A stretch of 49,728 bases of DNA from Fibrobacter succinogenes. Its GTDB lineage: Bacteria > Fibrobacterota > Fibrobacteria > Fibrobacterales > Fibrobacteraceae. Every line of letters starts with the position of its first letter. Positions within the stretch are counted from its first letter, which is position 1. The DNA is taken from contig CACWNW010000015.1 in the NCBI GenBank assembly GCA_902762305.1, positions 1 to 49,728 on the forward strand. Direction: 5' to 3'. Below are positions 1 through 49,728 of this stretch, piece after piece. The notes beneath the pieces are model-generated. The model did not search any database, was not told where the DNA came from, and was given only the letters and a program-made list of their open reading frames with translations. Position numbers and translations under genes: made by a program.

Positions 1-1
1 C

Positions 2-1048
2 GGCTACCTCGAAGTGATCACGCCGGAAATCGTGAACAAGACTTTGTGGATCAAGTCCGGCCACGCCGACAAGTACAACGAGAACATGTTCAAGACGCTC
101 GCTGGCGACGTGGAAATGGCCGTGAAGCCGATGAACTGCCCCTGCCACATCCAGATTTTCAACACGGGGCTCCGTAGCTGGCGTGACCTTCCGATGCGCC
201 TTGCCGAATTCGGTAAGTGCCACCGTTACGAACCTGCCGGTACGATGCACGGCCTGATGCGCGTGCGCGGCTTTGTGCAGGACGACGCCCACATCTTCTG
301 TACCGAAGACCAGATTGCAAGCGAAGTGGCCGACTTCTGCGCCCTCGTCAAGGAAATCTACCACGACTTCGGTTTCGACGATATCGTGGTGAAGTTCTCC
401 ACCCGCCCGGAAAAGCGCGTGGGTTCCGACGAAATCTGGGACAAGGCTGAAGCCGCCCTCGCCGAAGCCACGAAGCTCGCTGGCCTCGACTACATCCTGA
501 ACCCGGGTGAAGGTGCCTTCTACGGCCCGAAGCTCGAATTCACGCTGAAGGACTCCCTCGGTCGTGACTGGCAGTGCGGTACGATTCAGGTGGACTTCAA
601 CCTCCCGCAGCGTCTGGGTGCCGAGTATGTCGGCAAGGACAACCAGAAGCACATTCCGGTGATGCTGCACCGTGCCGCCGTGGGTTCCATCGAACGCTTC
701 CTCGGCATCTTGATTGAAGAATTCATGGGCGATTTCCCGCTGTGGCTCGCTCCGGTTCAGGCCCGCGTGCTCCCGATTTCCGAGAAGTTCGTTGACTACG
801 CAAAGAAGGTCGAGAAGGAACTCGTGAACGCCGGCGTCCGCGTGGAAGTCGACGAGTCGAATGAGAAGCTCGGCTACAAGATCCGCCAGTGCGAACTTCA
901 GAAGGTACCTTACCTCCTGATCGTCGGCGAGAAGGAAGTGGCCGATGGCGTCGTGTCCGTGCGCAAGCGTAAGGACGGCGACAAAGGCAGCATGACTGTC
1001 CAGGCCTTCCTCGACATGACCGCTGACGACCGCAAGGTTGTGCGCTAG
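2..1048 (+). CDS. thrS: threonyl-tRNA synthetase, C-terminal part (5' end outside window)
   Basis: Class II aminoacyl-tRNA synthetase that charges tRNA-Thr in the cytoplasm. The reading frame is open from base 2, so the gene begins upstream of the window; about 348 residues are present. Visible are the TPEI...LW..SGH segment, the KPMNCP zinc-site region, motif 2 around [19 protein letters not shown], the motif 3 arginine in GSIERF, and a C-terminal anticodon-binding domain (LPISEKF...VGEKE). The N-terminal TGS and editing domains would lie outside the window. Two hairpins follow the stop codon. Confidence 0.97.
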
Positions 1049-1062
1049 TCGCCCAATATGTC

Positions 1063-1084
1063 ATGCCGGACACCGTTCCGGCAT
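1063..1084 (+). terminator. perfect hairpin just after thrS
   Basis: An 8-bp perfect stem (ATGCCGGA / TCCGGCAT) with a 6-nt loop lies 14 nt after the thrS stop and is followed by CGCCTTTT. It may be a first, weak terminator or a structure protecting the 3' end, ahead of the stronger hairpin at 1101. Confidence 0.5.
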
Positions 1085-1100
1085 CGCCTTTTAAATTTAA

Positions 1101-1132
1101 AACGCAGACTCAAAAGAGCCTGCGTTTTTTTT
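1101..1132 (+). terminator. rho-independent terminator of thrS
   Basis: AACGCAGACTC pairs with GAGCCTGCGTT across an AAAA loop with one mismatch, followed directly by a run of eight T. This is a typical intrinsic terminator downstream of thrS. Confidence 0.85.
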
Positions 1133-1145
1133 AACGATGGAGTTG

Positions 1146-1340
1146 AACTCGCCTCATGATTAGTCGTGGCCCTTGATTTTTCAAATCAAGGGCGCGACTC
1201 GTCGGCTCACCAATACGAAAGTGCGAGCACTTTCGTGCTGGATTCGCCTCCTAGTTGTGGGACTTGCTTCGCAAGTCCACAACTCGTCGGCTCAGCCATG
1301 CCGGCAAGCGAGCTTGCCGTCGCGGCATTCGCCTCCTAGT
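1146..1340 (-). repeat. array of four hairpins separated by two alternating conserved linkers
   Basis: Four stem-loops with unrelated stems lie in a row: 1170-1192, 1215-1236, 1254-1283 and 1302-1319. Between them two linkers alternate. CTCGTCGGCTCA occurs at 1198-1209 and 1283-1294. ATTCGCCTCCTAGT occurs at 1242-1255 and 1327-1340, with a degenerate copy near 1146-1164. The aldolase stop codon (1336-1338) lies inside the last linker, so the array forms the 3' tail of that gene's transcript. Function unknown; it may serve as a compound terminator or a repeat element. Confidence 0.75.
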
Positions 1341-2277
1341 CGTTCATCATATGATTGTAGAACTTGCGGTAGTGGTCGCGGTCTTCGGTCTTGCGGACGG
1401 CGATGGCGTCTTGCGGGTGGCGGTTGAGCATGCCCGTGATCATCTGCGGGATGATGTAGCCCCACTCGTACTTCTGCTGCAGCGGGAGGAAGAGTTCCTC
1501 GATTGCGTCGAGAACCGGGCGAAGATCGTACTTCGGGTTCTTGAGGAAGGAGAGGAGCAGTTCGGTGGTGCAGTTGCCCGCGCCGCGGCCCATGCCGGAC
1601 ACGGAACCGTCGAGGTAGTCCACGTGGTTGATGATGGCCTGGATGGTGTTGGAGAAGGCGAGCTGCTGGTTGTTATGTCCGTGGAATCCGAACTGCTTGT
1701 TCTTCACGATGCTCTTGTAACGGGCGAGTTCCTTGTCGATGTCTTCCTGGTAGAACGCGCCGAAGCTGTCGACGAGGTACAGGATGTCGGCCTTGCATTC
1801 TTCGTTCACCTGGTGGAGCGCTTCGTCGAGTTCCGGACCGCGGTCACGGCTCACGGCCATGATGTTGAGCGTGGTCTCGTAGCCCATGTCGTGGAAGGCG
1901 TTCACCATGCTGATGCCCTTGTCGATGTTCTTCACGTAGCTTGCCACGCGGAACATCTGGTAGGGGCTTTCGGATGCGGGCTTCACGGCGTCCATGTTGA
2001 CGCGGCCCACGTCGGCCATCACGGCCATCTTCATCTTCGAATCAATGCCGTCCTTCACTTTCCACAGAAGGTCGTCGTCGCAGAACTTCCACGGGCCGTA
2101 TTCCTTCGGGTCGAAAAGTTCGGGGGAGTTCTTGTAGCCCATTTCCATGTAGTCGATGCCGGCTGCAGTGAGGAGTGTATAGAGACGACGGACGAATTCC
2201 AGGGAGAAATCGTGCTTGTTGACGAGGCCGCCGTCGCGGATGGTGCAGTCGAGGACTTTGATTGTTTCGTAGTACAT
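1336..2277 (-). CDS. aldolase catalytic domain protein (DRE-TIM / HMGL-like)
   Basis: 313-residue protein of the HMG-CoA lyase-like DRE-TIM metallolyase superfamily. The signature DCTIRDGG is at residues 10-17 and the metal-binding HGHN at about 199-202, both expected for a divalent-metal TIM barrel that makes or breaks C-C bonds. It resembles 4-hydroxy-2-oxovalerate aldolase-type domains. Relatives occur in polysaccharide loci of other bacteria, but no sugar genes adjoin it here, so the substrate is unknown. It has no signal peptide and should be cytoplasmic. A TATGTTTG element (complement of 2312-2319) would give a leader of roughly 30 nt. Confidence 0.85.
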   Translation of the reverse strand: MYYETIKVLDCTIRDGGLVNKHDFSLEFVRRLYTLLTAAGIDYMEMGYKNSPELFDPKEYGPWKFCDDDLLWKVKDGIDSKMKMAVMADVGRVNMDAVKPASESPYQMFRVASYVKNIDKGISMVNAFHDMGYETTLNIMAVSRDRGPELDEALHQVNEECKADILYLVDSFGAFYQEDIDKELARYKSIVKNKQFGFHGHNNQQLAFSNTIQAIINHVDYLDGSVSGMGRGAGNCTTELLLSFLKNPKYDLRPVLDAIEELFLPLQQKYEWGYIIPQMITGMLNRHPQDAIAVRKTEDRDHYRKFYNHMMND

Positions 2278-2375
2278 GGTATGTTCTTTGGTTGAATTGT
2301 TAATTGCTCCGCAAACATAGGTTTTGGATGTCGAGTGGTCAAGTAGGCTGGCAACTTTAGATTAAAAAAGTTGTG

Positions 2376-2402
2376 TATTCTACGCAAATATAGCGTAAAA
2401 AG
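2376..2402. promoter_or_regulatory. operator-like inverted repeat, copy 1
   Basis: TATTCTACGC (2376-2385), a 7-nt AT spacer, then GCGTAAAAAG (2393-2402). The left arm and spacing are the same as at 2525 and 34362; the right arm matches in its first five bases and again in AA. It probably binds a dimeric transcription factor; which one is unknown. Confidence 0.5.
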
Positions 2403-2524
2403 ATATAAAATGGCTTTATTTTGCTTCAAAAATTGGCTTTGCTAGGCTGTCTCGCGCCTTCTGCTCGACGGCGGCAGAATGTGCGCGCGTTCCTCCTTGG
2501 TTGGGAAAAATCGCTCCTGTCTTT

Positions 2525-2551
2525 TATTCTACGCTAAAAATGCGTTAAATG
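2525..2551. promoter_or_regulatory. operator-like inverted repeat, copy 2
   Basis: TATTCTACGC (2525-2534), spacer TAAAAAT, then GCGTTAAATG (2542-2551). The left arm and 7-nt spacer match copies 1 and 3 while the right arm is partly degraded. It lies about 200 nt upstream of the M6 peptidase start. Confidence 0.5.
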
Positions 2552-2728
2552 TAGAACGGTACATTCGGCTTGAATTTTGGGGTTGTTTGTGCCTTAAGCG
2601 GATATTTTTGTGGCGGTAGTTCCCGTTTTGCTGTTTTTGGGCGTTTTGGAAACGAAAGTTTTCCTTACACGGGAAATATTTTTAGCGGTGTGCCATCATT
2701 TAGCTTATTTTATGAAAGAGGTATGAGA

Positions 2729-4777
2729 ATGTGGTATTACAAGGGCTTCGCCCTGGTGGCACTCGCTGTGCTTTCGCTTTTCGGGGTGGGTTTTGCCGTC
2801 CCAGCCAGTCCGTTCCCGATAACTGTGAAAAATCCGGACGGCTCCGTCGTGGTTATCCGCAATGTCGGCAACGAGAAACTCCACTACACGGTTACCGAAG
2901 ATGAAGAGCTTGTCGTACGCGACAGTCTCGGTTTCTGGAATTATGCGGATTCTGCCGGAAAGTCTACCGGAATCCGGGCCCACAGGCGCGACGAACGCGA
3001 AAAGGGCGAACGTGAATTTTTGCAGAGGCACAATCCGAGAAACGTCATCGACAAGTTCCTGAAATCGAAAAAGTTGCAACTGCAAAAAAGGGACTCCGTC
3101 TCGGTGATGCCGCTGAACAAGCCTGCCCCCCTCCGTGCCAGGGCGAACACGCTGGAAGATGTCCTTTCGCGTGCGACCCGCCCGGAATTTGACGAGAGGA
3201 AAACGATAGGCGAGGCCAATGTGCTGGTGATTCTCGTGGAGTTTAGCGACATCAAGTTCGTCTCTTCGACTCCGCAGCAGGATTTTATGCGCTACATGAA
3301 CGAAGACGGCTATTCCGAACACGGGATGCGCTGGAGCGTGCGCGAATACTTTGTGAAAAATTCCATGGGGGTGTTCAAGCCGACGATTGACGTGGCGGCC
3401 CCCGTGACTCTGTCGAAAACGCGCGCTTACTACGGCCAGCAGGAGACTCCCGATGCGGCGTTCACCGAGGCTATCAACTTGATAAAGCAGCGCGGCGATA
3501 TCGATTTTGGCAAGTACGACAATGATGGCGACAAGTACGTGGATTACGTTTACATGATCTATGCGGGCGTGGGCTCTGCGGATACGGACGTGCAAGAGGC
3601 CATATGGCCGCAGGCGGGATCGGTATGGCCCACGATAAACCTGGGCAGCAGGGGCAACCCGCTGTACGTCTCGTCGTATGCGTGCTCGAGTGAACTCAAC
3701 GGCATGATGTACACCTACAACAAGCTTTACCACCCCAGGGCGGTCGCGAGTACTCTGGCCGGAATCGGCGTGCTTGTCCATGAATACAGCCACGTGCTCG
3801 GCTTGCCGGATTTTTACGACGTCACGAACTCGCAGAACTATGCAACGCCGGTCATCTGGAGCCTGATGGACCTGGGCGAGTACAATACCTACCCTGGTTC
3901 GTCGAGCAGCAGTTCGCACCATTCGTTTGGGCAGTACAACCAGGTGGATACGGTGCAGTATATGTGCGGAAGCGCGCCGCCGCGCCTGACCGGGTTCGAG
4001 AGGTTTTCGTTGGGGTGGCTGACTCCGCGCATTCTCCCGAAGGTGAACGGCGAGGTGACCCTGCGGGGTATCGACCAGAACGATGCAATTCTGATTCCTT
4101 CGTCGAACAAGAAGGAGTATTTTATGCTTGACTACCGCGCGAAATACGATTCCATCGCGCCCATGCCGAGCAGCGGGCTTTTGATATGGCGCATCGGTTA
4201 CAGCAGGACGACGTGGGACAGGAACGAGGTGAATGTCGGGGAAAAACTCCGCATGTACCTCTACCGCGCCGACCAGAACATTACGATTAATAACCAGGTA
4301 TACGCCACGCAGGACGACCCGGATTTGAAAGGCGACCCGTTCCCGGGCCGCAAGGGGATTACGGAGTTCGATGAGTTTGTCACCTATTCGGGCGAAGATA
4401 TCGGTTTGCGTATCTATGATATTACCGAGGGCGATTCCTCGGTGACGTTCATGGTGGAATGGGATAACCCCGACCCGATAATTTCGAGTTCGTCTGAGGC
4501 GGAGAGCAGCAGTTCTGCTTTGCCGTCGAGCAGCAGCGCTTTGCCGCGTTCCAGCAGCAGCGGGGTCGTGATAGGCTCCCGCAGTTCGAGCAGCGTGATG
4601 GCTTTGCATGGCCCGGTGGCGGAAGTCGAGACGCACAACTACCGCATTTTCGACATGCAGGGGCGCCCGCTGTACTCCGGCGACCGGATGCCCGCAAAGA
4701 TGCCTGCGGCTCATGTCGTCGTGGTGGAATACACCAAGGCGGGGACGGTCAAGCGCTCCTATATATATACGCCTTAA
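2729..4777 (+). CDS. secreted M6 family metalloprotease with Ser-rich linker and C-terminal sorting-type module
   Basis: Zinc endopeptidase, exported. The start at 2729 is chosen because AGAGG (2717-2721) lies 7 nt before it; ATG 2723 is the alternative. A signal peptide (hydrophobic LVALAVLSLFGVGFA) is followed by a propeptide-like region and the M6 catalytic domain. The zinc motif HEYSH is at about residue 350, followed by GLPDFYD and the Met-turn segment SLMDLGEYN. Runs of SSSS (about 585-625) form a linker typical of Fibrobacter exoproteins. The last about 50 residues (YRIFDMQGRPLYSG...) are a divergent copy of the terminal module on the window's other secreted enzymes. Confidence 0.9.
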   Translation: MWYYKGFALVALAVLSLFGVGFAVPASPFPITVKNPDGSVVVIRNVGNEKLHYTVTEDEELVVRDSLGFWNYADSAGKSTGIRAHRRDEREKGEREFLQRHNPRNVIDKFLKSKKLQLQKRDSVSVMPLNKPAPLRARANTLEDVLSRATRPEFDERKTIGEANVLVILVEFSDIKFVSSTPQQDFMRYMNEDGYSEHGMRWSVREYFVKNSMGVFKPTIDVAAPVTLSKTRAYYGQQETPDAAFTEAINLIKQRGDIDFGKYDNDGDKYVDYVYMIYAGVGSADTDVQEAIWPQAGSVWPTINLGSRGNPLYVSSYACSSELNGMMYTYNKLYHPRAVASTLAGIGVLVHEYSHVLGLPDFYDVTNSQNYATPVIWSLMDLGEYNTYPGSSSSSSHHSFGQYNQVDTVQYMCGSAPPRLTGFERFSLGWLTPRILPKVNGEVTLRGIDQNDAILIPSSNKKEYFMLDYRAKYDSIAPMPSSGLLIWRIGYSRTTWDRNEVNVGEKLRMYLYRADQNITINNQVYATQDDPDLKGDPFPGRKGITEFDEFVTYSGEDIGLRIYDITEGDSSVTFMVEWDNPDPIISSSSEAESSSSALPSSSSALPRSSSSGVVIGSRSSSSVMALHGPVAEVETHNYRIFDMQGRPLYSGDRMPAKMPAAHVVVVEYTKAGTVKRSYIYTP

Positions 4778-4891
4778 GAGACCGCTCGTTCGTCATTTCG
4801 GTTATTGAAACCTCCGGTTTCTCACTCGCTCTCGCAACCGCGCTCGGTTAATACCGGGCGCTTATTGCTCACAGGAGACCGCTCGTTCGTC
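4778..4891. repeat. 17-bp direct repeat flanking small hairpins
   Basis: GAGACCGCTCGTTCGTC occurs identically at 4778-4794 and 4875-4891. Between the copies are the hairpin GAAACC-TCC-GGTTTC (4807-4821) and AACCG / CGGTT elements. The first copy begins right after the peptidase stop codon. It looks like a dispersed repeat; no protein is supported. Confidence 0.6.
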
Positions 4892-4912
4892 GCTGCCAAT
4901 TTCTCGTTAAAT

Positions 4913-4942
4913 GCGCCCAGTAGATGCTGGGTGCTTTTTTTT
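4913..4942 (+). terminator. rho-independent terminator after the M6 peptidase
   Basis: GCGCCCAG pairs with CTGGGTGC (one G-U pair) over a 6-nt loop and is followed by eight T. Confidence 0.8.
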
Positions 4943-5062
4943 ACGAGTTTGTAAACTATTTGTCATTGACTTATTATCCATACAACGTGCATTCGGGCGT
5001 GAACTACATCACTTTTTAGGAAGTATTTTCTAGTTAGGTGTAACTTAAAAGGAGAGTTTGGA

Positions 5063-6556
5063 ATGAAACACGCTCTGTGGACCGGTGTGTCCTTTGGCGT
5101 CGCTATGGCTATCTCGGCTGTTGCGGCAAATGCATTTACCCTTACAGGCAAGGTGAACGACGAAAGCGGGAAGGCTGTGCAGAACGCTGCCGTTTCGCTT
5201 TTGGGCAAGGCGCTCAATACGAAGACGGATGCTTCCGGCGCATTTACAATACATCAGGATGAATCGTGCGTTCCGGGCACTCCGGGTTGCGATGGCGGTT
5301 CGGACGCCCTGGTGCAGCGTGACGCCTCGGTGGGCTACCTTTCCGTAAATGGCGGGGTGCTCTCGTTCTCGCAGGGCTCGGGCTCTCCGGTCCATGTGCA
5401 GATTTTCGACATGGTAGGCAACCGTTTGCTCGACGAGACCCTCTACGGTTCGGGAACAATCGACATGAAGGCTTCCGTGAAGGCGAAGGGCGTGTATTTC
5501 GCCCGCGTCCGTGTGGGCAATGCTCAGCAGAACTTCCGCTTTACTGCCGACGGCAGCTTCAATGCGGCTTTCGGCACTCAGGCTGCTGCAAAAGCGCTCC
5601 TCAAGGTGGGCGACAATGATGACCTGCGCGTGATTGCCGACGGTTTCGATACGCTCAACGTGAAGCTCGCAAATCTCGATACGAACCTTGTGCTCACGCT
5701 CAAGAAGTCGGCCCCTCCGGAGCCGCAGTATGCCTATGGTTGGGGTCTCAAGAACAATCCGGTGCCCAGTAGTGGTTGCGGCAAGGATACCCGCCTTGAC
5801 TACAAGTACCGCGGCGACAAGCCCTACATCGATTTCAAGTGGAGCAAGGGTACGCGTACCGTACGTATCGATATCCCGAAGAGCTACGACAAGAACAAGC
5901 CGTACAAGCTCATCTTTGGCATGCAGTGCATGGGTGGCTGGGCCGGCGGCGTGCAGGACGAGGGCTACTATGGCCTCAAGCCGCTCGACAAGAACGAGAC
6001 CGCCATCTTCGTCGCGCCTGAGGGCAACGGGAACCAGGCCCCGTGGGGTCAGGACGACTACACGCTTTTCGACGAACTTCTCGCTTATCTCGAAGGCAAT
6101 TTCTGTATCGACTCGAGCCGCGTGTTCTCTACGGGCTTCAGCTACGGCTCCATGTTCAGCAACGGGCTTTCTTGGAACCACCAGGATGTTTTGCGCGCTG
6201 TGGCCGTCTATGAAACTGCCGAACGCAACATCTGGTTGCCGCAGCGCAAGAATATGGGCATCGGCTGGATGGGCGTGCTCGGCCTGCAAGATGACTTGTG
6301 CCGTCCTGAAATGGGACGAGCTGCCCGCGACATTATTCTAGAACTCAATTCCGAGGGCGGCAAGGCCAAGAACGAGCGCGCTCAGGAATACGGCGGCAAC
6401 GGTCCGCACGTGTGCTACGATTACACGACTGTCGAGGAACGCTTCCCGGTCCGTTGGTGTACGCAGAACGGTGGGCATATCTGGGATCACAAGGATCCGG
6501 GCCAGAACAAGTCTTGGGTGCCCGAGACCACTTGGGATTTCTTCAGCAAGTTCTAA
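5063..6556 (+). CDS. secreted CE1-like carbohydrate esterase (feruloyl/acetylxylan esterase type)
   Basis: Exported serine esterase that probably removes feruloyl or acetyl groups from hemicellulose. AAGGAG at 5049-5054 supports the start. Order: signal peptide (1-24); a carboxypeptidase-regulatory-like beta domain (LTGKVNDESGKAVQNAAVSL); a terminal-type module (about 92-165, VHVQIFDMVGNRLLDETL); then an alpha/beta hydrolase of the LpqC/CE1 type. The nucleophile serine is in GFSYGS (about 358), the likely acid Asp in GLQDDL (about 408) and His in GGHIWDH (about 472). The sorting-type module lies before the catalytic domain here, whereas it is C-terminal in the neighbouring enzymes. Exact substrate unknown; polyhydroxybutyrate depolymerase-type annotation is the alternative. 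Confidence 0.85.
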   Translation: MKHALWTGVSFGVAMAISAVAANAFTLTGKVNDESGKAVQNAAVSLLGKALNTKTDASGAFTIHQDESCVPGTPGCDGGSDALVQRDASVGYLSVNGGVLSFSQGSGSPVHVQIFDMVGNRLLDETLYGSGTIDMKASVKAKGVYFARVRVGNAQQNFRFTADGSFNAAFGTQAAAKALLKVGDNDDLRVIADGFDTLNVKLANLDTNLVLTLKKSAPPEPQYAYGWGLKNNPVPSSGCGKDTRLDYKYRGDKPYIDFKWSKGTRTVRIDIPKSYDKNKPYKLIFGMQCMGGWAGGVQDEGYYGLKPLDKNETAIFVAPEGNGNQAPWGQDDYTLFDELLAYLEGNFCIDSSRVFSTGFSYGSMFSNGLSWNHQDVLRAVAVYETAERNIWLPQRKNMGIGWMGVLGLQDDLCRPEMGRAARDIILELNSEGGKAKNERAQEYGGNGPHVCYDYTTVEERFPVRWCTQNGGHIWDHKDPGQNKSWVPETTWDFFSKF

Positions 6557-6580
6557 AAGGAAATCATCCGCACTCCCAAA

Positions 6581-6611
6581 AACTCCCCAGAGCAATCCGG
6601 GGAGTTTCTTT
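6581..6611 (+). terminator. rho-independent terminator after the esterase gene
   Basis: AACTCCCC (6581-6588) pairs perfectly with GGGGAGTT (6599-6606), followed by TCTTT. Confidence 0.8.
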
Positions 6612-6700
6612 GTGTAAAAAACAGGAAAAATCAGTGGCTAATTTTTTTTCTCGACATTCAAAATGGTATTTTAAGTAAAATAGCTTTTGGAAGGATTTAG

Positions 6701-8131
6701 ATGAAAAAGTTCCTGAAAATTCTGCTGATTGTATCTGCCCCTCTTCTGCTTGCTGCCGCATTTTGCGGTTATCATATTTATCGTGCGCTATCCTTGGACC
6801 CGGGCTTTTTCTTGTCGGGTGATGGATCCGGTGGCCCGGAGAGTGCGCTGAATATGTTGCAATTTTCGATGGACTTGCCGAAGGGGATTGTTTGCGGAGA
6901 ATTGCCGAACCTGTTGAGGGCGGATAATCTCGAGCCGACAGAGTTTATGGAAATTGGCTCTGCGGTTGATTTCCTGTTCAGGATGCACGATAAATCCGGA
7001 AAAATTATGGGGTATAGGTTTACGCAACGGTACGAAAAGGATTCTCTGGAGGGGGAACTCCGTTCAAAGTGGGGCGAGGGAACTGTAATTACCCGGTATT
7101 CAAAACGGTATTTAAAAGATGATAGTTGCTTTCGGGTTTCAAAAACGATTAAGGCAGAATCTGCGGATTCTGTTGTTGTGTTGAATATTAGCTTTCCCGG
7201 TGATTCTAGTTTGTATGTGGGGCGGCACAAGAATGGAATTGTGACGGAATGTGTTGCTTGCGAGTGGCGAGACGGACGTTGCGACAAGGTGATTAGCGAA
7301 AATAGAATGGAACTGGATTCGGTTTCTGGAAAACTGCTTAGTTATACATCTAGAACGCGAGAAACTTATGTTGAGGGCTCCCTGTATGTGGGCAACGAAT
7401 TCTATGCGGATAAAATGATGTTTGACAGTTTGCAGCGCGTAGTTCAGTATGAATTTAATGGTCAAGTCTTTCGCTATGAATATTCCTCGAACGATACGGC
7501 GAACTATAATGTGAACATATTTAGTGAATCGGGGCGGAAGGTCGGCTTTTACAAGAGAAAGTTTAAACAGGACCGTGAAATACTCAATTACGGGACCGAT
7601 CGTTATGAAAAGGAAATTATCCGTTATTACGAGAATGGAAAATTGATGAAGGAGACTTCGGAAAACATTGACTTTTATAAGTCTGTGACTACTCGGACAA
7701 GGCTGTTTGATTCGGCTGGAAACAAGGTGCTGGATTCTGCAGTCTATGAAGAAACCTTTTTCCCGGGATTGCGTTTTTCTCCCAATTCATTTATCATAAA
7801 GCATAATTATGATGAAAACGGAAAACGCAAATCTTATGAACAATTCCAGGAGTCTTATAGGAGAACGTTCCCGTTCTTTTTTGTTCCTGTCAATTTGGAA
7901 TCAAGAGTTGAAGTCGGAAAACTCAAATTTGATTACGATGATACAGGACGTTTAAAAACGATAACGGATGAAAGCGAAGATGAAAATCGGGCGTTGCGGT
8001 ATTACTTCCCGTTTGCTATGCACCGAATTGTCTATTCGAATGAGAAACTTGAAAATTTTCAAAAATGCAAGGAACCATATAATCCTTATAAGCATTTGAA
8101 ACCGAAACGGAGTACTCCGAAGCAAGAGTGA
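6701..8131 (+). CDS. membrane-anchored protein of unknown function, AT-rich
   Basis: 476 residues, not recognised as a named family. The start is supported by GGAAGGA (6689-6695); a TATTTT element at 6667-6672 may be its -10. A single N-terminal hydrophobic stretch (about 5-26) anchors or exports it, and the rest is rich in charged beta-type segments. Phrases such as YDENGKRKSYEQF and FDYDDTGRLKTITDE resemble the repeating YD/antitoxin YwqK-like pattern of surface proteins, too weakly to assign. Base and codon use are clearly more AT-rich than the flanking esterase and ABC genes, which suggests a different origin. Confidence 0.75.
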   Translation: MKKFLKILLIVSAPLLLAAAFCGYHIYRALSLDPGFFLSGDGSGGPESALNMLQFSMDLPKGIVCGELPNLLRADNLEPTEFMEIGSAVDFLFRMHDKSGKIMGYRFTQRYEKDSLEGELRSKWGEGTVITRYSKRYLKDDSCFRVSKTIKAESADSVVVLNISFPGDSSLYVGRHKNGIVTECVACEWRDGRCDKVISENRMELDSVSGKLLSYTSRTRETYVEGSLYVGNEFYADKMMFDSLQRVVQYEFNGQVFRYEYSSNDTANYNVNIFSESGRKVGFYKRKFKQDREILNYGTDRYEKEIIRYYENGKLMKETSENIDFYKSVTTRTRLFDSAGNKVLDSAVYEETFFPGLRFSPNSFIIKHNYDENGKRKSYEQFQESYRRTFPFFFVPVNLESRVEVGKLKFDYDDTGRLKTITDESEDENRALRYYFPFAMHRIVYSNEKLENFQKCKEPYNPYKHLKPKRSTPKQE

Positions 8132-8149
8132 TATTGCTCGCTTTTTTTC

Positions 8150-8155
8150 TAAATT
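8150..8155 (+). promoter_or_regulatory. TAAATT -10-like element, leaderless start of the ABC ATPase gene
   Basis: TAAATTTG ends in TAAATT at 8150-8155, leaving 7 nt before ATG 8163. No ribosome binding site is present. Transcription would begin at or next to the start codon. Confidence 0.5.
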
Positions 8156-8162
8156 TGGGCTC

Positions 8163-9617
8163 ATGGAATTTAAGCGTTTTGAGGCCCTTATCGAGATGTT
8201 CCCGCAGGTGCAGATTTTCAGCACCGAGGGCGAGGATTTGGACCGGGTCATTACCCACTTTTTGAACCAGCGGAAGAATGTCTCCACGATGTCGGAGGCG
8301 ATGCAGCGGAAAATCCAGCATGCGCTCGCGCCGTTCTTCCAGCAGCGATTCATCAGCCTGCACGACGAGGAAGCCCCGCTGGTGCGTCACCTGCTGTTGA
8401 AGAAGAAGTTCTTCTTGCAGACGGACCGCTATATCGATGACATGGCCTGGCCGGAAACCGACCCGGACAAGCTGGAAGATGCCTTGAAGATTGCCGACCT
8501 TACGGAAGAGGTTCTTGACCGCAAACTCCTGAGCCTCTCGAACGGTGAACTGCGCCGCGTGTTGCTTGCGCGTATGTGGATGGAGAACCCAGAGTGGGTG
8601 TATTTCAACGACTTGTTCGGAGGGCTTGATCCGGAGTACCGCAGGCACCTTGCGGCAAGCGTTGTGGAACTTTGCAAGCGCCCAGGCCTGAACGTGGCGG
8701 TGCGCCTGGCCCGCGAAGACGAACTATTGCCCGAAATCCCCGCGTTCGTGTATGCGGACAAGACCTTCACGCAGTATGCGGGCGAGTTGCCTGCCGAAGT
8801 CGCGAAACCGAAGTACACGAAGAAGGAACTGAAGGACTACGAAATCGTCATCCTGAACGGAGTGAAGGATCCAGTACTGGATTCTTCGACTTCGCCTGAT
8901 TCTATCGCCTTCGGCTCCAGAATGACAGGCTCCGCTCAGAATGACACTGAAGGCAAAATTCTCTTCGATCTTAAAAACGTGAACGTGCAGTTCGGCGACA
9001 CTGTGGTTCTCAAGAACCTCAACTGGACGGTTCGCAGGGGCGAACACTGGGCGGTGATGGGCGAGAACGGTGCCGGCAAGAGCACGCTGCTCGGGATGCT
9101 TACCGCAGACCACCCGCAAATCTACAAGAACGATATTACCTTGTTGGGTGAACGCCCGGGCCGTGGCCTGAACATTTGGGACCACAAGGCGAAACTCGGG
9201 TTCTTCTCTCCGGAACTGGCGCTCCAGTACCGCGAAGACTTGAGCCTGCAAGAAGTCCTGTGCACGGGCTTTACCGCGAACCTCTGCAAGGCGGAGAATA
9301 CCACCTGGGAAGAACGCGCGAAGGCGAAGGAATGGCTCAACTACCTGGGCTTCGAAGACGTGGAAGCACGCTTCCGCAACCTCTCGCCGATTGACAAGCG
9401 CGTGGTGCTCATGGCGCGTGCCGCTATCCGCCCGCCTGAGGTGCTGTTGCTCGACGAACCCACGCAGGGCCTCAAGGGTGAATACCGCGAGAAGATATTC
9501 CACTTGTTGCAGCTGTTGTCTAAGGAGACGACCATCATACTGGTAAGCCATTACGAAGAGGAATGGCCGCCCTGCATGACGCACCTGCTGAGGATGCCCA
9601 AGTTTTCGGGAACCTAG
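8163..9617 (+). CDS. ModF-like tandem ABC ATPase with an in-frame repeat insertion
   Basis: 484-residue cytoplasmic protein with two ABC ATPase halves and no membrane part. It resembles ModF/PhrA in the second half (VSHYEEEWPPCMTHLL at the H-loop). Half 1 (1-215) has no Walker A; it keeps an LSNGE signature-like motif and a Walker B changed to YFNDLFGGLD. Half 2 (about 270-484) has Walker A GENGAGKST (about 301-309) and Walker B LLLDEPTQGL, but its signature reads LSPID instead of LSGGQ. Residues about 229-261 between the halves come from a 99-bp repeat that keeps the frame. The substrate and partner are unknown, and a molybdate role is not shown by context. Confidence 0.8.
   Translation: MEFKRFEALIEMFPQVQIFSTEGEDLDRVITHFLNQRKNVSTMSEAMQRKIQHALAPFFQQRFISLHDEEAPLVRHLLLKKKFFLQTDRYIDDMAWPETDPDKLEDALKIADLTEEVLDRKLLSLSNGELRRVLLARMWMENPEWVYFNDLFGGLDPEYRRHLAASVVELCKRPGLNVAVRLAREDELLPEIPAFVYADKTFTQYAGELPAEVAKPKYTKKELKDYEIVILNGVKDPVLDSSTSPDSIAFGSRMTGSAQNDTEGKILFDLKNVNVQFGDTVVLKNLNWTVRRGEHWAVMGENGAGKSTLLGMLTADHPQIYKNDITLLGERPGRGLNIWDHKAKLGFFSPELALQYREDLSLQEVLCTGFTANLCKAENTTWEERAKAKEWLNYLGFEDVEARFRNLSPIDKRVVLMARAAIRPPEVLLLDEPTQGLKGEYREKIFHLLQLLSKETTIILVSHYEEEWPPCMTHLLRMPKFSGT
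8847..8945. repeat. 99-bp REP-like inverted repeat inserted in frame in the ABC gene
   Basis: The outer arms GTCATCCTGAACGGAG (8847-8862) and CTCCGCTCAGAATGAC (8930-8945) are inverted with 14 of 16 matches. The inner arms GGATCCAG and CTGGATTC meet at 8875. The length is exactly 33 codons and there is no stop in frame, so the gene stays open. Confidence 0.75.
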
Positions 9618-9735
9618 CAAAAACTAGTTTGTTAAAAATTATATACGTACATTCTGGTAACGTTTGATGTATTTTTTATAACCCGACTTATGTTGGTTGT
9701 AAAAAACAAGACAAACTACTTATCAGGAGTACGTA

Positions 9736-10314
9736 ATGACAAAGAAGGTTCTGCTTCTCTGTGGTGATTTTACCGAAGACTATGAAACCATGGTCCCGTT
9801 CCAGTCGATGTCCATGTTGGGCTATCAGGTGGATGCGGTGTGCCCCGACAAGAAGGCCGGCGAAATGGTCGCGACTGCAATTCACGATTTTCTGGGCGAG
9901 CAGACTTATGCCGAATCCCGCGGGCATAACTTTGCGCTCACGGCCGATTTCGACAAGGTTAAAGTGAAGGATTACGAAGGCCTGTTCATTACCGGCGGCC
10001 GTGCTCCGGAATACATCCGCCTCAACGAACGCGTGCTCAAGATTGTGAAGGAATTCTTCAAGGCCAAGAAACCCGTGGCGGCGATTTGCCATGGCCCGCA
10101 GGTGCTTGCTGCTGCTGGCGTGCTGAAGGGCTACAAGGCTACGGCTTACCCTGCGGTCGGTCCGGACATCACTCTTGCTGGCGGCAAGTATGTGGCCGTG
10201 AATGTAGACGAGGCTGTCGTAGACCGCAATCTGGTTACCGCTCCGGCGTGGCCCGGCGATACGGCGATTGTCCGCGAATTCGTGAAGCTCATGGGCGCGA
10301 AGATCAAGATTTGA
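9736..10314 (+). CDS. DJ-1/PfpI family protein
   Basis: 192-residue cytoplasmic protein with the class I glutamine amidotransferase-like fold. The nucleophile-elbow cysteine lies in AICHGPQ (about C118). [13 protein letters not shown] supplies the preceding conserved glycine and Glu region. The family includes stress-related glyoxalase/deglycase-like and peptidase-like proteins; the exact reaction cannot be told. CAGGAG, 7 nt before ATG, supports the start. The upstream gap 9618-9735 holds a TATTTT element near 9670 and a weak TTATAACC / GGTTGTAA inverted repeat. Confidence 0.88.
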
Positions 10315-10494
10315 TTTTTGCGTTCCGCTGAAAATTCGTTTTTCAAAAAAGTTTCTCTTTCTATAAAAGGCGCGTACTGTCGGTATGCGTCTTTCCTTGT
10401 TTTGCGAAAAAGTCTAAATTTCGTTTTGAAAAATAAACCTCAATGCGAGCCCGCGAGCAGACTGAAGTTCAAGGGCGTAACGCGCCGACCTATT

Positions 10495-11619
10495 ATGCAA
10501 TTGACTGAACAGAACATTTTGAGTGCCTTGCGTGCTGTCCAGGATCCGGACTTGCACAAGAACATCGTCGAACTGGATTTTGTCCAGAACCTCAAGATAG
10601 ACGGCGACAAGGTGAACTTTGACCTGCGCCTCACGACGCCCGCGTGCCCTATTCGCGATAAGTTCAAGGACCAGTGCATCGCCATTGTGAAGAGCCTCGG
10701 TGCGAGCGAGGTGAATGTGACGTTCACGGCGCAGGGGCGTGTAGAAGGCTCCAATCCGGCGACGCAGGCTCCGAAGGTTTCGTACATCGGCGAAGTGGCG
10801 CATGTGGTCGCGGTCGCAAGCGGCAAGGGCGGCGTGGGCAAGTCCACCGTGACGGCGAACCTCGCGATGGCATTGAGCCTCTCGGGTGCCCGCGTGGGAA
10901 TCCTGGATGCCGACATCTATGGCCCCTCCATGGGACTCATGTTCGGCATCGACCGCGCTCCGGAAGTTTTTGACGACAATACGATTGCGCCTGTCGAGGC
11001 GAAGGGCGGCATCAGCATCGTCAGCATGTGCATGTTCGCCGATAGCGACAAGGCGACCATCTGGCGTGGCCCGATGGTTTCGCAGATGATTCAGCATTTT
11101 ATCCATCATGTGCGGTGGGGCAAGCTCGATTACTTGCTGGTGGATTTCCCTCCGGGAACGGGCGACATCCAGCTCACGCTCACGCAGAACTGCCCGATGG
11201 CAGGTGCCGTGGTGGTGACGACCCCGCAGGAGGTGGCTCTCGCCGACTGCCGCAAGGGGCTCGCCATGTTCGACAGCGTGGGCGTACCTGTGGTGGGCGT
11301 CGTCGAGAACATGAGCTACTTTATTTGCGACCAGTGCGGCAAGCACCACAACATATTCCGCGAAGGCGGCGGCGAGCGCATCGCCAAGAGCTGGGGTGTG
11401 CCGCTCATCGCGAAGGTGCCGCTTGAACCCGCGGTGGCGGGCTGCGGTGACGAAGGTACGCCGGCGGTGCTGCGTTACCCGAACTCCGAGTCGGCGAAGG
11501 CCTTTATGCAGGCGGCCGATGCGACGGTGCGCACGCTTTCGATGTTTGCATCCGAAGGCGACGGCGTGCTCAAGAACTTCAACTTCGAGTTCGAACAACT
11601 TCCGGTGGAGGACGCATGA
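10495..11619 (+). CDS. Mrp/NBP35 family Fe-S cluster carrier ATPase
   Basis: 374-residue P-loop NTPase that carries Fe-S clusters to apoproteins. Residues 1-80 form a MIP18/DUF59 domain with TPACP. The deviant Walker A GKGGVGKST is at about 110-118, and the C-terminal cluster-ligand pair CDQC is at about 277-280. The start at 10495 fits the family's usual N-terminus, although there is no clear ribosome binding site. An in-frame TTG at 10426, 5 nt after TAAATT (10415-10420), could give a longer leaderless form but its extra residues look non-coding. The stop overlaps the next start (ATGA). Confidence 0.92.
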   Translation: MQLTEQNILSALRAVQDPDLHKNIVELDFVQNLKIDGDKVNFDLRLTTPACPIRDKFKDQCIAIVKSLGASEVNVTFTAQGRVEGSNPATQAPKVSYIGEVAHVVAVASGKGGVGKSTVTANLAMALSLSGARVGILDADIYGPSMGLMFGIDRAPEVFDDNTIAPVEAKGGISIVSMCMFADSDKATIWRGPMVSQMIQHFIHHVRWGKLDYLLVDFPPGTGDIQLTLTQNCPMAGAVVVTTPQEVALADCRKGLAMFDSVGVPVVGVVENMSYFICDQCGKHHNIFREGGGERIAKSWGVPLIAKVPLEPAVAGCGDEGTPAVLRYPNSESAKAFMQAADATVRTLSMFASEGDGVLKNFNFEFEQLPVEDA

Positions 11620-11912
11620 TTCAGCCGAAGAAAATATTTAGGACAAAGGACGGGCGTCTCGGGTTCGAGTGGAATGATGGAACCCGCGGTGCATGCGCTG
11701 TACGCGAACTGCGTCTCGCTTGCCCTTGCGCATTGTGTGTCGATGAACATACCGGCGAGAAATTGCTGGACGAATCAACCGTTACAACTGACATAAAACT
11801 TACAAGAGTGCAATCCATCGGTCGGTATGCTGTAGGGCTTACCTTCAGTGATGGTCACAACTCGGGAATTTACCCTTACGACAAATTGAGAGAATTGACG
11901 GGAAAGGCGTAA
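11616..11912 (+). CDS. DUF971 domain protein, partner of Mrp
   Basis: 98 residues matching DUF971, the domain also found at the N-terminus of gamma-butyrobetaine hydroxylases. It carries a compact cysteine cluster CPCALC (about 35-40). The gene overlaps mrp by 4 nt, so translation is probably coupled. The same pairing, and even fusions, are known for Mrp and DUF971, which suggests a role in Fe-S handling. Conserved ends (RVQSIGRYAV, DGHNSGIYPY) are intact. Confidence 0.88.
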   Translation: MIQPKKIFRTKDGRLGFEWNDGTRGACAVRELRLACPCALCVDEHTGEKLLDESTVTTDIKLTRVQSIGRYAVGLTFSDGHNSGIYPYDKLRELTGKA

Positions 11913-11970
11913 AAAGCCATATTTGTTTGACCGAAGTTTTTTACTAGGTGGATTGATAGGTGTAAAGGTT

Positions 11971-12819
11971 ATGAGTGATTTTAACGAAGCGCTTTATTTT
12001 CGCGACTTGAATCGTTACCCGACGCTCTCTCCGCAAGAGGAGATGGCTTTGCTGACGATTATCCGGTCCGACGAGAGCGAAGAAATTCGCAAGTCAGCCC
12101 TCCAGCGGCTTATCCGGGGTAATCTTCGCTTTGTTGTCAGCGTTGCTCGTAAATACCAGGGTAGGGGGCTTGCCCTTCTCGACCTCATCAACGAGGGAAA
12201 CCTGGGCCTTTTCAAGGCGGCCAAACGATTCGACATGGAAAAGGATGTCAAGTTCATCAGCTATGCCGTGTGGTGGATTCGCCAGTCTATCCAGAAGGCG
12301 CTGTTTGAGCAGGTCGGTGCGGTCCGCATTCCGCCTAACAAGCTCGCCTTGGTCAACCGCTTCAAGCGCGCCCTGATGCTTAACAACGGTGACTACGACA
12401 AGACCATTTCTATGGAAGAGTTCGCTCCGTTCGAACGTGACATCGTGGAAGTCATGGAAAAGATTGTCGATATCTCGCTCGATGCGCCTATCGGCGACGA
12501 CGTCGGCGGTGGCGGTTCCGATTCCGTGAGTACGCTTATGGACGTGCTCGGGTCCGACGGCAACCAGGACGACGACATGGAGAAGGACGAACGCAAGAAG
12601 CTCATCCAGGAGACGCTTGCCTCGTTGCCTCGCCGCGAAGAAGAAATCCTCCGCATGTTCTACGGGCTTGATACCGTGGAAGATACGACCCTCAAGGATA
12701 TCGGCGAAGACCTGCGCCTTTCGCGTGAACGCGTCCGCCAGATCAAGAACAAGACCTTGCGCCGCCTGCAGAAGAGCAAGGAACACAAAGAGAAACTCGC
12801 AGATTTCCTGGAGCTTTAA
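11971..12819 (+). CDS. sigma-70 family RNA polymerase sigma factor, short RpoD/SigA type
   Basis: 282 residues with regions 1.2, 2, 3 and 4 but no region 1.1. Region 2 reads NLRFVVSVARKYQGRGLALLDLINEGNLGL...FISYAVWWIRQSI, and region 4 ends with the helix-turn-helix LSRERVRQIKNKTLRRL. Size and layout are like the short primary sigma factors of Bacteroidota, which read TAnnTTTG promoters; the TAnnTT elements in this window fit such a factor. Whether it is the primary or an alternative sigma cannot be decided here. It lies 58 nt after DUF971 and overlaps the next gene by one base. Confidence 0.92.
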   Translation: MSDFNEALYFRDLNRYPTLSPQEEMALLTIIRSDESEEIRKSALQRLIRGNLRFVVSVARKYQGRGLALLDLINEGNLGLFKAAKRFDMEKDVKFISYAVWWIRQSIQKALFEQVGAVRIPPNKLALVNRFKRALMLNNGDYDKTISMEEFAPFERDIVEVMEKIVDISLDAPIGDDVGGGGSDSVSTLMDVLGSDGNQDDDMEKDERKKLIQETLASLPRREEEILRMFYGLDTVEDTTLKDIGEDLRLSRERVRQIKNKTLRRLQKSKEHKEKLADFLEL

Positions 12820-14531
12820 TGTCCCAATCATCGGCTACAGCCCGTAAGGCAGCTTATTGGTTCTTGGCCGTTTGCTGTGGTGCTCTCCTTGCTCTGGGCG
12901 GTTTTAGGGTGTACGAGGAGTTCGGCCCGTCGAAGGTGTCGGTCGAGGCCGTGCCGTTCGGGCTTTCGTCGGCGGGTTCTGTCGCACGTGGCGATTCTCC
13001 CGACCTGAATGCTGGAATATCGGGACTCCCGGTGCAGACGCAGGCTGAACTGCGCCGCGCGGTGGAGCTTTCGCATGGCGGCAATTACCAGGCCGCTATC
13101 GAAATTTTTGAAGCCATCGTGATGATATACCCGGACGTCCTCAAGGTCCAGTGGGAAGAACTTAATACTTTGTTCGAAAAGGATTCGCTTTCGGATCGCG
13201 AGGAATATCGCCTGAAGCAGTTCGTGGAATTGCTCAAGGCCCGTTACCCGGGTGGCGTAGCTATGTATATAGAGAGCCGCCAGGCGGCCCGCGCTTCGAA
13301 CATGTCGCTCGCATTGCAGCTTGCGCAGGTGGCCGCCGAGAAGGCTCCCGCGCTTTACGATGCCCGTCTCTGGTTTGCGAGACTCTTGCTCAAGGAGGGC
13401 AGGCTCGCACAGGCCGCCGCGGAATGCCGCACGGCGATTAGCCTTTCTGCGGGGGCCGACCCGCGCGCCTACGAAATCATGGCAAAGCTCTATCACGACC
13501 AGGGGCTCCTGGACAGCTGCTCCGCGGTGGTGGAATATGCGCTCACGCAGTTCCCGGTGAATATGGAGCTGCACCTGCTGCAGGGCTACCTTGCTGAATA
13601 CCGCGGGCATTTCGATATGGCCGACAAGATATACCAGAGGATTCTCGCGCTTGACCCGACCTTCACGAGGGCGTCTGAAGCTGAAGCTACTCTCGGCGAG
13701 AAGTCCCCTCCGGGAACGGGGACTGCGGTTAGCCTCACTCCGCGTGACCGTGCCCAGATGGCGGTGGACATTCTCTCCCCGCTTGTGGAACGCTATCCCG
13801 AAAACCTGCCGCTTCGCGAGGCGCTCGGGCTTTCGTACCTCAAGGGTCGCGAGTTCGATCGTGCCCGCATCCAGTTCCAGGAAATCTTGAACCGCGACCC
13901 GGAATATCCGGATATACGCCTGCGCCTGCAAGAGGCGAACGTCACGAAGCCCGCTCCGGTATCGGCTGTTGACGGGCTGGCGGCGAACCTGAACCGCGCG
14001 CTCGATAGCATCAAGGGCACGTACGCGCCTTCGAAGGAACACGACTTCACGACGATGCTCGGACATTACCTTGTTCGTTATGGGGCTACTCCGGGTGAAT
14101 TCTTCAAGAAGTACGCCATCGGGAATTTCAGGCCTATCCGTGCGAACGTCTGGCAGGAAACCTTCTACGACGGTTCGTACAAGCATACCTACACGGTGGT
14201 GTTCGATTCGCTTAACCATTTCCGCGAAGTGCATGTGGTGGTCTCGGATTCTTCGGTGAAGTCTAACCATATGGGCATGGCGCCCGAAATATTCACGCGC
14301 CTCTTGAAGCAGAATTCCCGCATCTCGGGCATCGGCAGCAGTACCGGCGAAACGGACTGCGGTGACAGTCTCGTGCTCGACGCCTCGGTATGGGAGACTC
14401 AGGACAACTTCGAAATCCTTGCGCGCATTGTCGGCAAGCCTTCGGAAATCCGCATGGTACGCTTCGACAAGACGGCGCTTCCGCCCGGCCTCAAGCTTTG
14501 CGACTACATTCCGTACTTGAAGGAATTCTAG
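12819..14531 (+). CDS. TPR protein with N-terminal membrane anchor
   Basis: 570 residues. One transmembrane segment (about 13-30) is followed by several tetratricopeptide-type helix pairs (for example GNYQAAIEIFEAIVMIYPD, GRLAQAAAECRTAISLSAG, FDRARIQFQEILNRDPEYPD). The last about 150 residues are a non-TPR domain. It probably scaffolds other proteins in the periplasm. Its ATG shares a base with the sigma factor stop, so the two are translationally coupled. That could tie it to sigma or envelope control, but nothing in the sequence proves it. Confidence 0.8.
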   Translation: MSQSSATARKAAYWFLAVCCGALLALGGFRVYEEFGPSKVSVEAVPFGLSSAGSVARGDSPDLNAGISGLPVQTQAELRRAVELSHGGNYQAAIEIFEAIVMIYPDVLKVQWEELNTLFEKDSLSDREEYRLKQFVELLKARYPGGVAMYIESRQAARASNMSLALQLAQVAAEKAPALYDARLWFARLLLKEGRLAQAAAECRTAISLSAGADPRAYEIMAKLYHDQGLLDSCSAVVEYALTQFPVNMELHLLQGYLAEYRGHFDMADKIYQRILALDPTFTRASEAEATLGEKSPPGTGTAVSLTPRDRAQMAVDILSPLVERYPENLPLREALGLSYLKGREFDRARIQFQEILNRDPEYPDIRLRLQEANVTKPAPVSAVDGLAANLNRALDSIKGTYAPSKEHDFTTMLGHYLVRYGATPGEFFKKYAIGNFRPIRANVWQETFYDGSYKHTYTVVFDSLNHFREVHVVVSDSSVKSNHMGMAPEIFTRLLKQNSRISGIGSSTGETDCGDSLVLDASVWETQDNFEILARIVGKPSEIRMVRFDKTALPPGLKLCDYIPYLKEF

Positions 14532-14538
14532 AACAAAA

Positions 14539-14613
14539 TGTGTAATGTGGAATGTGTGATGTGGATTGATTAATTGCACACTTCACATTTCACGCCGCAC
14601 ATTTTACATCATA
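14539..14613. repeat. imperfect inverted repeat rich in AATGTG / CACATT, copy 1
   Basis: The left half repeats TGTAATGTGGAATGTGTGAT-like units and the right half CACTTCACATTTCAC-like units, so the two halves are inverted. The same CACATT family recurs at 39183-39260 and 39592-39632. Confidence 0.5.
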
Positions 14614-14654
14614 TATTTCCTGAATAAAGCGTGTTTTTGACGCGCTATTTTTTG

Positions 14655-14660
14655 TATCTT
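14655..14660 (+). promoter_or_regulatory. TATCTT -10-like element, leaderless start of the TPR lipoprotein gene
   Basis: TATCTT is followed by 7 nt and ATG 14668; no ribosome binding site is present. Confidence 0.5.
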
Positions 14661-14667
14661 TACTCCC

Positions 14668-16581
14668 ATGTTCCGTATTCGATACATGGCACTCGTTCTT
14701 GCCGCCTTCGTTCTTGATGGCTGCACGTGCTGCGCATACCTGAACCACATGTTCAATGCGGAACGTATCTACGACGAGGCTACCGAGATGCGCACGGCCC
14801 GCCTCGATAGCGTATCGGACCCTGAAACTTCGACTCCCTCTAGCGAGGAGCGCATGAAGTACGACAAGGTCATCGAGAAGGGTTCCCGCGTGCTGGAACG
14901 CTTCCCCAAGAACAAGAAGCGTACTGCCGAAGCAGTGTTCCTTATCGGCGAGTCGTTCCGCCACAAGGGCGAGTGGGACAAGGCTATTGTCAAGTACGAC
15001 GAGTTCGAACGCTATTTTGCCGACCACGATTCCATGCGCACGGTCGAATACCAGCGCGCTTACTGCCTTTACAAGAATCACGAATACAATATCAGCCGCT
15101 TCGCCCTCGAACCGGTTGTTGCCGACAAGAAACACCCGTACTATTTCCAGGGGCTGAACCTGCTTTCGCTTCTGGACGAGCAGTCGGAACGTCCTGACCA
15201 GGCGATTGAGGCCCTGGAGGCCGTACTTGCCGATACCGCGGGCACCCCGTTCATGAAGGGAAAGGCGCATTTCCGCTTGGCCGGACTGTACTTCAAGAAA
15301 GAGAACTGGGACAAGGCTCGCGAACACTACACGGCGAAAGAGATTGAACTCCTGAACGTGCGCGAGAGGCAGACTTCGGGCGAACAGGCTGCGGAATGCC
15401 TTATCAACAAGAAGGAATACTTGAAGGGTGCCGACGAGTACAAGGTGCTCTACAAGAACCCGGAATACGAATTGAAGCAGGCGGAATACTTGGTGCGCAT
15501 TGGCGAGGCAACGCTGATGGCGGACCGCTATCCGGACGCATTCGTCATATTCCAGAAGGTGAATACCGAATATCCCAAGTCGCAGTTCGCTTCGCGCAGC
15601 TACTACAATCTCGGCGACTACGAGCAGAACAAGACGCTCGACTACGAGAAGGCGATTGTCTACTACGACAGCAGTTTTGTTTCGCGTACCATATGCGAAT
15701 GGGCGCAGAAGAGCCGCGAACGCAGGGATGCGCTCCGCAGGCTAATCTCGATGCGCAAACAGAACGATGATGTGAAGAAGGACTCCATCCCGAACATGGG
15801 CCGCTTCTTCGGGACGGAATTCCAGATTGCCGAACTGTTCCTGTTCAAACTTTCCGAAGTGGACAGCGCACTCGCTCGCCTTACCGGCATTATCGAGAAT
15901 GCGGACGATTCTGTGAAGGTGCAGCGGGCATCGTATGCGCGGGCGTTTATCTACGACGAGTTCAAGGGCGACCCCGATACTGCGGAGGAACTCTACAAGG
16001 AAATCATCGAGAAGTACCCGAATACCGAATACGCGAAGCAGGCGCAGGTGAACCTGGGCATGAAGGTGACGATGAAGACTCCGGACGACCAGGCCCGCGA
16101 CATGTACATGCGTGCGGAAAGCCTGTGGACTACCGCGTCGGAAATGCCGCTCGACCAGATGGATCTTGTGGACAGCGCATATGCGAACGCGTTCTATGTA
16201 TTCGATAGCCTGTACCAGCAGTACCCCGGGACGGATGCGGGAACGCAGGCGCTCTACATGAAGGCTGTTTACTACCAGATGAATCCCGAAAGGCTCGACA
16301 GTGCCACCTCTATTTACAGGACGCTGCGTGACAAGTACGGCAGGACACCGTGGGGGCAGTATGCCGCCAAGGTGCTGAACAACCGTCGCTCCACCAGCAC
16401 GCAAGACAACCTCGAGCGCCTACGCAAGCGCGTGAAGCAGAGCTTGGAGCACATCGACAAGCTTTCGGAACAGTATTACGAGTCCTTGAGCAAGAAGCCC
16501 GAAGAGAAGAAGGCCGAAGTCAAGAGCAAGGAAGACGAAATTCTCGAGAACACGTACAACAGCATGTACGATTTTGAATAG
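14668..16581 (+). CDS. TPR-rich lipoprotein
   Basis: 637 residues with a lipoprotein signal (LDGC, Cys at about 19), then tetratricopeptide repeats along most of its length (for example GEWDKAIVKYDEFERYF, ENWDKAREHYTAKE, GDPDTAEELYKEIIEKYPNTEYA) and a basic/acidic coiled C-terminus. It is likely an outer-membrane-associated scaffold. TPR lipoproteins of this build include YbgF-like proteins and SprE/PorW of type IX secretion; homology to either is not established here. rlpA follows after 9 nt, so the two are probably co-transcribed. Confidence 0.82.
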   Translation: MFRIRYMALVLAAFVLDGCTCCAYLNHMFNAERIYDEATEMRTARLDSVSDPETSTPSSEERMKYDKVIEKGSRVLERFPKNKKRTAEAVFLIGESFRHKGEWDKAIVKYDEFERYFADHDSMRTVEYQRAYCLYKNHEYNISRFALEPVVADKKHPYYFQGLNLLSLLDEQSERPDQAIEALEAVLADTAGTPFMKGKAHFRLAGLYFKKENWDKAREHYTAKEIELLNVRERQTSGEQAAECLINKKEYLKGADEYKVLYKNPEYELKQAEYLVRIGEATLMADRYPDAFVIFQKVNTEYPKSQFASRSYYNLGDYEQNKTLDYEKAIVYYDSSFVSRTICEWAQKSRERRDALRRLISMRKQNDDVKKDSIPNMGRFFGTEFQIAELFLFKLSEVDSALARLTGIIENADDSVKVQRASYARAFIYDEFKGDPDTAEELYKEIIEKYPNTEYAKQAQVNLGMKVTMKTPDDQARDMYMRAESLWTTASEMPLDQMDLVDSAYANAFYVFDSLYQQYPGTDAGTQALYMKAVYYQMNPERLDSATSIYRTLRDKYGRTPWGQYAAKVLNNRRSTSTQDNLERLRKRVKQSLEHIDKLSEQYYESLSKKPEEKKAEVKSKEDEILENTYNSMYDFE

Positions 16582-16590
16582 GGTGGGCGT

Positions 16591-17022
16591 ATGCGCGTAG
16601 CCCTGATTGTCTCGTTCTGCCTCGCAATAGCGCTTTGTGGTTGCGCTGAAAAGGAAAGCATCGCGGCTCGAAAGGGTTACGTGCGGTTCCCTGAAAAGCA
16701 GTACGCATCCAAGGAGAAGGCGAAGATCGGGCTCGAGATTAAGGGCCACGCGAGCTACTATGGCCCCGGATTCGACGGGAAGAAGACGGCGAGCGGGGAG
16801 ATTTTCAACCAGAACGATTTCACCTGCGCGCACAAGAACCTGCCATTCGGTACGAAACTCAAGGTGGTGCGCAAGGATAACGGCAAGAGCGTCGTTGTGC
16901 GCGTGAACGACCGCGGGCCCTATGCGAAGGGCCGCATTCTGGACCTGAGTGTCGCCGCTGCAAAGGAAATCGGGCTCGACAAGGCCGGGCATGCCGAGGT
17001 GGTTGCCACAGTCATTGAGTGA
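16591..17022 (+). CDS. rlpA: RlpA-like septal ring lytic transglycosylase lipoprotein
   Basis: 143 residues: lipoprotein signal (ALCGC, Cys at about 15), then a double-psi beta-barrel domain with GHASYYGPGFDGKKTASGE, CAHKNLPFGT and VRVNDRGPY. The family cleaves denuded peptidoglycan during division. The protein lacks the C-terminal SPOR domain of longer members, so it would not be recruited to septa that way. It directly follows the TPR lipoprotein gene. Confidence 0.92.
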   Translation: MRVALIVSFCLAIALCGCAEKESIAARKGYVRFPEKQYASKEKAKIGLEIKGHASYYGPGFDGKKTASGEIFNQNDFTCAHKNLPFGTKLKVVRKDNGKSVVVRVNDRGPYAKGRILDLSVAAAKEIGLDKAGHAEVVATVIE

Positions 17023-17061
17023 TGGGCTGCCTTTTTTTTGAAAAAATGCGAAATTTTTGAA

Positions 17062-17080
17062 AATGTCATAATATGACATT
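17062..17080. promoter_or_regulatory. perfect palindrome upstream of the small 75-residue protein
   Basis: AATGTCATA-A-TATGACATT is a perfect 9-1-9 inverted repeat ending 9 nt upstream of a TATATT element (17090-17095). A regulator bound here would cover the -35 region, so it is probably an operator. Confidence 0.6.
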
Positions 17081-17155
17081 TGGTGAATCTATATTTTACT
17101 GCACAGAGAAGCACTTGGTCGTTTGTGTGCTTTTCTTCGAAAAAAGAGGTAAAAT

Positions 17156-17383
17156 ATGGCTAAGAGAACCAAGTCCGGTGTTGAACAACGCGTGTATGAA
17201 TTGCCCGAGAGCAGTCCCTGGGATTCTGGATTTTCCCTGTTCAAACGCCGCATAGGCGAACAGCTCCAATTGAATGGATTTCCGGACGGGATTGTCGACG
17301 ATAGCGACCTGCTCCCGTTCTACCGCATGGGCGAAAGCGAAACGTATGTGCTCAGCGCCCTCGGTTGCAGTGTCTACGCTTGA
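17156..17383 (+). CDS. small protein of unknown function
   Basis: 75 residues, no signal or membrane segment and no recognised family. It begins with basic residues (MAKRTKSG) and ends GCSVYA. AGAGGT (17146-17151) precedes the ATG at 4-5 nt. A leader of about 55 nt would run from the TATATT at 17090 to the start, and the palindrome at 17062 suggests regulated expression. A strong hairpin follows the stop. These signals make it a real gene although its role is unknown. Confidence 0.65.
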   Translation: MAKRTKSGVEQRVYELPESSPWDSGFSLFKRRIGEQLQLNGFPDGIVDDSDLLPFYRMGESETYVLSALGCSVYA

Positions 17384-17392
17384 TTACGGAAA

Positions 17393-17410
17393 GAGGCCCC
17401 TCGGGGCCTC
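17393..17410. terminator. GC-rich hairpin between convergent genes
   Basis: GAGGCCCC / GGGGCCTC is a perfect 8-bp arm pair; folding as 7 bp closes a CTCG tetraloop. It lacks a T run in either direction, so it may be a weak bidirectional terminator for the genes ending at 17383 and 17462. Confidence 0.5.
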
Positions 17411-17461
17411 GGAAATTTCAGGATATAAATTGCGCTCCCGTTTGAGTGCGCAAGATTCGCC

Positions 17462-18127
17462 TTATCTGCGGTTTATGCGGAACACCACCTGCAGGGAGTT
17501 CATGAGGCTGTTGTCGGTCTCGTCGCCATACTCCGCTTCGTCGGATAGGACGATACCGATGATTTGCCATCTAATGCCGATACCCATGTGGAACCTTTCG
17601 GAAATTTGCCAGTCCTTTCCGATTTCCAGGTCCATGCCGAGAACAAGGGCGTCTTCACGAGTGGATTCCGCTTCGTCTCTATAGGTGTTCATCATGCTTT
17701 CGTAGGGGCTGTTCAGCAGGGCTATGCCCATCAAGCCTTTTACGCCGAAGAAGGTCCCGCGAAGGAACGAGTTTTGACTGCGGGAGAATGGAAATATCGT
17801 GGTTCCGATGCCGCCGAGGAATACGGCCGCGTCTATTTCGTTGTTGATTCTCTTGTCGACGTTTTTCCCCATGTCGTATTCACCGTCGATAGTGAATATT
17901 TCGATTGAACCCTGCAGGGATGCGACGCCCTTGATGAGAAAACCCATCGTAAGTTCAGCTACGGTGCCAAGGCCGGTACCGTCGAGGTGGTCGTAGCTGA
18001 CGCCTGTCAGGTTGGCACCCAGATCGGCGCCCAGATAAAAACTGCTCCTCCTAGGGCCTGAATTGTCCTGGGCGAATGTGGCTTCACAGAAAATTGCAAT
18101 AAATAAAACGAGGATGACTTTTTTCAT
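17462..18127 (-). CDS. outer-membrane beta-barrel-type protein of unknown function
   Basis: 221 residues with a signal peptide cleaved after EATFA and then alternating beta-strand pattern (FYLGADLGANLTGVSYD, AAVFLGGIGTTIFPF, FHMGIGIRWQIIGIVL) with the last strand LQVVFRINRR. This fits a small outer-membrane barrel. AAGGAG, 6 nt before the ATG, supports the start. It follows prmC by 46 nt and could be read with it. No specific function is recognisable. Confidence 0.72.
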   Translation of the reverse strand: MKKVILVLFIAIFCEATFAQDNSGPRRSSFYLGADLGANLTGVSYDHLDGTGLGTVAELTMGFLIKGVASLQGSIEIFTIDGEYDMGKNVDKRINNEIDAAVFLGGIGTTIFPFSRSQNSFLRGTFFGVKGLMGIALLNSPYESMMNTYRDEAESTREDALVLGMDLEIGKDWQISERFHMGIGIRWQIIGIVLSDEAEYGDETDNSLMNSLQVVFRINRR

Positions 18128-18173
18128 ATTTTCTCCTTGGATGAATTTCCCCGATGAATAATTATAGCAAAGG

Positions 18174-19109
18174 CTATTTCGCTTTGTAGCTTACGAATCT
18201 GATATTCCCGCAGAAATCCTTGTGGATTCCCGTGAATTCGAGCCACGGGTAACCTGCCGCCTCTGATTCGAGAACGCTTGCCTGTTCCGACCCGATTTCG
18301 AGGAGGATGGGAGCTCCCGCATTTAGCTTGCCTTCGGTCTGCTTGAGCATCTTGCGCACGAGCGTGAGTCCGTCGGGCCCGCCGTACAGGGCGAGTTCCG
18401 GGTCGAACTTGTTTACTTCGGGCTGGAGCTTGCCTTTTTCGCCATCGGGAATGTAGGGGAGGTTCGCGATGAGGCAGTCGATTTTCGCCGTCGTAGCGCC
18501 CGCGGCTTTTGCCACGGCATCGCCCGTTACGGCGTCGAGCAGGTCGCCCTGTGCGAATTGCAGGGAGCCCGCAGCTTTTTCGCCCGGAGCGCTGTTTTCG
18601 CCGGCGGTTGCCGCCAGCTCGTTTGCGTCCGCGTTTTCCCTCGCGAGAGCGAGCGCGTCGCTGGAAATATCGGTGGCGAGTACGCGGGCACCTGCGATTT
18701 CCTTGGCGCAGGCGATTGCGATCGCGCCCGTGCCCGTGCCGATTTCGACGACGAAGGGGGCTGCGACGTTTTCGAGGCGATCCTTTGCCATGTCGATGAG
18801 TTCTTCCGTTTCCGGGCGCGGGACCAGGGCTCGCGTGTCGCACTTGATGGTGTGCCCGCGGAAACTCGTGTCGCCCACGATGTGCTGCAGCGGCTCGCGG
18901 TTCGCGCGGCGCGCCACCAGCGGGCGGAGCTTGTCGAGTTCCGCGGCCGAGAGCGGCTTGTCGAAATTCAGGTAGAGGTCCATGCGCTTCTTGATGCCGA
19001 GCCCGAAGCAGATGATGTATTCCGCGTCGAGGCGTGCGTCGGGAACGCCCTTCTTCTCGAAGAATACCTTGGTGCGGTTCAGTATTTCAAGTACGGTCAT
19101 CTGCGGCAT
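18174..19109 (-). CDS. prmC: peptide chain release factor N5-glutamine methyltransferase
   Basis: 311 residues. It methylates the GGQ glutamine of release factors using S-adenosylmethionine. The N-terminal helical domain is followed by the methyltransferase fold with EIGTGTGAIAIACA (SAM loop) and the substrate-binding NLPY motif (about 215-218, a common variant of NPPY). It lies downstream of prfA, whose product is its substrate. AAGGAC before the ATG and an upstream TATAAA suggest it also has its own start signal. Confidence 0.95.
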   Translation of the reverse strand: MPQMTVLEILNRTKVFFEKKGVPDARLDAEYIICFGLGIKKRMDLYLNFDKPLSAAELDKLRPLVARRANREPLQHIVGDTSFRGHTIKCDTRALVPRPETEELIDMAKDRLENVAAPFVVEIGTGTGAIAIACAKEIAGARVLATDISSDALALARENADANELAATAGENSAPGEKAAGSLQFAQGDLLDAVTGDAVAKAAGATTAKIDCLIANLPYIPDGEKGKLQPEVNKFDPELALYGGPDGLTLVRKMLKQTEGKLNAGAPILLEIGSEQASVLESEAAGYPWLEFTGIHKDFCGNIRFVSYKAK

Positions 19110-19130
19110 TAGACTGTCCTTATTTTATAT

Positions 19131-19206
19131 TGTCATGCACGATTTAGTCGGGCATCTCCTTCTTGTATGGTGTAAAAAGGAGGTCTCCGCCTTCGCGGGG
19201 AAGACA
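19131..19206. repeat. dispersed inverted-repeat element between prfA and prmC
   Basis: The 76-bp unit starts TGTCATGC and ends GAAGACA, with the nested pair CTCCTT (19156-19161) / AAGGAG and a short CCGCCTTCGCGGGG hairpin. This nested layout is typical of small non-coding mobile repeats. It ends 2 nt before the prfA stop codon. Confidence 0.6.
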
Positions 19207-19208
19207 TT

Positions 19209-20276
19209 TTAAGCGTTAAACTTCCCGAGTTTTTCCTGGGCGTTCGCCATCTGGAGCCCGTTGATGATCTCGTCGAGGTCGCCGGTGATGACTTTGTCCA
19301 GATTGTACAACGTGAGGCCGATACGGTGGTCGGTCACGCGGTTCTGCGGGAAGTTGTACGTGCGGATCTTGGCGCTACGGTCGCCGGTGCCCACGAGGGC
19401 CTTGCGGCTCGCCGCCTCTTCCTGTTCCTTCTTCGCGATGACGGCGTCCAGAATCTTGGAACGCAGCATTTCCATGGCGTGCAGGCGGTTCTGCAGCTGG
19501 CTGCGTTCGGTCTGGCAGCTCACTACCACGCCTGTCGGGATGTGGGTGAGTCGCACGGCGGAGTCCGTCTTGTTGATGTACTGGCCGCCGGCGCCCGAAG
19601 AGCGGTAGGTATCCATGTGGATGTCGGCTTCGCGGATTTCCACGTCGACTTCTTCTGCCTCGGGCAGGATTGCGACGGTCGCGGCAGAGGTATGCACGCG
19701 GCCCTGCGTCTCGGTTTCGGGAACGCGCTGCACGCGGTGCACGCCGCTCTCGAACTTGAGCGTCCCGTACACGCTGTCACCTTCGATGAACACGCGGATT
19801 TCCTTGTAGCCGCCCACGGTGCCTTCGCTGGCATCCTGGATGGTCATCTTCCAGCCCATGCGGCTGCAGTAGCCCTGGTACATGCGGAACAGGTCGCCCG
19901 CAAAGAGTGCCGATTCGTCACCGCCGGTACCGCCGCGGATTTCGAGCGTGGCGTTGCGGTAATCCCACGGATCCTTCGGCACCATCAGAATCTGGAGCTC
20001 GTCGGTCACGCCCGGCAGCTTCTTTTCGATATCCGAAATTTCGGATTTGGCCATCGCGACCATCTCGGGGTCGGAATCGCCCAGCGCGCCCTTCCATTCG
20101 GCGAGGTCGTTTACCATCTGCAGGTATTCCTTCGCTTTTAGGACGGCCTTTTCGATACCCTTGTATTGCTTGTGGATCTTATTGTAGCGGGCCTGGTCGG
20201 CGAGAACGTCCGGGTTCCCGAGTTCCGATTCCAGTTCCTCGTACTTTTCAATCAGTTTTTGAGCCTTGTCTTTCAT
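19209..20276 (-). CDS. prfA: peptide chain release factor 1
   Basis: 355 residues; ends translation at UAA and UAG. The GGQ motif is in SSGAGGQYINKTDSAVRL (about 227), and the residues PETETQGRVHTSAATVA and GDRSAKIRTYNFPQNRVTDHR are conserved. The start is set at MKDKAQKLIEKY, the usual N-terminus; a longer frame upstream has no support. A TAAATT element (complement of 20285-20290) lies 8 nt from the ATG with no ribosome binding site, so the mRNA may be leaderless or nearly so. Confidence 0.96.
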   Translation of the reverse strand: MKDKAQKLIEKYEELESELGNPDVLADQARYNKIHKQYKGIEKAVLKAKEYLQMVNDLAEWKGALGDSDPEMVAMAKSEISDIEKKLPGVTDELQILMVPKDPWDYRNATLEIRGGTGGDESALFAGDLFRMYQGYCSRMGWKMTIQDASEGTVGGYKEIRVFIEGDSVYGTLKFESGVHRVQRVPETETQGRVHTSAATVAILPEAEEVDVEIREADIHMDTYRSSGAGGQYINKTDSAVRLTHIPTGVVVSCQTERSQLQNRLHAMEMLRSKILDAVIAKKEQEEAASRKALVGTGDRSAKIRTYNFPQNRVTDHRIGLTLYNLDKVITGDLDEIINGLQMANAQEKLGKFNA

Positions 20277-20284
20277 CGGGGCTA

Positions 20285-20290
20285 AATTTA
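20285..20290 (-). promoter_or_regulatory. TAAATT -10-like element close to the prfA start
   Basis: On the minus strand TAAATT is followed by 8 nt and ATG (20276). It belongs to the set of near-start TAnnTT elements in this window. Confidence 0.4.
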
Positions 20291-20338
20291 GAAATTTTAC
20301 TAGATTTATCGTAGCGTATATAAGCAAAAGGAGGCGCT

Positions 20339-21046
20339 ATGAAATATGGAAAGATGATGGCGGGGGTATTGTTGCTGTGGTCGCTTGCGATGATGGCCTG
20401 TTCGGACGATTCTTCTACGGGGCCGTCGCTGGAAGAAATCCTGGCCGAATATTCCGTCGCCTATGAATTTGACGATCCGGCGAATGTGGGCAAGGACTTC
20501 TTCGGAAAGAACAATGCCGTCTTGGACGATAATATGCCCGCTTTGAAACTGGAAGATGACTGCCTGGTCCTCGATGGAACTTCGGGCTTGCGCATCCCTC
20601 TGAGTAATTCCTTCAAAAGTTCCTACTTTGCCTTTGAAGTCCGCTTTATGGCGACAGATACCTTGCCGCTCTCCAATATCTTTTCTGCAGACCCTCCGGG
20701 TGCTAGGGTGAGTGGCTGGATGCTCCGTCTTGACGGTTCGGAACTGATGTTCCATATCCGTGGCGCAGGTGACTGGGAAATCTTCTCCGCGGGGAAAATT
20801 TCCATGAACGAATGGCATACGGTCCGTGTAGAGTTTACCATGGCAAATATGGGCGGATTGACCGTTGAAGGTTACGATTTGAAAATTACCTTGGACGGGA
20901 AGGAATGCGTTTCGAAGGTTCTGTATTCGAGTGCGGCTGACTTGAAATTTGATTTGGGAATCGGTTATGACCCGCATCATCAGTCGCGGTACGAAGACCG
21001 CTTCTTTATCGGTAAAATCGACTACATCCGCTACGGGAATAGGTAA
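20339..21046 (+). CDS. LamG/concanavalin-like surface lipoprotein
   Basis: 235 residues. Lipoprotein signal with Cys at about 21 followed by SDDSS, then a single jelly-roll domain of LamG type (LDGTSGLRIPLSNSF, FAFEVRFMATDTLPLSNIF, WHTVRVEFT, FIGKIDYIRYGNR). Such domains bind carbohydrate or protein ligands; the ligand is not known. AAAGGAGG, 6 nt before ATG, supports the start. The trmO gene starts 12 nt later, so they may be co-transcribed. Confidence 0.8.
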   Translation: MKYGKMMAGVLLLWSLAMMACSDDSSTGPSLEEILAEYSVAYEFDDPANVGKDFFGKNNAVLDDNMPALKLEDDCLVLDGTSGLRIPLSNSFKSSYFAFEVRFMATDTLPLSNIFSADPPGARVSGWMLRLDGSELMFHIRGAGDWEIFSAGKISMNEWHTVRVEFTMANMGGLTVEGYDLKITLDGKECVSKVLYSSAADLKFDLGIGYDPHHQSRYEDRFFIGKIDYIRYGNR

Positions 21047-21058
21047 TAGTTCTCCTGC

Positions 21059-21868
21059 ATGCAAGTCAGCCCGATAGGCACATTCTACGGCGATGCCGTC
21101 TACAAGTACGAGGCTCCTCGGCAGGGGCGTTTGTTTGCAGGGCATCCGGGCCGCATTGAACTGAATGCGGGGCAGAACTTCGAGATGGCGCTCCGCGACC
21201 TGGACGGATTCGAGCGCATCTGGGTGATTTTCCAGTTCCACGAAAATGAGGGTTGGCGCCCGACGACGCGTCCGCCCGTTCCGCCCAAGGGCAAAGACCG
21301 CGTGGGCACTTTCGCGAGCCGCAGTCCCTACCGCCCGAATCCAATCGGGCTTAGTTGCGTGCGCCTGCTGAAAATCGATGGCCTTACTTTGTATGTAGAC
21401 GAAGCGGATTTGCTGAACGGCACTCCGGTACTTGACATCAAGCCGTATATCCCGATGGCGGATGCCTTCCCGGATGCGAAGGCGGGATGGGTCGAGGAAC
21501 AGGTGGGAGACTTGTGGACCGTCGATACGACCGGGGAATTTGCCGCGCAGAACCGATGGATTGCGGAACATAGCGAATTCGACCTGGACAGTTTTGCCAG
21601 GGTGCAACTTTCTCGCGGGAATTTTTCGAAGGACCTGTTTGACAGTTCTCGCCGCCGCTTGACAATCGATGAAGTCGCCTGTACGGGAGTGCTCGCCTAC
21701 CGCACTTTCCGCATCCATTTTACCTACGATGAATCGAATCGCTTGGTTTGCCTGCAGCGCATATTGAGCGGCTATACCGTCGAAGAACTGCAGGAAGGCG
21801 CCGAAGATAAGTACGGCGACAAGCAGTTGCACCGCAATTTCTTGAAATCATTTGGCATCGCGCCATAG
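21059..21868 (+). CDS. trmO: tRNA (t6A37) N6-methyltransferase TrmO
   Basis: 269 residues. It methylates threonylcarbamoyladenosine-37 of tRNA-Thr with S-adenosylmethionine. The TsaA/YaeB-type beta-barrel domain shows IGTF, GRIEL, FERIWVIFQFHEN, and the catalytic block GTFASRSPYRPNPIGLS. A C-terminal extension (DEVACTGVLAYRTFRIHFTY) matches the longer bacterial form. It lies 12 nt after the LamG lipoprotein and ends 61 nt before the convergent OLD nuclease gene. Confidence 0.93.
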   Translation: MQVSPIGTFYGDAVYKYEAPRQGRLFAGHPGRIELNAGQNFEMALRDLDGFERIWVIFQFHENEGWRPTTRPPVPPKGKDRVGTFASRSPYRPNPIGLSCVRLLKIDGLTLYVDEADLLNGTPVLDIKPYIPMADAFPDAKAGWVEEQVGDLWTVDTTGEFAAQNRWIAEHSEFDLDSFARVQLSRGNFSKDLFDSSRRRLTIDEVACTGVLAYRTFRIHFTYDESNRLVCLQRILSGYTVEELQEGAEDKYGDKQLHRNFLKSFGIAP

Positions 21869-21929
21869 CGCAAGGCGGTGTCGGTTCCCCGATGCGTGCG
21901 CGAGCGTTTGCGACGATTTAAAGCTGTGT

Positions 21930-23708
21930 TTATACTTCGTGGCTGCCGTCGATAATCCACCTGCAGAGTTCGACGATTCCGTCGTAGTCGGGCAGGTTGC
22001 GGATGAAGTTCTGCGACTTGCAGCGTTCGATAAAGTTGCTCCAGGCGCTTTCGTTTTTCGCCTCGAGACCGAGGTGTTCTTCGATGGCGCCCTTGGTCCA
22101 CACCCATATTCCCTGCTGGCGCAGTTTCATGTGTATGTTCCTGATGGGGCGTTCCGCTTCGGGCATGGCGGCCATCATGGCGTAAGCCTTCGCAGCGGAA
22201 ATGTTGCTGTGCTTGTTCACGGGGCGCCCGTTCACGAGTCGCATGTGGTTGCGGAACGCGAGTTCGCGGAACAGGTTGGTGCAGAACTTGATGTCGGGAT
22301 CATTCGCCTCGAGGAATCCGTCGCGGGTGGCGGTGGTGAAGGCGTAGTCCAGGTCGACGATGGAGCGTACGGGCATGTCCATAGCCGATAGTACCTGCAT
22401 GCTCTTGCGGGTGTTGCTCACGCCTCCCTGGCGCACGAGCGCGCACTTGATGAGGGCGAAACTCTGTCCGGTCAGTCGTTCAAAGAGGGCGGGTAGCACG
22501 CGCCATTCCGTCTTGCCTTCGGTCAGAAGCACGTAGTCGGCGAAAAGCAGTTCGTTGCTGTTCGACAGGCTGAAGAGCATCTGCAGCTGGCTGGGCGCAT
22601 CCTGGATCACCTGGTGCACGGCATCTTCCATTCGCTTGCGCATGTAGGTGCCGCGTTCCTTGTTCTTGCGGATCAGGAGCGATGTGCTCACGTCTTCGCT
22701 CGTGACCATCTGTGCGGAATGCGTCGCGAAAATCACCTGGTAGCCCTCGTTCGAAAGGTTCTTGAGGGCGACGCGCACGAGTTCCACGGCCTGCGGGTGC
22801 AGGAACAGTTCCGGAGAATCGATGAGCAGCATGGTGCGGCTCAGGTAATGGTTGTTGTGGTGCTTCTTGACTTCGGAGAGGTAGCGGACGAGCGCCATCT
22901 GGATGGCGCGCTGGCTTCCTGCGCCCATGCGGTCGATATCGCGTTCGAAACCGTCGTCTTCGTCAATCACCTTGAGGGTCGCCTTCTTCAGGAAGGTTTC
23001 CAGCGTCGGGATGGGAATGTTCAGCTCGACCCGCACGCTCGGGAACAGCGGCTTGAGTTTCTCGTTCACGTCGTGGTCGAAACTCTGGATTTCGGCGGCT
23101 TGGTTTTCGCTGCCGGGGCTGAGCATGTCGCTGAACTTGCTCAGGATGTCGCAGAATTCATTGCCGAAGCGCCTTTCGAGCGGCTTGAAAATTTCGTGCA
23201 GGAGTTTGGTGAGCGATTCGTTGCCTTCGAAGTCCCAGATGGCAATCGGGGCGGGGAACATGCGGCTGAATGCGCAGCGGAACAGTTCGTCGGTACGCAC
23301 CCAGTCCTTTCGCTTGTCGGTCCTGCGGTTTGGCGGTACGAACGCCCAGATTTCCACGTTCTCGGGAATTTCTCCGGGAACGCGCTGGATTTTCTTGATG
23401 CGGATCATGTCGCCGTTCAGGAAAGGCTTGATGGCGGCCGCCTTTTCTTCGCCCAGGCGGTTCAGTACGTTTTCGGTAATGCCCTCGAAAATGCCCTCGA
23501 CTTCGACGGGGTTGTTCGGGTCGTCAAAAAAGGAAATGTCCAGAGAAAAGCGCGAAAGGAGCCAGCGTATGCCCATCAGGATGTTTGTCTTTCCCGCATT
23601 GTTGTAGCCTATGAGCGCGGTGAAACCGCTCAGCGGGAAAGTCTGTCGCTGGATGGAACGGAGGTTCGAAATAGTGATTTCTGAAAGTCTGAGTGCTTGG
23701 GGCTGCAT
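21930..23708 (-). CDS. OLD-family ATP-dependent nuclease (AAA ATPase + TOPRIM)
   Basis: 592 residues. An N-terminal SMC-like ATPase has Walker A GYNNAGKT (34-41), signature-region residues MGAGSQRAIQMAL, Walker B LLIDSPELFLHP and H-loop FATHSAQMV. A C-terminal TOPRIM nuclease domain follows (LLTEGKTEWRVL with the metal-binding Glu, then DLDYAF). No UvrD-like GajB partner adjoins, so it is a stand-alone class 1-type OLD protein. Such proteins act on DNA and are often linked to phage defence, but the role here is inferred only. Confidence 0.88.
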   Translation of the reverse strand: MQPQALRLSEITISNLRSIQRQTFPLSGFTALIGYNNAGKTNILMGIRWLLSRFSLDISFFDDPNNPVEVEGIFEGITENVLNRLGEEKAAAIKPFLNGDMIRIKKIQRVPGEIPENVEIWAFVPPNRRTDKRKDWVRTDELFRCAFSRMFPAPIAIWDFEGNESLTKLLHEIFKPLERRFGNEFCDILSKFSDMLSPGSENQAAEIQSFDHDVNEKLKPLFPSVRVELNIPIPTLETFLKKATLKVIDEDDGFERDIDRMGAGSQRAIQMALVRYLSEVKKHHNNHYLSRTMLLIDSPELFLHPQAVELVRVALKNLSNEGYQVIFATHSAQMVTSEDVSTSLLIRKNKERGTYMRKRMEDAVHQVIQDAPSQLQMLFSLSNSNELLFADYVLLTEGKTEWRVLPALFERLTGQSFALIKCALVRQGGVSNTRKSMQVLSAMDMPVRSIVDLDYAFTTATRDGFLEANDPDIKFCTNLFRELAFRNHMRLVNGRPVNKHSNISAAKAYAMMAAMPEAERPIRNIHMKLRQQGIWVWTKGAIEEHLGLEAKNESAWSNFIERCKSQNFIRNLPDYDGIVELCRWIIDGSHEV

Positions 23709-23714
23709 GACTTC

Positions 23715-23720
23715 AATATA
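23715..23720 (-). promoter_or_regulatory. TATATT -10-like element, leaderless start of the OLD gene
   Basis: On the minus strand TATATT is followed by GAAGTC and then ATG (23708), a 6-nt gap with no ribosome binding site. Confidence 0.5.
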
Positions 23721-23788
23721 TATCTTGATTTTGCGGAAAGTTGCGATTTTTTTTGTGAAAATCGGCTTTTTTTTGACTTATATCACGG

Positions 23789-24823
23789 CTAGTCGAAGTT
23801 CAGGCTGCGCCTGTAGGGAACGAAGCCCGCGTCGCGGATGAACTTCTCGGCTTGCTCGATGGAAGTGAGCCCTTGGCTCTGCAGTACGTTCTCTTCGATG
23901 ACGATGCTGTTGATGTCGTCGGCACCGGAATGCAGCCCGAGTTCGCCGAGGGAAAGCCCCATTCCGAGCAGCGATACTTCGATATGCGGGATGTTGTCGA
24001 GGAATATGCGGCTTAAGGCGAGCAGCTTGAGGTATTCGTCTCCGCGGACGTGCCGGATGGGGAACTTGTCGGTCTGCGGCTGGAATGTCCACACCACGAA
24101 ACTCTTGAAGCCCTGGGCGATATCCTGCGTTTCGCGCACGTAGTTCAGGTGCTCGATGATTTCTTCGGGCGTCTCGACGCTCCCGAAGACGATGTTCGCG
24201 CTGCCGGGAAGTCCCTTCTTGTGGCAGGCGGCGAGCGTATCGCACCACTGCCTTGCGGTTAGCTTCTTGGGGCTGAGCATTTGGCGCATGCGGTCACTGA
24301 GGATTTCGGCGCCTGCACCCGGGACGGAACCGAGGCCCGCGCCTTTCAGGATGTCGAGCAGTTCATCGAGGCCTATGCGGTTGGATTCCGCGATGCGCAC
24401 GAGTTCGACCGGCGAGAATCCGCGCACCTTCATGTTAAGCTCGCGGGTGAGCATCTGGAGCACGTCGGTGTAGTAGCTGAGCGGGATATCCCTGTTCACG
24501 CCGCCCTGCAAAAAGATATGGTCGGCGCCCTTCGCCTTTGCCTCGAGGGTCTTTTGCCTGATTTCGTCGAGGGTGAGCACGTAGGCTTCGGGGCTGTGTG
24601 CGGGCCTGCAGAAACTGCAGAAGCTGCACGTGACTTCGCAGATGTTCGTGTAGTTCACGATGCGGAAGGCGGTATAGCCCACGCGGTTCCCGGGGTTCAT
24701 GCGCCTGCGAATCGCATCGCCTGCATCCACCACGTCGGTCCACGGGGCATTCTTCAGAATGTCGAGTGCTTCGGCCGGAGTGAGGCGGGTGCCGTCGATT
24801 GCTTTTTTCAGCAGCAGGTTCAT
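23789..24823 (-). CDS. mqnC: cyclic dehypoxanthinyl futalosine synthase, menaquinone synthesis
   Basis: 344-residue radical SAM enzyme of the futalosine route to menaquinone. The cluster motif CEVTCSFC (about 62-69) is in NYTNICEVTCSFCSFCR, followed by FLQGGVN, GFSPVEL, and the C-terminal AGFVPYRRSLNFD that fits MqnC better than MqnE. MqnE is the main alternative. It is the last gene of the GH57 - hpt - membrane protein run, with a 27-nt gap before it. Other mqn genes are not in the window. Confidence 0.87.
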   Translation of the reverse strand: MNLLLKKAIDGTRLTPAEALDILKNAPWTDVVDAGDAIRRRMNPGNRVGYTAFRIVNYTNICEVTCSFCSFCRPAHSPEAYVLTLDEIRQKTLEAKAKGADHIFLQGGVNRDIPLSYYTDVLQMLTRELNMKVRGFSPVELVRIAESNRIGLDELLDILKGAGLGSVPGAGAEILSDRMRQMLSPKKLTARQWCDTLAACHKKGLPGSANIVFGSVETPEEIIEHLNYVRETQDIAQGFKSFVVWTFQPQTDKFPIRHVRGDEYLKLLALSRIFLDNIPHIEVSLLGMGLSLGELGLHSGADDINSIVIEENVLQSQGLTSIEQAEKFIRDAGFVPYRRSLNFD

Positions 24824-24850
24824 TGCACGGATGCTCGCGAATCCCTTACG

Positions 24851-25339
24851 CTATTTTTCCATGTCGGTGGTGTCGAGGACCGGAATGTTCTTGTCTTCCT
24901 GGCAGAGGTTCTCTTCGCGAATCTTGAAGGTGAAGTCGACCAGGTTGTTCTCGAACATCTTCTGGTAGGGTTTCTTGGCCTGCACGCTCTGGAGGGCGCA
25001 GGTGCAGTAGTTGATGCGCTGTATGAGCTTCGTGTCGTCAGAGGGGATTCCCTTCGCGAACACGCATTCGTGCATGATGGCGTATTCCATCGGGCGGTCG
25101 TAGCGGCCCTTGCATTTGTTCTTGAGGTCGGGCTGTGCTGCCACCTTCTCGATAATCCCCTGCGAGGGCACGTCGTTTATCACCTTGCAGGTGACGAACC
25201 CGCAAATGAAGAACAGCAGGCATACGGCGGCGTTTATGAGGAAGCGCTTGCCGCGGCTTATCTTGTTGTAACTGCGTTCGACGGCCTCGAACGCCTGGGT
25301 GGCATGTAGCCGGACGTCATCAAAATCGTTTTTAGCCAT
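24851..25339 (-). CDS. single-pass membrane protein of unknown function
   Basis: 162 residues. A cytoplasmic N-terminus of about 32 residues is followed by one transmembrane helix (AAVCLLFFICGFVTCKVI) and an external domain with four cysteines (KNKCKGR, MHECVF, NYCTCAL, NLCQED). These could form disulfides in the periplasm. The start overlaps the hpt stop by 8 nt, so translation is probably coupled. No family is recognised. Confidence 0.72.
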   Translation of the reverse strand: MAKNDFDDVRLHATQAFEAVERSYNKISRGKRFLINAAVCLLFFICGFVTCKVINDVPSQGIIEKVAAQPDLKNKCKGRYDRPMEYAIMHECVFAKGIPSDDTKLIQRINYCTCALQSVQAKKPYQKMFENNLVDFTFKIREENLCQEDKNIPVLDTTDMEK

Positions 25340-25859
25340 AGTCTTCTTCCAGTGTCCAAATTTCGGGGTATGTACGGTAGTTTTCGGCGTAGTCGAGCCC
25401 GTAGCCTACTACAAACTTGTTTTCGATGCTGAACCCGACAAAGTCGGCGTTGAATTCGACGGTGCGGCGCGCGCTCTTGTCGAGGAGCACGCAGGTTCGG
25501 ATTTCGGAGGGCCCGCACGCCTTGAGCGTCTCGCGGACCTTCGAAAGCGTGATGCCCGTGTCGAGGATGTCGTCGACGAGCAGGATCTTTTTGCCCTTGA
25601 TGTCGAGCTTTTCGAGGCCGGATATCTGCAGCTGCCCGCTGGACTGCATCGAGTTCCCGTAACTGGAGGCGCGTATGAAGCTCACCTGCAGTTCTGGGGA
25701 GGCGATACGGCGGCACAGGTCGGCTGCGAATATGAAACTGCCCGAAAGCAGAGGGACGACGACGTCGAAACCGCAGGGCTTGATTTCTGCGGCGAGGGAG
25801 TCCAGGCGCTCTTCGATCTCTTTTGCGGAGATGAGCGGTTTGCTGGACATCTTATACAT
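25332..25859 (-). CDS. hpt: hypoxanthine phosphoribosyltransferase
   Basis: 175 residues; salvages hypoxanthine or guanine to IMP/GMP with PRPP. The PRPP loop is VDDILDTGIT (about 93-102), with the upstream PLLSGSFIFAADL segment and the purine-site ENKFVVGYGLDYAENYR. The start at 25859 is preferred because GAGG lies 6 nt upstream; it overlaps the GH57 stop by 8 nt. ATG 25850 is the alternative. It is second in a four-gene minus-strand operon. Confidence 0.93.
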   Translation of the reverse strand: MYKMSSKPLISAKEIEERLDSLAAEIKPCGFDVVVPLLSGSFIFAADLCRRIASPELQVSFIRASSYGNSMQSSGQLQISGLEKLDIKGKKILLVDDILDTGITLSKVRETLKACGPSEIRTCVLLDKSARRTVEFNADFVGFSIENKFVVGYGLDYAENYRTYPEIWTLEEDYG

Positions 25860-28275
25860 TGTCCACCTCGAAGTTGAGCCAGCCGAGCATGGGCTTGAGC
25901 GCCGCAAGCTTGCCGTTCGGGTCTTCCCTGAACTGCGTGTAGATGCGGAACACCTTGTTCTCGAGGCTCGTCTTGTCGATACCCAGGTGGAGCCAGTCGG
26001 CCACCGTGATGAGGTCGGTGATGTACTTGACGGTCGATTCGTCGATCTTTGCGTACACGTCGTCGATGAGCTTGCTCAGCTTGGCATGGAACATGCGTCC
26101 CGTGCCTCCGAAACTCGGGTTCGTGTCGAGTGCGTTCGCCTCGTCCATCAGATCCTTGATTTCGTCCACAAGCTTTGAATCGGGGCCTTCGAGCAGCTTG
26201 AGCGCTTTGTTGTGGATGCGCGCATTGAGCTCGAGAGAGAGGATCTTTCTCATGGTGTCGGGCAGCGTATGGTCAGGATCGGCGAGGCTGTCGATGGAAA
26301 TGCCGTGGTTCAGTGCGAAGTGCGAGTACGATTCCGTGAGCTTCGTGAGGTGCTTCTGCGTGCAGAGCTTGTTGATGCACTGCAGGGAATCGCTCATGAG
26401 GTCGCGCATGCGCACCACATAGGCGGTGGGGAACAGGCGGCGCAGTTCTTGCGTACTCATGTTCGGGTTTTCGACGAACTTGAGGCCGTTCTGTTCGACG
26501 GATCCCATGGCGACCACGATGTTCACGCGGCCGAGGGGGTCGGTGATGACCAGGTTCGTCGTCTCGCGGGATTCCGCGATGAGCTTGTCTTCGTACCTGA
26601 CGCGCACGAGGGTCTGGCGACGGCGGCTGGAAATCTTTTCCGCCTTCATGCGGGAATCCTTGTCGTCGTAGTTCTCTTCGAGTTCCAGGTGGAAAATCGC
26701 GGCGCGTTCCGCCATCTCCTTGAGGATTACGGGAACGTCGTCTTCGGCATAGCGGGTGAATACCTCGGCTCCGTTCCATTTGTGCTCGTTGCTTGTGGCG
26801 CGGGCGAGGATGCTCAGCACTTCGCTCTTGATATTGTGCCCGAAGGGGAGGAACGGTTCCATGAGCTCGATGGCGCGCAGCGCGTAGCGCATGTTCTGCA
26901 CGGGCTCGAGGCCTTCGATGTCGTTGAAGAACCAGCCGCAGCTTGTGTAGCTGAACAGGCAGAACTTCTGGATTTCGAGGAGGCGGAGGGCCTTGGCGCG
27001 TTCCTTGGCGTCGTCGGGGTGCAACAGCACCGTCTGCAAAAAGTGGTCGGTGCGGGCCTGCTGTTCGGGGGCGACGAGCGTCTCGACATATGCGTCACGC
27101 ACGTCCCACGGGTCCATGGTCGTAAGCCTTTCGATTTCGCGGGCGTAGACGTCGTCGGCCAGGACCTTGAGGTGGTCGAAAGCCTCGCGCAAGGGACCGC
27201 GCCATTTCTGGTTCCAGTCGGGCCCGCCGCCGGTGGAGCATCCGCAGTCGCGGTACCAGCGGCCCACTCCGTGGGCGCAGCTCCAGGCGCAACCTTCGCC
27301 GTGGAAGTTTTTGAGCATCACTTCGTGCTCGGGCGGGAACTTCTCGAGGAACCAGCCGTAGTTGACGGGCACCATGTTGTGCTCGGGAGCGTAGCGGTTG
27401 AAGAGCCATGCGGCGCACATGTCGCCGAAGGGCTCGTGGTGGCCGTAGCTTTCGCCGTCGGTACCGATGCTTACAAGTTGCGCTTCTTTGCGGTTGGCGT
27501 CCCAGGCGTCGGCGATGCGGCGCCCGAACGTTCCCGCGTCGCGCAGGAGGTGCTCGAACCCTACGGCCGAAGAAAGCCAGGGGTTGTAGAAGAATACGTC
27601 GAGGTAGCCGTCACAGACGGGCTTGCCGTCCTTGTCGCGCGGGTACACGCGGTAGGGGCGTGTCGTGTCGATATCGGTGTTGCTGCATCCGGTCCATTCT
27701 TCGGTACCGAACTTGCGGAATTTATCGGCCTGCGTAGGCGAGAGGATGGTGTACTTGATTCCCGCCTTGATGAGCTCCACGACGGTCTCGAGGTTGATTG
27801 CCGTTTCGGCAAGCCACATTGCCTCGGGCATGCGTCCAAAATGGAACTTGAAATCTTCGATGCCCCAGCGGATTTGCGTGCGCTTGTCGCGTTCGCTCGC
27901 GAGAGGCATGATGATATGGTTGTAGACTTGTGCAATCGCGTTGCCATGCCCGAGCCGCTCGAAGCTCTTCTTGTCGGCTTCCTGGATGCGCCTGTAGGTA
28001 TCGGGCGTGTTCGTGCGAATCCAACCCATGAGCGTAGGGCCCATGTTGAAACTCATGAATTCGTAGTTGTTTACGATATCTACGATACGACCATACGGAT
28101 TAAGGATACGGCTTGCGGAATTGGGGCTGTAACACTGGCTGGCGATACGGTCGTTCCAGTCGTGGTTGGGGCGTGCGCTGGGCTGGTTCTCGATGACGCC
28201 AGTCCATGGATTTTCACGCGGCGGCTGGTAAAAATGGCCGTGGATGGTAAAATAGAGGGGGTGCTTTTCGCTCAT
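25852..28275 (-). CDS. glycoside hydrolase family 57 protein with DUF3536-type C-terminus
   Basis: 807 residues, no signal peptide, so cytoplasmic. The N-terminal GH57 barrel shows FTIHGHFYQPPREN, the nucleophile region MWLAET (about 159) and the acid/base-region sequence TDGESYGHHEPFGD (about 272). The C-terminal half matches the DUF3536 layout. GH57 enzymes cleave or rearrange alpha-glucans, so a role in glycogen turnover is plausible. The start is ATG 28275; the in-frame TTG at 28284 would overlap the promoter. Confidence 0.88.
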   Translation of the reverse strand: MSEKHPLYFTIHGHFYQPPRENPWTGVIENQPSARPNHDWNDRIASQCYSPNSASRILNPYGRIVDIVNNYEFMSFNMGPTLMGWIRTNTPDTYRRIQEADKKSFERLGHGNAIAQVYNHIIMPLASERDKRTQIRWGIEDFKFHFGRMPEAMWLAETAINLETVVELIKAGIKYTILSPTQADKFRKFGTEEWTGCSNTDIDTTRPYRVYPRDKDGKPVCDGYLDVFFYNPWLSSAVGFEHLLRDAGTFGRRIADAWDANRKEAQLVSIGTDGESYGHHEPFGDMCAAWLFNRYAPEHNMVPVNYGWFLEKFPPEHEVMLKNFHGEGCAWSCAHGVGRWYRDCGCSTGGGPDWNQKWRGPLREAFDHLKVLADDVYAREIERLTTMDPWDVRDAYVETLVAPEQQARTDHFLQTVLLHPDDAKERAKALRLLEIQKFCLFSYTSCGWFFNDIEGLEPVQNMRYALRAIELMEPFLPFGHNIKSEVLSILARATSNEHKWNGAEVFTRYAEDDVPVILKEMAERAAIFHLELEENYDDKDSRMKAEKISSRRRQTLVRVRYEDKLIAESRETTNLVITDPLGRVNIVVAMGSVEQNGLKFVENPNMSTQELRRLFPTAYVVRMRDLMSDSLQCINKLCTQKHLTKLTESYSHFALNHGISIDSLADPDHTLPDTMRKILSLELNARIHNKALKLLEGPDSKLVDEIKDLMDEANALDTNPSFGGTGRMFHAKLSKLIDDVYAKIDESTVKYITDLITVADWLHLGIDKTSLENKVFRIYTQFREDPNGKLAALKPMLGWLNFEVDNV

Positions 28276-28282
28276 GTTTGAC

Positions 28283-28288
28283 AATATA
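28283..28288 (-). promoter_or_regulatory. TATATT -10-like element, leaderless start of the GH57 operon
   Basis: On the minus strand TATATT is followed by GTCAAAC (7 nt) and ATG 28275, with no ribosome binding site. Confidence 0.5.
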
Positions 28289-28316
28289 GAAAATGATATA
28301 GAAAATGCAGGGAAAA

Positions 28317-28343
28317 GTAAAACGCCCGTACGGGAACGGGCGT
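28317..28343 (-). terminator. terminator of the GH5 mannanase gene
   Basis: ACGCCCGT and ACGGGCGT are perfect 8-bp arms around 6 nt; on the minus strand TTTT follows. It lies 35 nt past the mannanase stop. Confidence 0.75.
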
Positions 28344-28377
28344 CAGGTGGATAAAGTGGCGAAAATTCGCAAATAGG

Positions 28378-30255
28378 CTATCTGAGCATTACGGGCCTGG
28401 TAACGGTCGTTCCTGCGTATTTCGCACGGACGATGTACTTGCCTGCCGGAATCTGCGCGAGGCTGAAGGCGTAGCTGCCTGGTGCGAGAGTGCCATGGAA
28501 GAGTGTGGCGATGCGCTTGCCGTTCATGCTGAATACGTCGACACTCACGTTGCCCGCCTTGGCTGTGGTGAGCGAAACGGAACTGCCGGCGATAGCGAAC
28601 GAATGGCCTGCCTTGTCGGCCGTTGACATATGCCCGATTCTATGCGAGTTGGCGTCGAATACGATCTTGATTTCGGGAATCATTTCTTCGGTGTTCTCGA
28701 AACCGCGGCTGAAGGCATCGTACTTGTCGCTGTTGAAGTCCCAGAGAACCTGGTCGCCCGCCTTGAAGTTGTCGTACAGGATGGTGCCGGTATAGCCCGC
28801 GGCGTAGTTTGCGATGACGACGCTCAGGGTCTGGTTGCGGTCGGCGAAGTTCGAAATGTCGAAGGAGCAGGTGACTGTTTCGCCTGCGGGCAAAATGCAT
28901 GCGCCGTTGTCGTCGTTCACCGGAGTCCAGGTCCATTCGCTTGTCAGTTTGAAAATCAGGTGCAACTGGGCGTCGCTTGTGCTCTGGTTCGTCGCTTCGA
29001 ACGTGAATGTGTTGGCCTTGCTCAAATCCCATGTCTTCTGGTATTCGATTTGCGCATTGTCGCCACCGTAGGTCACCGCCATCTTGCCGTCGCCTCCTTC
29101 CTGGCTTATCGCGACGTCCTTGATTTTGATGGATGCCTCTTCTGCTGCGGCGAGAGCCTTCATGGCTTCGAGCGCGGGTTCTATGGTGTAGGTGTAGCCG
29201 CCGAACTGCGATTCGGTCTTGTCGCCGATGTACTGCCAGGCGAGTGCGCCCGCATAACCGCCGTCAAATGCCTTGCGGTAGCATTCTGTGGTAGAAATTT
29301 CGGTTTTTGCCGCGAAATTCGACCTGTAGGTATCGCCCTTCCAGCCACTAGCCGGGAATTCACCGATAATCATCGGCTTGGAATCGTATTTGTATTTCGC
29401 AGCCATTTGTGCTGCCGTATTCACGAAGGGCGAAACGTCGTTGTTCTGGTAATACGGGTAGTAGTGCGTCTGGAAAAAGTCGAGCGTTCCCTTGGCTTCG
29501 CCGCCTGCGGCGATGAGTTCCGCATCGTTCCACCAGCTCTGATACTGGATATTCACGCTGCCTGTGGACACGAGCAGTTCAGGATTCGTCGTGTGGATGG
29601 CGGCTGCAACTTTGTTTGTAAACTTCTGGAGGAGGGCCTTGTCGAGTTTCTTGGTTGTCCAGCCCACGCTTGTCATGCCTTCGGGCTCGTTGAACACTTC
29701 CCAGGTCATCAGGGCCTTATGGTTGCCGATTGCCTTCACGACGGGAACGAGAACGTTGTCGATAAACGCTTTGGTGCCCTCGTCTTCGAACAGTTTTTCG
29801 TTCGCGGTGATGTCAAGTTTCTCGTTGTAGAGTCCCCACTGGCCCGGTTCCATCAGGTTGTGGCTGAAGAGGCACATCGAGACCATCACGCCGTATTCCT
29901 CGGCGATGTCCAGGGCCTTCTTCATGTTGGCGACGGTATTTGCCTTGGGGCCGGTCACCAAGTGCGTGCTCTGGTCGATAGTCGGGCTCTGGCTCATGTT
30001 GTTGAAGAGCCACCAGCGGATGGCATTGCCGCCCGCGGCGCGCGTGCCTTCCACGGCCTTGCGCCAGGCGTTCTCGTTCAGCGGGGAGTCGCCCACGTCG
30101 GAGTTGTAGTCGCTCCAGGCGAGGTTCGTGCCCGAGAAGAAAATCTTCTTGCCGTTATAGAGTAGGTCGGTTCCGCTCACGGTGAGTCCCGGGGCGGCGA
30201 AAGCGCTTCCGCCGAGCAGTGCGGCGACAAGCAGGGTCTTGAAACTGTTTTTCAT
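28378..30255 (-). CDS. secreted GH5 glycanase, probable mannanase, with C-terminal module
   Basis: 625 residues. The start at ATG 30255 follows GAGGA by 7 nt. Signal peptide (LLVAALLGGSAFA), GH5 barrel with acid/base Glu in WEVFNEPEG (about 190) and nucleophile Glu in IIGEFPASG (about 297), then a beta-sandwich region (about 355-520, with TILYDNFKAGDQVLWDF) that may bind carbohydrate, and a terminal module (VSVDVFSMNGKRIATLF...YIVRAKY). Two GH26 genes lie just upstream on the same strand, which favours beta-mannan as substrate; other GH5 activities are possible. Confidence 0.87.
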   Translation of the reverse strand: MKNSFKTLLVAALLGGSAFAAPGLTVSGTDLLYNGKKIFFSGTNLAWSDYNSDVGDSPLNENAWRKAVEGTRAAGGNAIRWWLFNNMSQSPTIDQSTHLVTGPKANTVANMKKALDIAEEYGVMVSMCLFSHNLMEPGQWGLYNEKLDITANEKLFEDEGTKAFIDNVLVPVVKAIGNHKALMTWEVFNEPEGMTSVGWTTKKLDKALLQKFTNKVAAAIHTTNPELLVSTGSVNIQYQSWWNDAELIAAGGEAKGTLDFFQTHYYPYYQNNDVSPFVNTAAQMAAKYKYDSKPMIIGEFPASGWKGDTYRSNFAAKTEISTTECYRKAFDGGYAGALAWQYIGDKTESQFGGYTYTIEPALEAMKALAAAEEASIKIKDVAISQEGGDGKMAVTYGGDNAQIEYQKTWDLSKANTFTFEATNQSTSDAQLHLIFKLTSEWTWTPVNDDNGACILPAGETVTCSFDISNFADRNQTLSVVIANYAAGYTGTILYDNFKAGDQVLWDFNSDKYDAFSRGFENTEEMIPEIKIVFDANSHRIGHMSTADKAGHSFAIAGSSVSLTTAKAGNVSVDVFSMNGKRIATLFHGTLAPGSYAFSLAQIPAGKYIVRAKYAGTTVTRPVMLR

Positions 30256-30375
30256 GGAAACATCCTCATTCATTTACGGCATAAAATAAATAAAAAGGAC
30301 GAAAATAGGAGATTTTCGCCTTCAGGGTGTTGACAGGAATCCCCGGATTTGTCCACGCCTCTTGATAGAGTTGTT

Positions 30376-32148
30376 CTAGCGCACGAGTATGGGCCTTGTG
30401 GCCGTAAATTCGGCTTCCTTCACGCGTACGATGTAGCGCCCCTTGGGCATGTTCTCGAGGCTGAACGAGTAGCTGCCGGCCTTTATGTTGCCGTTGTAGA
30501 GGGTGGCGATATGCTTGCCGTTCATGCCGAATACGTCGACCGAGACGTTGCCGGATTTTGCCGCCGTGAACGAGACGATATTGCCGGAGACATCGACCTT
30601 GGATTCTGCAACCGTGGGCGCCGTAGGCTTGTTGCCGACGGGTTCCACCTTGTACTTGTCCCAGCCGGGCATGTCCTCGAGCGTGATGGTGTATTCGTTG
30701 TTCATCACGGTATTCCAACTTTCAGCGTTGTTGTCGTTCGCCCAGCTTTCCATGGCGTAGTCGCCGTACCAGGGCATGAACCAGCTCCAGTTGGCGCCAT
30801 CGGCCTTCATGCTGTCGGGGTAGGGGACGGAACCGTTTTCGGACAGGGTGACAATCTTCTTGGCGCCGTACATTTCCTTGACTTTCTCGAACGAGCTGAT
30901 GAGCGATGCGTGGTTCGCTTCGCGCGGGTAGTAATAGTAGTCGCGGCCTACAATGTCCACGTATTCATCACCGGGGTACCAGTCCAGAGCATCGGTCGCC
31001 TCGTCGGTTGTCCACACCCAGATCAGGTTGTGCAGCCCCTTCTTGTTCACGAAGGTGTCGAACATGAGCTTGTACAGCGCCACGCAGGGTTCGGCACCGT
31101 CCGTGCCCCACCAGAACCATGCCCCGCTCGCTTCGTGCAGCGGGCGCCAGATGAGTGCGATTCCCTCTTTTTGCAGGGTAAGGAGCGAATCGGCGACAAT
31201 TTCCATGTCGCGGACAATCGCCTTGTATTCGTCGCTTTCGGTCTTCCATTTCTTGGCCTCGGAATCGTAGGCCTTGGTGATGCTGAATTCGGTGTAGGGC
31301 GTGTTTCCGCTAGACTGCGTGTAGAACGCCTCGACCTCCTTCATCGGGTCTTTCCAGTGCCAGTTGAATGCGGGGATTCCGCCGGCTTTCCAGACGGTTT
31401 TCGCCATCTCGAGCGAGGCGTGCGTGTATCCCTGGTACCACTGTTCGTCGGATTTCGCTCCGGTGGCGTGCATGAAGTCGAAACCCACGAGGGCCACGTT
31501 CTTGCCGCTCGCCTTGTTGATGTAGCTGAGTTCCGTCTGGGTCGTGAAATCCTGCGGGGTGTACTGCCCGTTGTTCTCGAAGGGGCGATCCGTCATGACA
31601 CCGCTGATGGTGCGCTTGCCGAAGTTCTCGAGGAGGAATCCGTAGAGCTTCTGTGCGCTTTCGGTCGGTTCGGGTGTGACGGGCGTGGGGCTGATATTCC
31701 AGGGGGTCGCCTCGAATTCGGTAATCTCGATGTAGTCGATCTGGACCCATCCCCAGGACTTCTCGATGCCGATGGTGTTCTTGCCCTTGGAAAGTTTGAT
31801 TTTTCCGGCACCCTTGATGACCGTGAATTCGTCGGTGAGGCCGAAGCTGACCTGGCCTGCGGAATTGCCGTTCAGGGTCAGGTTCTGTATCTTGTTGGTA
31901 CGGTCGGAGGGGAGCTTGTAGTTGATGAACAGCGTGTAGTAGCCGTCTTTAGGCATGTCGACATTGAACAGGAGGTTTCCCGAGCCCATGTCGACGTACT
32001 TGCCGCCCGATGCCTTCGCGTCGGTGAGCGTCTCGATTTCGTGGTCGTCGGCGGGGATGGCGTCTTCCGCCTCGTAGCGGAGGGCCTCGGCCATCGAATA
32101 GCCTGTGAATGTAATTGCGGATGCGGTCAGCAGCTTGAATATATTCAT
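30376..32148 (-). CDS. secreted GH26 beta-mannanase with N-terminal CBM35-like domain
   Basis: 590 residues. GGAG, 7 nt before ATG, supports the start. Signal peptide to about 22, a CBM35-like domain (about 23-148: YEAEDA, YTLFINY, DYIEI), then a GH26 barrel with acid/base Glu in RPLHEASGAWFWWG (about 338) and nucleophile Glu in LSENGSVP (about 437). The C-terminal module begins VSGNIVSFTAAKSGNVSVDV and its first 26 residues are identical to those of the next GH26. It is predicted to cut beta-1,4-mannan outside the cell. Confidence 0.92.
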   Translation of the reverse strand: MNIFKLLTASAITFTGYSMAEALRYEAEDAIPADDHEIETLTDAKASGGKYVDMGSGNLLFNVDMPKDGYYTLFINYKLPSDRTNKIQNLTLNGNSAGQVSFGLTDEFTVIKGAGKIKLSKGKNTIGIEKSWGWVQIDYIEITEFEATPWNISPTPVTPEPTESAQKLYGFLLENFGKRTISGVMTDRPFENNGQYTPQDFTTQTELSYINKASGKNVALVGFDFMHATGAKSDEQWYQGYTHASLEMAKTVWKAGGIPAFNWHWKDPMKEVEAFYTQSSGNTPYTEFSITKAYDSEAKKWKTESDEYKAIVRDMEIVADSLLTLQKEGIALIWRPLHEASGAWFWWGTDGAEPCVALYKLMFDTFVNKKGLHNLIWVWTTDEATDALDWYPGDEYVDIVGRDYYYYPREANHASLISSFEKVKEMYGAKKIVTLSENGSVPYPDSMKADGANWSWFMPWYGDYAMESWANDNNAESWNTVMNNEYTITLEDMPGWDKYKVEPVGNKPTAPTVAESKVDVSGNIVSFTAAKSGNVSVDVFGMNGKHIATLYNGNIKAGSYSFSLENMPKGRYIVRVKEAEFTATRPILVR

Positions 32149-32205
32149 AGGGAATCTCCAGTACCTAAGATAATTTAATCAACAACTGGTCATCGTTTCT
32201 TTGAC

Positions 32206-32244
32206 AAAAAAGCCCCGCGGAATGGGGGTATACTCCGCAGGGCT
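32206..32244 (-). terminator. terminator of the second GH26 mannanase gene
   Basis: AGCCCCGCGGA (32211-32221) pairs with TCCGCAGGGCT (32234-32244) with one mismatch, and a T run follows on the minus strand. It separates this gene's transcript from the next GH26. Confidence 0.75.
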
Positions 32245-32264
32245 AGGGGTTCTTAAGGAGAAAA

Positions 32265-34199
32265 TTACTTGATGAGCACCGGGCGGGTGGCGGTAATGCC
32301 TGCACCGTTCACGCGTACGATGTAGCGGCCCCTGGGCATGTCGGTGAGGCTGAACGCGTAGCTTCCGGCTCCGAGATGGCCCTTGTAGAGGGTCGAGACG
32401 CGCTTGCCGTTCATGCCGAACACGTCGACCGAGACGTTGCCGGACTTTGCCGCCGTGAACGAGACGATGTTGCCGGAGACGCTGAATTTCGATGCCGCGT
32501 TTGCCTGCACGGGCCTGATGGCGTCGGAACCGGGCGGAAGCACCTTGACTTCGACGAGTGCGCCCTGTTCCACCTTGATTTTCTGTGCGGTGTTGAAGTC
32601 GTTGATGAGCGTAGTTCCGTCAACCATCACGTCGTCGTAGTACACGGTCCCGTTGAAGCCTGCGGCGAATACTTCGAGGTAGACCTTCGAGATGTTGCCC
32701 ATGAAGTTCGTGTAGTCTTCGCCTTCCAGCACGACTTTGTCCTTGGCCGTGGTGGTGAGGTCGATTTCGCAAATCGTGGAGTCGCCCGCGTTGATCCAGC
32801 AGCCGTCGGGCTGTGCCCAGGCCCAGTCCGGAGCGCCGGTGAGGAAGGCGACCGTGAACCAGATTCCGGACATGGAATTGGTGTTGTAGACCTTCATCGT
32901 GAGCTTCTTGGCAGAAGAGAGGTCGGGGATGTTCTTGTCGAGGATGACGACGTTGCCCTTGGCGGTGTCTTCGCCGCCTGCGGAGAACTTCACCTGGAGC
33001 CAGCCGTTCGTGGCGAGGTCGCCCGGGAACACTTCCTCGATCTTGCGTGCGGTATCGAGCTTGCCGAGTTCATAGCCGATATTGCATGCGGCGACCGGAG
33101 TCGTGGAAATGGTGTACTTGTCCCAGCCCGGCATGTTTTCGAGGCTGATGGTGCAGGGGCTTTCCATGTTCGCCTTCCACACGGATTCCACGGTCTGGTC
33201 CAGGAACTTGCCGTTCCAGCTCTGGTACCAGGGCATCCACCAAGCCCAGGTGGTCTTTGCTGCGGTCATGGCAGAAATATCGGGAATGGAGCCGTTTTCG
33301 GAAACAGCGAACATCTTGTCGCTACCGAAGTTGGTGGTCAGTTCGGCGTAGGCCTTGGTGTACTTGGAGGTGTAATCCCATGCTTCGTAAATGTCGAGGC
33401 TTATCACGTCGTACTTGGTGGCACCCGGATTCCAGCCGGTATCCTTGGCGTATTCGGGGTTCCACACCCACACGAGGTTTTTGACGCCCTTCACGCCCAC
33501 CATCTCGTCGTATATGAGGTTGTAGAGCGCCTGGAACGCGGCACCGCCCTTGGTGCCCCACCAGAACCATGCTCCGCTTGCTTCGTGGAGCGGGCGGAAG
33601 ATTGCGGCGACACCCGCCTGTTGCAGGCCGAGGAACATGTCGGCAATCTCGTCGATGTCGCTCACCAGCTGCTTGTAGGTCTCGCTTTCCTTGTTCCAGG
33701 TGCAGTTTGCGGTGCATGCGGGGTCCGCGAAACCCTGCGTAAAGTCGAAGTCGGTGAATTCGTCTGCGTTGCCCGACTTGGTGTAGAATGCGTCAATCTT
33801 GTCGCTCGGGTCTTTCCAGTGCCAGGTGAACGCCGGAATGCCGCCCTGGTTCCACAGGTCCTTTGCCGCGTCGAGTGCCATCTGCGTGTAGCTCTTGTAC
33901 CAGGAATCGCTGGCCTTTACGCCGGTAGCGAACAGGAAATCGAACCCCACGAGGGCGGGGTATTTTCCGGTGCGGATGTTGAAGGTGTCCACATCTACGA
34001 GTTCCTTGAAATTCTCGGAATTCACGTCGCCCGTCATGACGCCCGAAACGGTGCGGACGCCGTAGTTGGTGGCGAGGAAGTTGTAGAGCTTCTTGGCTCC
34101 ATCGGTAGCCCCTTCGGTGACGGGGGTGTAGCTGATGGCGGCGCTTGCCGTAACGGCTGCGGCAAGCCCGAGGGAAACGAAAATCTTTTGGATATCCAT
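32265..34199 (-). CDS. secreted GH26 beta-mannanase with internal CBM-like domain
   Basis: 644 residues. AAGGA, 7 nt before ATG 34199, supports the start. Signal peptide (ends ASA), GH26 barrel directly after it with acid/base Glu in RPLHEASGAWFWWG (about 205) and nucleophile Glu in AVSENGSIP (about 300), a beta-sandwich binding-type domain (about 385-560, with TVYYDDVMVDG) and the terminal module. It differs from its GH26 neighbour by lacking the N-terminal CBM35-like domain. A TATTTT element (complement of 34225-34230) would give a leader of about 20 nt. Confidence 0.92.
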   Translation of the reverse strand: MDIQKIFVSLGLAAAVTASAAISYTPVTEGATDGAKKLYNFLATNYGVRTVSGVMTGDVNSENFKELVDVDTFNIRTGKYPALVGFDFLFATGVKASDSWYKSYTQMALDAAKDLWNQGGIPAFTWHWKDPSDKIDAFYTKSGNADEFTDFDFTQGFADPACTANCTWNKESETYKQLVSDIDEIADMFLGLQQAGVAAIFRPLHEASGAWFWWGTKGGAAFQALYNLIYDEMVGVKGVKNLVWVWNPEYAKDTGWNPGATKYDVISLDIYEAWDYTSKYTKAYAELTTNFGSDKMFAVSENGSIPDISAMTAAKTTWAWWMPWYQSWNGKFLDQTVESVWKANMESPCTISLENMPGWDKYTISTTPVAACNIGYELGKLDTARKIEEVFPGDLATNGWLQVKFSAGGEDTAKGNVVILDKNIPDLSSAKKLTMKVYNTNSMSGIWFTVAFLTGAPDWAWAQPDGCWINAGDSTICEIDLTTTAKDKVVLEGEDYTNFMGNISKVYLEVFAAGFNGTVYYDDVMVDGTTLINDFNTAQKIKVEQGALVEVKVLPPGSDAIRPVQANAASKFSVSGNIVSFTAAKSGNVSVDVFGMNGKRVSTLYKGHLGAGSYAFSLTDMPRGRYIVRVNGAGITATRPVLIK

Positions 34200-34361
34200 A
34201 CACACGTCCTTTTTGTTTTTCTTGAAAATAGGTTTAGAATCGGCCAAGATAAAGGAAATTCCGAAGTGCACGCAACAAAACGTTGGACGGTTCGCAACAA
34301 GAAAAAGTCCGGAAAAGGGCGTTTTCTGGACGTATTTGGAGGAATTTCTGCTGTTTTTCTT

Positions 34362-34388
34362 TATTCTACGCATATTTTGCGTAGAATA
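34362..34388. promoter_or_regulatory. perfect operator-like inverted repeat, copy 3
   Basis: TATTCTACGC, 7 nt, GCGTAGAATA: a perfect 10-7-10 palindrome, about 160 nt upstream of the first mannanase start and 40 nt past the epimerase stop. It shares arm and spacing with 2376 and 2525. A terminator hairpin is less likely because no T run follows on either strand. Confidence 0.6.
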
Positions 34389-34427
34389 TAAGGCGCGAAT
34401 GACCGGATTTACGAATGCTGCTGCGGT

Positions 34428-35393
34428 CTATTTCGCGCGGAACTGGAAGCCGAATTCGAACACGCGCGTATCGCCGGGCGGGATGACGATGAGACCGCGG
34501 TGGTGGTTCAGCGCGTCGGGTTCCGATGTCATGGGCTCGATGGCGATGCTCATGCGGTCGGGTGGCGTGTAAATCTGGATGGCGTTGTACTGTTCGTTGC
34601 CGGCTTTTTGCCAGATGTCGATGCGGCCGGCGCTGCCTTCGAGCGAGACCGTCGCGCGTCCGCTTTCACGGACGTCCTGTGCGAGACAGAAGCAGTCGTT
34701 GATGAATTCGTCGTTGATTTTGCGACCACCCACGAAGCGAGTGTCTTCCTTGAAGTTGCCGGTGGGGAGGTCGGCGCTGTCCAGGAGGGCGAGGTTCGTC
34801 TTGGGGAGCGTGAGGGTGAGGCCGTCGATTTTTTCGCCGAGCATAAAGTACGGGTGCCAGCCTTCGGAATACGGCATGTCTTTTTTGCCGGTGTTCTTGA
34901 CGCTGGAGGTCACGGTGACGGTTTCGCCGGTAAAGACGATGGTGTTGGTCGCGCGGAAGGGGAACGGGAACCCCGCGAAGGCGCCCGGCCAATCGCAGGT
35001 GAAAACGGCGGTGCAGCTTTCGCTATTGCTTTCGAAACTCTCGAATTTCCATTTCTGGTTTTGCAGGAATCCGTGCAGGGCGTGCGGGGCCCAACTTACG
35101 TTGTTGATTAGTTTGTATGTGCTGTCATTCCAAGAGAACTGCGCATAGGCGGTACGGCCGGGATACGGAGTGAGTCGGCAACCGGCATTCGTGTCGGGGC
35201 CCATCTTGAAAATGTCGTCGCCTTCGCGGTAGCCGAAGAGGAGGTCGAGGGGTTTGCTGCTCACGGGGACGCGCCAGGCGTTGAGGCCGCCACCGTAGCC
35301 CGAAAGGATTTCGAATTCGGCGCCGTCGTTGCGCCGGAGGACAAAGTTCTGAACCGTGCCGATAGGGCGGGAAATAATCGAGAAGTTGCTCAT
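34428..35393 (-). CDS. aldose 1-epimerase family protein
   Basis: 321 residues, no signal peptide, cytoplasmic. Galactose mutarotase-like beta-sandwich: GPDTNAGCRLTPYPGR, the catalytic-region His in HALHGFLQNQKW, SEGWHPYFMLG with its second His, and the C-terminal Glu-containing AIEPMTSEPDALN. It interconverts alpha and beta sugar anomers. Upstream of the mannanases on the same strand, it would suit sugars released by them, though the exact sugar is unknown. Confidence 0.88.
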   Translation of the reverse strand: MSNFSIISRPIGTVQNFVLRRNDGAEFEILSGYGGGLNAWRVPVSSKPLDLLFGYREGDDIFKMGPDTNAGCRLTPYPGRTAYAQFSWNDSTYKLINNVSWAPHALHGFLQNQKWKFESFESNSESCTAVFTCDWPGAFAGFPFPFRATNTIVFTGETVTVTSSVKNTGKKDMPYSEGWHPYFMLGEKIDGLTLTLPKTNLALLDSADLPTGNFKEDTRFVGGRKINDEFINDCFCLAQDVRESGRATVSLEGSAGRIDIWQKAGNEQYNAIQIYTPPDRMSIAIEPMTSEPDALNHHRGLIVIPPGDTRVFEFGFQFRAK

Positions 35394-35400
35394 GATGCTC

Positions 35401-35406
35401 AAGATA
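35401..35406 (-). promoter_or_regulatory. TATCTT -10-like element, leaderless start of the epimerase gene
   Basis: On the minus strand TATCTT is followed by GAGCATC (7 nt) and ATG 35393, with no ribosome binding site. Confidence 0.5.
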
Positions 35407-35571
35407 GAAAAAAAGTGGAGAAGGAGCTTTTCCGGTACATCCGAATGTGTATAAAGATGTTGTGAAATGCATGAAAAAGTCAAGTAGTTTAGAGCCATGT
35501 TTTAATTTTTTTTTGGCGATATGGAATCCTTTTTTCAATCTTTTTATGTTATATTCAAGAAGAGGTTTACA

Positions 35572-36015
35572 ATGAAAATAAAATCTGCAATCTTTTTTGC
35601 TGCTACATTGTTTAGCGTCATGGCAACTTACTCCTGTTCTGGTGATGCTAGCACAAACTGTTCGCCAGAAATTGCTAACAACGAGGTTCTTCTTCAGTTA
35701 GATTCGTTGTCGCCCTGTGCAACCAACGATCAACTGGACAGCATAGAAAATGTGGATACTCTTTTTATCGTTAGCAAAGATGGCAAGACTTCATTTGTAT
35801 TCCCTGCACAAATAAGTTGGAGCCGAGATTCCATAGAGTCTATTGGGGTAGAAAGCAGGGGCGACACTTTAGTAGCGAAACTTCTCATCAGGGAAAATAC
35901 GCCAGACATGCCGTTAGATTGTCCAGTTTGGGTATATTCCACTGTGAAGGGTTCTATCGACGAGCATTACGCGATTACACCCGTAGGCCCTGTACATACA
36001 CTAATAAAGAAGTGA
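35572..36015 (+). CDS. small lipoprotein of unknown function, AT-rich
   Basis: 147 residues. The start at ATG 35572 follows AGAGG (6-7 nt); a TATATT at 35550-35555 gives a leader of only about 10 nt. Lipoprotein signal with Cys at about 22 (ATYSC), then a short beta-rich domain with four further cysteines. Base composition is lower in GC than mnmE just downstream, hinting at a separate origin. No family recognised. Confidence 0.7.
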   Translation: MKIKSAIFFAATLFSVMATYSCSGDASTNCSPEIANNEVLLQLDSLSPCATNDQLDSIENVDTLFIVSKDGKTSFVFPAQISWSRDSIESIGVESRGDTLVAKLLIRENTPDMPLDCPVWVYSTVKGSIDEHYAITPVGPVHTLIKK

Positions 36016-36052
36016 CAAAAGAAAAACCGACAAGCCTGGGATTCCTATTTAC

Positions 36053-36058
36053 TATTTT
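36053..36058 (+). promoter_or_regulatory. TATTTT -10-like element, leaderless start of mnmE
   Basis: TATTTT is followed by TAAGGC (6 nt) and ATG 36065. Only a weak AAGG could serve as ribosome binding site, and it is too close to the start. Confidence 0.45.
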
Positions 36059-36064
36059 TAAGGC

Positions 36065-37426
36065 ATGGATTCCCAGACGATTGTTGCGCCGATGACGCCT
36101 GCGGGCGTCAGTGCCGTTGCCGCCGTCCGCGTGAGCGGGCCGGAGGTTCGTGCCGTGGTTCGGCGCTTGTTCGGCGATAAGCATGCTGCGGCACTTGAGC
36201 CGCGCAAGGCAAGTCTCGGGACCGCGCGCGACCCGCAGACAGGCAAGGTCATCGATAGCCTTCTGTACCTGTTTTTCGAAGGCCCGAATTCCTACACCGG
36301 CGAAGACGTGCTGGAACTCTACCCGCACGGGAACCCGCTTATTGTGCGCGACCTGCTGCAGGCGATCCGCGGTATCGAGGGTGTGCGCCTTGCGGAACCG
36401 GGTGAGTTTACGCGCCGTGCCTTCCTGAACGGCAAGATGGACTTGACTCAGGCGGAATCTGTGGCCGACGTGATCCACAGCGCGAACCGTGCGGAACTCG
36501 AGAATGCGCATCGCCTGCTTTCGGGGGCGCTCTCGAAAAAGATTGCGACGCTCGCCGCGCAGGTGAAGGATATCTCGGCACGCCTCGAACTCGATGTGGA
36601 CTTTGCCGAAGAAGAGGCCGACCCGGATTTCGCGGGTTGGGAAACGCGATTCGTTTCGGTCCGTGAATCCATCCAGCAGATTTTGAACAGCTTCCACGGG
36701 AAGGCTTCCTTGAGCAGGCTCCCGCTGGCAGTACTCTACGGTGCGCCCAACGCGGGCAAGTCGAGCCTCGTGAACGCCCTCCTGGGCGAAGACCGCGTGC
36801 TCGTGAGCAACGTGCCGGGCACGACGCGCGACTTTGTGGAAGTGCGCCTGTTCCTCCCCGGTGGGGAAGTCCGCCTCGTCGATACGGCGGGTATCGCGGA
36901 CCGTGCGACCGACGAACTCGATGCGCTCAGCATGAAGAAGAGCAAGGAAATTCTCGAGGAAGCGGACTTGAAGATTCTCGTGGTGGACTCACTTGCCCCT
37001 GCGGGGTTGCGGAGTGACGAGGGTGACAATGATGCCGACGTGGTCGTTTATTCCAAGTCCGATCTTCGCGACCCGAATGCGACGCCCGCAACCGGCGCAT
37101 CCCCGATTCCCGATAGCGGACTGAGGGCTTCTTCAAAAACGGGCGAGGGCCTCGCGGAACTTCGACAGGCGATGAACGCCTCCCTGTTCAAGCAAACTGC
37201 GGACGCAGAAGATCTCTGGATTACGAGCGAGCGCGAAAAGGCCTGCCTCGAAGATGCCCTCGCGGGTGTCGATCGTGCTCTTGATCTGCTCAGGAACAAT
37301 CCGGCCGTGGAACTGCTCGCCTTCGAGATGCAGGTGGTGCGCCGCGCCCTCCAGAGTATAACGGGCGAGATTTCGTCCGAAGACATTTTACAATCCATAT
37401 TCGCGGGGTTCTGCATTGGAAAGTAG
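36065..37426 (+). CDS. mnmE: tRNA uridine-5-carboxymethylaminomethyl(34) GTPase
   Basis: 453 residues; works with MnmG to modify wobble uridine of tRNA. The N-terminal folate-binding domain starts IVAPMTPAGVSAVAAVRVSG. The G domain has G1 GAPNAGKSS (about 226), G2-region VPGTTRD, G3 DTAGI and a YSKSD G4. The C-terminal FCIGK is the family's terminal cysteine motif. Length is normal. The next gene starts one base after the stop. Confidence 0.96.
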   Translation: MDSQTIVAPMTPAGVSAVAAVRVSGPEVRAVVRRLFGDKHAAALEPRKASLGTARDPQTGKVIDSLLYLFFEGPNSYTGEDVLELYPHGNPLIVRDLLQAIRGIEGVRLAEPGEFTRRAFLNGKMDLTQAESVADVIHSANRAELENAHRLLSGALSKKIATLAAQVKDISARLELDVDFAEEEADPDFAGWETRFVSVRESIQQILNSFHGKASLSRLPLAVLYGAPNAGKSSLVNALLGEDRVLVSNVPGTTRDFVEVRLFLPGGEVRLVDTAGIADRATDELDALSMKKSKEILEEADLKILVVDSLAPAGLRSDEGDNDADVVVYSKSDLRDPNATPATGASPIPDSGLRASSKTGEGLAELRQAMNASLFKQTADAEDLWITSEREKACLEDALAGVDRALDLLRNNPAVELLAFEMQVVRRALQSITGEISSEDILQSIFAGFCIGK

Positions 37427-37427
37427 C

Positions 37428-38279
37428 ATGCTCAGTGTAATTGGCGTCCTGATGGGCGTCTTTGCCTTCGGGACATACATGGTCCCGCTCAAGAAATACC
37501 CGAACTATTCTTCGTGGGCGTTCCTCGCGGTGATGTCGGTGGGTGCGCTAGTTTGTTCGTCGGTTATCGCCTGCGTTACGGGACAGTTCAACCTGCAGCC
37601 GGTGGGTGTCCTTTGCGGGCTCCTCTGGGTTATTGGCGGAGCGCTCTGCTTCTGGGCGGTGCAGGCCGAGGCCGACCTCGCCGGCACGGGGCTGCGTTCC
37701 ATGAGCGTGAGCATACTGCTCTCGTTTATCACGGGAGTCACGCTGTTCGCCGAACATACGCTCCTCTACTTCTCGATTCCCGCCATCGCGTGTATGCTCG
37801 TGGGTATCTGGATTCCGGCGGGCCGCGTAAAGCACCTCTGGAAAAACTGGCGCTCGCTCCTTTCGGGTGTGGTATTCGGCTCGTACCTGATTCCGTACAA
37901 GCTCAGCAACCTCGGGGATATGGAATTTCTGTTCCCGTTCTCGGTGGGCGTTTGCGTGGGCAGCGTTGCCCTTTTTGCCGTCCTCACGCTCAAGCGCGGT
38001 AAACGCTACGACATGCCGGTTGTCCCGACTTTTTTCTCTTTCGGTGCGGGCGCGCTCTGGATGCTCGGTACGCTCGCCATCTTCTGGGCCATCGCTGACG
38101 ACGGCATGTTCGGTTATGCGGTGGGTTACCCGCTCCTGCAGCTCAACCTTGTGGTGAACCAGCTGTGGGGCGTGTTCGCCTTCGGAGAATACGCGACCCG
38201 CACGGAACGCATAAAGCTTGCCGTGTCGACTGTAGTAATTCTTTCGGGAGCCGTGCTGCTTACGCTTTCAAAGATGTAA
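37428..38279 (+). CDS. DMT-superfamily GRP-type sugar transporter-like permease
   Basis: 283 residues, about ten transmembrane helices arranged as two five-helix halves (first half ends at about WIPAGRVKHLWKNW). It looks like the glucose/ribose porter (GRP/RhaT) branch: FGTYMVPLKK near the N-terminus and the matching FGSYLIPYKL in the second half. Probably imports a sugar, possibly one released from plant polysaccharide. It follows mnmE with one base between, and its 3' end overlaps the convergent gene by 20 bp. Confidence 0.78.
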   Translation: MLSVIGVLMGVFAFGTYMVPLKKYPNYSSWAFLAVMSVGALVCSSVIACVTGQFNLQPVGVLCGLLWVIGGALCFWAVQAEADLAGTGLRSMSVSILLSFITGVTLFAEHTLLYFSIPAIACMLVGIWIPAGRVKHLWKNWRSLLSGVVFGSYLIPYKLSNLGDMEFLFPFSVGVCVGSVALFAVLTLKRGKRYDMPVVPTFFSFGAGALWMLGTLAIFWAIADDGMFGYAVGYPLLQLNLVVNQLWGVFAFGEYATRTERIKLAVSTVVILSGAVLLTLSKM

Positions 38280-39171
38280 TTTCCGTCTCGATCTGTTCGG
38301 CGGATTTCGTGTCTTCGTTGTAGATGGCGCTAATCTTCTTGCAGCTCAGTTCGAGCACCTTGCGGCCGAACTTGTTGTCGCTCTGCTCGCGGAGGATGCG
38401 CAGGGAGGCGTCAATCCTTTTGACATCCAGCTGCGAAGGGTAGCTCTTCATGAAGTCGTAGAACAGCTTGATCTGCCTGTCGTATTCCTCGTCGTTTTCG
38501 CAGGCGAGCAGGAAGGGGATGACTTTCACGTTCAGGAGGTTGCTCAGGTCGCCTACGAAAGTGTTGAGCGATGCGCCCTCGGGGAAAAGTTCCACCGTGT
38601 CCTTCATGATGTCGTCGTTGTCCAGGAACTCGCCGTTCTCGAACTGCGAGAGCATCTCGTTCAGGAGTTCCATCTCGAGTTTTTTCGTCTGCTCGCGGTA
38701 ACGCGCCTGGTAGTAGATGGGGAGCGTCGTGAGGCAGAAGTGGGCCTGGTTCGCACCGATGAATTCACCGACGTAGTAGATGTCGGCGTCTTCGTTGAGG
38801 ATGTCCTCTTCTCTCGAAAAATTGCCGATGCGTGCCGGGATGGGAATGACTTCCATGGTGGAAAGTTCGTGCAGGCGGTCGCGCAGGGTATCCACGTCGA
38901 AGTTCTCGGGCATTTCGACACCGTTCTCCTGCATGGATTCGATAAGGTCGTTGAGTTTCTCGTCGACGATTTTCTTCTTCTGGTTGCGCGACGGTACAGT
39001 CGGATTGAACGTGCGGAAATCCCCCTCGAGGACGAGCAGGCCGTTCTTTATCATGTCGTCGAACGGGGAATTGTCGTCATCGGTGTCGGGAGTAGGCAGA
39101 ATCTTCGCGTAGGCAATCATCCTGCCGCAAAGTTTTTCGTCGTCACCTTTTTTCTGTTCAATACCGAGCAT
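38260..39171 (-). CDS. cytoplasmic protein of unknown function
   Basis: 303 residues, no signal peptide or membrane helix, acidic, mostly helical in the second half (KLEMELLNEMLSQFEN, QIKLFYDFMKSYPSQLDVKRIDASLRIL). No family is recognised. Start ATG 39171 is set by a TATATT element 6 nt upstream; an in-frame longer reading would run through that element. Its last 20 bp overlap the end of the convergent permease gene. Confidence 0.72.
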   Translation of the reverse strand: MLGIEQKKGDDEKLCGRMIAYAKILPTPDTDDDNSPFDDMIKNGLLVLEGDFRTFNPTVPSRNQKKKIVDEKLNDLIESMQENGVEMPENFDVDTLRDRLHELSTMEVIPIPARIGNFSREEDILNEDADIYYVGEFIGANQAHFCLTTLPIYYQARYREQTKKLEMELLNEMLSQFENGEFLDNDDIMKDTVELFPEGASLNTFVGDLSNLLNVKVIPFLLACENDEEYDRQIKLFYDFMKSYPSQLDVKRIDASLRILREQSDNKFGRKVLELSCKKISAIYNEDTKSAEQIETEITSLKA

Positions 39172-39177
39172 GACAAC

Positions 39178-39183
39178 AATATA
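39178..39183 (-). promoter_or_regulatory. TATATT -10-like element, leaderless start
   Basis: On the minus strand TATATT is followed by GTTGTC (6 nt) and ATG 39171, with no ribosome binding site. Confidence 0.5.
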
Positions 39184-39260
39184 GAAAATAGTCATTAGTC
39201 ATTGGTCATTAGTTGCTGGTTATTATTCATTTCACATTCCACATACCACATTTCACATTA
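39183..39260. repeat. CACATT-type dispersed repeat, copy 2
   Basis: Repeats of TCATTAGTCATTGGTCATTAG followed by CATTTCACATTCCACATACC-like units fill the divergent intergenic space. The CACATT part recurs at 14539 and, inside a gene, at 39592. Confidence 0.55.
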
Positions 39261-39262
39261 TC

Positions 39263-39268
39263 TATCTT
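39263..39268 (+). promoter_or_regulatory. TATCTT -10-like element, leaderless start
   Basis: TATCTT is followed by TTCCCTT (7 nt) and ATG 39276, with no ribosome binding site. Confidence 0.5.
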
Positions 39269-39275
39269 TTCCCTT

Positions 39276-40112
39276 ATGGATGCTTCGACCTGGCAAAAGA
39301 TTCTCGACCTGTGCAACAGGCTTTCGCATGTGACGTACGAAAACCTCACGAAAATTATACGCCTTGAATCTACGGGAAGCGCCACCGCGGCGCGCAACCT
39401 TGACGACAGCGACCAGAACAATGTCGATAGCTGGATGGGCGGCGGCACGTGTTTCAGCATGACGTGGCACCTGTACCAGAGCCTGCGCGACATGGGGCTA
39501 AACCCGCGGCTCGTGATGGGCCACAAGCGCAAGGAAAGGAACATTCACTGCGCACTGGTATTGCCCGACGAGACTGCGGAACCCTCTTCTCTCATTTCTC
39601 ATTCCACATCGCACATTTCACATCTCTCTTCCAAAGAGTTCCTCTTCGATCCCGGCTACCTCATCTTCGACCCGCTCCCGATACCGCTCCCGAAGCCCTT
39701 CGGTGCGGGGGAGGCGCTCTTCCCGCTGGTGCCGAACAGCGTGCGTCTCGTGCGGCCCGACATGGATTCCATGGAACTCTGGACCGGCGGTGCCATCCGC
39801 GGGGACGGCTCGATTTCTTCGCCTATGAAGTTGCGTTTCGAATACCCGGTGACAGGCGTGAGCATCGAGGAATTCAAGCAGCATTGGTCCGAAAGTTTCT
39901 ACCGCGAGATGATGACCTACCCGGTGCTGAACCGCCTAGACCGCGAGCGCGGCGTGCAGTATTATTACCAGAAGGGCAACCTCGTGACCCGCGATGCGAA
40001 CGGGAGCCGCATGGAACGCATTGCCGAACCCGAAAGGGTAGGGAAATTGAGCGAAATTTTCGGTCTTTCGCCCGAACTTGTGTTCAAGGCGCTCGGAATA
40101 CTCTCGAAGTAG
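39276..40112 (+). CDS. arylamine N-acetyltransferase/transglutaminase-like protein with a repeat-derived insertion
   Basis: 278 residues, cytoplasmic. The candidate Cys-His-Asp triad is spread as in arylamine N-acetyltransferases: Cys in GGGTCFSM (about 61), His in NIHCALVL (about 91) and Asp in FLFDPGY (about 127). Such enzymes move acyl groups from CoA to amines, or act as related cysteine transferases. Residues about 106-121, between the His and Asp segments, are encoded by a CACATT dispersed repeat kept in frame. Family assignment is moderate; the C-terminal 100 residues are unassigned. Confidence 0.65.
   Translation: MDASTWQKILDLCNRLSHVTYENLTKIIRLESTGSATAARNLDDSDQNNVDSWMGGGTCFSMTWHLYQSLRDMGLNPRLVMGHKRKERNIHCALVLPDETAEPSSLISHSTSHISHLSSKEFLFDPGYLIFDPLPIPLPKPFGAGEALFPLVPNSVRLVRPDMDSMELWTGGAIRGDGSISSPMKLRFEYPVTGVSIEEFKQHWSESFYREMMTYPVLNRLDRERGVQYYYQKGNLVTRDANGSRMERIAEPERVGKLSEIFGLSPELVFKALGILSK
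39592..39632. repeat. CACATT-type dispersed repeat, copy 3, inside a coding region
   Basis: TCATTTCTCATTCCACATCG followed by CACATTTCACAT matches the intergenic copies at 39183 and 14539. It encodes the Ser/His-rich run ISHSTSHISHLSS. Confidence 0.6.
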
Positions 40113-40130
40113 CCCTGCGGGCCCTTTTTT
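40112..40130 (+). terminator. short terminator hairpin
   Basis: GCCC-TGC-GGGC followed by CC and six T directly overlaps the end of the preceding gene. The stem is only 4 bp. Confidence 0.5.
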
Positions 40131-40164
40131 ATATATATTAGGAGAAAACCAAAGGAGTATCCTC

Positions 40165-40650
40165 ATGAAAAAGATTCTGGCCGTTTTCGCCGTTCTCGCA
40201 TCCGCCGCACTCATCGCCTGCGGGCCCTCCAAACTTGAAATCCAGGAAATGTCTTCTACTTGCGATGTTTCTATCGAGGTGGGCAAGGTGCTCGACGACA
40301 CCATCAGCCTCTATGTGGGCAACATGTTCTTCTTGAATGCGAAGCAGACTGTGAACGAGGAACTCTTCCCGCTTTCGGCGAGCATCCGTGACCCGATGAA
40401 CATCGACGTGAAGGGCCGTACCGACGTGATTGCCTCCGGCGCCGACTTTATCAGCTACCTCCGCCGTACAGCGCCCAATGCAGTGACCTTCGGCATCGTG
40501 GTGAATTCTGCCGCGAAGAACGAAATCGGCTTTGACGAGACGAAGACGGTCAATCGCCTGGTCGAAGTACTCAAGACCCTCGAGGGCGGCTCCGTCATCC
40601 TCTTCCATGAGAAGGATGGCCAGCTGACAGATGCGAAGAAGTTGTTCTAG
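40165..40650 (+). CDS. small lipoprotein of unknown function
   Basis: 161 residues. AAAGGAG (40151-40157) lies 7 nt before ATG. Lipoprotein signal (SAALIAC, Cys at about 18), then an alpha/beta domain with NMFFLNAKQTVNEELFPLSASIRD and SVILFHEKDGQLTDAKKLF. A TATATT at 40134-40139 gives a leader of about 20 nt. The family is not recognised; the next gene has its own promoter 40 nt downstream. Confidence 0.75.
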   Translation: MKKILAVFAVLASAALIACGPSKLEIQEMSSTCDVSIEVGKVLDDTISLYVGNMFFLNAKQTVNEELFPLSASIRDPMNIDVKGRTDVIASGADFISYLRRTAPNAVTFGIVVNSAAKNEIGFDETKTVNRLVEVLKTLEGGSVILFHEKDGQLTDAKKLF

Positions 40651-40692
40651 CAGAAAAAACAAAAAAAAGTGTTCTGTTAAAAAAAATTTGTG

Positions 40693-40734
40693 TATATTGG
40701 TAAACACGGTTGTGAATGTTTCATGACCGTGTTT
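40693..40734 (+). promoter_or_regulatory. promoter plus 5'-terminal hairpin of the fibro-slime gene
   Basis: TATATT at 40693-40698 would start transcription near 40704. AAACACGGT (40702-40710) and ACCGTGTTT (40726-40734) form a perfect 9-bp stem with a 15-nt loop at the very 5' end of the mRNA. It ends 2 nt before the AGGAGG ribosome binding site (40737-40742). Confidence 0.55.
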
Positions 40735-40746
40735 TAGGAGGGATAT

Positions 40747-42741
40747 ATGAAGATCAATTATTGGTCTTGTGCCGCCATTGCACTTTTGAGCATGCAGGTG
40801 GCGTTTTCAGCGGAAAATTCCAAAAAAATCTATGTCTTGCTTCCCGATGAAGGTGAGTGGCAATCGAGTGAATTGATGGTCAAATACACCGGGGAGAACG
40901 GAAAAAAGCAGTCTGTCGCCATGCTTCCGTCATCGGAACATTGTGGCTGGGTCTATGCAGATTTCGAGAAAGCGCCGAATGATGCCATTTTCTACCTGAA
41001 AAATGACACCACGTACCAGATCGGCGTTAATGGTCTGTGGGAAAACAGTGATACGGCGTCTCCCATAGACCTTCAATTGGTTTACGAGTCGTACTTGAGC
41101 GATAACCTGTTCTTTATTCCCGACCCTGGTCTATGGCCTGACACTAGCAAGGGGTGGTATATGGATTTCCCCGATGTTCTCGGTTCATGCTCCTATGTCT
41201 TGGGAACGCTCCTCTACGATACGGATATGGATCTCAATCCCGTGTTTTCGGATGGCTACAGCGTTGATCCCGAAGACCCCTACAGGTCATGCGTGGGCAT
41301 TCAGCCGGGTATTGTGAACGTTGACCTCGGTGCAGACAACAAGCCGGTATTCTCGGGGAGCGCTGTCGCCAAAGAGTGCTTCGGCGACGAAAAGAATTTC
41401 AATACGCTTTTCAACTACACCAAGGACGTAAACGAGGTCCAGTGCTACGACATGCCGTTCCGCCACTATGGTACGGATTCCCGCTGGATATTCAATTCCG
41501 ACTCGATGGTTACGAACGAGCTTGTCGGTGGGTTCTCTCCGCTTGAAGAATCTTCCGATTCTACTGTAGTCACGCTGAACGGCGTGAAGTTGGGACCGCT
41601 GTCTACTGCCAGAAAACCGCGCCCGGCTTCGGGACCTATTCTCGTCAATGACAAGGAAGCTATCGGTACGGACCTGGACCTTTACTGCAAAACGTTCGCC
41701 TATGCCGCAGGCAAGAATTGCCAAGGCTTGTTTGCTGATGCTAGCGAATTTACGAATCCCGATCTTTGGTGCTGGGGCAGCTACTGCGATCCTGAATTCA
41801 AACGCTGGGGGGTCGATGGCGAAATTTCCGTGAAAGAAACGCGTAACCAGCATTTCTGCGGTCAAACGCACGCAACGTTCACCTATTTAGAAGATCAGGT
41901 ATTCGATTTCCGCAGCGAAGACGATTTGTGGGTGTTTGTGAACAAGAAGCTTGCCGTGGATAACGGTGGCCTGCACCTCCCTGCGCCTGGCCATGTCGTG
42001 CTCAAGGAACTGAACAAGACCTACGGCGAAGGGTTCCTCGTTCCCGGACGTGATTATCCGCTGGATATCTTCTTCTGCAGCCGCCGTACGGGCATGTCGA
42101 ATCTTATCATTAAGACCAATGCGTTTGTCAAGAGCAGTGTCGGTGTTGATTTTTCGATGAAACAGAATGACGACGGTTCGCTTACGTTTGACATTTGTGA
42201 AAAACGTAGCTCCGGCGCCACCTGTTCCGACTTGTTGGTCGACTCGGTTGCCTGTAACGAAGAAATCGTTGGCGATATCAAGTATTCCATCGTCAAGCGT
42301 ACTATGGATCCGGTCCCTGACTGCGAACAATGCGCGGATTTGCCCACGGGGCAAATCAGTTTTGGCGGCATCGACCTTACCAATCCGAAGGTACCCAGGG
42401 TCTCGGTGGATAAGATTGTGGGGCTGGCTCCGGGCGAATATCGGTTGCTCTTTACAATTGACCAAAAGATGGCTTACTACACGTTCAGGATTGTGGGGCC
42501 GGAAGCTATTGCGGCACGTGTAACGCCGAAAACTGGTTTCACCGTCAGTGTGGTGGGGCCACGTCAGCTTTCCATCGTGTCGTCGGGAACGTCCGCGAAG
42601 ATGTATGCAGTCATGGACCTGCAGGGCCGTGTCGTGCGTCAGGGTGCCATTGCCGGTGCCGAGACCCTCGTGTCGTCGCTCCTTCCGGGATCGTACATCG
42701 TGAAGGTTGGCGCCGAAACCCGCCGCGTGAACATCCGGTAG
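40747..42741 (+). CDS. fibro-slime domain surface protein
   Basis: 664 residues. Signal peptide (ALLSMQVAFSA), an N-terminal beta domain (24-115), then the fibro-slime domain (about 120-460) known from Fibrobacter adhesion-type proteins, with its hallmark DDLWVFVNKKLAVDNGGLH (about 391-409) and YPLDIFFCSRRTGMSNLIIKT. A terminal module ends the protein (YAVMDLQGRVVRQG...YIVKVGAETRRVNIR). Many cysteines suggest disulfides outside the cell. Probable role: attachment to plant fibre. The stop abuts the convergent MATE stop with no spacer. Confidence 0.9.
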   Translation: MKINYWSCAAIALLSMQVAFSAENSKKIYVLLPDEGEWQSSELMVKYTGENGKKQSVAMLPSSEHCGWVYADFEKAPNDAIFYLKNDTTYQIGVNGLWENSDTASPIDLQLVYESYLSDNLFFIPDPGLWPDTSKGWYMDFPDVLGSCSYVLGTLLYDTDMDLNPVFSDGYSVDPEDPYRSCVGIQPGIVNVDLGADNKPVFSGSAVAKECFGDEKNFNTLFNYTKDVNEVQCYDMPFRHYGTDSRWIFNSDSMVTNELVGGFSPLEESSDSTVVTLNGVKLGPLSTARKPRPASGPILVNDKEAIGTDLDLYCKTFAYAAGKNCQGLFADASEFTNPDLWCWGSYCDPEFKRWGVDGEISVKETRNQHFCGQTHATFTYLEDQVFDFRSEDDLWVFVNKKLAVDNGGLHLPAPGHVVLKELNKTYGEGFLVPGRDYPLDIFFCSRRTGMSNLIIKTNAFVKSSVGVDFSMKQNDDGSLTFDICEKRSSGATCSDLLVDSVACNEEIVGDIKYSIVKRTMDPVPDCEQCADLPTGQISFGGIDLTNPKVPRVSVDKIVGLAPGEYRLLFTIDQKMAYYTFRIVGPEAIAARVTPKTGFTVSVVGPRQLSIVSSGTSAKMYAVMDLQGRVVRQGAIAGAETLVSSLLPGSYIVKVGAETRRVNIR

Positions 42742-44127
42742 CTATTTCAGCTTCTTCAGTTCATGCCGCAGCATGAGCACGCCGATGATGGCCGCACCCG
42801 CATCGGCGATGGGCTGCGCGAGGAACACTCCCTTCAGCTCGAAGAAGTGCGGCAGCACGAGCAAGAAGGGAATCAATAGAATCACTTGACGGCAGGCGTT
42901 CAGGAACATCGACCTGAGCGCCTTTCCTGTACCCTGGAAGAAGCTTCCCGAAATCAGGCCGAAGGGAATCATGAAGAATGCCGCGCCGAAAATCCGGAGG
43001 GCCCATGCGGCGACTTCTTGCAAGCGGAGGTCTTTGGGCGCGAAGGGAGCGACAAGCGCCTCGGCTTGCCACATCATGATGCTCCAAGCGATAGCCATGA
43101 AGCCGAGCGCATAAATGAAGGTGAACTTGAGGGTCGCCTTCACGCGGTTATTGAGGCGAGCTCCGTAGTTGTACCCGATAATCGGCTGCGTGCCGTGTAC
43201 GAACCCGAGGAGAGGCAACAAAATAAACGAGGCGATGCTGTTCACGATGCCGAATGCCGATATCGCCATGTCGCCGCCCGAAAGCGCACCCGTATCGTGC
43301 AGGCTCACGTTGCCGTAGGTGGTGAGGCTCCAGGCAAGGATTGCATTCATCAGGCTGTTGCACACCTGCATGAGTGAAGGCGGGATGCCGAGGATGATAA
43401 TCTTGCGCACGTATGCGAAGCGCAATTTCATGTGGCGCCAACGGATGCGGATGGGCGTCCCCTTCTTCACGAAGAACTGCGTGATGAGCGATGCCGACAC
43501 CAGCTGCGAGCAGATGGTCGCCCATGCGGCACCCTCGATGCCCCAGTGGAACTTCATGATGAACAGCCAGTCGAGAATGATGTTCGTGACGGCGCCGATG
43601 ACTTCGCGGAACATGGCGGTTTTCGGGTGTCCCATCGAGCGGATGAAGTGGTTCATGCCCGGGGCGACCGTCTGGAATACAGCGCCACACAGCAAGATTC
43701 GCATGTAGCTGCTTGCGACAGGGAGCGTCTGGTCGCTGGCGCCGAAAAGCTTGAGCAGCGGCTCCATGAAGATTTCGCCGAGCGTGAACGTGGTGACGGC
43801 CATCAGCAACAGCAGTGAGAACGAGTTGTTCAGGATGATGCTTGCCTGGATGTACTTCTTTTGCCCGAGGCGTATGGCGAACAGCGTGTTGCCGCCCACG
43901 CCGATCATCATCGACATCGCCATGATGAAGAGTGTAATCGGGAAGCAGAGCGTGATTCCCGCGATGCCGAGACTTCCGACTCCCTGGCCCACGTAAAGGC
44001 GGTCCACTATATTGTACAGCGCGTTCACCAGCATGCTGATGATGGAGGGTACCGAGAACTGCAAGACCAGTTTCGGGATGCTCGCGGTGCCGAAGGAATT
44101 AAGCTTGTTGGAGTAGAATTCGCTCAT
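42742..44127 (-). CDS. MATE family exporter
   Basis: 461 residues with about twelve transmembrane helices in two similar halves (IPKLVLQFSVPSIISMLVNALYNIVDRLYVGQGVG starts the first). It matches the MATE/NorM-DinF branch of cation-coupled drug and metabolite exporters in the inner membrane. Start ATG 44127 is chosen because the upstream extension lacks family support. TAAATT on the minus strand (44139-44144) leaves an 11-nt gap. It is divergent from the TIGR02147 regulator across a palindrome, so it may be that regulator's target. Confidence 0.9.
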   Translation of the reverse strand: MSEFYSNKLNSFGTASIPKLVLQFSVPSIISMLVNALYNIVDRLYVGQGVGSLGIAGITLCFPITLFIMAMSMMIGVGGNTLFAIRLGQKKYIQASIILNNSFSLLLLMAVTTFTLGEIFMEPLLKLFGASDQTLPVASSYMRILLCGAVFQTVAPGMNHFIRSMGHPKTAMFREVIGAVTNIILDWLFIMKFHWGIEGAAWATICSQLVSASLITQFFVKKGTPIRIRWRHMKLRFAYVRKIIILGIPPSLMQVCNSLMNAILAWSLTTYGNVSLHDTGALSGGDMAISAFGIVNSIASFILLPLLGFVHGTQPIIGYNYGARLNNRVKATLKFTFIYALGFMAIAWSIMMWQAEALVAPFAPKDLRLQEVAAWALRIFGAAFFMIPFGLISGSFFQGTGKALRSMFLNACRQVILLIPFLLVLPHFFELKGVFLAQPIADAGAAIIGVLMLRHELKKLK

Positions 44128-44180
44128 TTCGGGGGGGCAATTTAGAAAATTTTCATCGTGAGTCCAATATGCGCAGATCA

Positions 44181-44204
44181 CATATGAAACATTTGTTTCA
44201 TATG
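44181..44204. promoter_or_regulatory. perfect palindrome between divergent MATE and TIGR02147 genes
   Basis: CATATGAAAC-ATTT-GTTTCATATG is a perfect 10-4-10 inverted repeat. A weaker related site GTTTCATAAAAC (44265-44276) touches the -35 of the regulator's promoter. This arrangement suggests one DNA-binding dimer controlling both directions. Confidence 0.65.
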
Positions 44205-44278
44205 GTTGAAATTTGTGTAGAATTTTCTAGAAATTTGTGATTTTAGTTAAAATTTATTGATTTTGTTTCATAAAACTA

Positions 44279-44307
44279 TTGACTTCTTCGAAAAAGGGTT
44301 GTATATT
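44279..44307 (+). promoter_or_regulatory. promoter of the TIGR02147 gene (leaderless)
   Basis: TTGACT (44279-44284), 17-nt spacer, TATATT (44302-44307). The first ATG follows 5 nt later (44313), a second at 44316, so the transcript would start at or inside the start codon. Confidence 0.65.
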
Positions 44308-44312
44308 TGAAA

Positions 44313-45146
44313 ATGATGAAACCGATTGTCGAATACATAGACTTCCGCCTTTACATGCGCGATTTCTACGAGGAACGCAAGCGCCGCTCCGCTTTCACGT
44401 GGCGCGAGTTCTCGAGGATTGCGGGCTTCTCGTCGTCTGCATACATGAAGGTCGTGTGCGATGGCGGGAGCAAGCTCAGCAAGATTGGCGTGGAGCGCGT
44501 GGGCGCGGCGATGGGCCTCGAGGGCTTCGAGCTGGACTACTTCAGGGCCATGGTACGCTATGGCCAGGCCGATACCGAAGAGAAGAAGAAGGCCGCCTAC
44601 GAAGACATGCTCGCTGTCGCCAAGCAGTACAAGGTCCGTGTGCTCTCGGGCGACCTGTTCGAGTATTACGATTCCTGGCGCAACCCGGTGCTGCGTGAAC
44701 TCGCCCCGCTCATGCCGGGTGCCACTCCGGGCGAAATCGCGAAGAAAATCTATGTGGAGACTTCGGCGCAGGAAGTCCGCAATTCGCTCGATTTCCTTAC
44801 CAGGACGGGCCTCCTGAAGAAAAATGCCGACGGTACGCTTGCCCAGTCGGAATCCTCGGTGAAGGGCGCTCCCGATGCCACGCGCCTCGCCCTGAGGGGC
44901 ATGCACCGCCAGATGTCGGAACTGGCCACGCCCGCGCTCGACCTCCCGAAAGAAGAACGCAATTTCAGCGGCGTCACGATGGGCGTTTCTCGCGAGACCT
45001 ACGCTCGTATCGTGGAGGCCCTCAACGAATGCCGCAAGAAGATTATTGCAATCGCTGCCGAAGATAAGGATATCGACCAGGTCTATCGAGTCAATCTGCA
45101 ACTTTTCCCGCTCACTAGGAACCTTAGGGAGAACGAAAATGCGTAA
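44313..45146 (+). CDS. TIGR02147 family probable transcriptional regulator
   Basis: 277 residues of the TIGR02147 family, which is expanded in Fibrobacter. The N-terminus carries an HTH-like region (FSRIAGFSSSAYMKVVCDGGSKLSKIGVERVGAAMGL); the middle and C-terminal parts match the DUF4423-type domain (VRNSLDFLTRTGLLKKNADGTLAQ, SGVTMGVSRETYARIVEALNECRKKI). It probably regulates nearby exported proteins; its ligand is unknown. Start ATG 44313 or 44316; TTG 44307 lies inside the -10. Its last 8 bp overlap the next lipoprotein gene. Confidence 0.88.
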   Translation: MMKPIVEYIDFRLYMRDFYEERKRRSAFTWREFSRIAGFSSSAYMKVVCDGGSKLSKIGVERVGAAMGLEGFELDYFRAMVRYGQADTEEKKKAAYEDMLAVAKQYKVRVLSGDLFEYYDSWRNPVLRELAPLMPGATPGEIAKKIYVETSAQEVRNSLDFLTRTGLLKKNADGTLAQSESSVKGAPDATRLALRGMHRQMSELATPALDLPKEERNFSGVTMGVSRETYARIVEALNECRKKIIAIAAEDKDIDQVYRVNLQLFPLTRNLRENENA

Positions 45147-45954
45147 CATCAGGTTGTTTATCATTGCACTGTTCGGTGTCGCGTCCCTGTGGGTGGGCTG
45201 TTCCGAGTCCACGAAAGTGGTGGGAACCTCCGAAGAAGAAAACGAGATTGTCGCCCGCGGGGAATCTTCGAGCTCGCCGGAGCCCGAAGCCACATTCTAT
45301 AGTTCTTCACAGGAAGTCGAATCGAATTCGAGTTCTAGCACCGAATGGCGAGGTTCTGTAGATTCTTACGAGACTTCGAGCAATTCCATCGAAAGCTCCG
45401 GCAGCATAGAACCGCCCCCAGAATCTTTTGGTTCCAGCAGTTCGGGAGGGCCGGGTACAGTAGATGGCGGGATCGATAATCCGAATACGATTGGTTATTA
45501 CGTCGCTACGTTTGCCCTCGGTAGCGTGCAGTTCGATAGCGCCGTCAAGGCATCGGCTATTGTCGATATGGAAGAACCCGGGCTGTATCAGATTACGAAG
45601 GAAAATACCGGTATGCTGAAATCGATGTTCCCGAGGGCCGTCAAGAGGTATAAAGAGCTTGTCGCTGCCATCGAGAATGACATTGCAGAATGCAACCTCT
45701 ACCTGTATAATGTACAGGGCAGTGCGCAGGCGGCGGGGCATATCATGACCGGAATTACGCCCGATACGGTGAGAGTCCTCGATGTCGTATCGGAAAATTG
45801 CGAATCTACGAACGGAAAGATGTTCGGATTCCTCTTCACCTACTGTGGAGAGATGAACGGCGAACCGAAACTTGTGCGTACTACCGTCGAAAGCGAAATT
45901 CTCGAGAACAAATGCCCGAGTGGGCAAATCAATGAATGGATCAAGGAAAATTAA
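45139..45954 (+). CDS. Ser-rich surface lipoprotein coupled to the TIGR02147 gene
   Basis: 271 residues. The start ATG 45139 lies inside the end of the regulator gene, with AGGGAG upstream, so the two are translationally coupled. Lipoprotein signal (SLWVGC, Cys at about 21), followed by SES, a linker of Ser runs (about 40-115) and a C-terminal domain of about 150 residues with four cysteines and a helical segment (FPRAVKRYKELVAAIENDIAE). No family recognised. The pairing suggests it is under the regulator's control or signals to it. Confidence 0.8.
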   Translation: MRNIRLFIIALFGVASLWVGCSESTKVVGTSEEENEIVARGESSSSPEPEATFYSSSQEVESNSSSSTEWRGSVDSYETSSNSIESSGSIEPPPESFGSSSSGGPGTVDGGIDNPNTIGYYVATFALGSVQFDSAVKASAIVDMEEPGLYQITKENTGMLKSMFPRAVKRYKELVAAIENDIAECNLYLYNVQGSAQAAGHIMTGITPDTVRVLDVVSENCESTNGKMFGFLFTYCGEMNGEPKLVRTTVESEILENKCPSGQINEWIKEN

Positions 45955-45992
45955 CCGGCGAATGCCGCCCCAGATTTTAAAGGAGAAACATT

Positions 45993-47099
45993 ATGAAAAG
46001 GAAATTTACCAACATGGCTTGCGGGATTGCCGCTGCCTCAATCCTCTTGCTTGCATTGACTGCCTGCGATAGCGAAAGCCCTAGTGCCCCGAGCAGCGGC
46101 GTCGAGAAGGAGAAGCCCTCTGCCGTTGAGGGTTCCGGTACAGACGAGGTTTCCAGTTCCAGCGAGGAAGTGAAGGCCAGGTGCGATTCTTTTTCGCCCG
46201 AGTGCGGATATACCGAAAAAGAGCTCTGCGAGATGGGACATTTGGGCTACTGCGGCAAAGAACCTATCGAAGTCAGTTCCTCTTCTGAAGTCGGACAGTC
46301 TTCCAGTTCGTTTGTTGCACAATGTGATGCGTTCATGCCCGAATGCGGATACTCCGAGGAGGAACTCTGCCAAATGGGCTATTCCAACTATTGTAACTCC
46401 GTATCGAGTTCTAGCGGAAAGCAGCCGGTAACTTGCAGGCATATTACGGATTATGACGGAATGACTGCCACCGGGAACTGCAATAGCGATACGGACCAGG
46501 AAACTGTTACCGACTGTGTGACAGGCAAGGGATTCAGGTGCGTCATGAACTACTGGACGGAAATCGATATTTGCCCCCCGGGTAGCAATTGTAGCAACGA
46601 TACTATTTCTGGCACCCCCTGTGACAGGAACGGTGAAACGCTGGTTATTGAAGACGACGTCTATCAGTGTAACAATGGCGTGTGGCAGTACCTGCCGCCT
46701 CCGATGGGCGAGAAGATTGTTGAAGAAGCGACGGACGTGAGCGCGATGGGCCGTGGCGGCCCTGCAGTTTCCCCGCGTGTCGTGAAGGTGTTGAACGCCA
46801 GCGGGAGCGTCACCTTCCGCGATGACGGCGTCAGTGTTGACAGCCGCTGCACCTTCAACGGCCTGAAGGCTGAACTTCGGGGCGACACCCTGTACGCCAC
46901 CATCGAGTATCCGGGATGCACGACGACCGGCGGGTCCATGGGCGTCATCACGTTCACCCTTAGCAGTGATTTTGCCGATGCGAAATACATCAAGTACGAA
47001 GACAGTAAGTACTTCAAGGAAATCCATGTAACGGACGAACTGCTGCCTTGCGGGAACACTTCCTCTTGCAATGCCTGCCGCGAAGGAGCTGCCTGCTAG
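45993..47099 (+). CDS. lipoprotein with two tandem cysteine modules
   Basis: 368 residues. AAAGGAG precedes ATG by 8 nt. Lipoprotein signal (ALTAC, Cys at about 25, then DSES). Two near-repeat modules of 24 residues, C-D-x-F-x-PECGY-x-E-x-ELC-x-MG-x-x-x-YC, at about 63-86 and 109-132, are separated by SSSS linkers. A third cysteine-rich part (about 147-235) and a beta-rich C-terminal domain follow. Disulfide-stabilised surface protein; function unknown. Confidence 0.78.
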   Translation: MKRKFTNMACGIAAASILLLALTACDSESPSAPSSGVEKEKPSAVEGSGTDEVSSSSEEVKARCDSFSPECGYTEKELCEMGHLGYCGKEPIEVSSSSEVGQSSSSFVAQCDAFMPECGYSEEELCQMGYSNYCNSVSSSSGKQPVTCRHITDYDGMTATGNCNSDTDQETVTDCVTGKGFRCVMNYWTEIDICPPGSNCSNDTISGTPCDRNGETLVIEDDVYQCNNGVWQYLPPPMGEKIVEEATDVSAMGRGGPAVSPRVVKVLNASGSVTFRDDGVSVDSRCTFNGLKAELRGDTLYATIEYPGCTTTGGSMGVITFTLSSDFADAKYIKYEDSKYFKEIHVTDELLPCGNTSSCNACREGAAC

Positions 47100-47109
47100 G
47101 GAAGGGCAC

Positions 47110-47142
47110 AAAAAAATCCCGGCAGCAACATGGCCACCGGGA
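47110..47142 (-). terminator. terminator of the GH5 cellulase gene
   Basis: On the minus strand TCCCGG and CCGGGA (arms 47137-47142 and 47117-47122) close a 14-nt loop and are followed by seven T. Confidence 0.75.
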
Positions 47143-47183
47143 CTTCTCTCTCTTTGGTGAATTCTTGTTAGGTGCTCGGGGTC

Positions 47184-48542
47184 TTAGCGGACCTCGAAAC
47201 GCACCTGGCGGGAGTTGGCGCCCTGGCGCACCCTGGCGAGGTATTTGCCAGCAGAAAGCGAAGTCATGTCGATCAGGTGGTTGCCGGAGGGGAGCTGTTC
47301 TTCTTTCGTGAGGCGCGTGTTGCCGAGCAGGTCGAAAACTTCGATTTTCGTGACACCGCTTCCTGTGGATTGGAGTGCGAGCTTGCCGCTCACGAAGGAA
47401 ATGTTGAAATGGTCACTACTCTTGTAAAGCGGGATTGCTATGACGGACGAGGAGCTTTCGGGCCCCACGTCGTGGCAGGCCTTGTAGGTGGTGGGGTTGC
47501 TTTCGAGGTAGCCCTTCACCAGGTTGCCCGAAGTAGTGTACTGCAGCGAAGTCTTGCTGGAACCGGTCTGGAAGGCCGCGGTACCTTCGGAAATATAGGA
47601 GGCAGACCAGTTGGCCCACGAGAGCTTGTGCTTGTTTATGTATTCCTGCCATTTGGTGTTGCGGCCCTGGTCCGGGTTTCCACCGCCATTGGCGTCGCCG
47701 GTGCCCCATTCGGAGACGAACACGGAAAGGCCCGCGTTCATGGCCTTCTCGCCCTTGGTGCCTTCGCTTTCGCCGCCCCATTCGTAAGTTCCTTCCCAGC
47801 TGTGGGAGTTGGCGTAGTAGTGCAGCGTGTAGGCCGTGTTGTTCTTGGGGTCGGTCACTTCGTTGCCGATGGCGTCGGAGGGGTTCTGGTCCCACGAGGG
47901 GTTGCCCACGAGCACCAGGTTGTCGGAATACTGGCGGATGACCTCGATGACCTGGTTCGCGTAGTTCTTCACTTCGCCCCAGGAAATTTGCTCCGGTTCG
48001 TTAAAGACTTCGAAAATCACGTTGTCGTACTGACCGTAAGTTTCGGCCATTTCCTTGAAAAAGTTCTTGGCGGCATCGGTCTGCTTGTTGGCCTTGTGCG
48101 AATGCCAGTCGATAATCACGTAGATGTCGTTCTTGATGGCGGCCTCGACGACCGTCTTCACCAGGTTCTTCTGGGTGTTGGGGTCGCTCGCGTAACCCTT
48201 GTAGCCGCCTTGCCAGTCTTCGTTTCCGGTGGCCATGGCGGCGCGCACGATCTGGATTTTCATGTCGTTCACCATGGTCGTGATGCCTTCTTCGCTCCAG
48301 TATTCGACGGCCTGGGGCATAAGGCTCCAATAGAGGCTCATGCCGCGCACCTGCACCTCGGCGCCGTCCTTGACGCCTTCGCAGCTGCCGTAGATCTGGC
48401 CTTTGCCCTGCGAGGTCTTGCCGGTTATCAGCTGACCGTACTGGCTCACGGGCCCTACGCGGGTCGGGGTGATGGTCTGCGCGAAAGCTGTTGCCGTCAG
48501 GGCAGATACCAGCGCAAAGGATATGAAAAGCGCGTGTTTCAT
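47184..48542 (-). CDS. secreted GH5 endoglucanase (cellulase) with C-terminal module
   Basis: 452 residues. GGAGG, 8 nt before ATG, supports the start. Signal peptide (TATAFA), then a GH5 barrel of the subfamily 2 cellulase type: GSCEGVKDGAEVQVRGMSLYWS, YVIIDWHSH, acid/base Glu in FEVFNEPEQ (about 181) and nucleophile Glu in VFVSEWGTGDANGGG (about 276). A terminal module ends it (IEVFDLLGNTRLTKEE...YLARVRQGANSRQVRFEVR). It is predicted to cut internal beta-1,4-glucan bonds. Confidence 0.92.
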   Translation of the reverse strand: MKHALFISFALVSALTATAFAQTITPTRVGPVSQYGQLITGKTSQGKGQIYGSCEGVKDGAEVQVRGMSLYWSLMPQAVEYWSEEGITTMVNDMKIQIVRAAMATGNEDWQGGYKGYASDPNTQKNLVKTVVEAAIKNDIYVIIDWHSHKANKQTDAAKNFFKEMAETYGQYDNVIFEVFNEPEQISWGEVKNYANQVIEVIRQYSDNLVLVGNPSWDQNPSDAIGNEVTDPKNNTAYTLHYYANSHSWEGTYEWGGESEGTKGEKAMNAGLSVFVSEWGTGDANGGGNPDQGRNTKWQEYINKHKLSWANWSASYISEGTAAFQTGSSKTSLQYTTSGNLVKGYLESNPTTYKACHDVGPESSSSVIAIPLYKSSDHFNISFVSGKLALQSTGSGVTKIEVFDLLGNTRLTKEEQLPSGNHLIDMTSLSAGKYLARVRQGANSRQVRFEVR

Positions 48543-48569
48543 GTTACAAACCTCCATACATTCGCACTT

Positions 48570-48575
48570 AATATA
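48570..48575 (-). promoter_or_regulatory. TATATT -10-like element of the GH5 cellulase gene
   Basis: On the minus strand TATATT lies 27 nt before ATG 48542 and 15 nt before the GGAGG ribosome binding site, so this transcript would have a short leader. Confidence 0.45.
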
Positions 48576-48793
48576 TTCGCTCGTGAAAAAAGAAGGTGTT
48601 TTTTTTCGAGATTAGGTGTTTACAAGGGGAAACGAGTGATTTTCCTCAAGTCTCAAAAGGTGATTTTGGGTGGAGAATTCCCGAAAAAAAGGTTTTTTGT
48701 GGATTTGCGGGAAAAAAGCCGATATGGTAAAAAAGTTGTTAAGGAGCCCCATTGGGGTTGAAATAAACATATATTTACATCAAAGGAGAATAA

Positions 48794-49393
48794 ATGCTTT
48801 ACAGACACTGGAAAAAGATTGCGCTTGCGCTGACCGGTTTTTTCTGGGCAAGCTGCGAGGATACCGTGACCTCGACTGCTCCCGAGTATGGTTGCCCGAG
48901 CGATGGCTGCGGACAGGGCCCTGTCGACGACAGCAGTTCTAGTAATGACGGCTCCGTAACGTCCAGTTCCAGCGAGACTTCCTCCAGTTCCAGCAGCGAC
49001 ATTGCCATGTCCATGCCGCTGTACGGCGTTTCGGAGAAGGTGTTTGATTCTTCCAGTTCCACAGAAGAATCGTCGAGCAGCTTTACTGAGGTCGCCCCTG
49101 CATACGGGGTGCCTGGTCAAATAGCCTGTTTCGAGGACCCTGCCGCCAAGGAGTCTCTAGGCCAGGGTGTGAGAACCGTTTACAGGTGCGATGACGGTGT
49201 GACCTGCCAGGAAGAGGTGAATGAAAGATGGGTGCCGGAATCTGAATGTATCGAAGACGTTTGCCCTGAGTATGGCGTAGTCGCCATCAGCGAAAAGACC
49301 TACACCTGCGATGACGGCAACACCTACCATTATGCCGAGTTTATTTCCCGCTACAAAAAAATGGGAACGTATAAAGTTGATGAGGACGAATAA
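48794..49393 (+). CDS. YG-motif Ser-rich lipoprotein, first of a tandem pair
   Basis: 199 residues. AAAGGAG lies 7 nt before ATG; TATATT at 48770-48775 is a likely -10. Signal MLYRHWKKIALALTGFFWASC with Cys at about 21, followed by acidic EDT. Four short units [E/L/A]-YG-[C/V] (PEYGCP, PLYGVS, PAYGVP, PEYGVV) are spread among Ser-run linkers and a C-terminal part with paired cysteines (YRCDDGVTCQEE, YTCDDGNTYHYAE). Function unknown. Its N-terminus is repeated in the next gene. Confidence 0.78.
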   Translation: MLYRHWKKIALALTGFFWASCEDTVTSTAPEYGCPSDGCGQGPVDDSSSSNDGSVTSSSSETSSSSSSDIAMSMPLYGVSEKVFDSSSSTEESSSSFTEVAPAYGVPGQIACFEDPAAKESLGQGVRTVYRCDDGVTCQEEVNERWVPESECIEDVCPEYGVVAISEKTYTCDDGNTYHYAEFISRYKKMGTYKVDEDE

Positions 49394-49411
49394 TACATAA
49401 AGGAGGAGGAT

Positions 49412-49728
49412 TTGTTCTACAGACATTGGAAAAAAATGGCACTTTCGTTAACGGCCCTGTTCTGGGCCGGCTGCGATGATGCCTCGACATCGGGCCCCAT
49501 CAACGCGCCCACGTATGGAGTGCTCTGCGATACGGATAGCTGCATGGAAATTCCCGAAAGCAGCGATGCAAACGGAGCTCAGTCCAGTTCCAGCGTTACG
49601 CCGCAGTCGAGCTCTAGCGAGACAAGAGTGTCCAGCAGCAAGGACTGGTCCAGTTCCAGTTTCTCTGCGATCTACGCCCCTCCGACGGTATTTTGCACCC
49701 CCACGGATTCCACCGTGGAGTATTTCGC
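49412..49728 (+). CDS. second YG-motif lipoprotein, cut by window end (TTG start)
   Basis: Open to the last base, 105 codons seen. It starts at TTG 49412, one base after a strong AGGAGGAGGA stretch, and reads FYRHWKKMALSLTALFWAGC, a near copy of the previous gene's signal; Cys is at about 21, then DDAS. An internal ATG at 49436 would remove the basic signal start, so TTG is preferred. PTYGV and Ser-run linkers follow. It begins 18 bp after the previous stop, so the pair is an operon produced by duplication. Confidence 0.75.
   Translation, partial: MFYRHWKKMALSLTALFWAGCDDASTSGPINAPTYGVLCDTDSCMEIPESSDANGAQSSSSVTPQSSSSETRVSSSKDWSSSSFSAIYAPPTVFCTPTDSTVEYF

Follow-up and report, generated by a model that had tools for sequence, protein, structure and literature searches.

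Which genes does a TIGR02147 regulator of Fibrobacter succinogenes control, and do the overlapping lipoprotein gene, a divergent MATE exporter gene and the inverted repeat between exporter and regulator genes belong to one unit? This question is raised by a locus within a stretch of 49,728 nucleotides, which is referred to as the window in the following. No description of the function of TIGR02147 (Fsuc_second)/DUF4423 proteins was found in the literature searched, and the name TIGR02147 itself was not found there either, while DUF4423 is named in one paper; this literature does not describe the lipoprotein pairing, the operator architecture or the recognition rule presented below. With a probability of about 0.8, the locus is best explained as a self-regulated lipoprotein operon, belonging to a set of 34 paralogues in the genome, and its regulator would bind its own two-site operator (Table 1).

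Table 1. Annotated and predicted features of the locus; positions are those of the window.
Feature	Coordinates	Strand	Remarks
MATE-family transporter gene, divergent	42742..44127	-	Pfam MatE match 7e-44
Site 1, inverted repeat CATATGAAACA-TT-TGTTTCATATG, putative operator for a dimer	44181..44204		core TATGAAAC-N4-GTTTCATA at 44183-44202
Site 2, half-site GTTTCATA	44265..44272	+	70 bp 3' of site 1 right arm; 6 nt 5' of -35
Predicted sigma-70-type promoter TTGACT-17-TATATT	44279..44307	+	-35 at 44279-44284, 17 nt, -10 at 44302-44307; 10/12 consensus bases
TIGR02147 regulator (DUF4423) gene	44313..45146	+	ATG 44313 or 44316; stop TAA 45144-45146
Lipoprotein 1 gene	45139..45954	+	ATG 45139, stop 45952-45954; signal peptide, lipobox Cys21, motif VVGTSEEENEIVA, Ser-rich linker, C-terminal domain ~108-271
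Lipoprotein 2 gene, third gene of the predicted operon	45993..47099	+	38 nt 3' of lipoprotein 1; kept downstream in >20 relatives

The regulator gene and the lipoprotein genes joined to it

The regulator (276 aa) is a member of the TIGR02147/DUF4423 family and matches both models over the full length, with 288.6 bits against TIGR02147 (cut-off 50; residues 2-269 on positions 1-271 of 272) and 96.8 against DUF4423 (PF14394; cut-off 30). Its structure model (pLDDT 91.6) comprises a Cro-type HTH domain at residues ~8-90 (counted from the start at 44316), a winged-helix-like domain at ~108-183 and long C-terminal helices, so that the protein is modelled with two domains of the DNA-binding type. 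Best fold comparisons reached Z 8-9 for the Cro-type and Z 7-8 for the winged-helix-like domain, and modelled similarity at Z 7-9 is taken here to indicate a common arrangement and nothing further. HTH_3 and HTH_31 were each matched by 8 of 130 relatives, PHROGs contributed one marginal match to a transcriptional regulator (E 0.007), and a search of the plasmid collection with the regulator as query gave zero matches. As the predicted transcription start (~44314) falls on the regulator ATG, the transcript is likely leaderless, which fits the description in the initial annotation, and similar promoter geometry is predicted for many paralogues.

The regulator gene overlaps the lipoprotein 1 gene by exactly 8 nt, as had been claimed. 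The description of the product as a Ser-linker lipoprotein is likewise borne out, since its signal peptide ends in a lipobox Cys (...ALFGVASLWVGC; lipobox ...SLWVGC), followed by VVGTSEEENEIVA and the Ser-rich linker. Cys21 is invariant in 30 homologues, and lipidation is predicted. The linker is disordered in the structure model, while the C-terminal domain is well modelled; no convincing match to this domain was listed in the fold comparison, which does not imply a new fold.

The lipoprotein 2 gene had been overlooked in the initial annotation. In about ten relatives (L071, L075, L076, L078-L082, L089, and L090), the lipoprotein 1 domain is joined to the C-terminal part of lipoprotein 2 in a single protein, and this fusion suggests that both lipoproteins work together. 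Because lipoprotein 2 is conserved downstream and partially fused, we consider regulator, lipoprotein 1 and lipoprotein 2 as the unit. A match to the FISUMP (TIGR02145) domain was found neither in lipoprotein 1 nor in lipoprotein 2. Close to the end of the window (48794-49393 and onward), a tandem pair of lipoprotein genes with related products (MLYRHWKK..ASCEDT and MFYRHWKK..AGCDDA) occurs without a TIGR02147 gene.

Pairing of TIGR02147 genes with lipoprotein genes

The genome carries 34 TIGR02147 genes, and in every case the next gene on the same strand, either overlapping or at a distance of at most 17 nt, encodes a lipoprotein with signal peptide and lipobox Cys, as judged by eye for all 34. 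A comparison of the neighbourhoods of all TIGR02147 members had been proposed as a way of refuting the idea of a linked unit; the idea withstood it, with a strong repeated half-site found in 14 of the 34 in addition to the lipoprotein. The pairing and the shared half-sites support the proposal that regulator and lipoprotein form a putative autoregulated unit.

The coupled lipoproteins have their N-terminus and the regulator in common, including a motif of the type AG[GTAS][ST]xE[TPE]xN (AGxxxExN) behind the lipidated Cys. When a profile of this N-terminus, built on 31 coupled lipoproteins, was searched through the genome, 32 coupled lipoproteins and two further lipoproteins of the same operons were matched at E <1e-4; weaker matches chiefly covered the signal peptide, and the full-length motif occurred almost nowhere else in the genome. 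Exceptions are the lipoprotein of L012, which has no motif, and that of L004, where the motif lies farther from the Cys. A motif-like sequence is also present in a lipoprotein at C2:261662, which does not directly follow a regulator. Behind the N-terminus, FISUMP domains were found in 10 of the 33 coupled lipoproteins scanned and carboxypeptidase-regulatory-like domains in 6, along with matches to Laminin-G, CBM_4_9 and pectate lyase. Correlation of the lipoprotein motif with the regulator domains was low (Spearman 0.115 with the winged-helix part, ~0 with the remaining domains), which makes a paralogue-specific link unconvincing, and the connection from lipoprotein to regulator appears to be a genetic one only. 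At L131 (C8:182000-196500), two operons each carry a regulator followed by two large FISUMP-type lipoproteins, all with the motif after the Cys.

The pairing recurred in three genomes from outside the genus, one of a different genus in the same family, one of a different family in the class and one of yet another family in the phylum. Across all genomes examined, 242 of 247 TIGR02147 genes passed a loose lipoprotein test compared to 29 of 94 positions after other genes, a high background that includes some true members of such operons; a strict version of the test missed real cases. Of 100 sampled Fibrobacterota genomes, 90 contained TIGR02147, which was absent from all 14 control genomes; most Fibrobacter genomes examined have ~20-40 copies. 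No TIGR02147 match was obtained in any sampled genome of genus g16 of family f7 (2.0-2.9 Mb), which we attribute to natural loss; most other genera of this family have several to dozens.

Predicted operator sites and promoter architecture

The sequence between the MATE and regulator genes had been described as a perfect 24-bp palindrome. The inverted repeat is indeed present (site 1), but its perfection is confined to two 11-bp arms, since the TT between them lacks self-complementarity. The window contains a single TATGAAACN4GTTTCATA core (chance expectation 0.07 with up to 3 mismatches). In a pattern search of the whole 3.6-Mb genome, the core was found at two places when spacers of 2-7 were allowed; the reversed control pattern did not occur. 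The initial annotation also pointed out a second, weak site next to the -35. Existence and position of this site 2 are confirmed, but it is less weak than stated there, since it is an exact copy of one site 1 half-site at 70 bp from the right arm.

Relatives of the locus illustrate how both sites change. In the orthologues L065 and L066, the palindrome of site 1 is kept while the flanks have diverged, and orthologues with 63-67% lipoprotein identity retain GTTTCATA at both sites. Site 1 of close relatives reads TATGCAAC..GTTGCATA, and site 2 has likewise changed to GTTGCATA. Overall, half-sites of relatives read GTTGCATA, GTAGCATA or GTATCATA, with sites 1 and 2 usually altered jointly.

The same spacing recurs at other promoters of the genome. 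When direct repeats of any spacing were sought in the 34 own promoters, 14 genes showed a repeat at 70-73 bp, compared to 0.14 per spacing elsewhere (Poisson p 3e-15). Many promoters of the genus Fibrobacter show the pattern TATxxxAC-N4..6-GTxxxATA around -120 relative to the start codon, with a single GTxxxATA around -50. Where the site pair was clear (50 genus promoters), 28 have a TTGA 13-15 nt 3' of the start of the promoter-proximal half-site. Half-site sequences vary among paralogues and are of the identical type within one promoter. Under strict criteria, about half of the 34 own promoters lacked the two-site pattern, among them those of the divergent subfamilies (L001, L004, and L030-L034), and a comparison of site 2 with far-upstream sequence, unrestricted in position and orientation, was too noisy (p 0.085). 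In a scan of three genomes outside the genus, the peak at 70-73 bp was absent; the operator architecture may consequently be genus-specific and the gene pairing phylum-wide.

Two further loci of the genome deserve mention. An exact second copy of the core, TATGAAACCCCATGTTTCATA, is located at C23:26106-26126 (L095/L130) in the intergenic region of a divergent pair, of which one gene encodes an outer-membrane-like protein and the other is a small ORF, with no adjoining TIGR02147 gene. Its 5-bp spacer is closer to the operator of L012 than to that of the window, and the locus is a possible regulon member. At L132 (C14:106000-120500), four tandem TIGR02147-lipoprotein units (L013, L018, L010, and L021) display another promoter layout, featuring longer leaders with an AGGAGG-like site and a less clear half-site pair.

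Covariation of regulator residues with operator bases

Mutual information was calculated between every regulator column (~270) and each half-site base for 38 regulators with clear sites. The best column for half-site base 3 was residue 41 (z 12.1) and that for base 4 was residue 46 (z 11.4), which are located at the start of and inside model helix 43-48, the recognition helix of the Cro-type domain. With all sites combined, A3 accompanies 28 of 29 instances of Pro41, and a base other than A3 accompanies 19 of 20 instances of another residue, Ser, Gly or Asp41 being paired with bases other than A at this position. The association (28:1 and 1:19) has a p-value of 2e-11, which is not corrected for ancestry; the counts include sequences sharing ancestry, and independent switches are few (~five). 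Partial exceptions to the rule are L161, L014, and L092.

In the genomes G010 and G098, which were outside the discovery of the rule, A3 was present for 8/8 Pro41 proteins and 0/4 others. On the tree of the C-terminal domain, we counted 6 residue changes and 6 base changes, and joint changes amounted to 8 compared to a permuted mean of 20.5, which indicates that several independent switches coincide. It is mainly this covariation, together with the coinciding switches on the tree, which leads us to hold that TIGR02147 proteins bind their own operators, and the regulator of the window very probably binds its own promoter. Gene pairing, operator architecture and the coupling of operator and recognition helix are all seen directly in the sequences.

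Discussion

As judged from sequence comparison, the most likely role of TIGR02147 proteins is autogenous regulation, each of its own dedicated lipoprotein operon. In the mechanism that we propose, a dimer of the two-domain protein would bind the inverted repeat ~120 bp upstream of its own start codon, and a further protomer or a half-occupied dimer would take the single half-site by the -35, at a distance of 70-73 bp or about seven helical turns. The bound protein could then control transcription of its own gene and of the joined lipoprotein genes, and reading of a different half-site by each paralogue would allow the copies to exist side by side with little cross-talk. From the same features we infer transcriptional coupling within the operon and a surface location of its products, along with binding and autoregulation.

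The sign of this regulation can be argued both ways. Sites at ~-45 and ~-120, none of them covering the start, favor activation, whereas the near-consensus promoter favors repression. Autorepression by DNA looping, i.e., dimers at the -120 palindrome and the -45 half-site closing the promoter until an inducer binds to the C-terminal domain, is a plausible option at somewhat less than even odds: it would be consistent with TTGACT-17-TATATT, with the spacing of about seven helical turns and with the relationship of the HTH domain to HigA antitoxins and to repressors of the phage type, but the -10 and the start are free of sites, and site 2 lies upstream of the -35. Autoactivation, in which polymerase would be recruited from site 2 with help of the palindrome and positive feedback could switch each lipoprotein on in part of the population, appears just as tentative. 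Here, site 2 is placed as for a class II activator and, in the subfamily L006, L007, and L151, a half-site replaces a recognizable -35; however, the -35 is already near consensus in L022 and about ten paralogues.

The initial annotation had also included the MATE exporter in the unit, i.e., as regulon member of a bidirectional operon, which we regard as unlikely. The divergent arrangement is kept in the strict orthologues L064/L022, L065, L066, and L126, and in this small clade the palindrome would overlap the position where the MATE -35 is expected. However, a MATE relative adjoins only these four; none was found beside ~28 other relatives of the regulator-lipoprotein pair, some of them with short flanks, or near any of the 33 other paralogues within the flanks examined. 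By this comparison, the MATE gene is to be seen as a local neighbour outside the conserved module. It is even less probable that palindrome and half-site are read by some other regulator and that TIGR02147 responds to a signal without relation to its own promoter: this option, which we consider very remote, draws on the fact that binding of TIGR02147 to the operator is a prediction, but recognition-helix residues 41 and 46 of TIGR02147 covary with the operator, and genomes that had no part in deriving the rule followed it too.

The proposed autogenous operon resembles the autoregulated operons of Cro/C1-type regulators, e.g., HigA antitoxins, restriction-modification C proteins or phage repressors, to which the HTH is weakly related by profile and fold and which share an inverted repeat in their own promoter read by the regulator, as predicted for TIGR02147. 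In contrast to these, the TIGR02147 unit features no toxin or restriction gene, an extra winged-helix domain, a lipoprotein partner, a site pair 70-73 bp apart and dozens of copies with different specificities. A HigBA-type toxin-antitoxin system was considered and rejected, as the adjoining genes encode lipoproteins and the MATE transporter rather than a toxin, and the PADLOC defence library gave zero matches for the three operon proteins.

PrgX-type regulators sense peptides cut from lipoprotein signal sequences. Here, likewise, an HTH regulator would be functionally linked to a lipoprotein. However, PrgX ranks low in the fold list of the regulator as a weak Foldseek match (E ~0.3, TM <0.2), evidence for a peptide signal was not found and the cell envelope is different. 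Peptide-sensing regulators of the PrgX/RRNPP type bind the peptide by a TPR-like C-terminal domain; the C-terminal part of the TIGR02147 regulator aligns best with winged-helix proteins. A regulator that senses the export of its own lipoprotein, with AGxxxExN being read before or during export by a TIGR02147 pathway and each operon measuring its own surface product, is improbable in our view. If true, export sensing combined with positive feedback would enable a cell to select from dozens of lipoproteins for its surface.

FISUMP (TIGR02145/PF09603, Fib_succ_major) has been described as extracytoplasmic and suggested to be a cohesin analogue (PMC4704652). Lipoproteins 1 and 2 share with the FISUMP-bearing coupled lipoproteins the pairing with TIGR02147, and not the domain itself.

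The covariation yields a testable rule for DNA recognition and a natural set of apparently orthogonal operator-regulator pairs. Moreover, the evidence would give a large paralogous family a role, with TIGR02147 proteins as dedicated regulators of surface-lipoprotein operons. Such operons include those encoding FISUMP proteins and those with lectin-like and carbohydrate-binding domains, which may matter for attachment to plant fibre.
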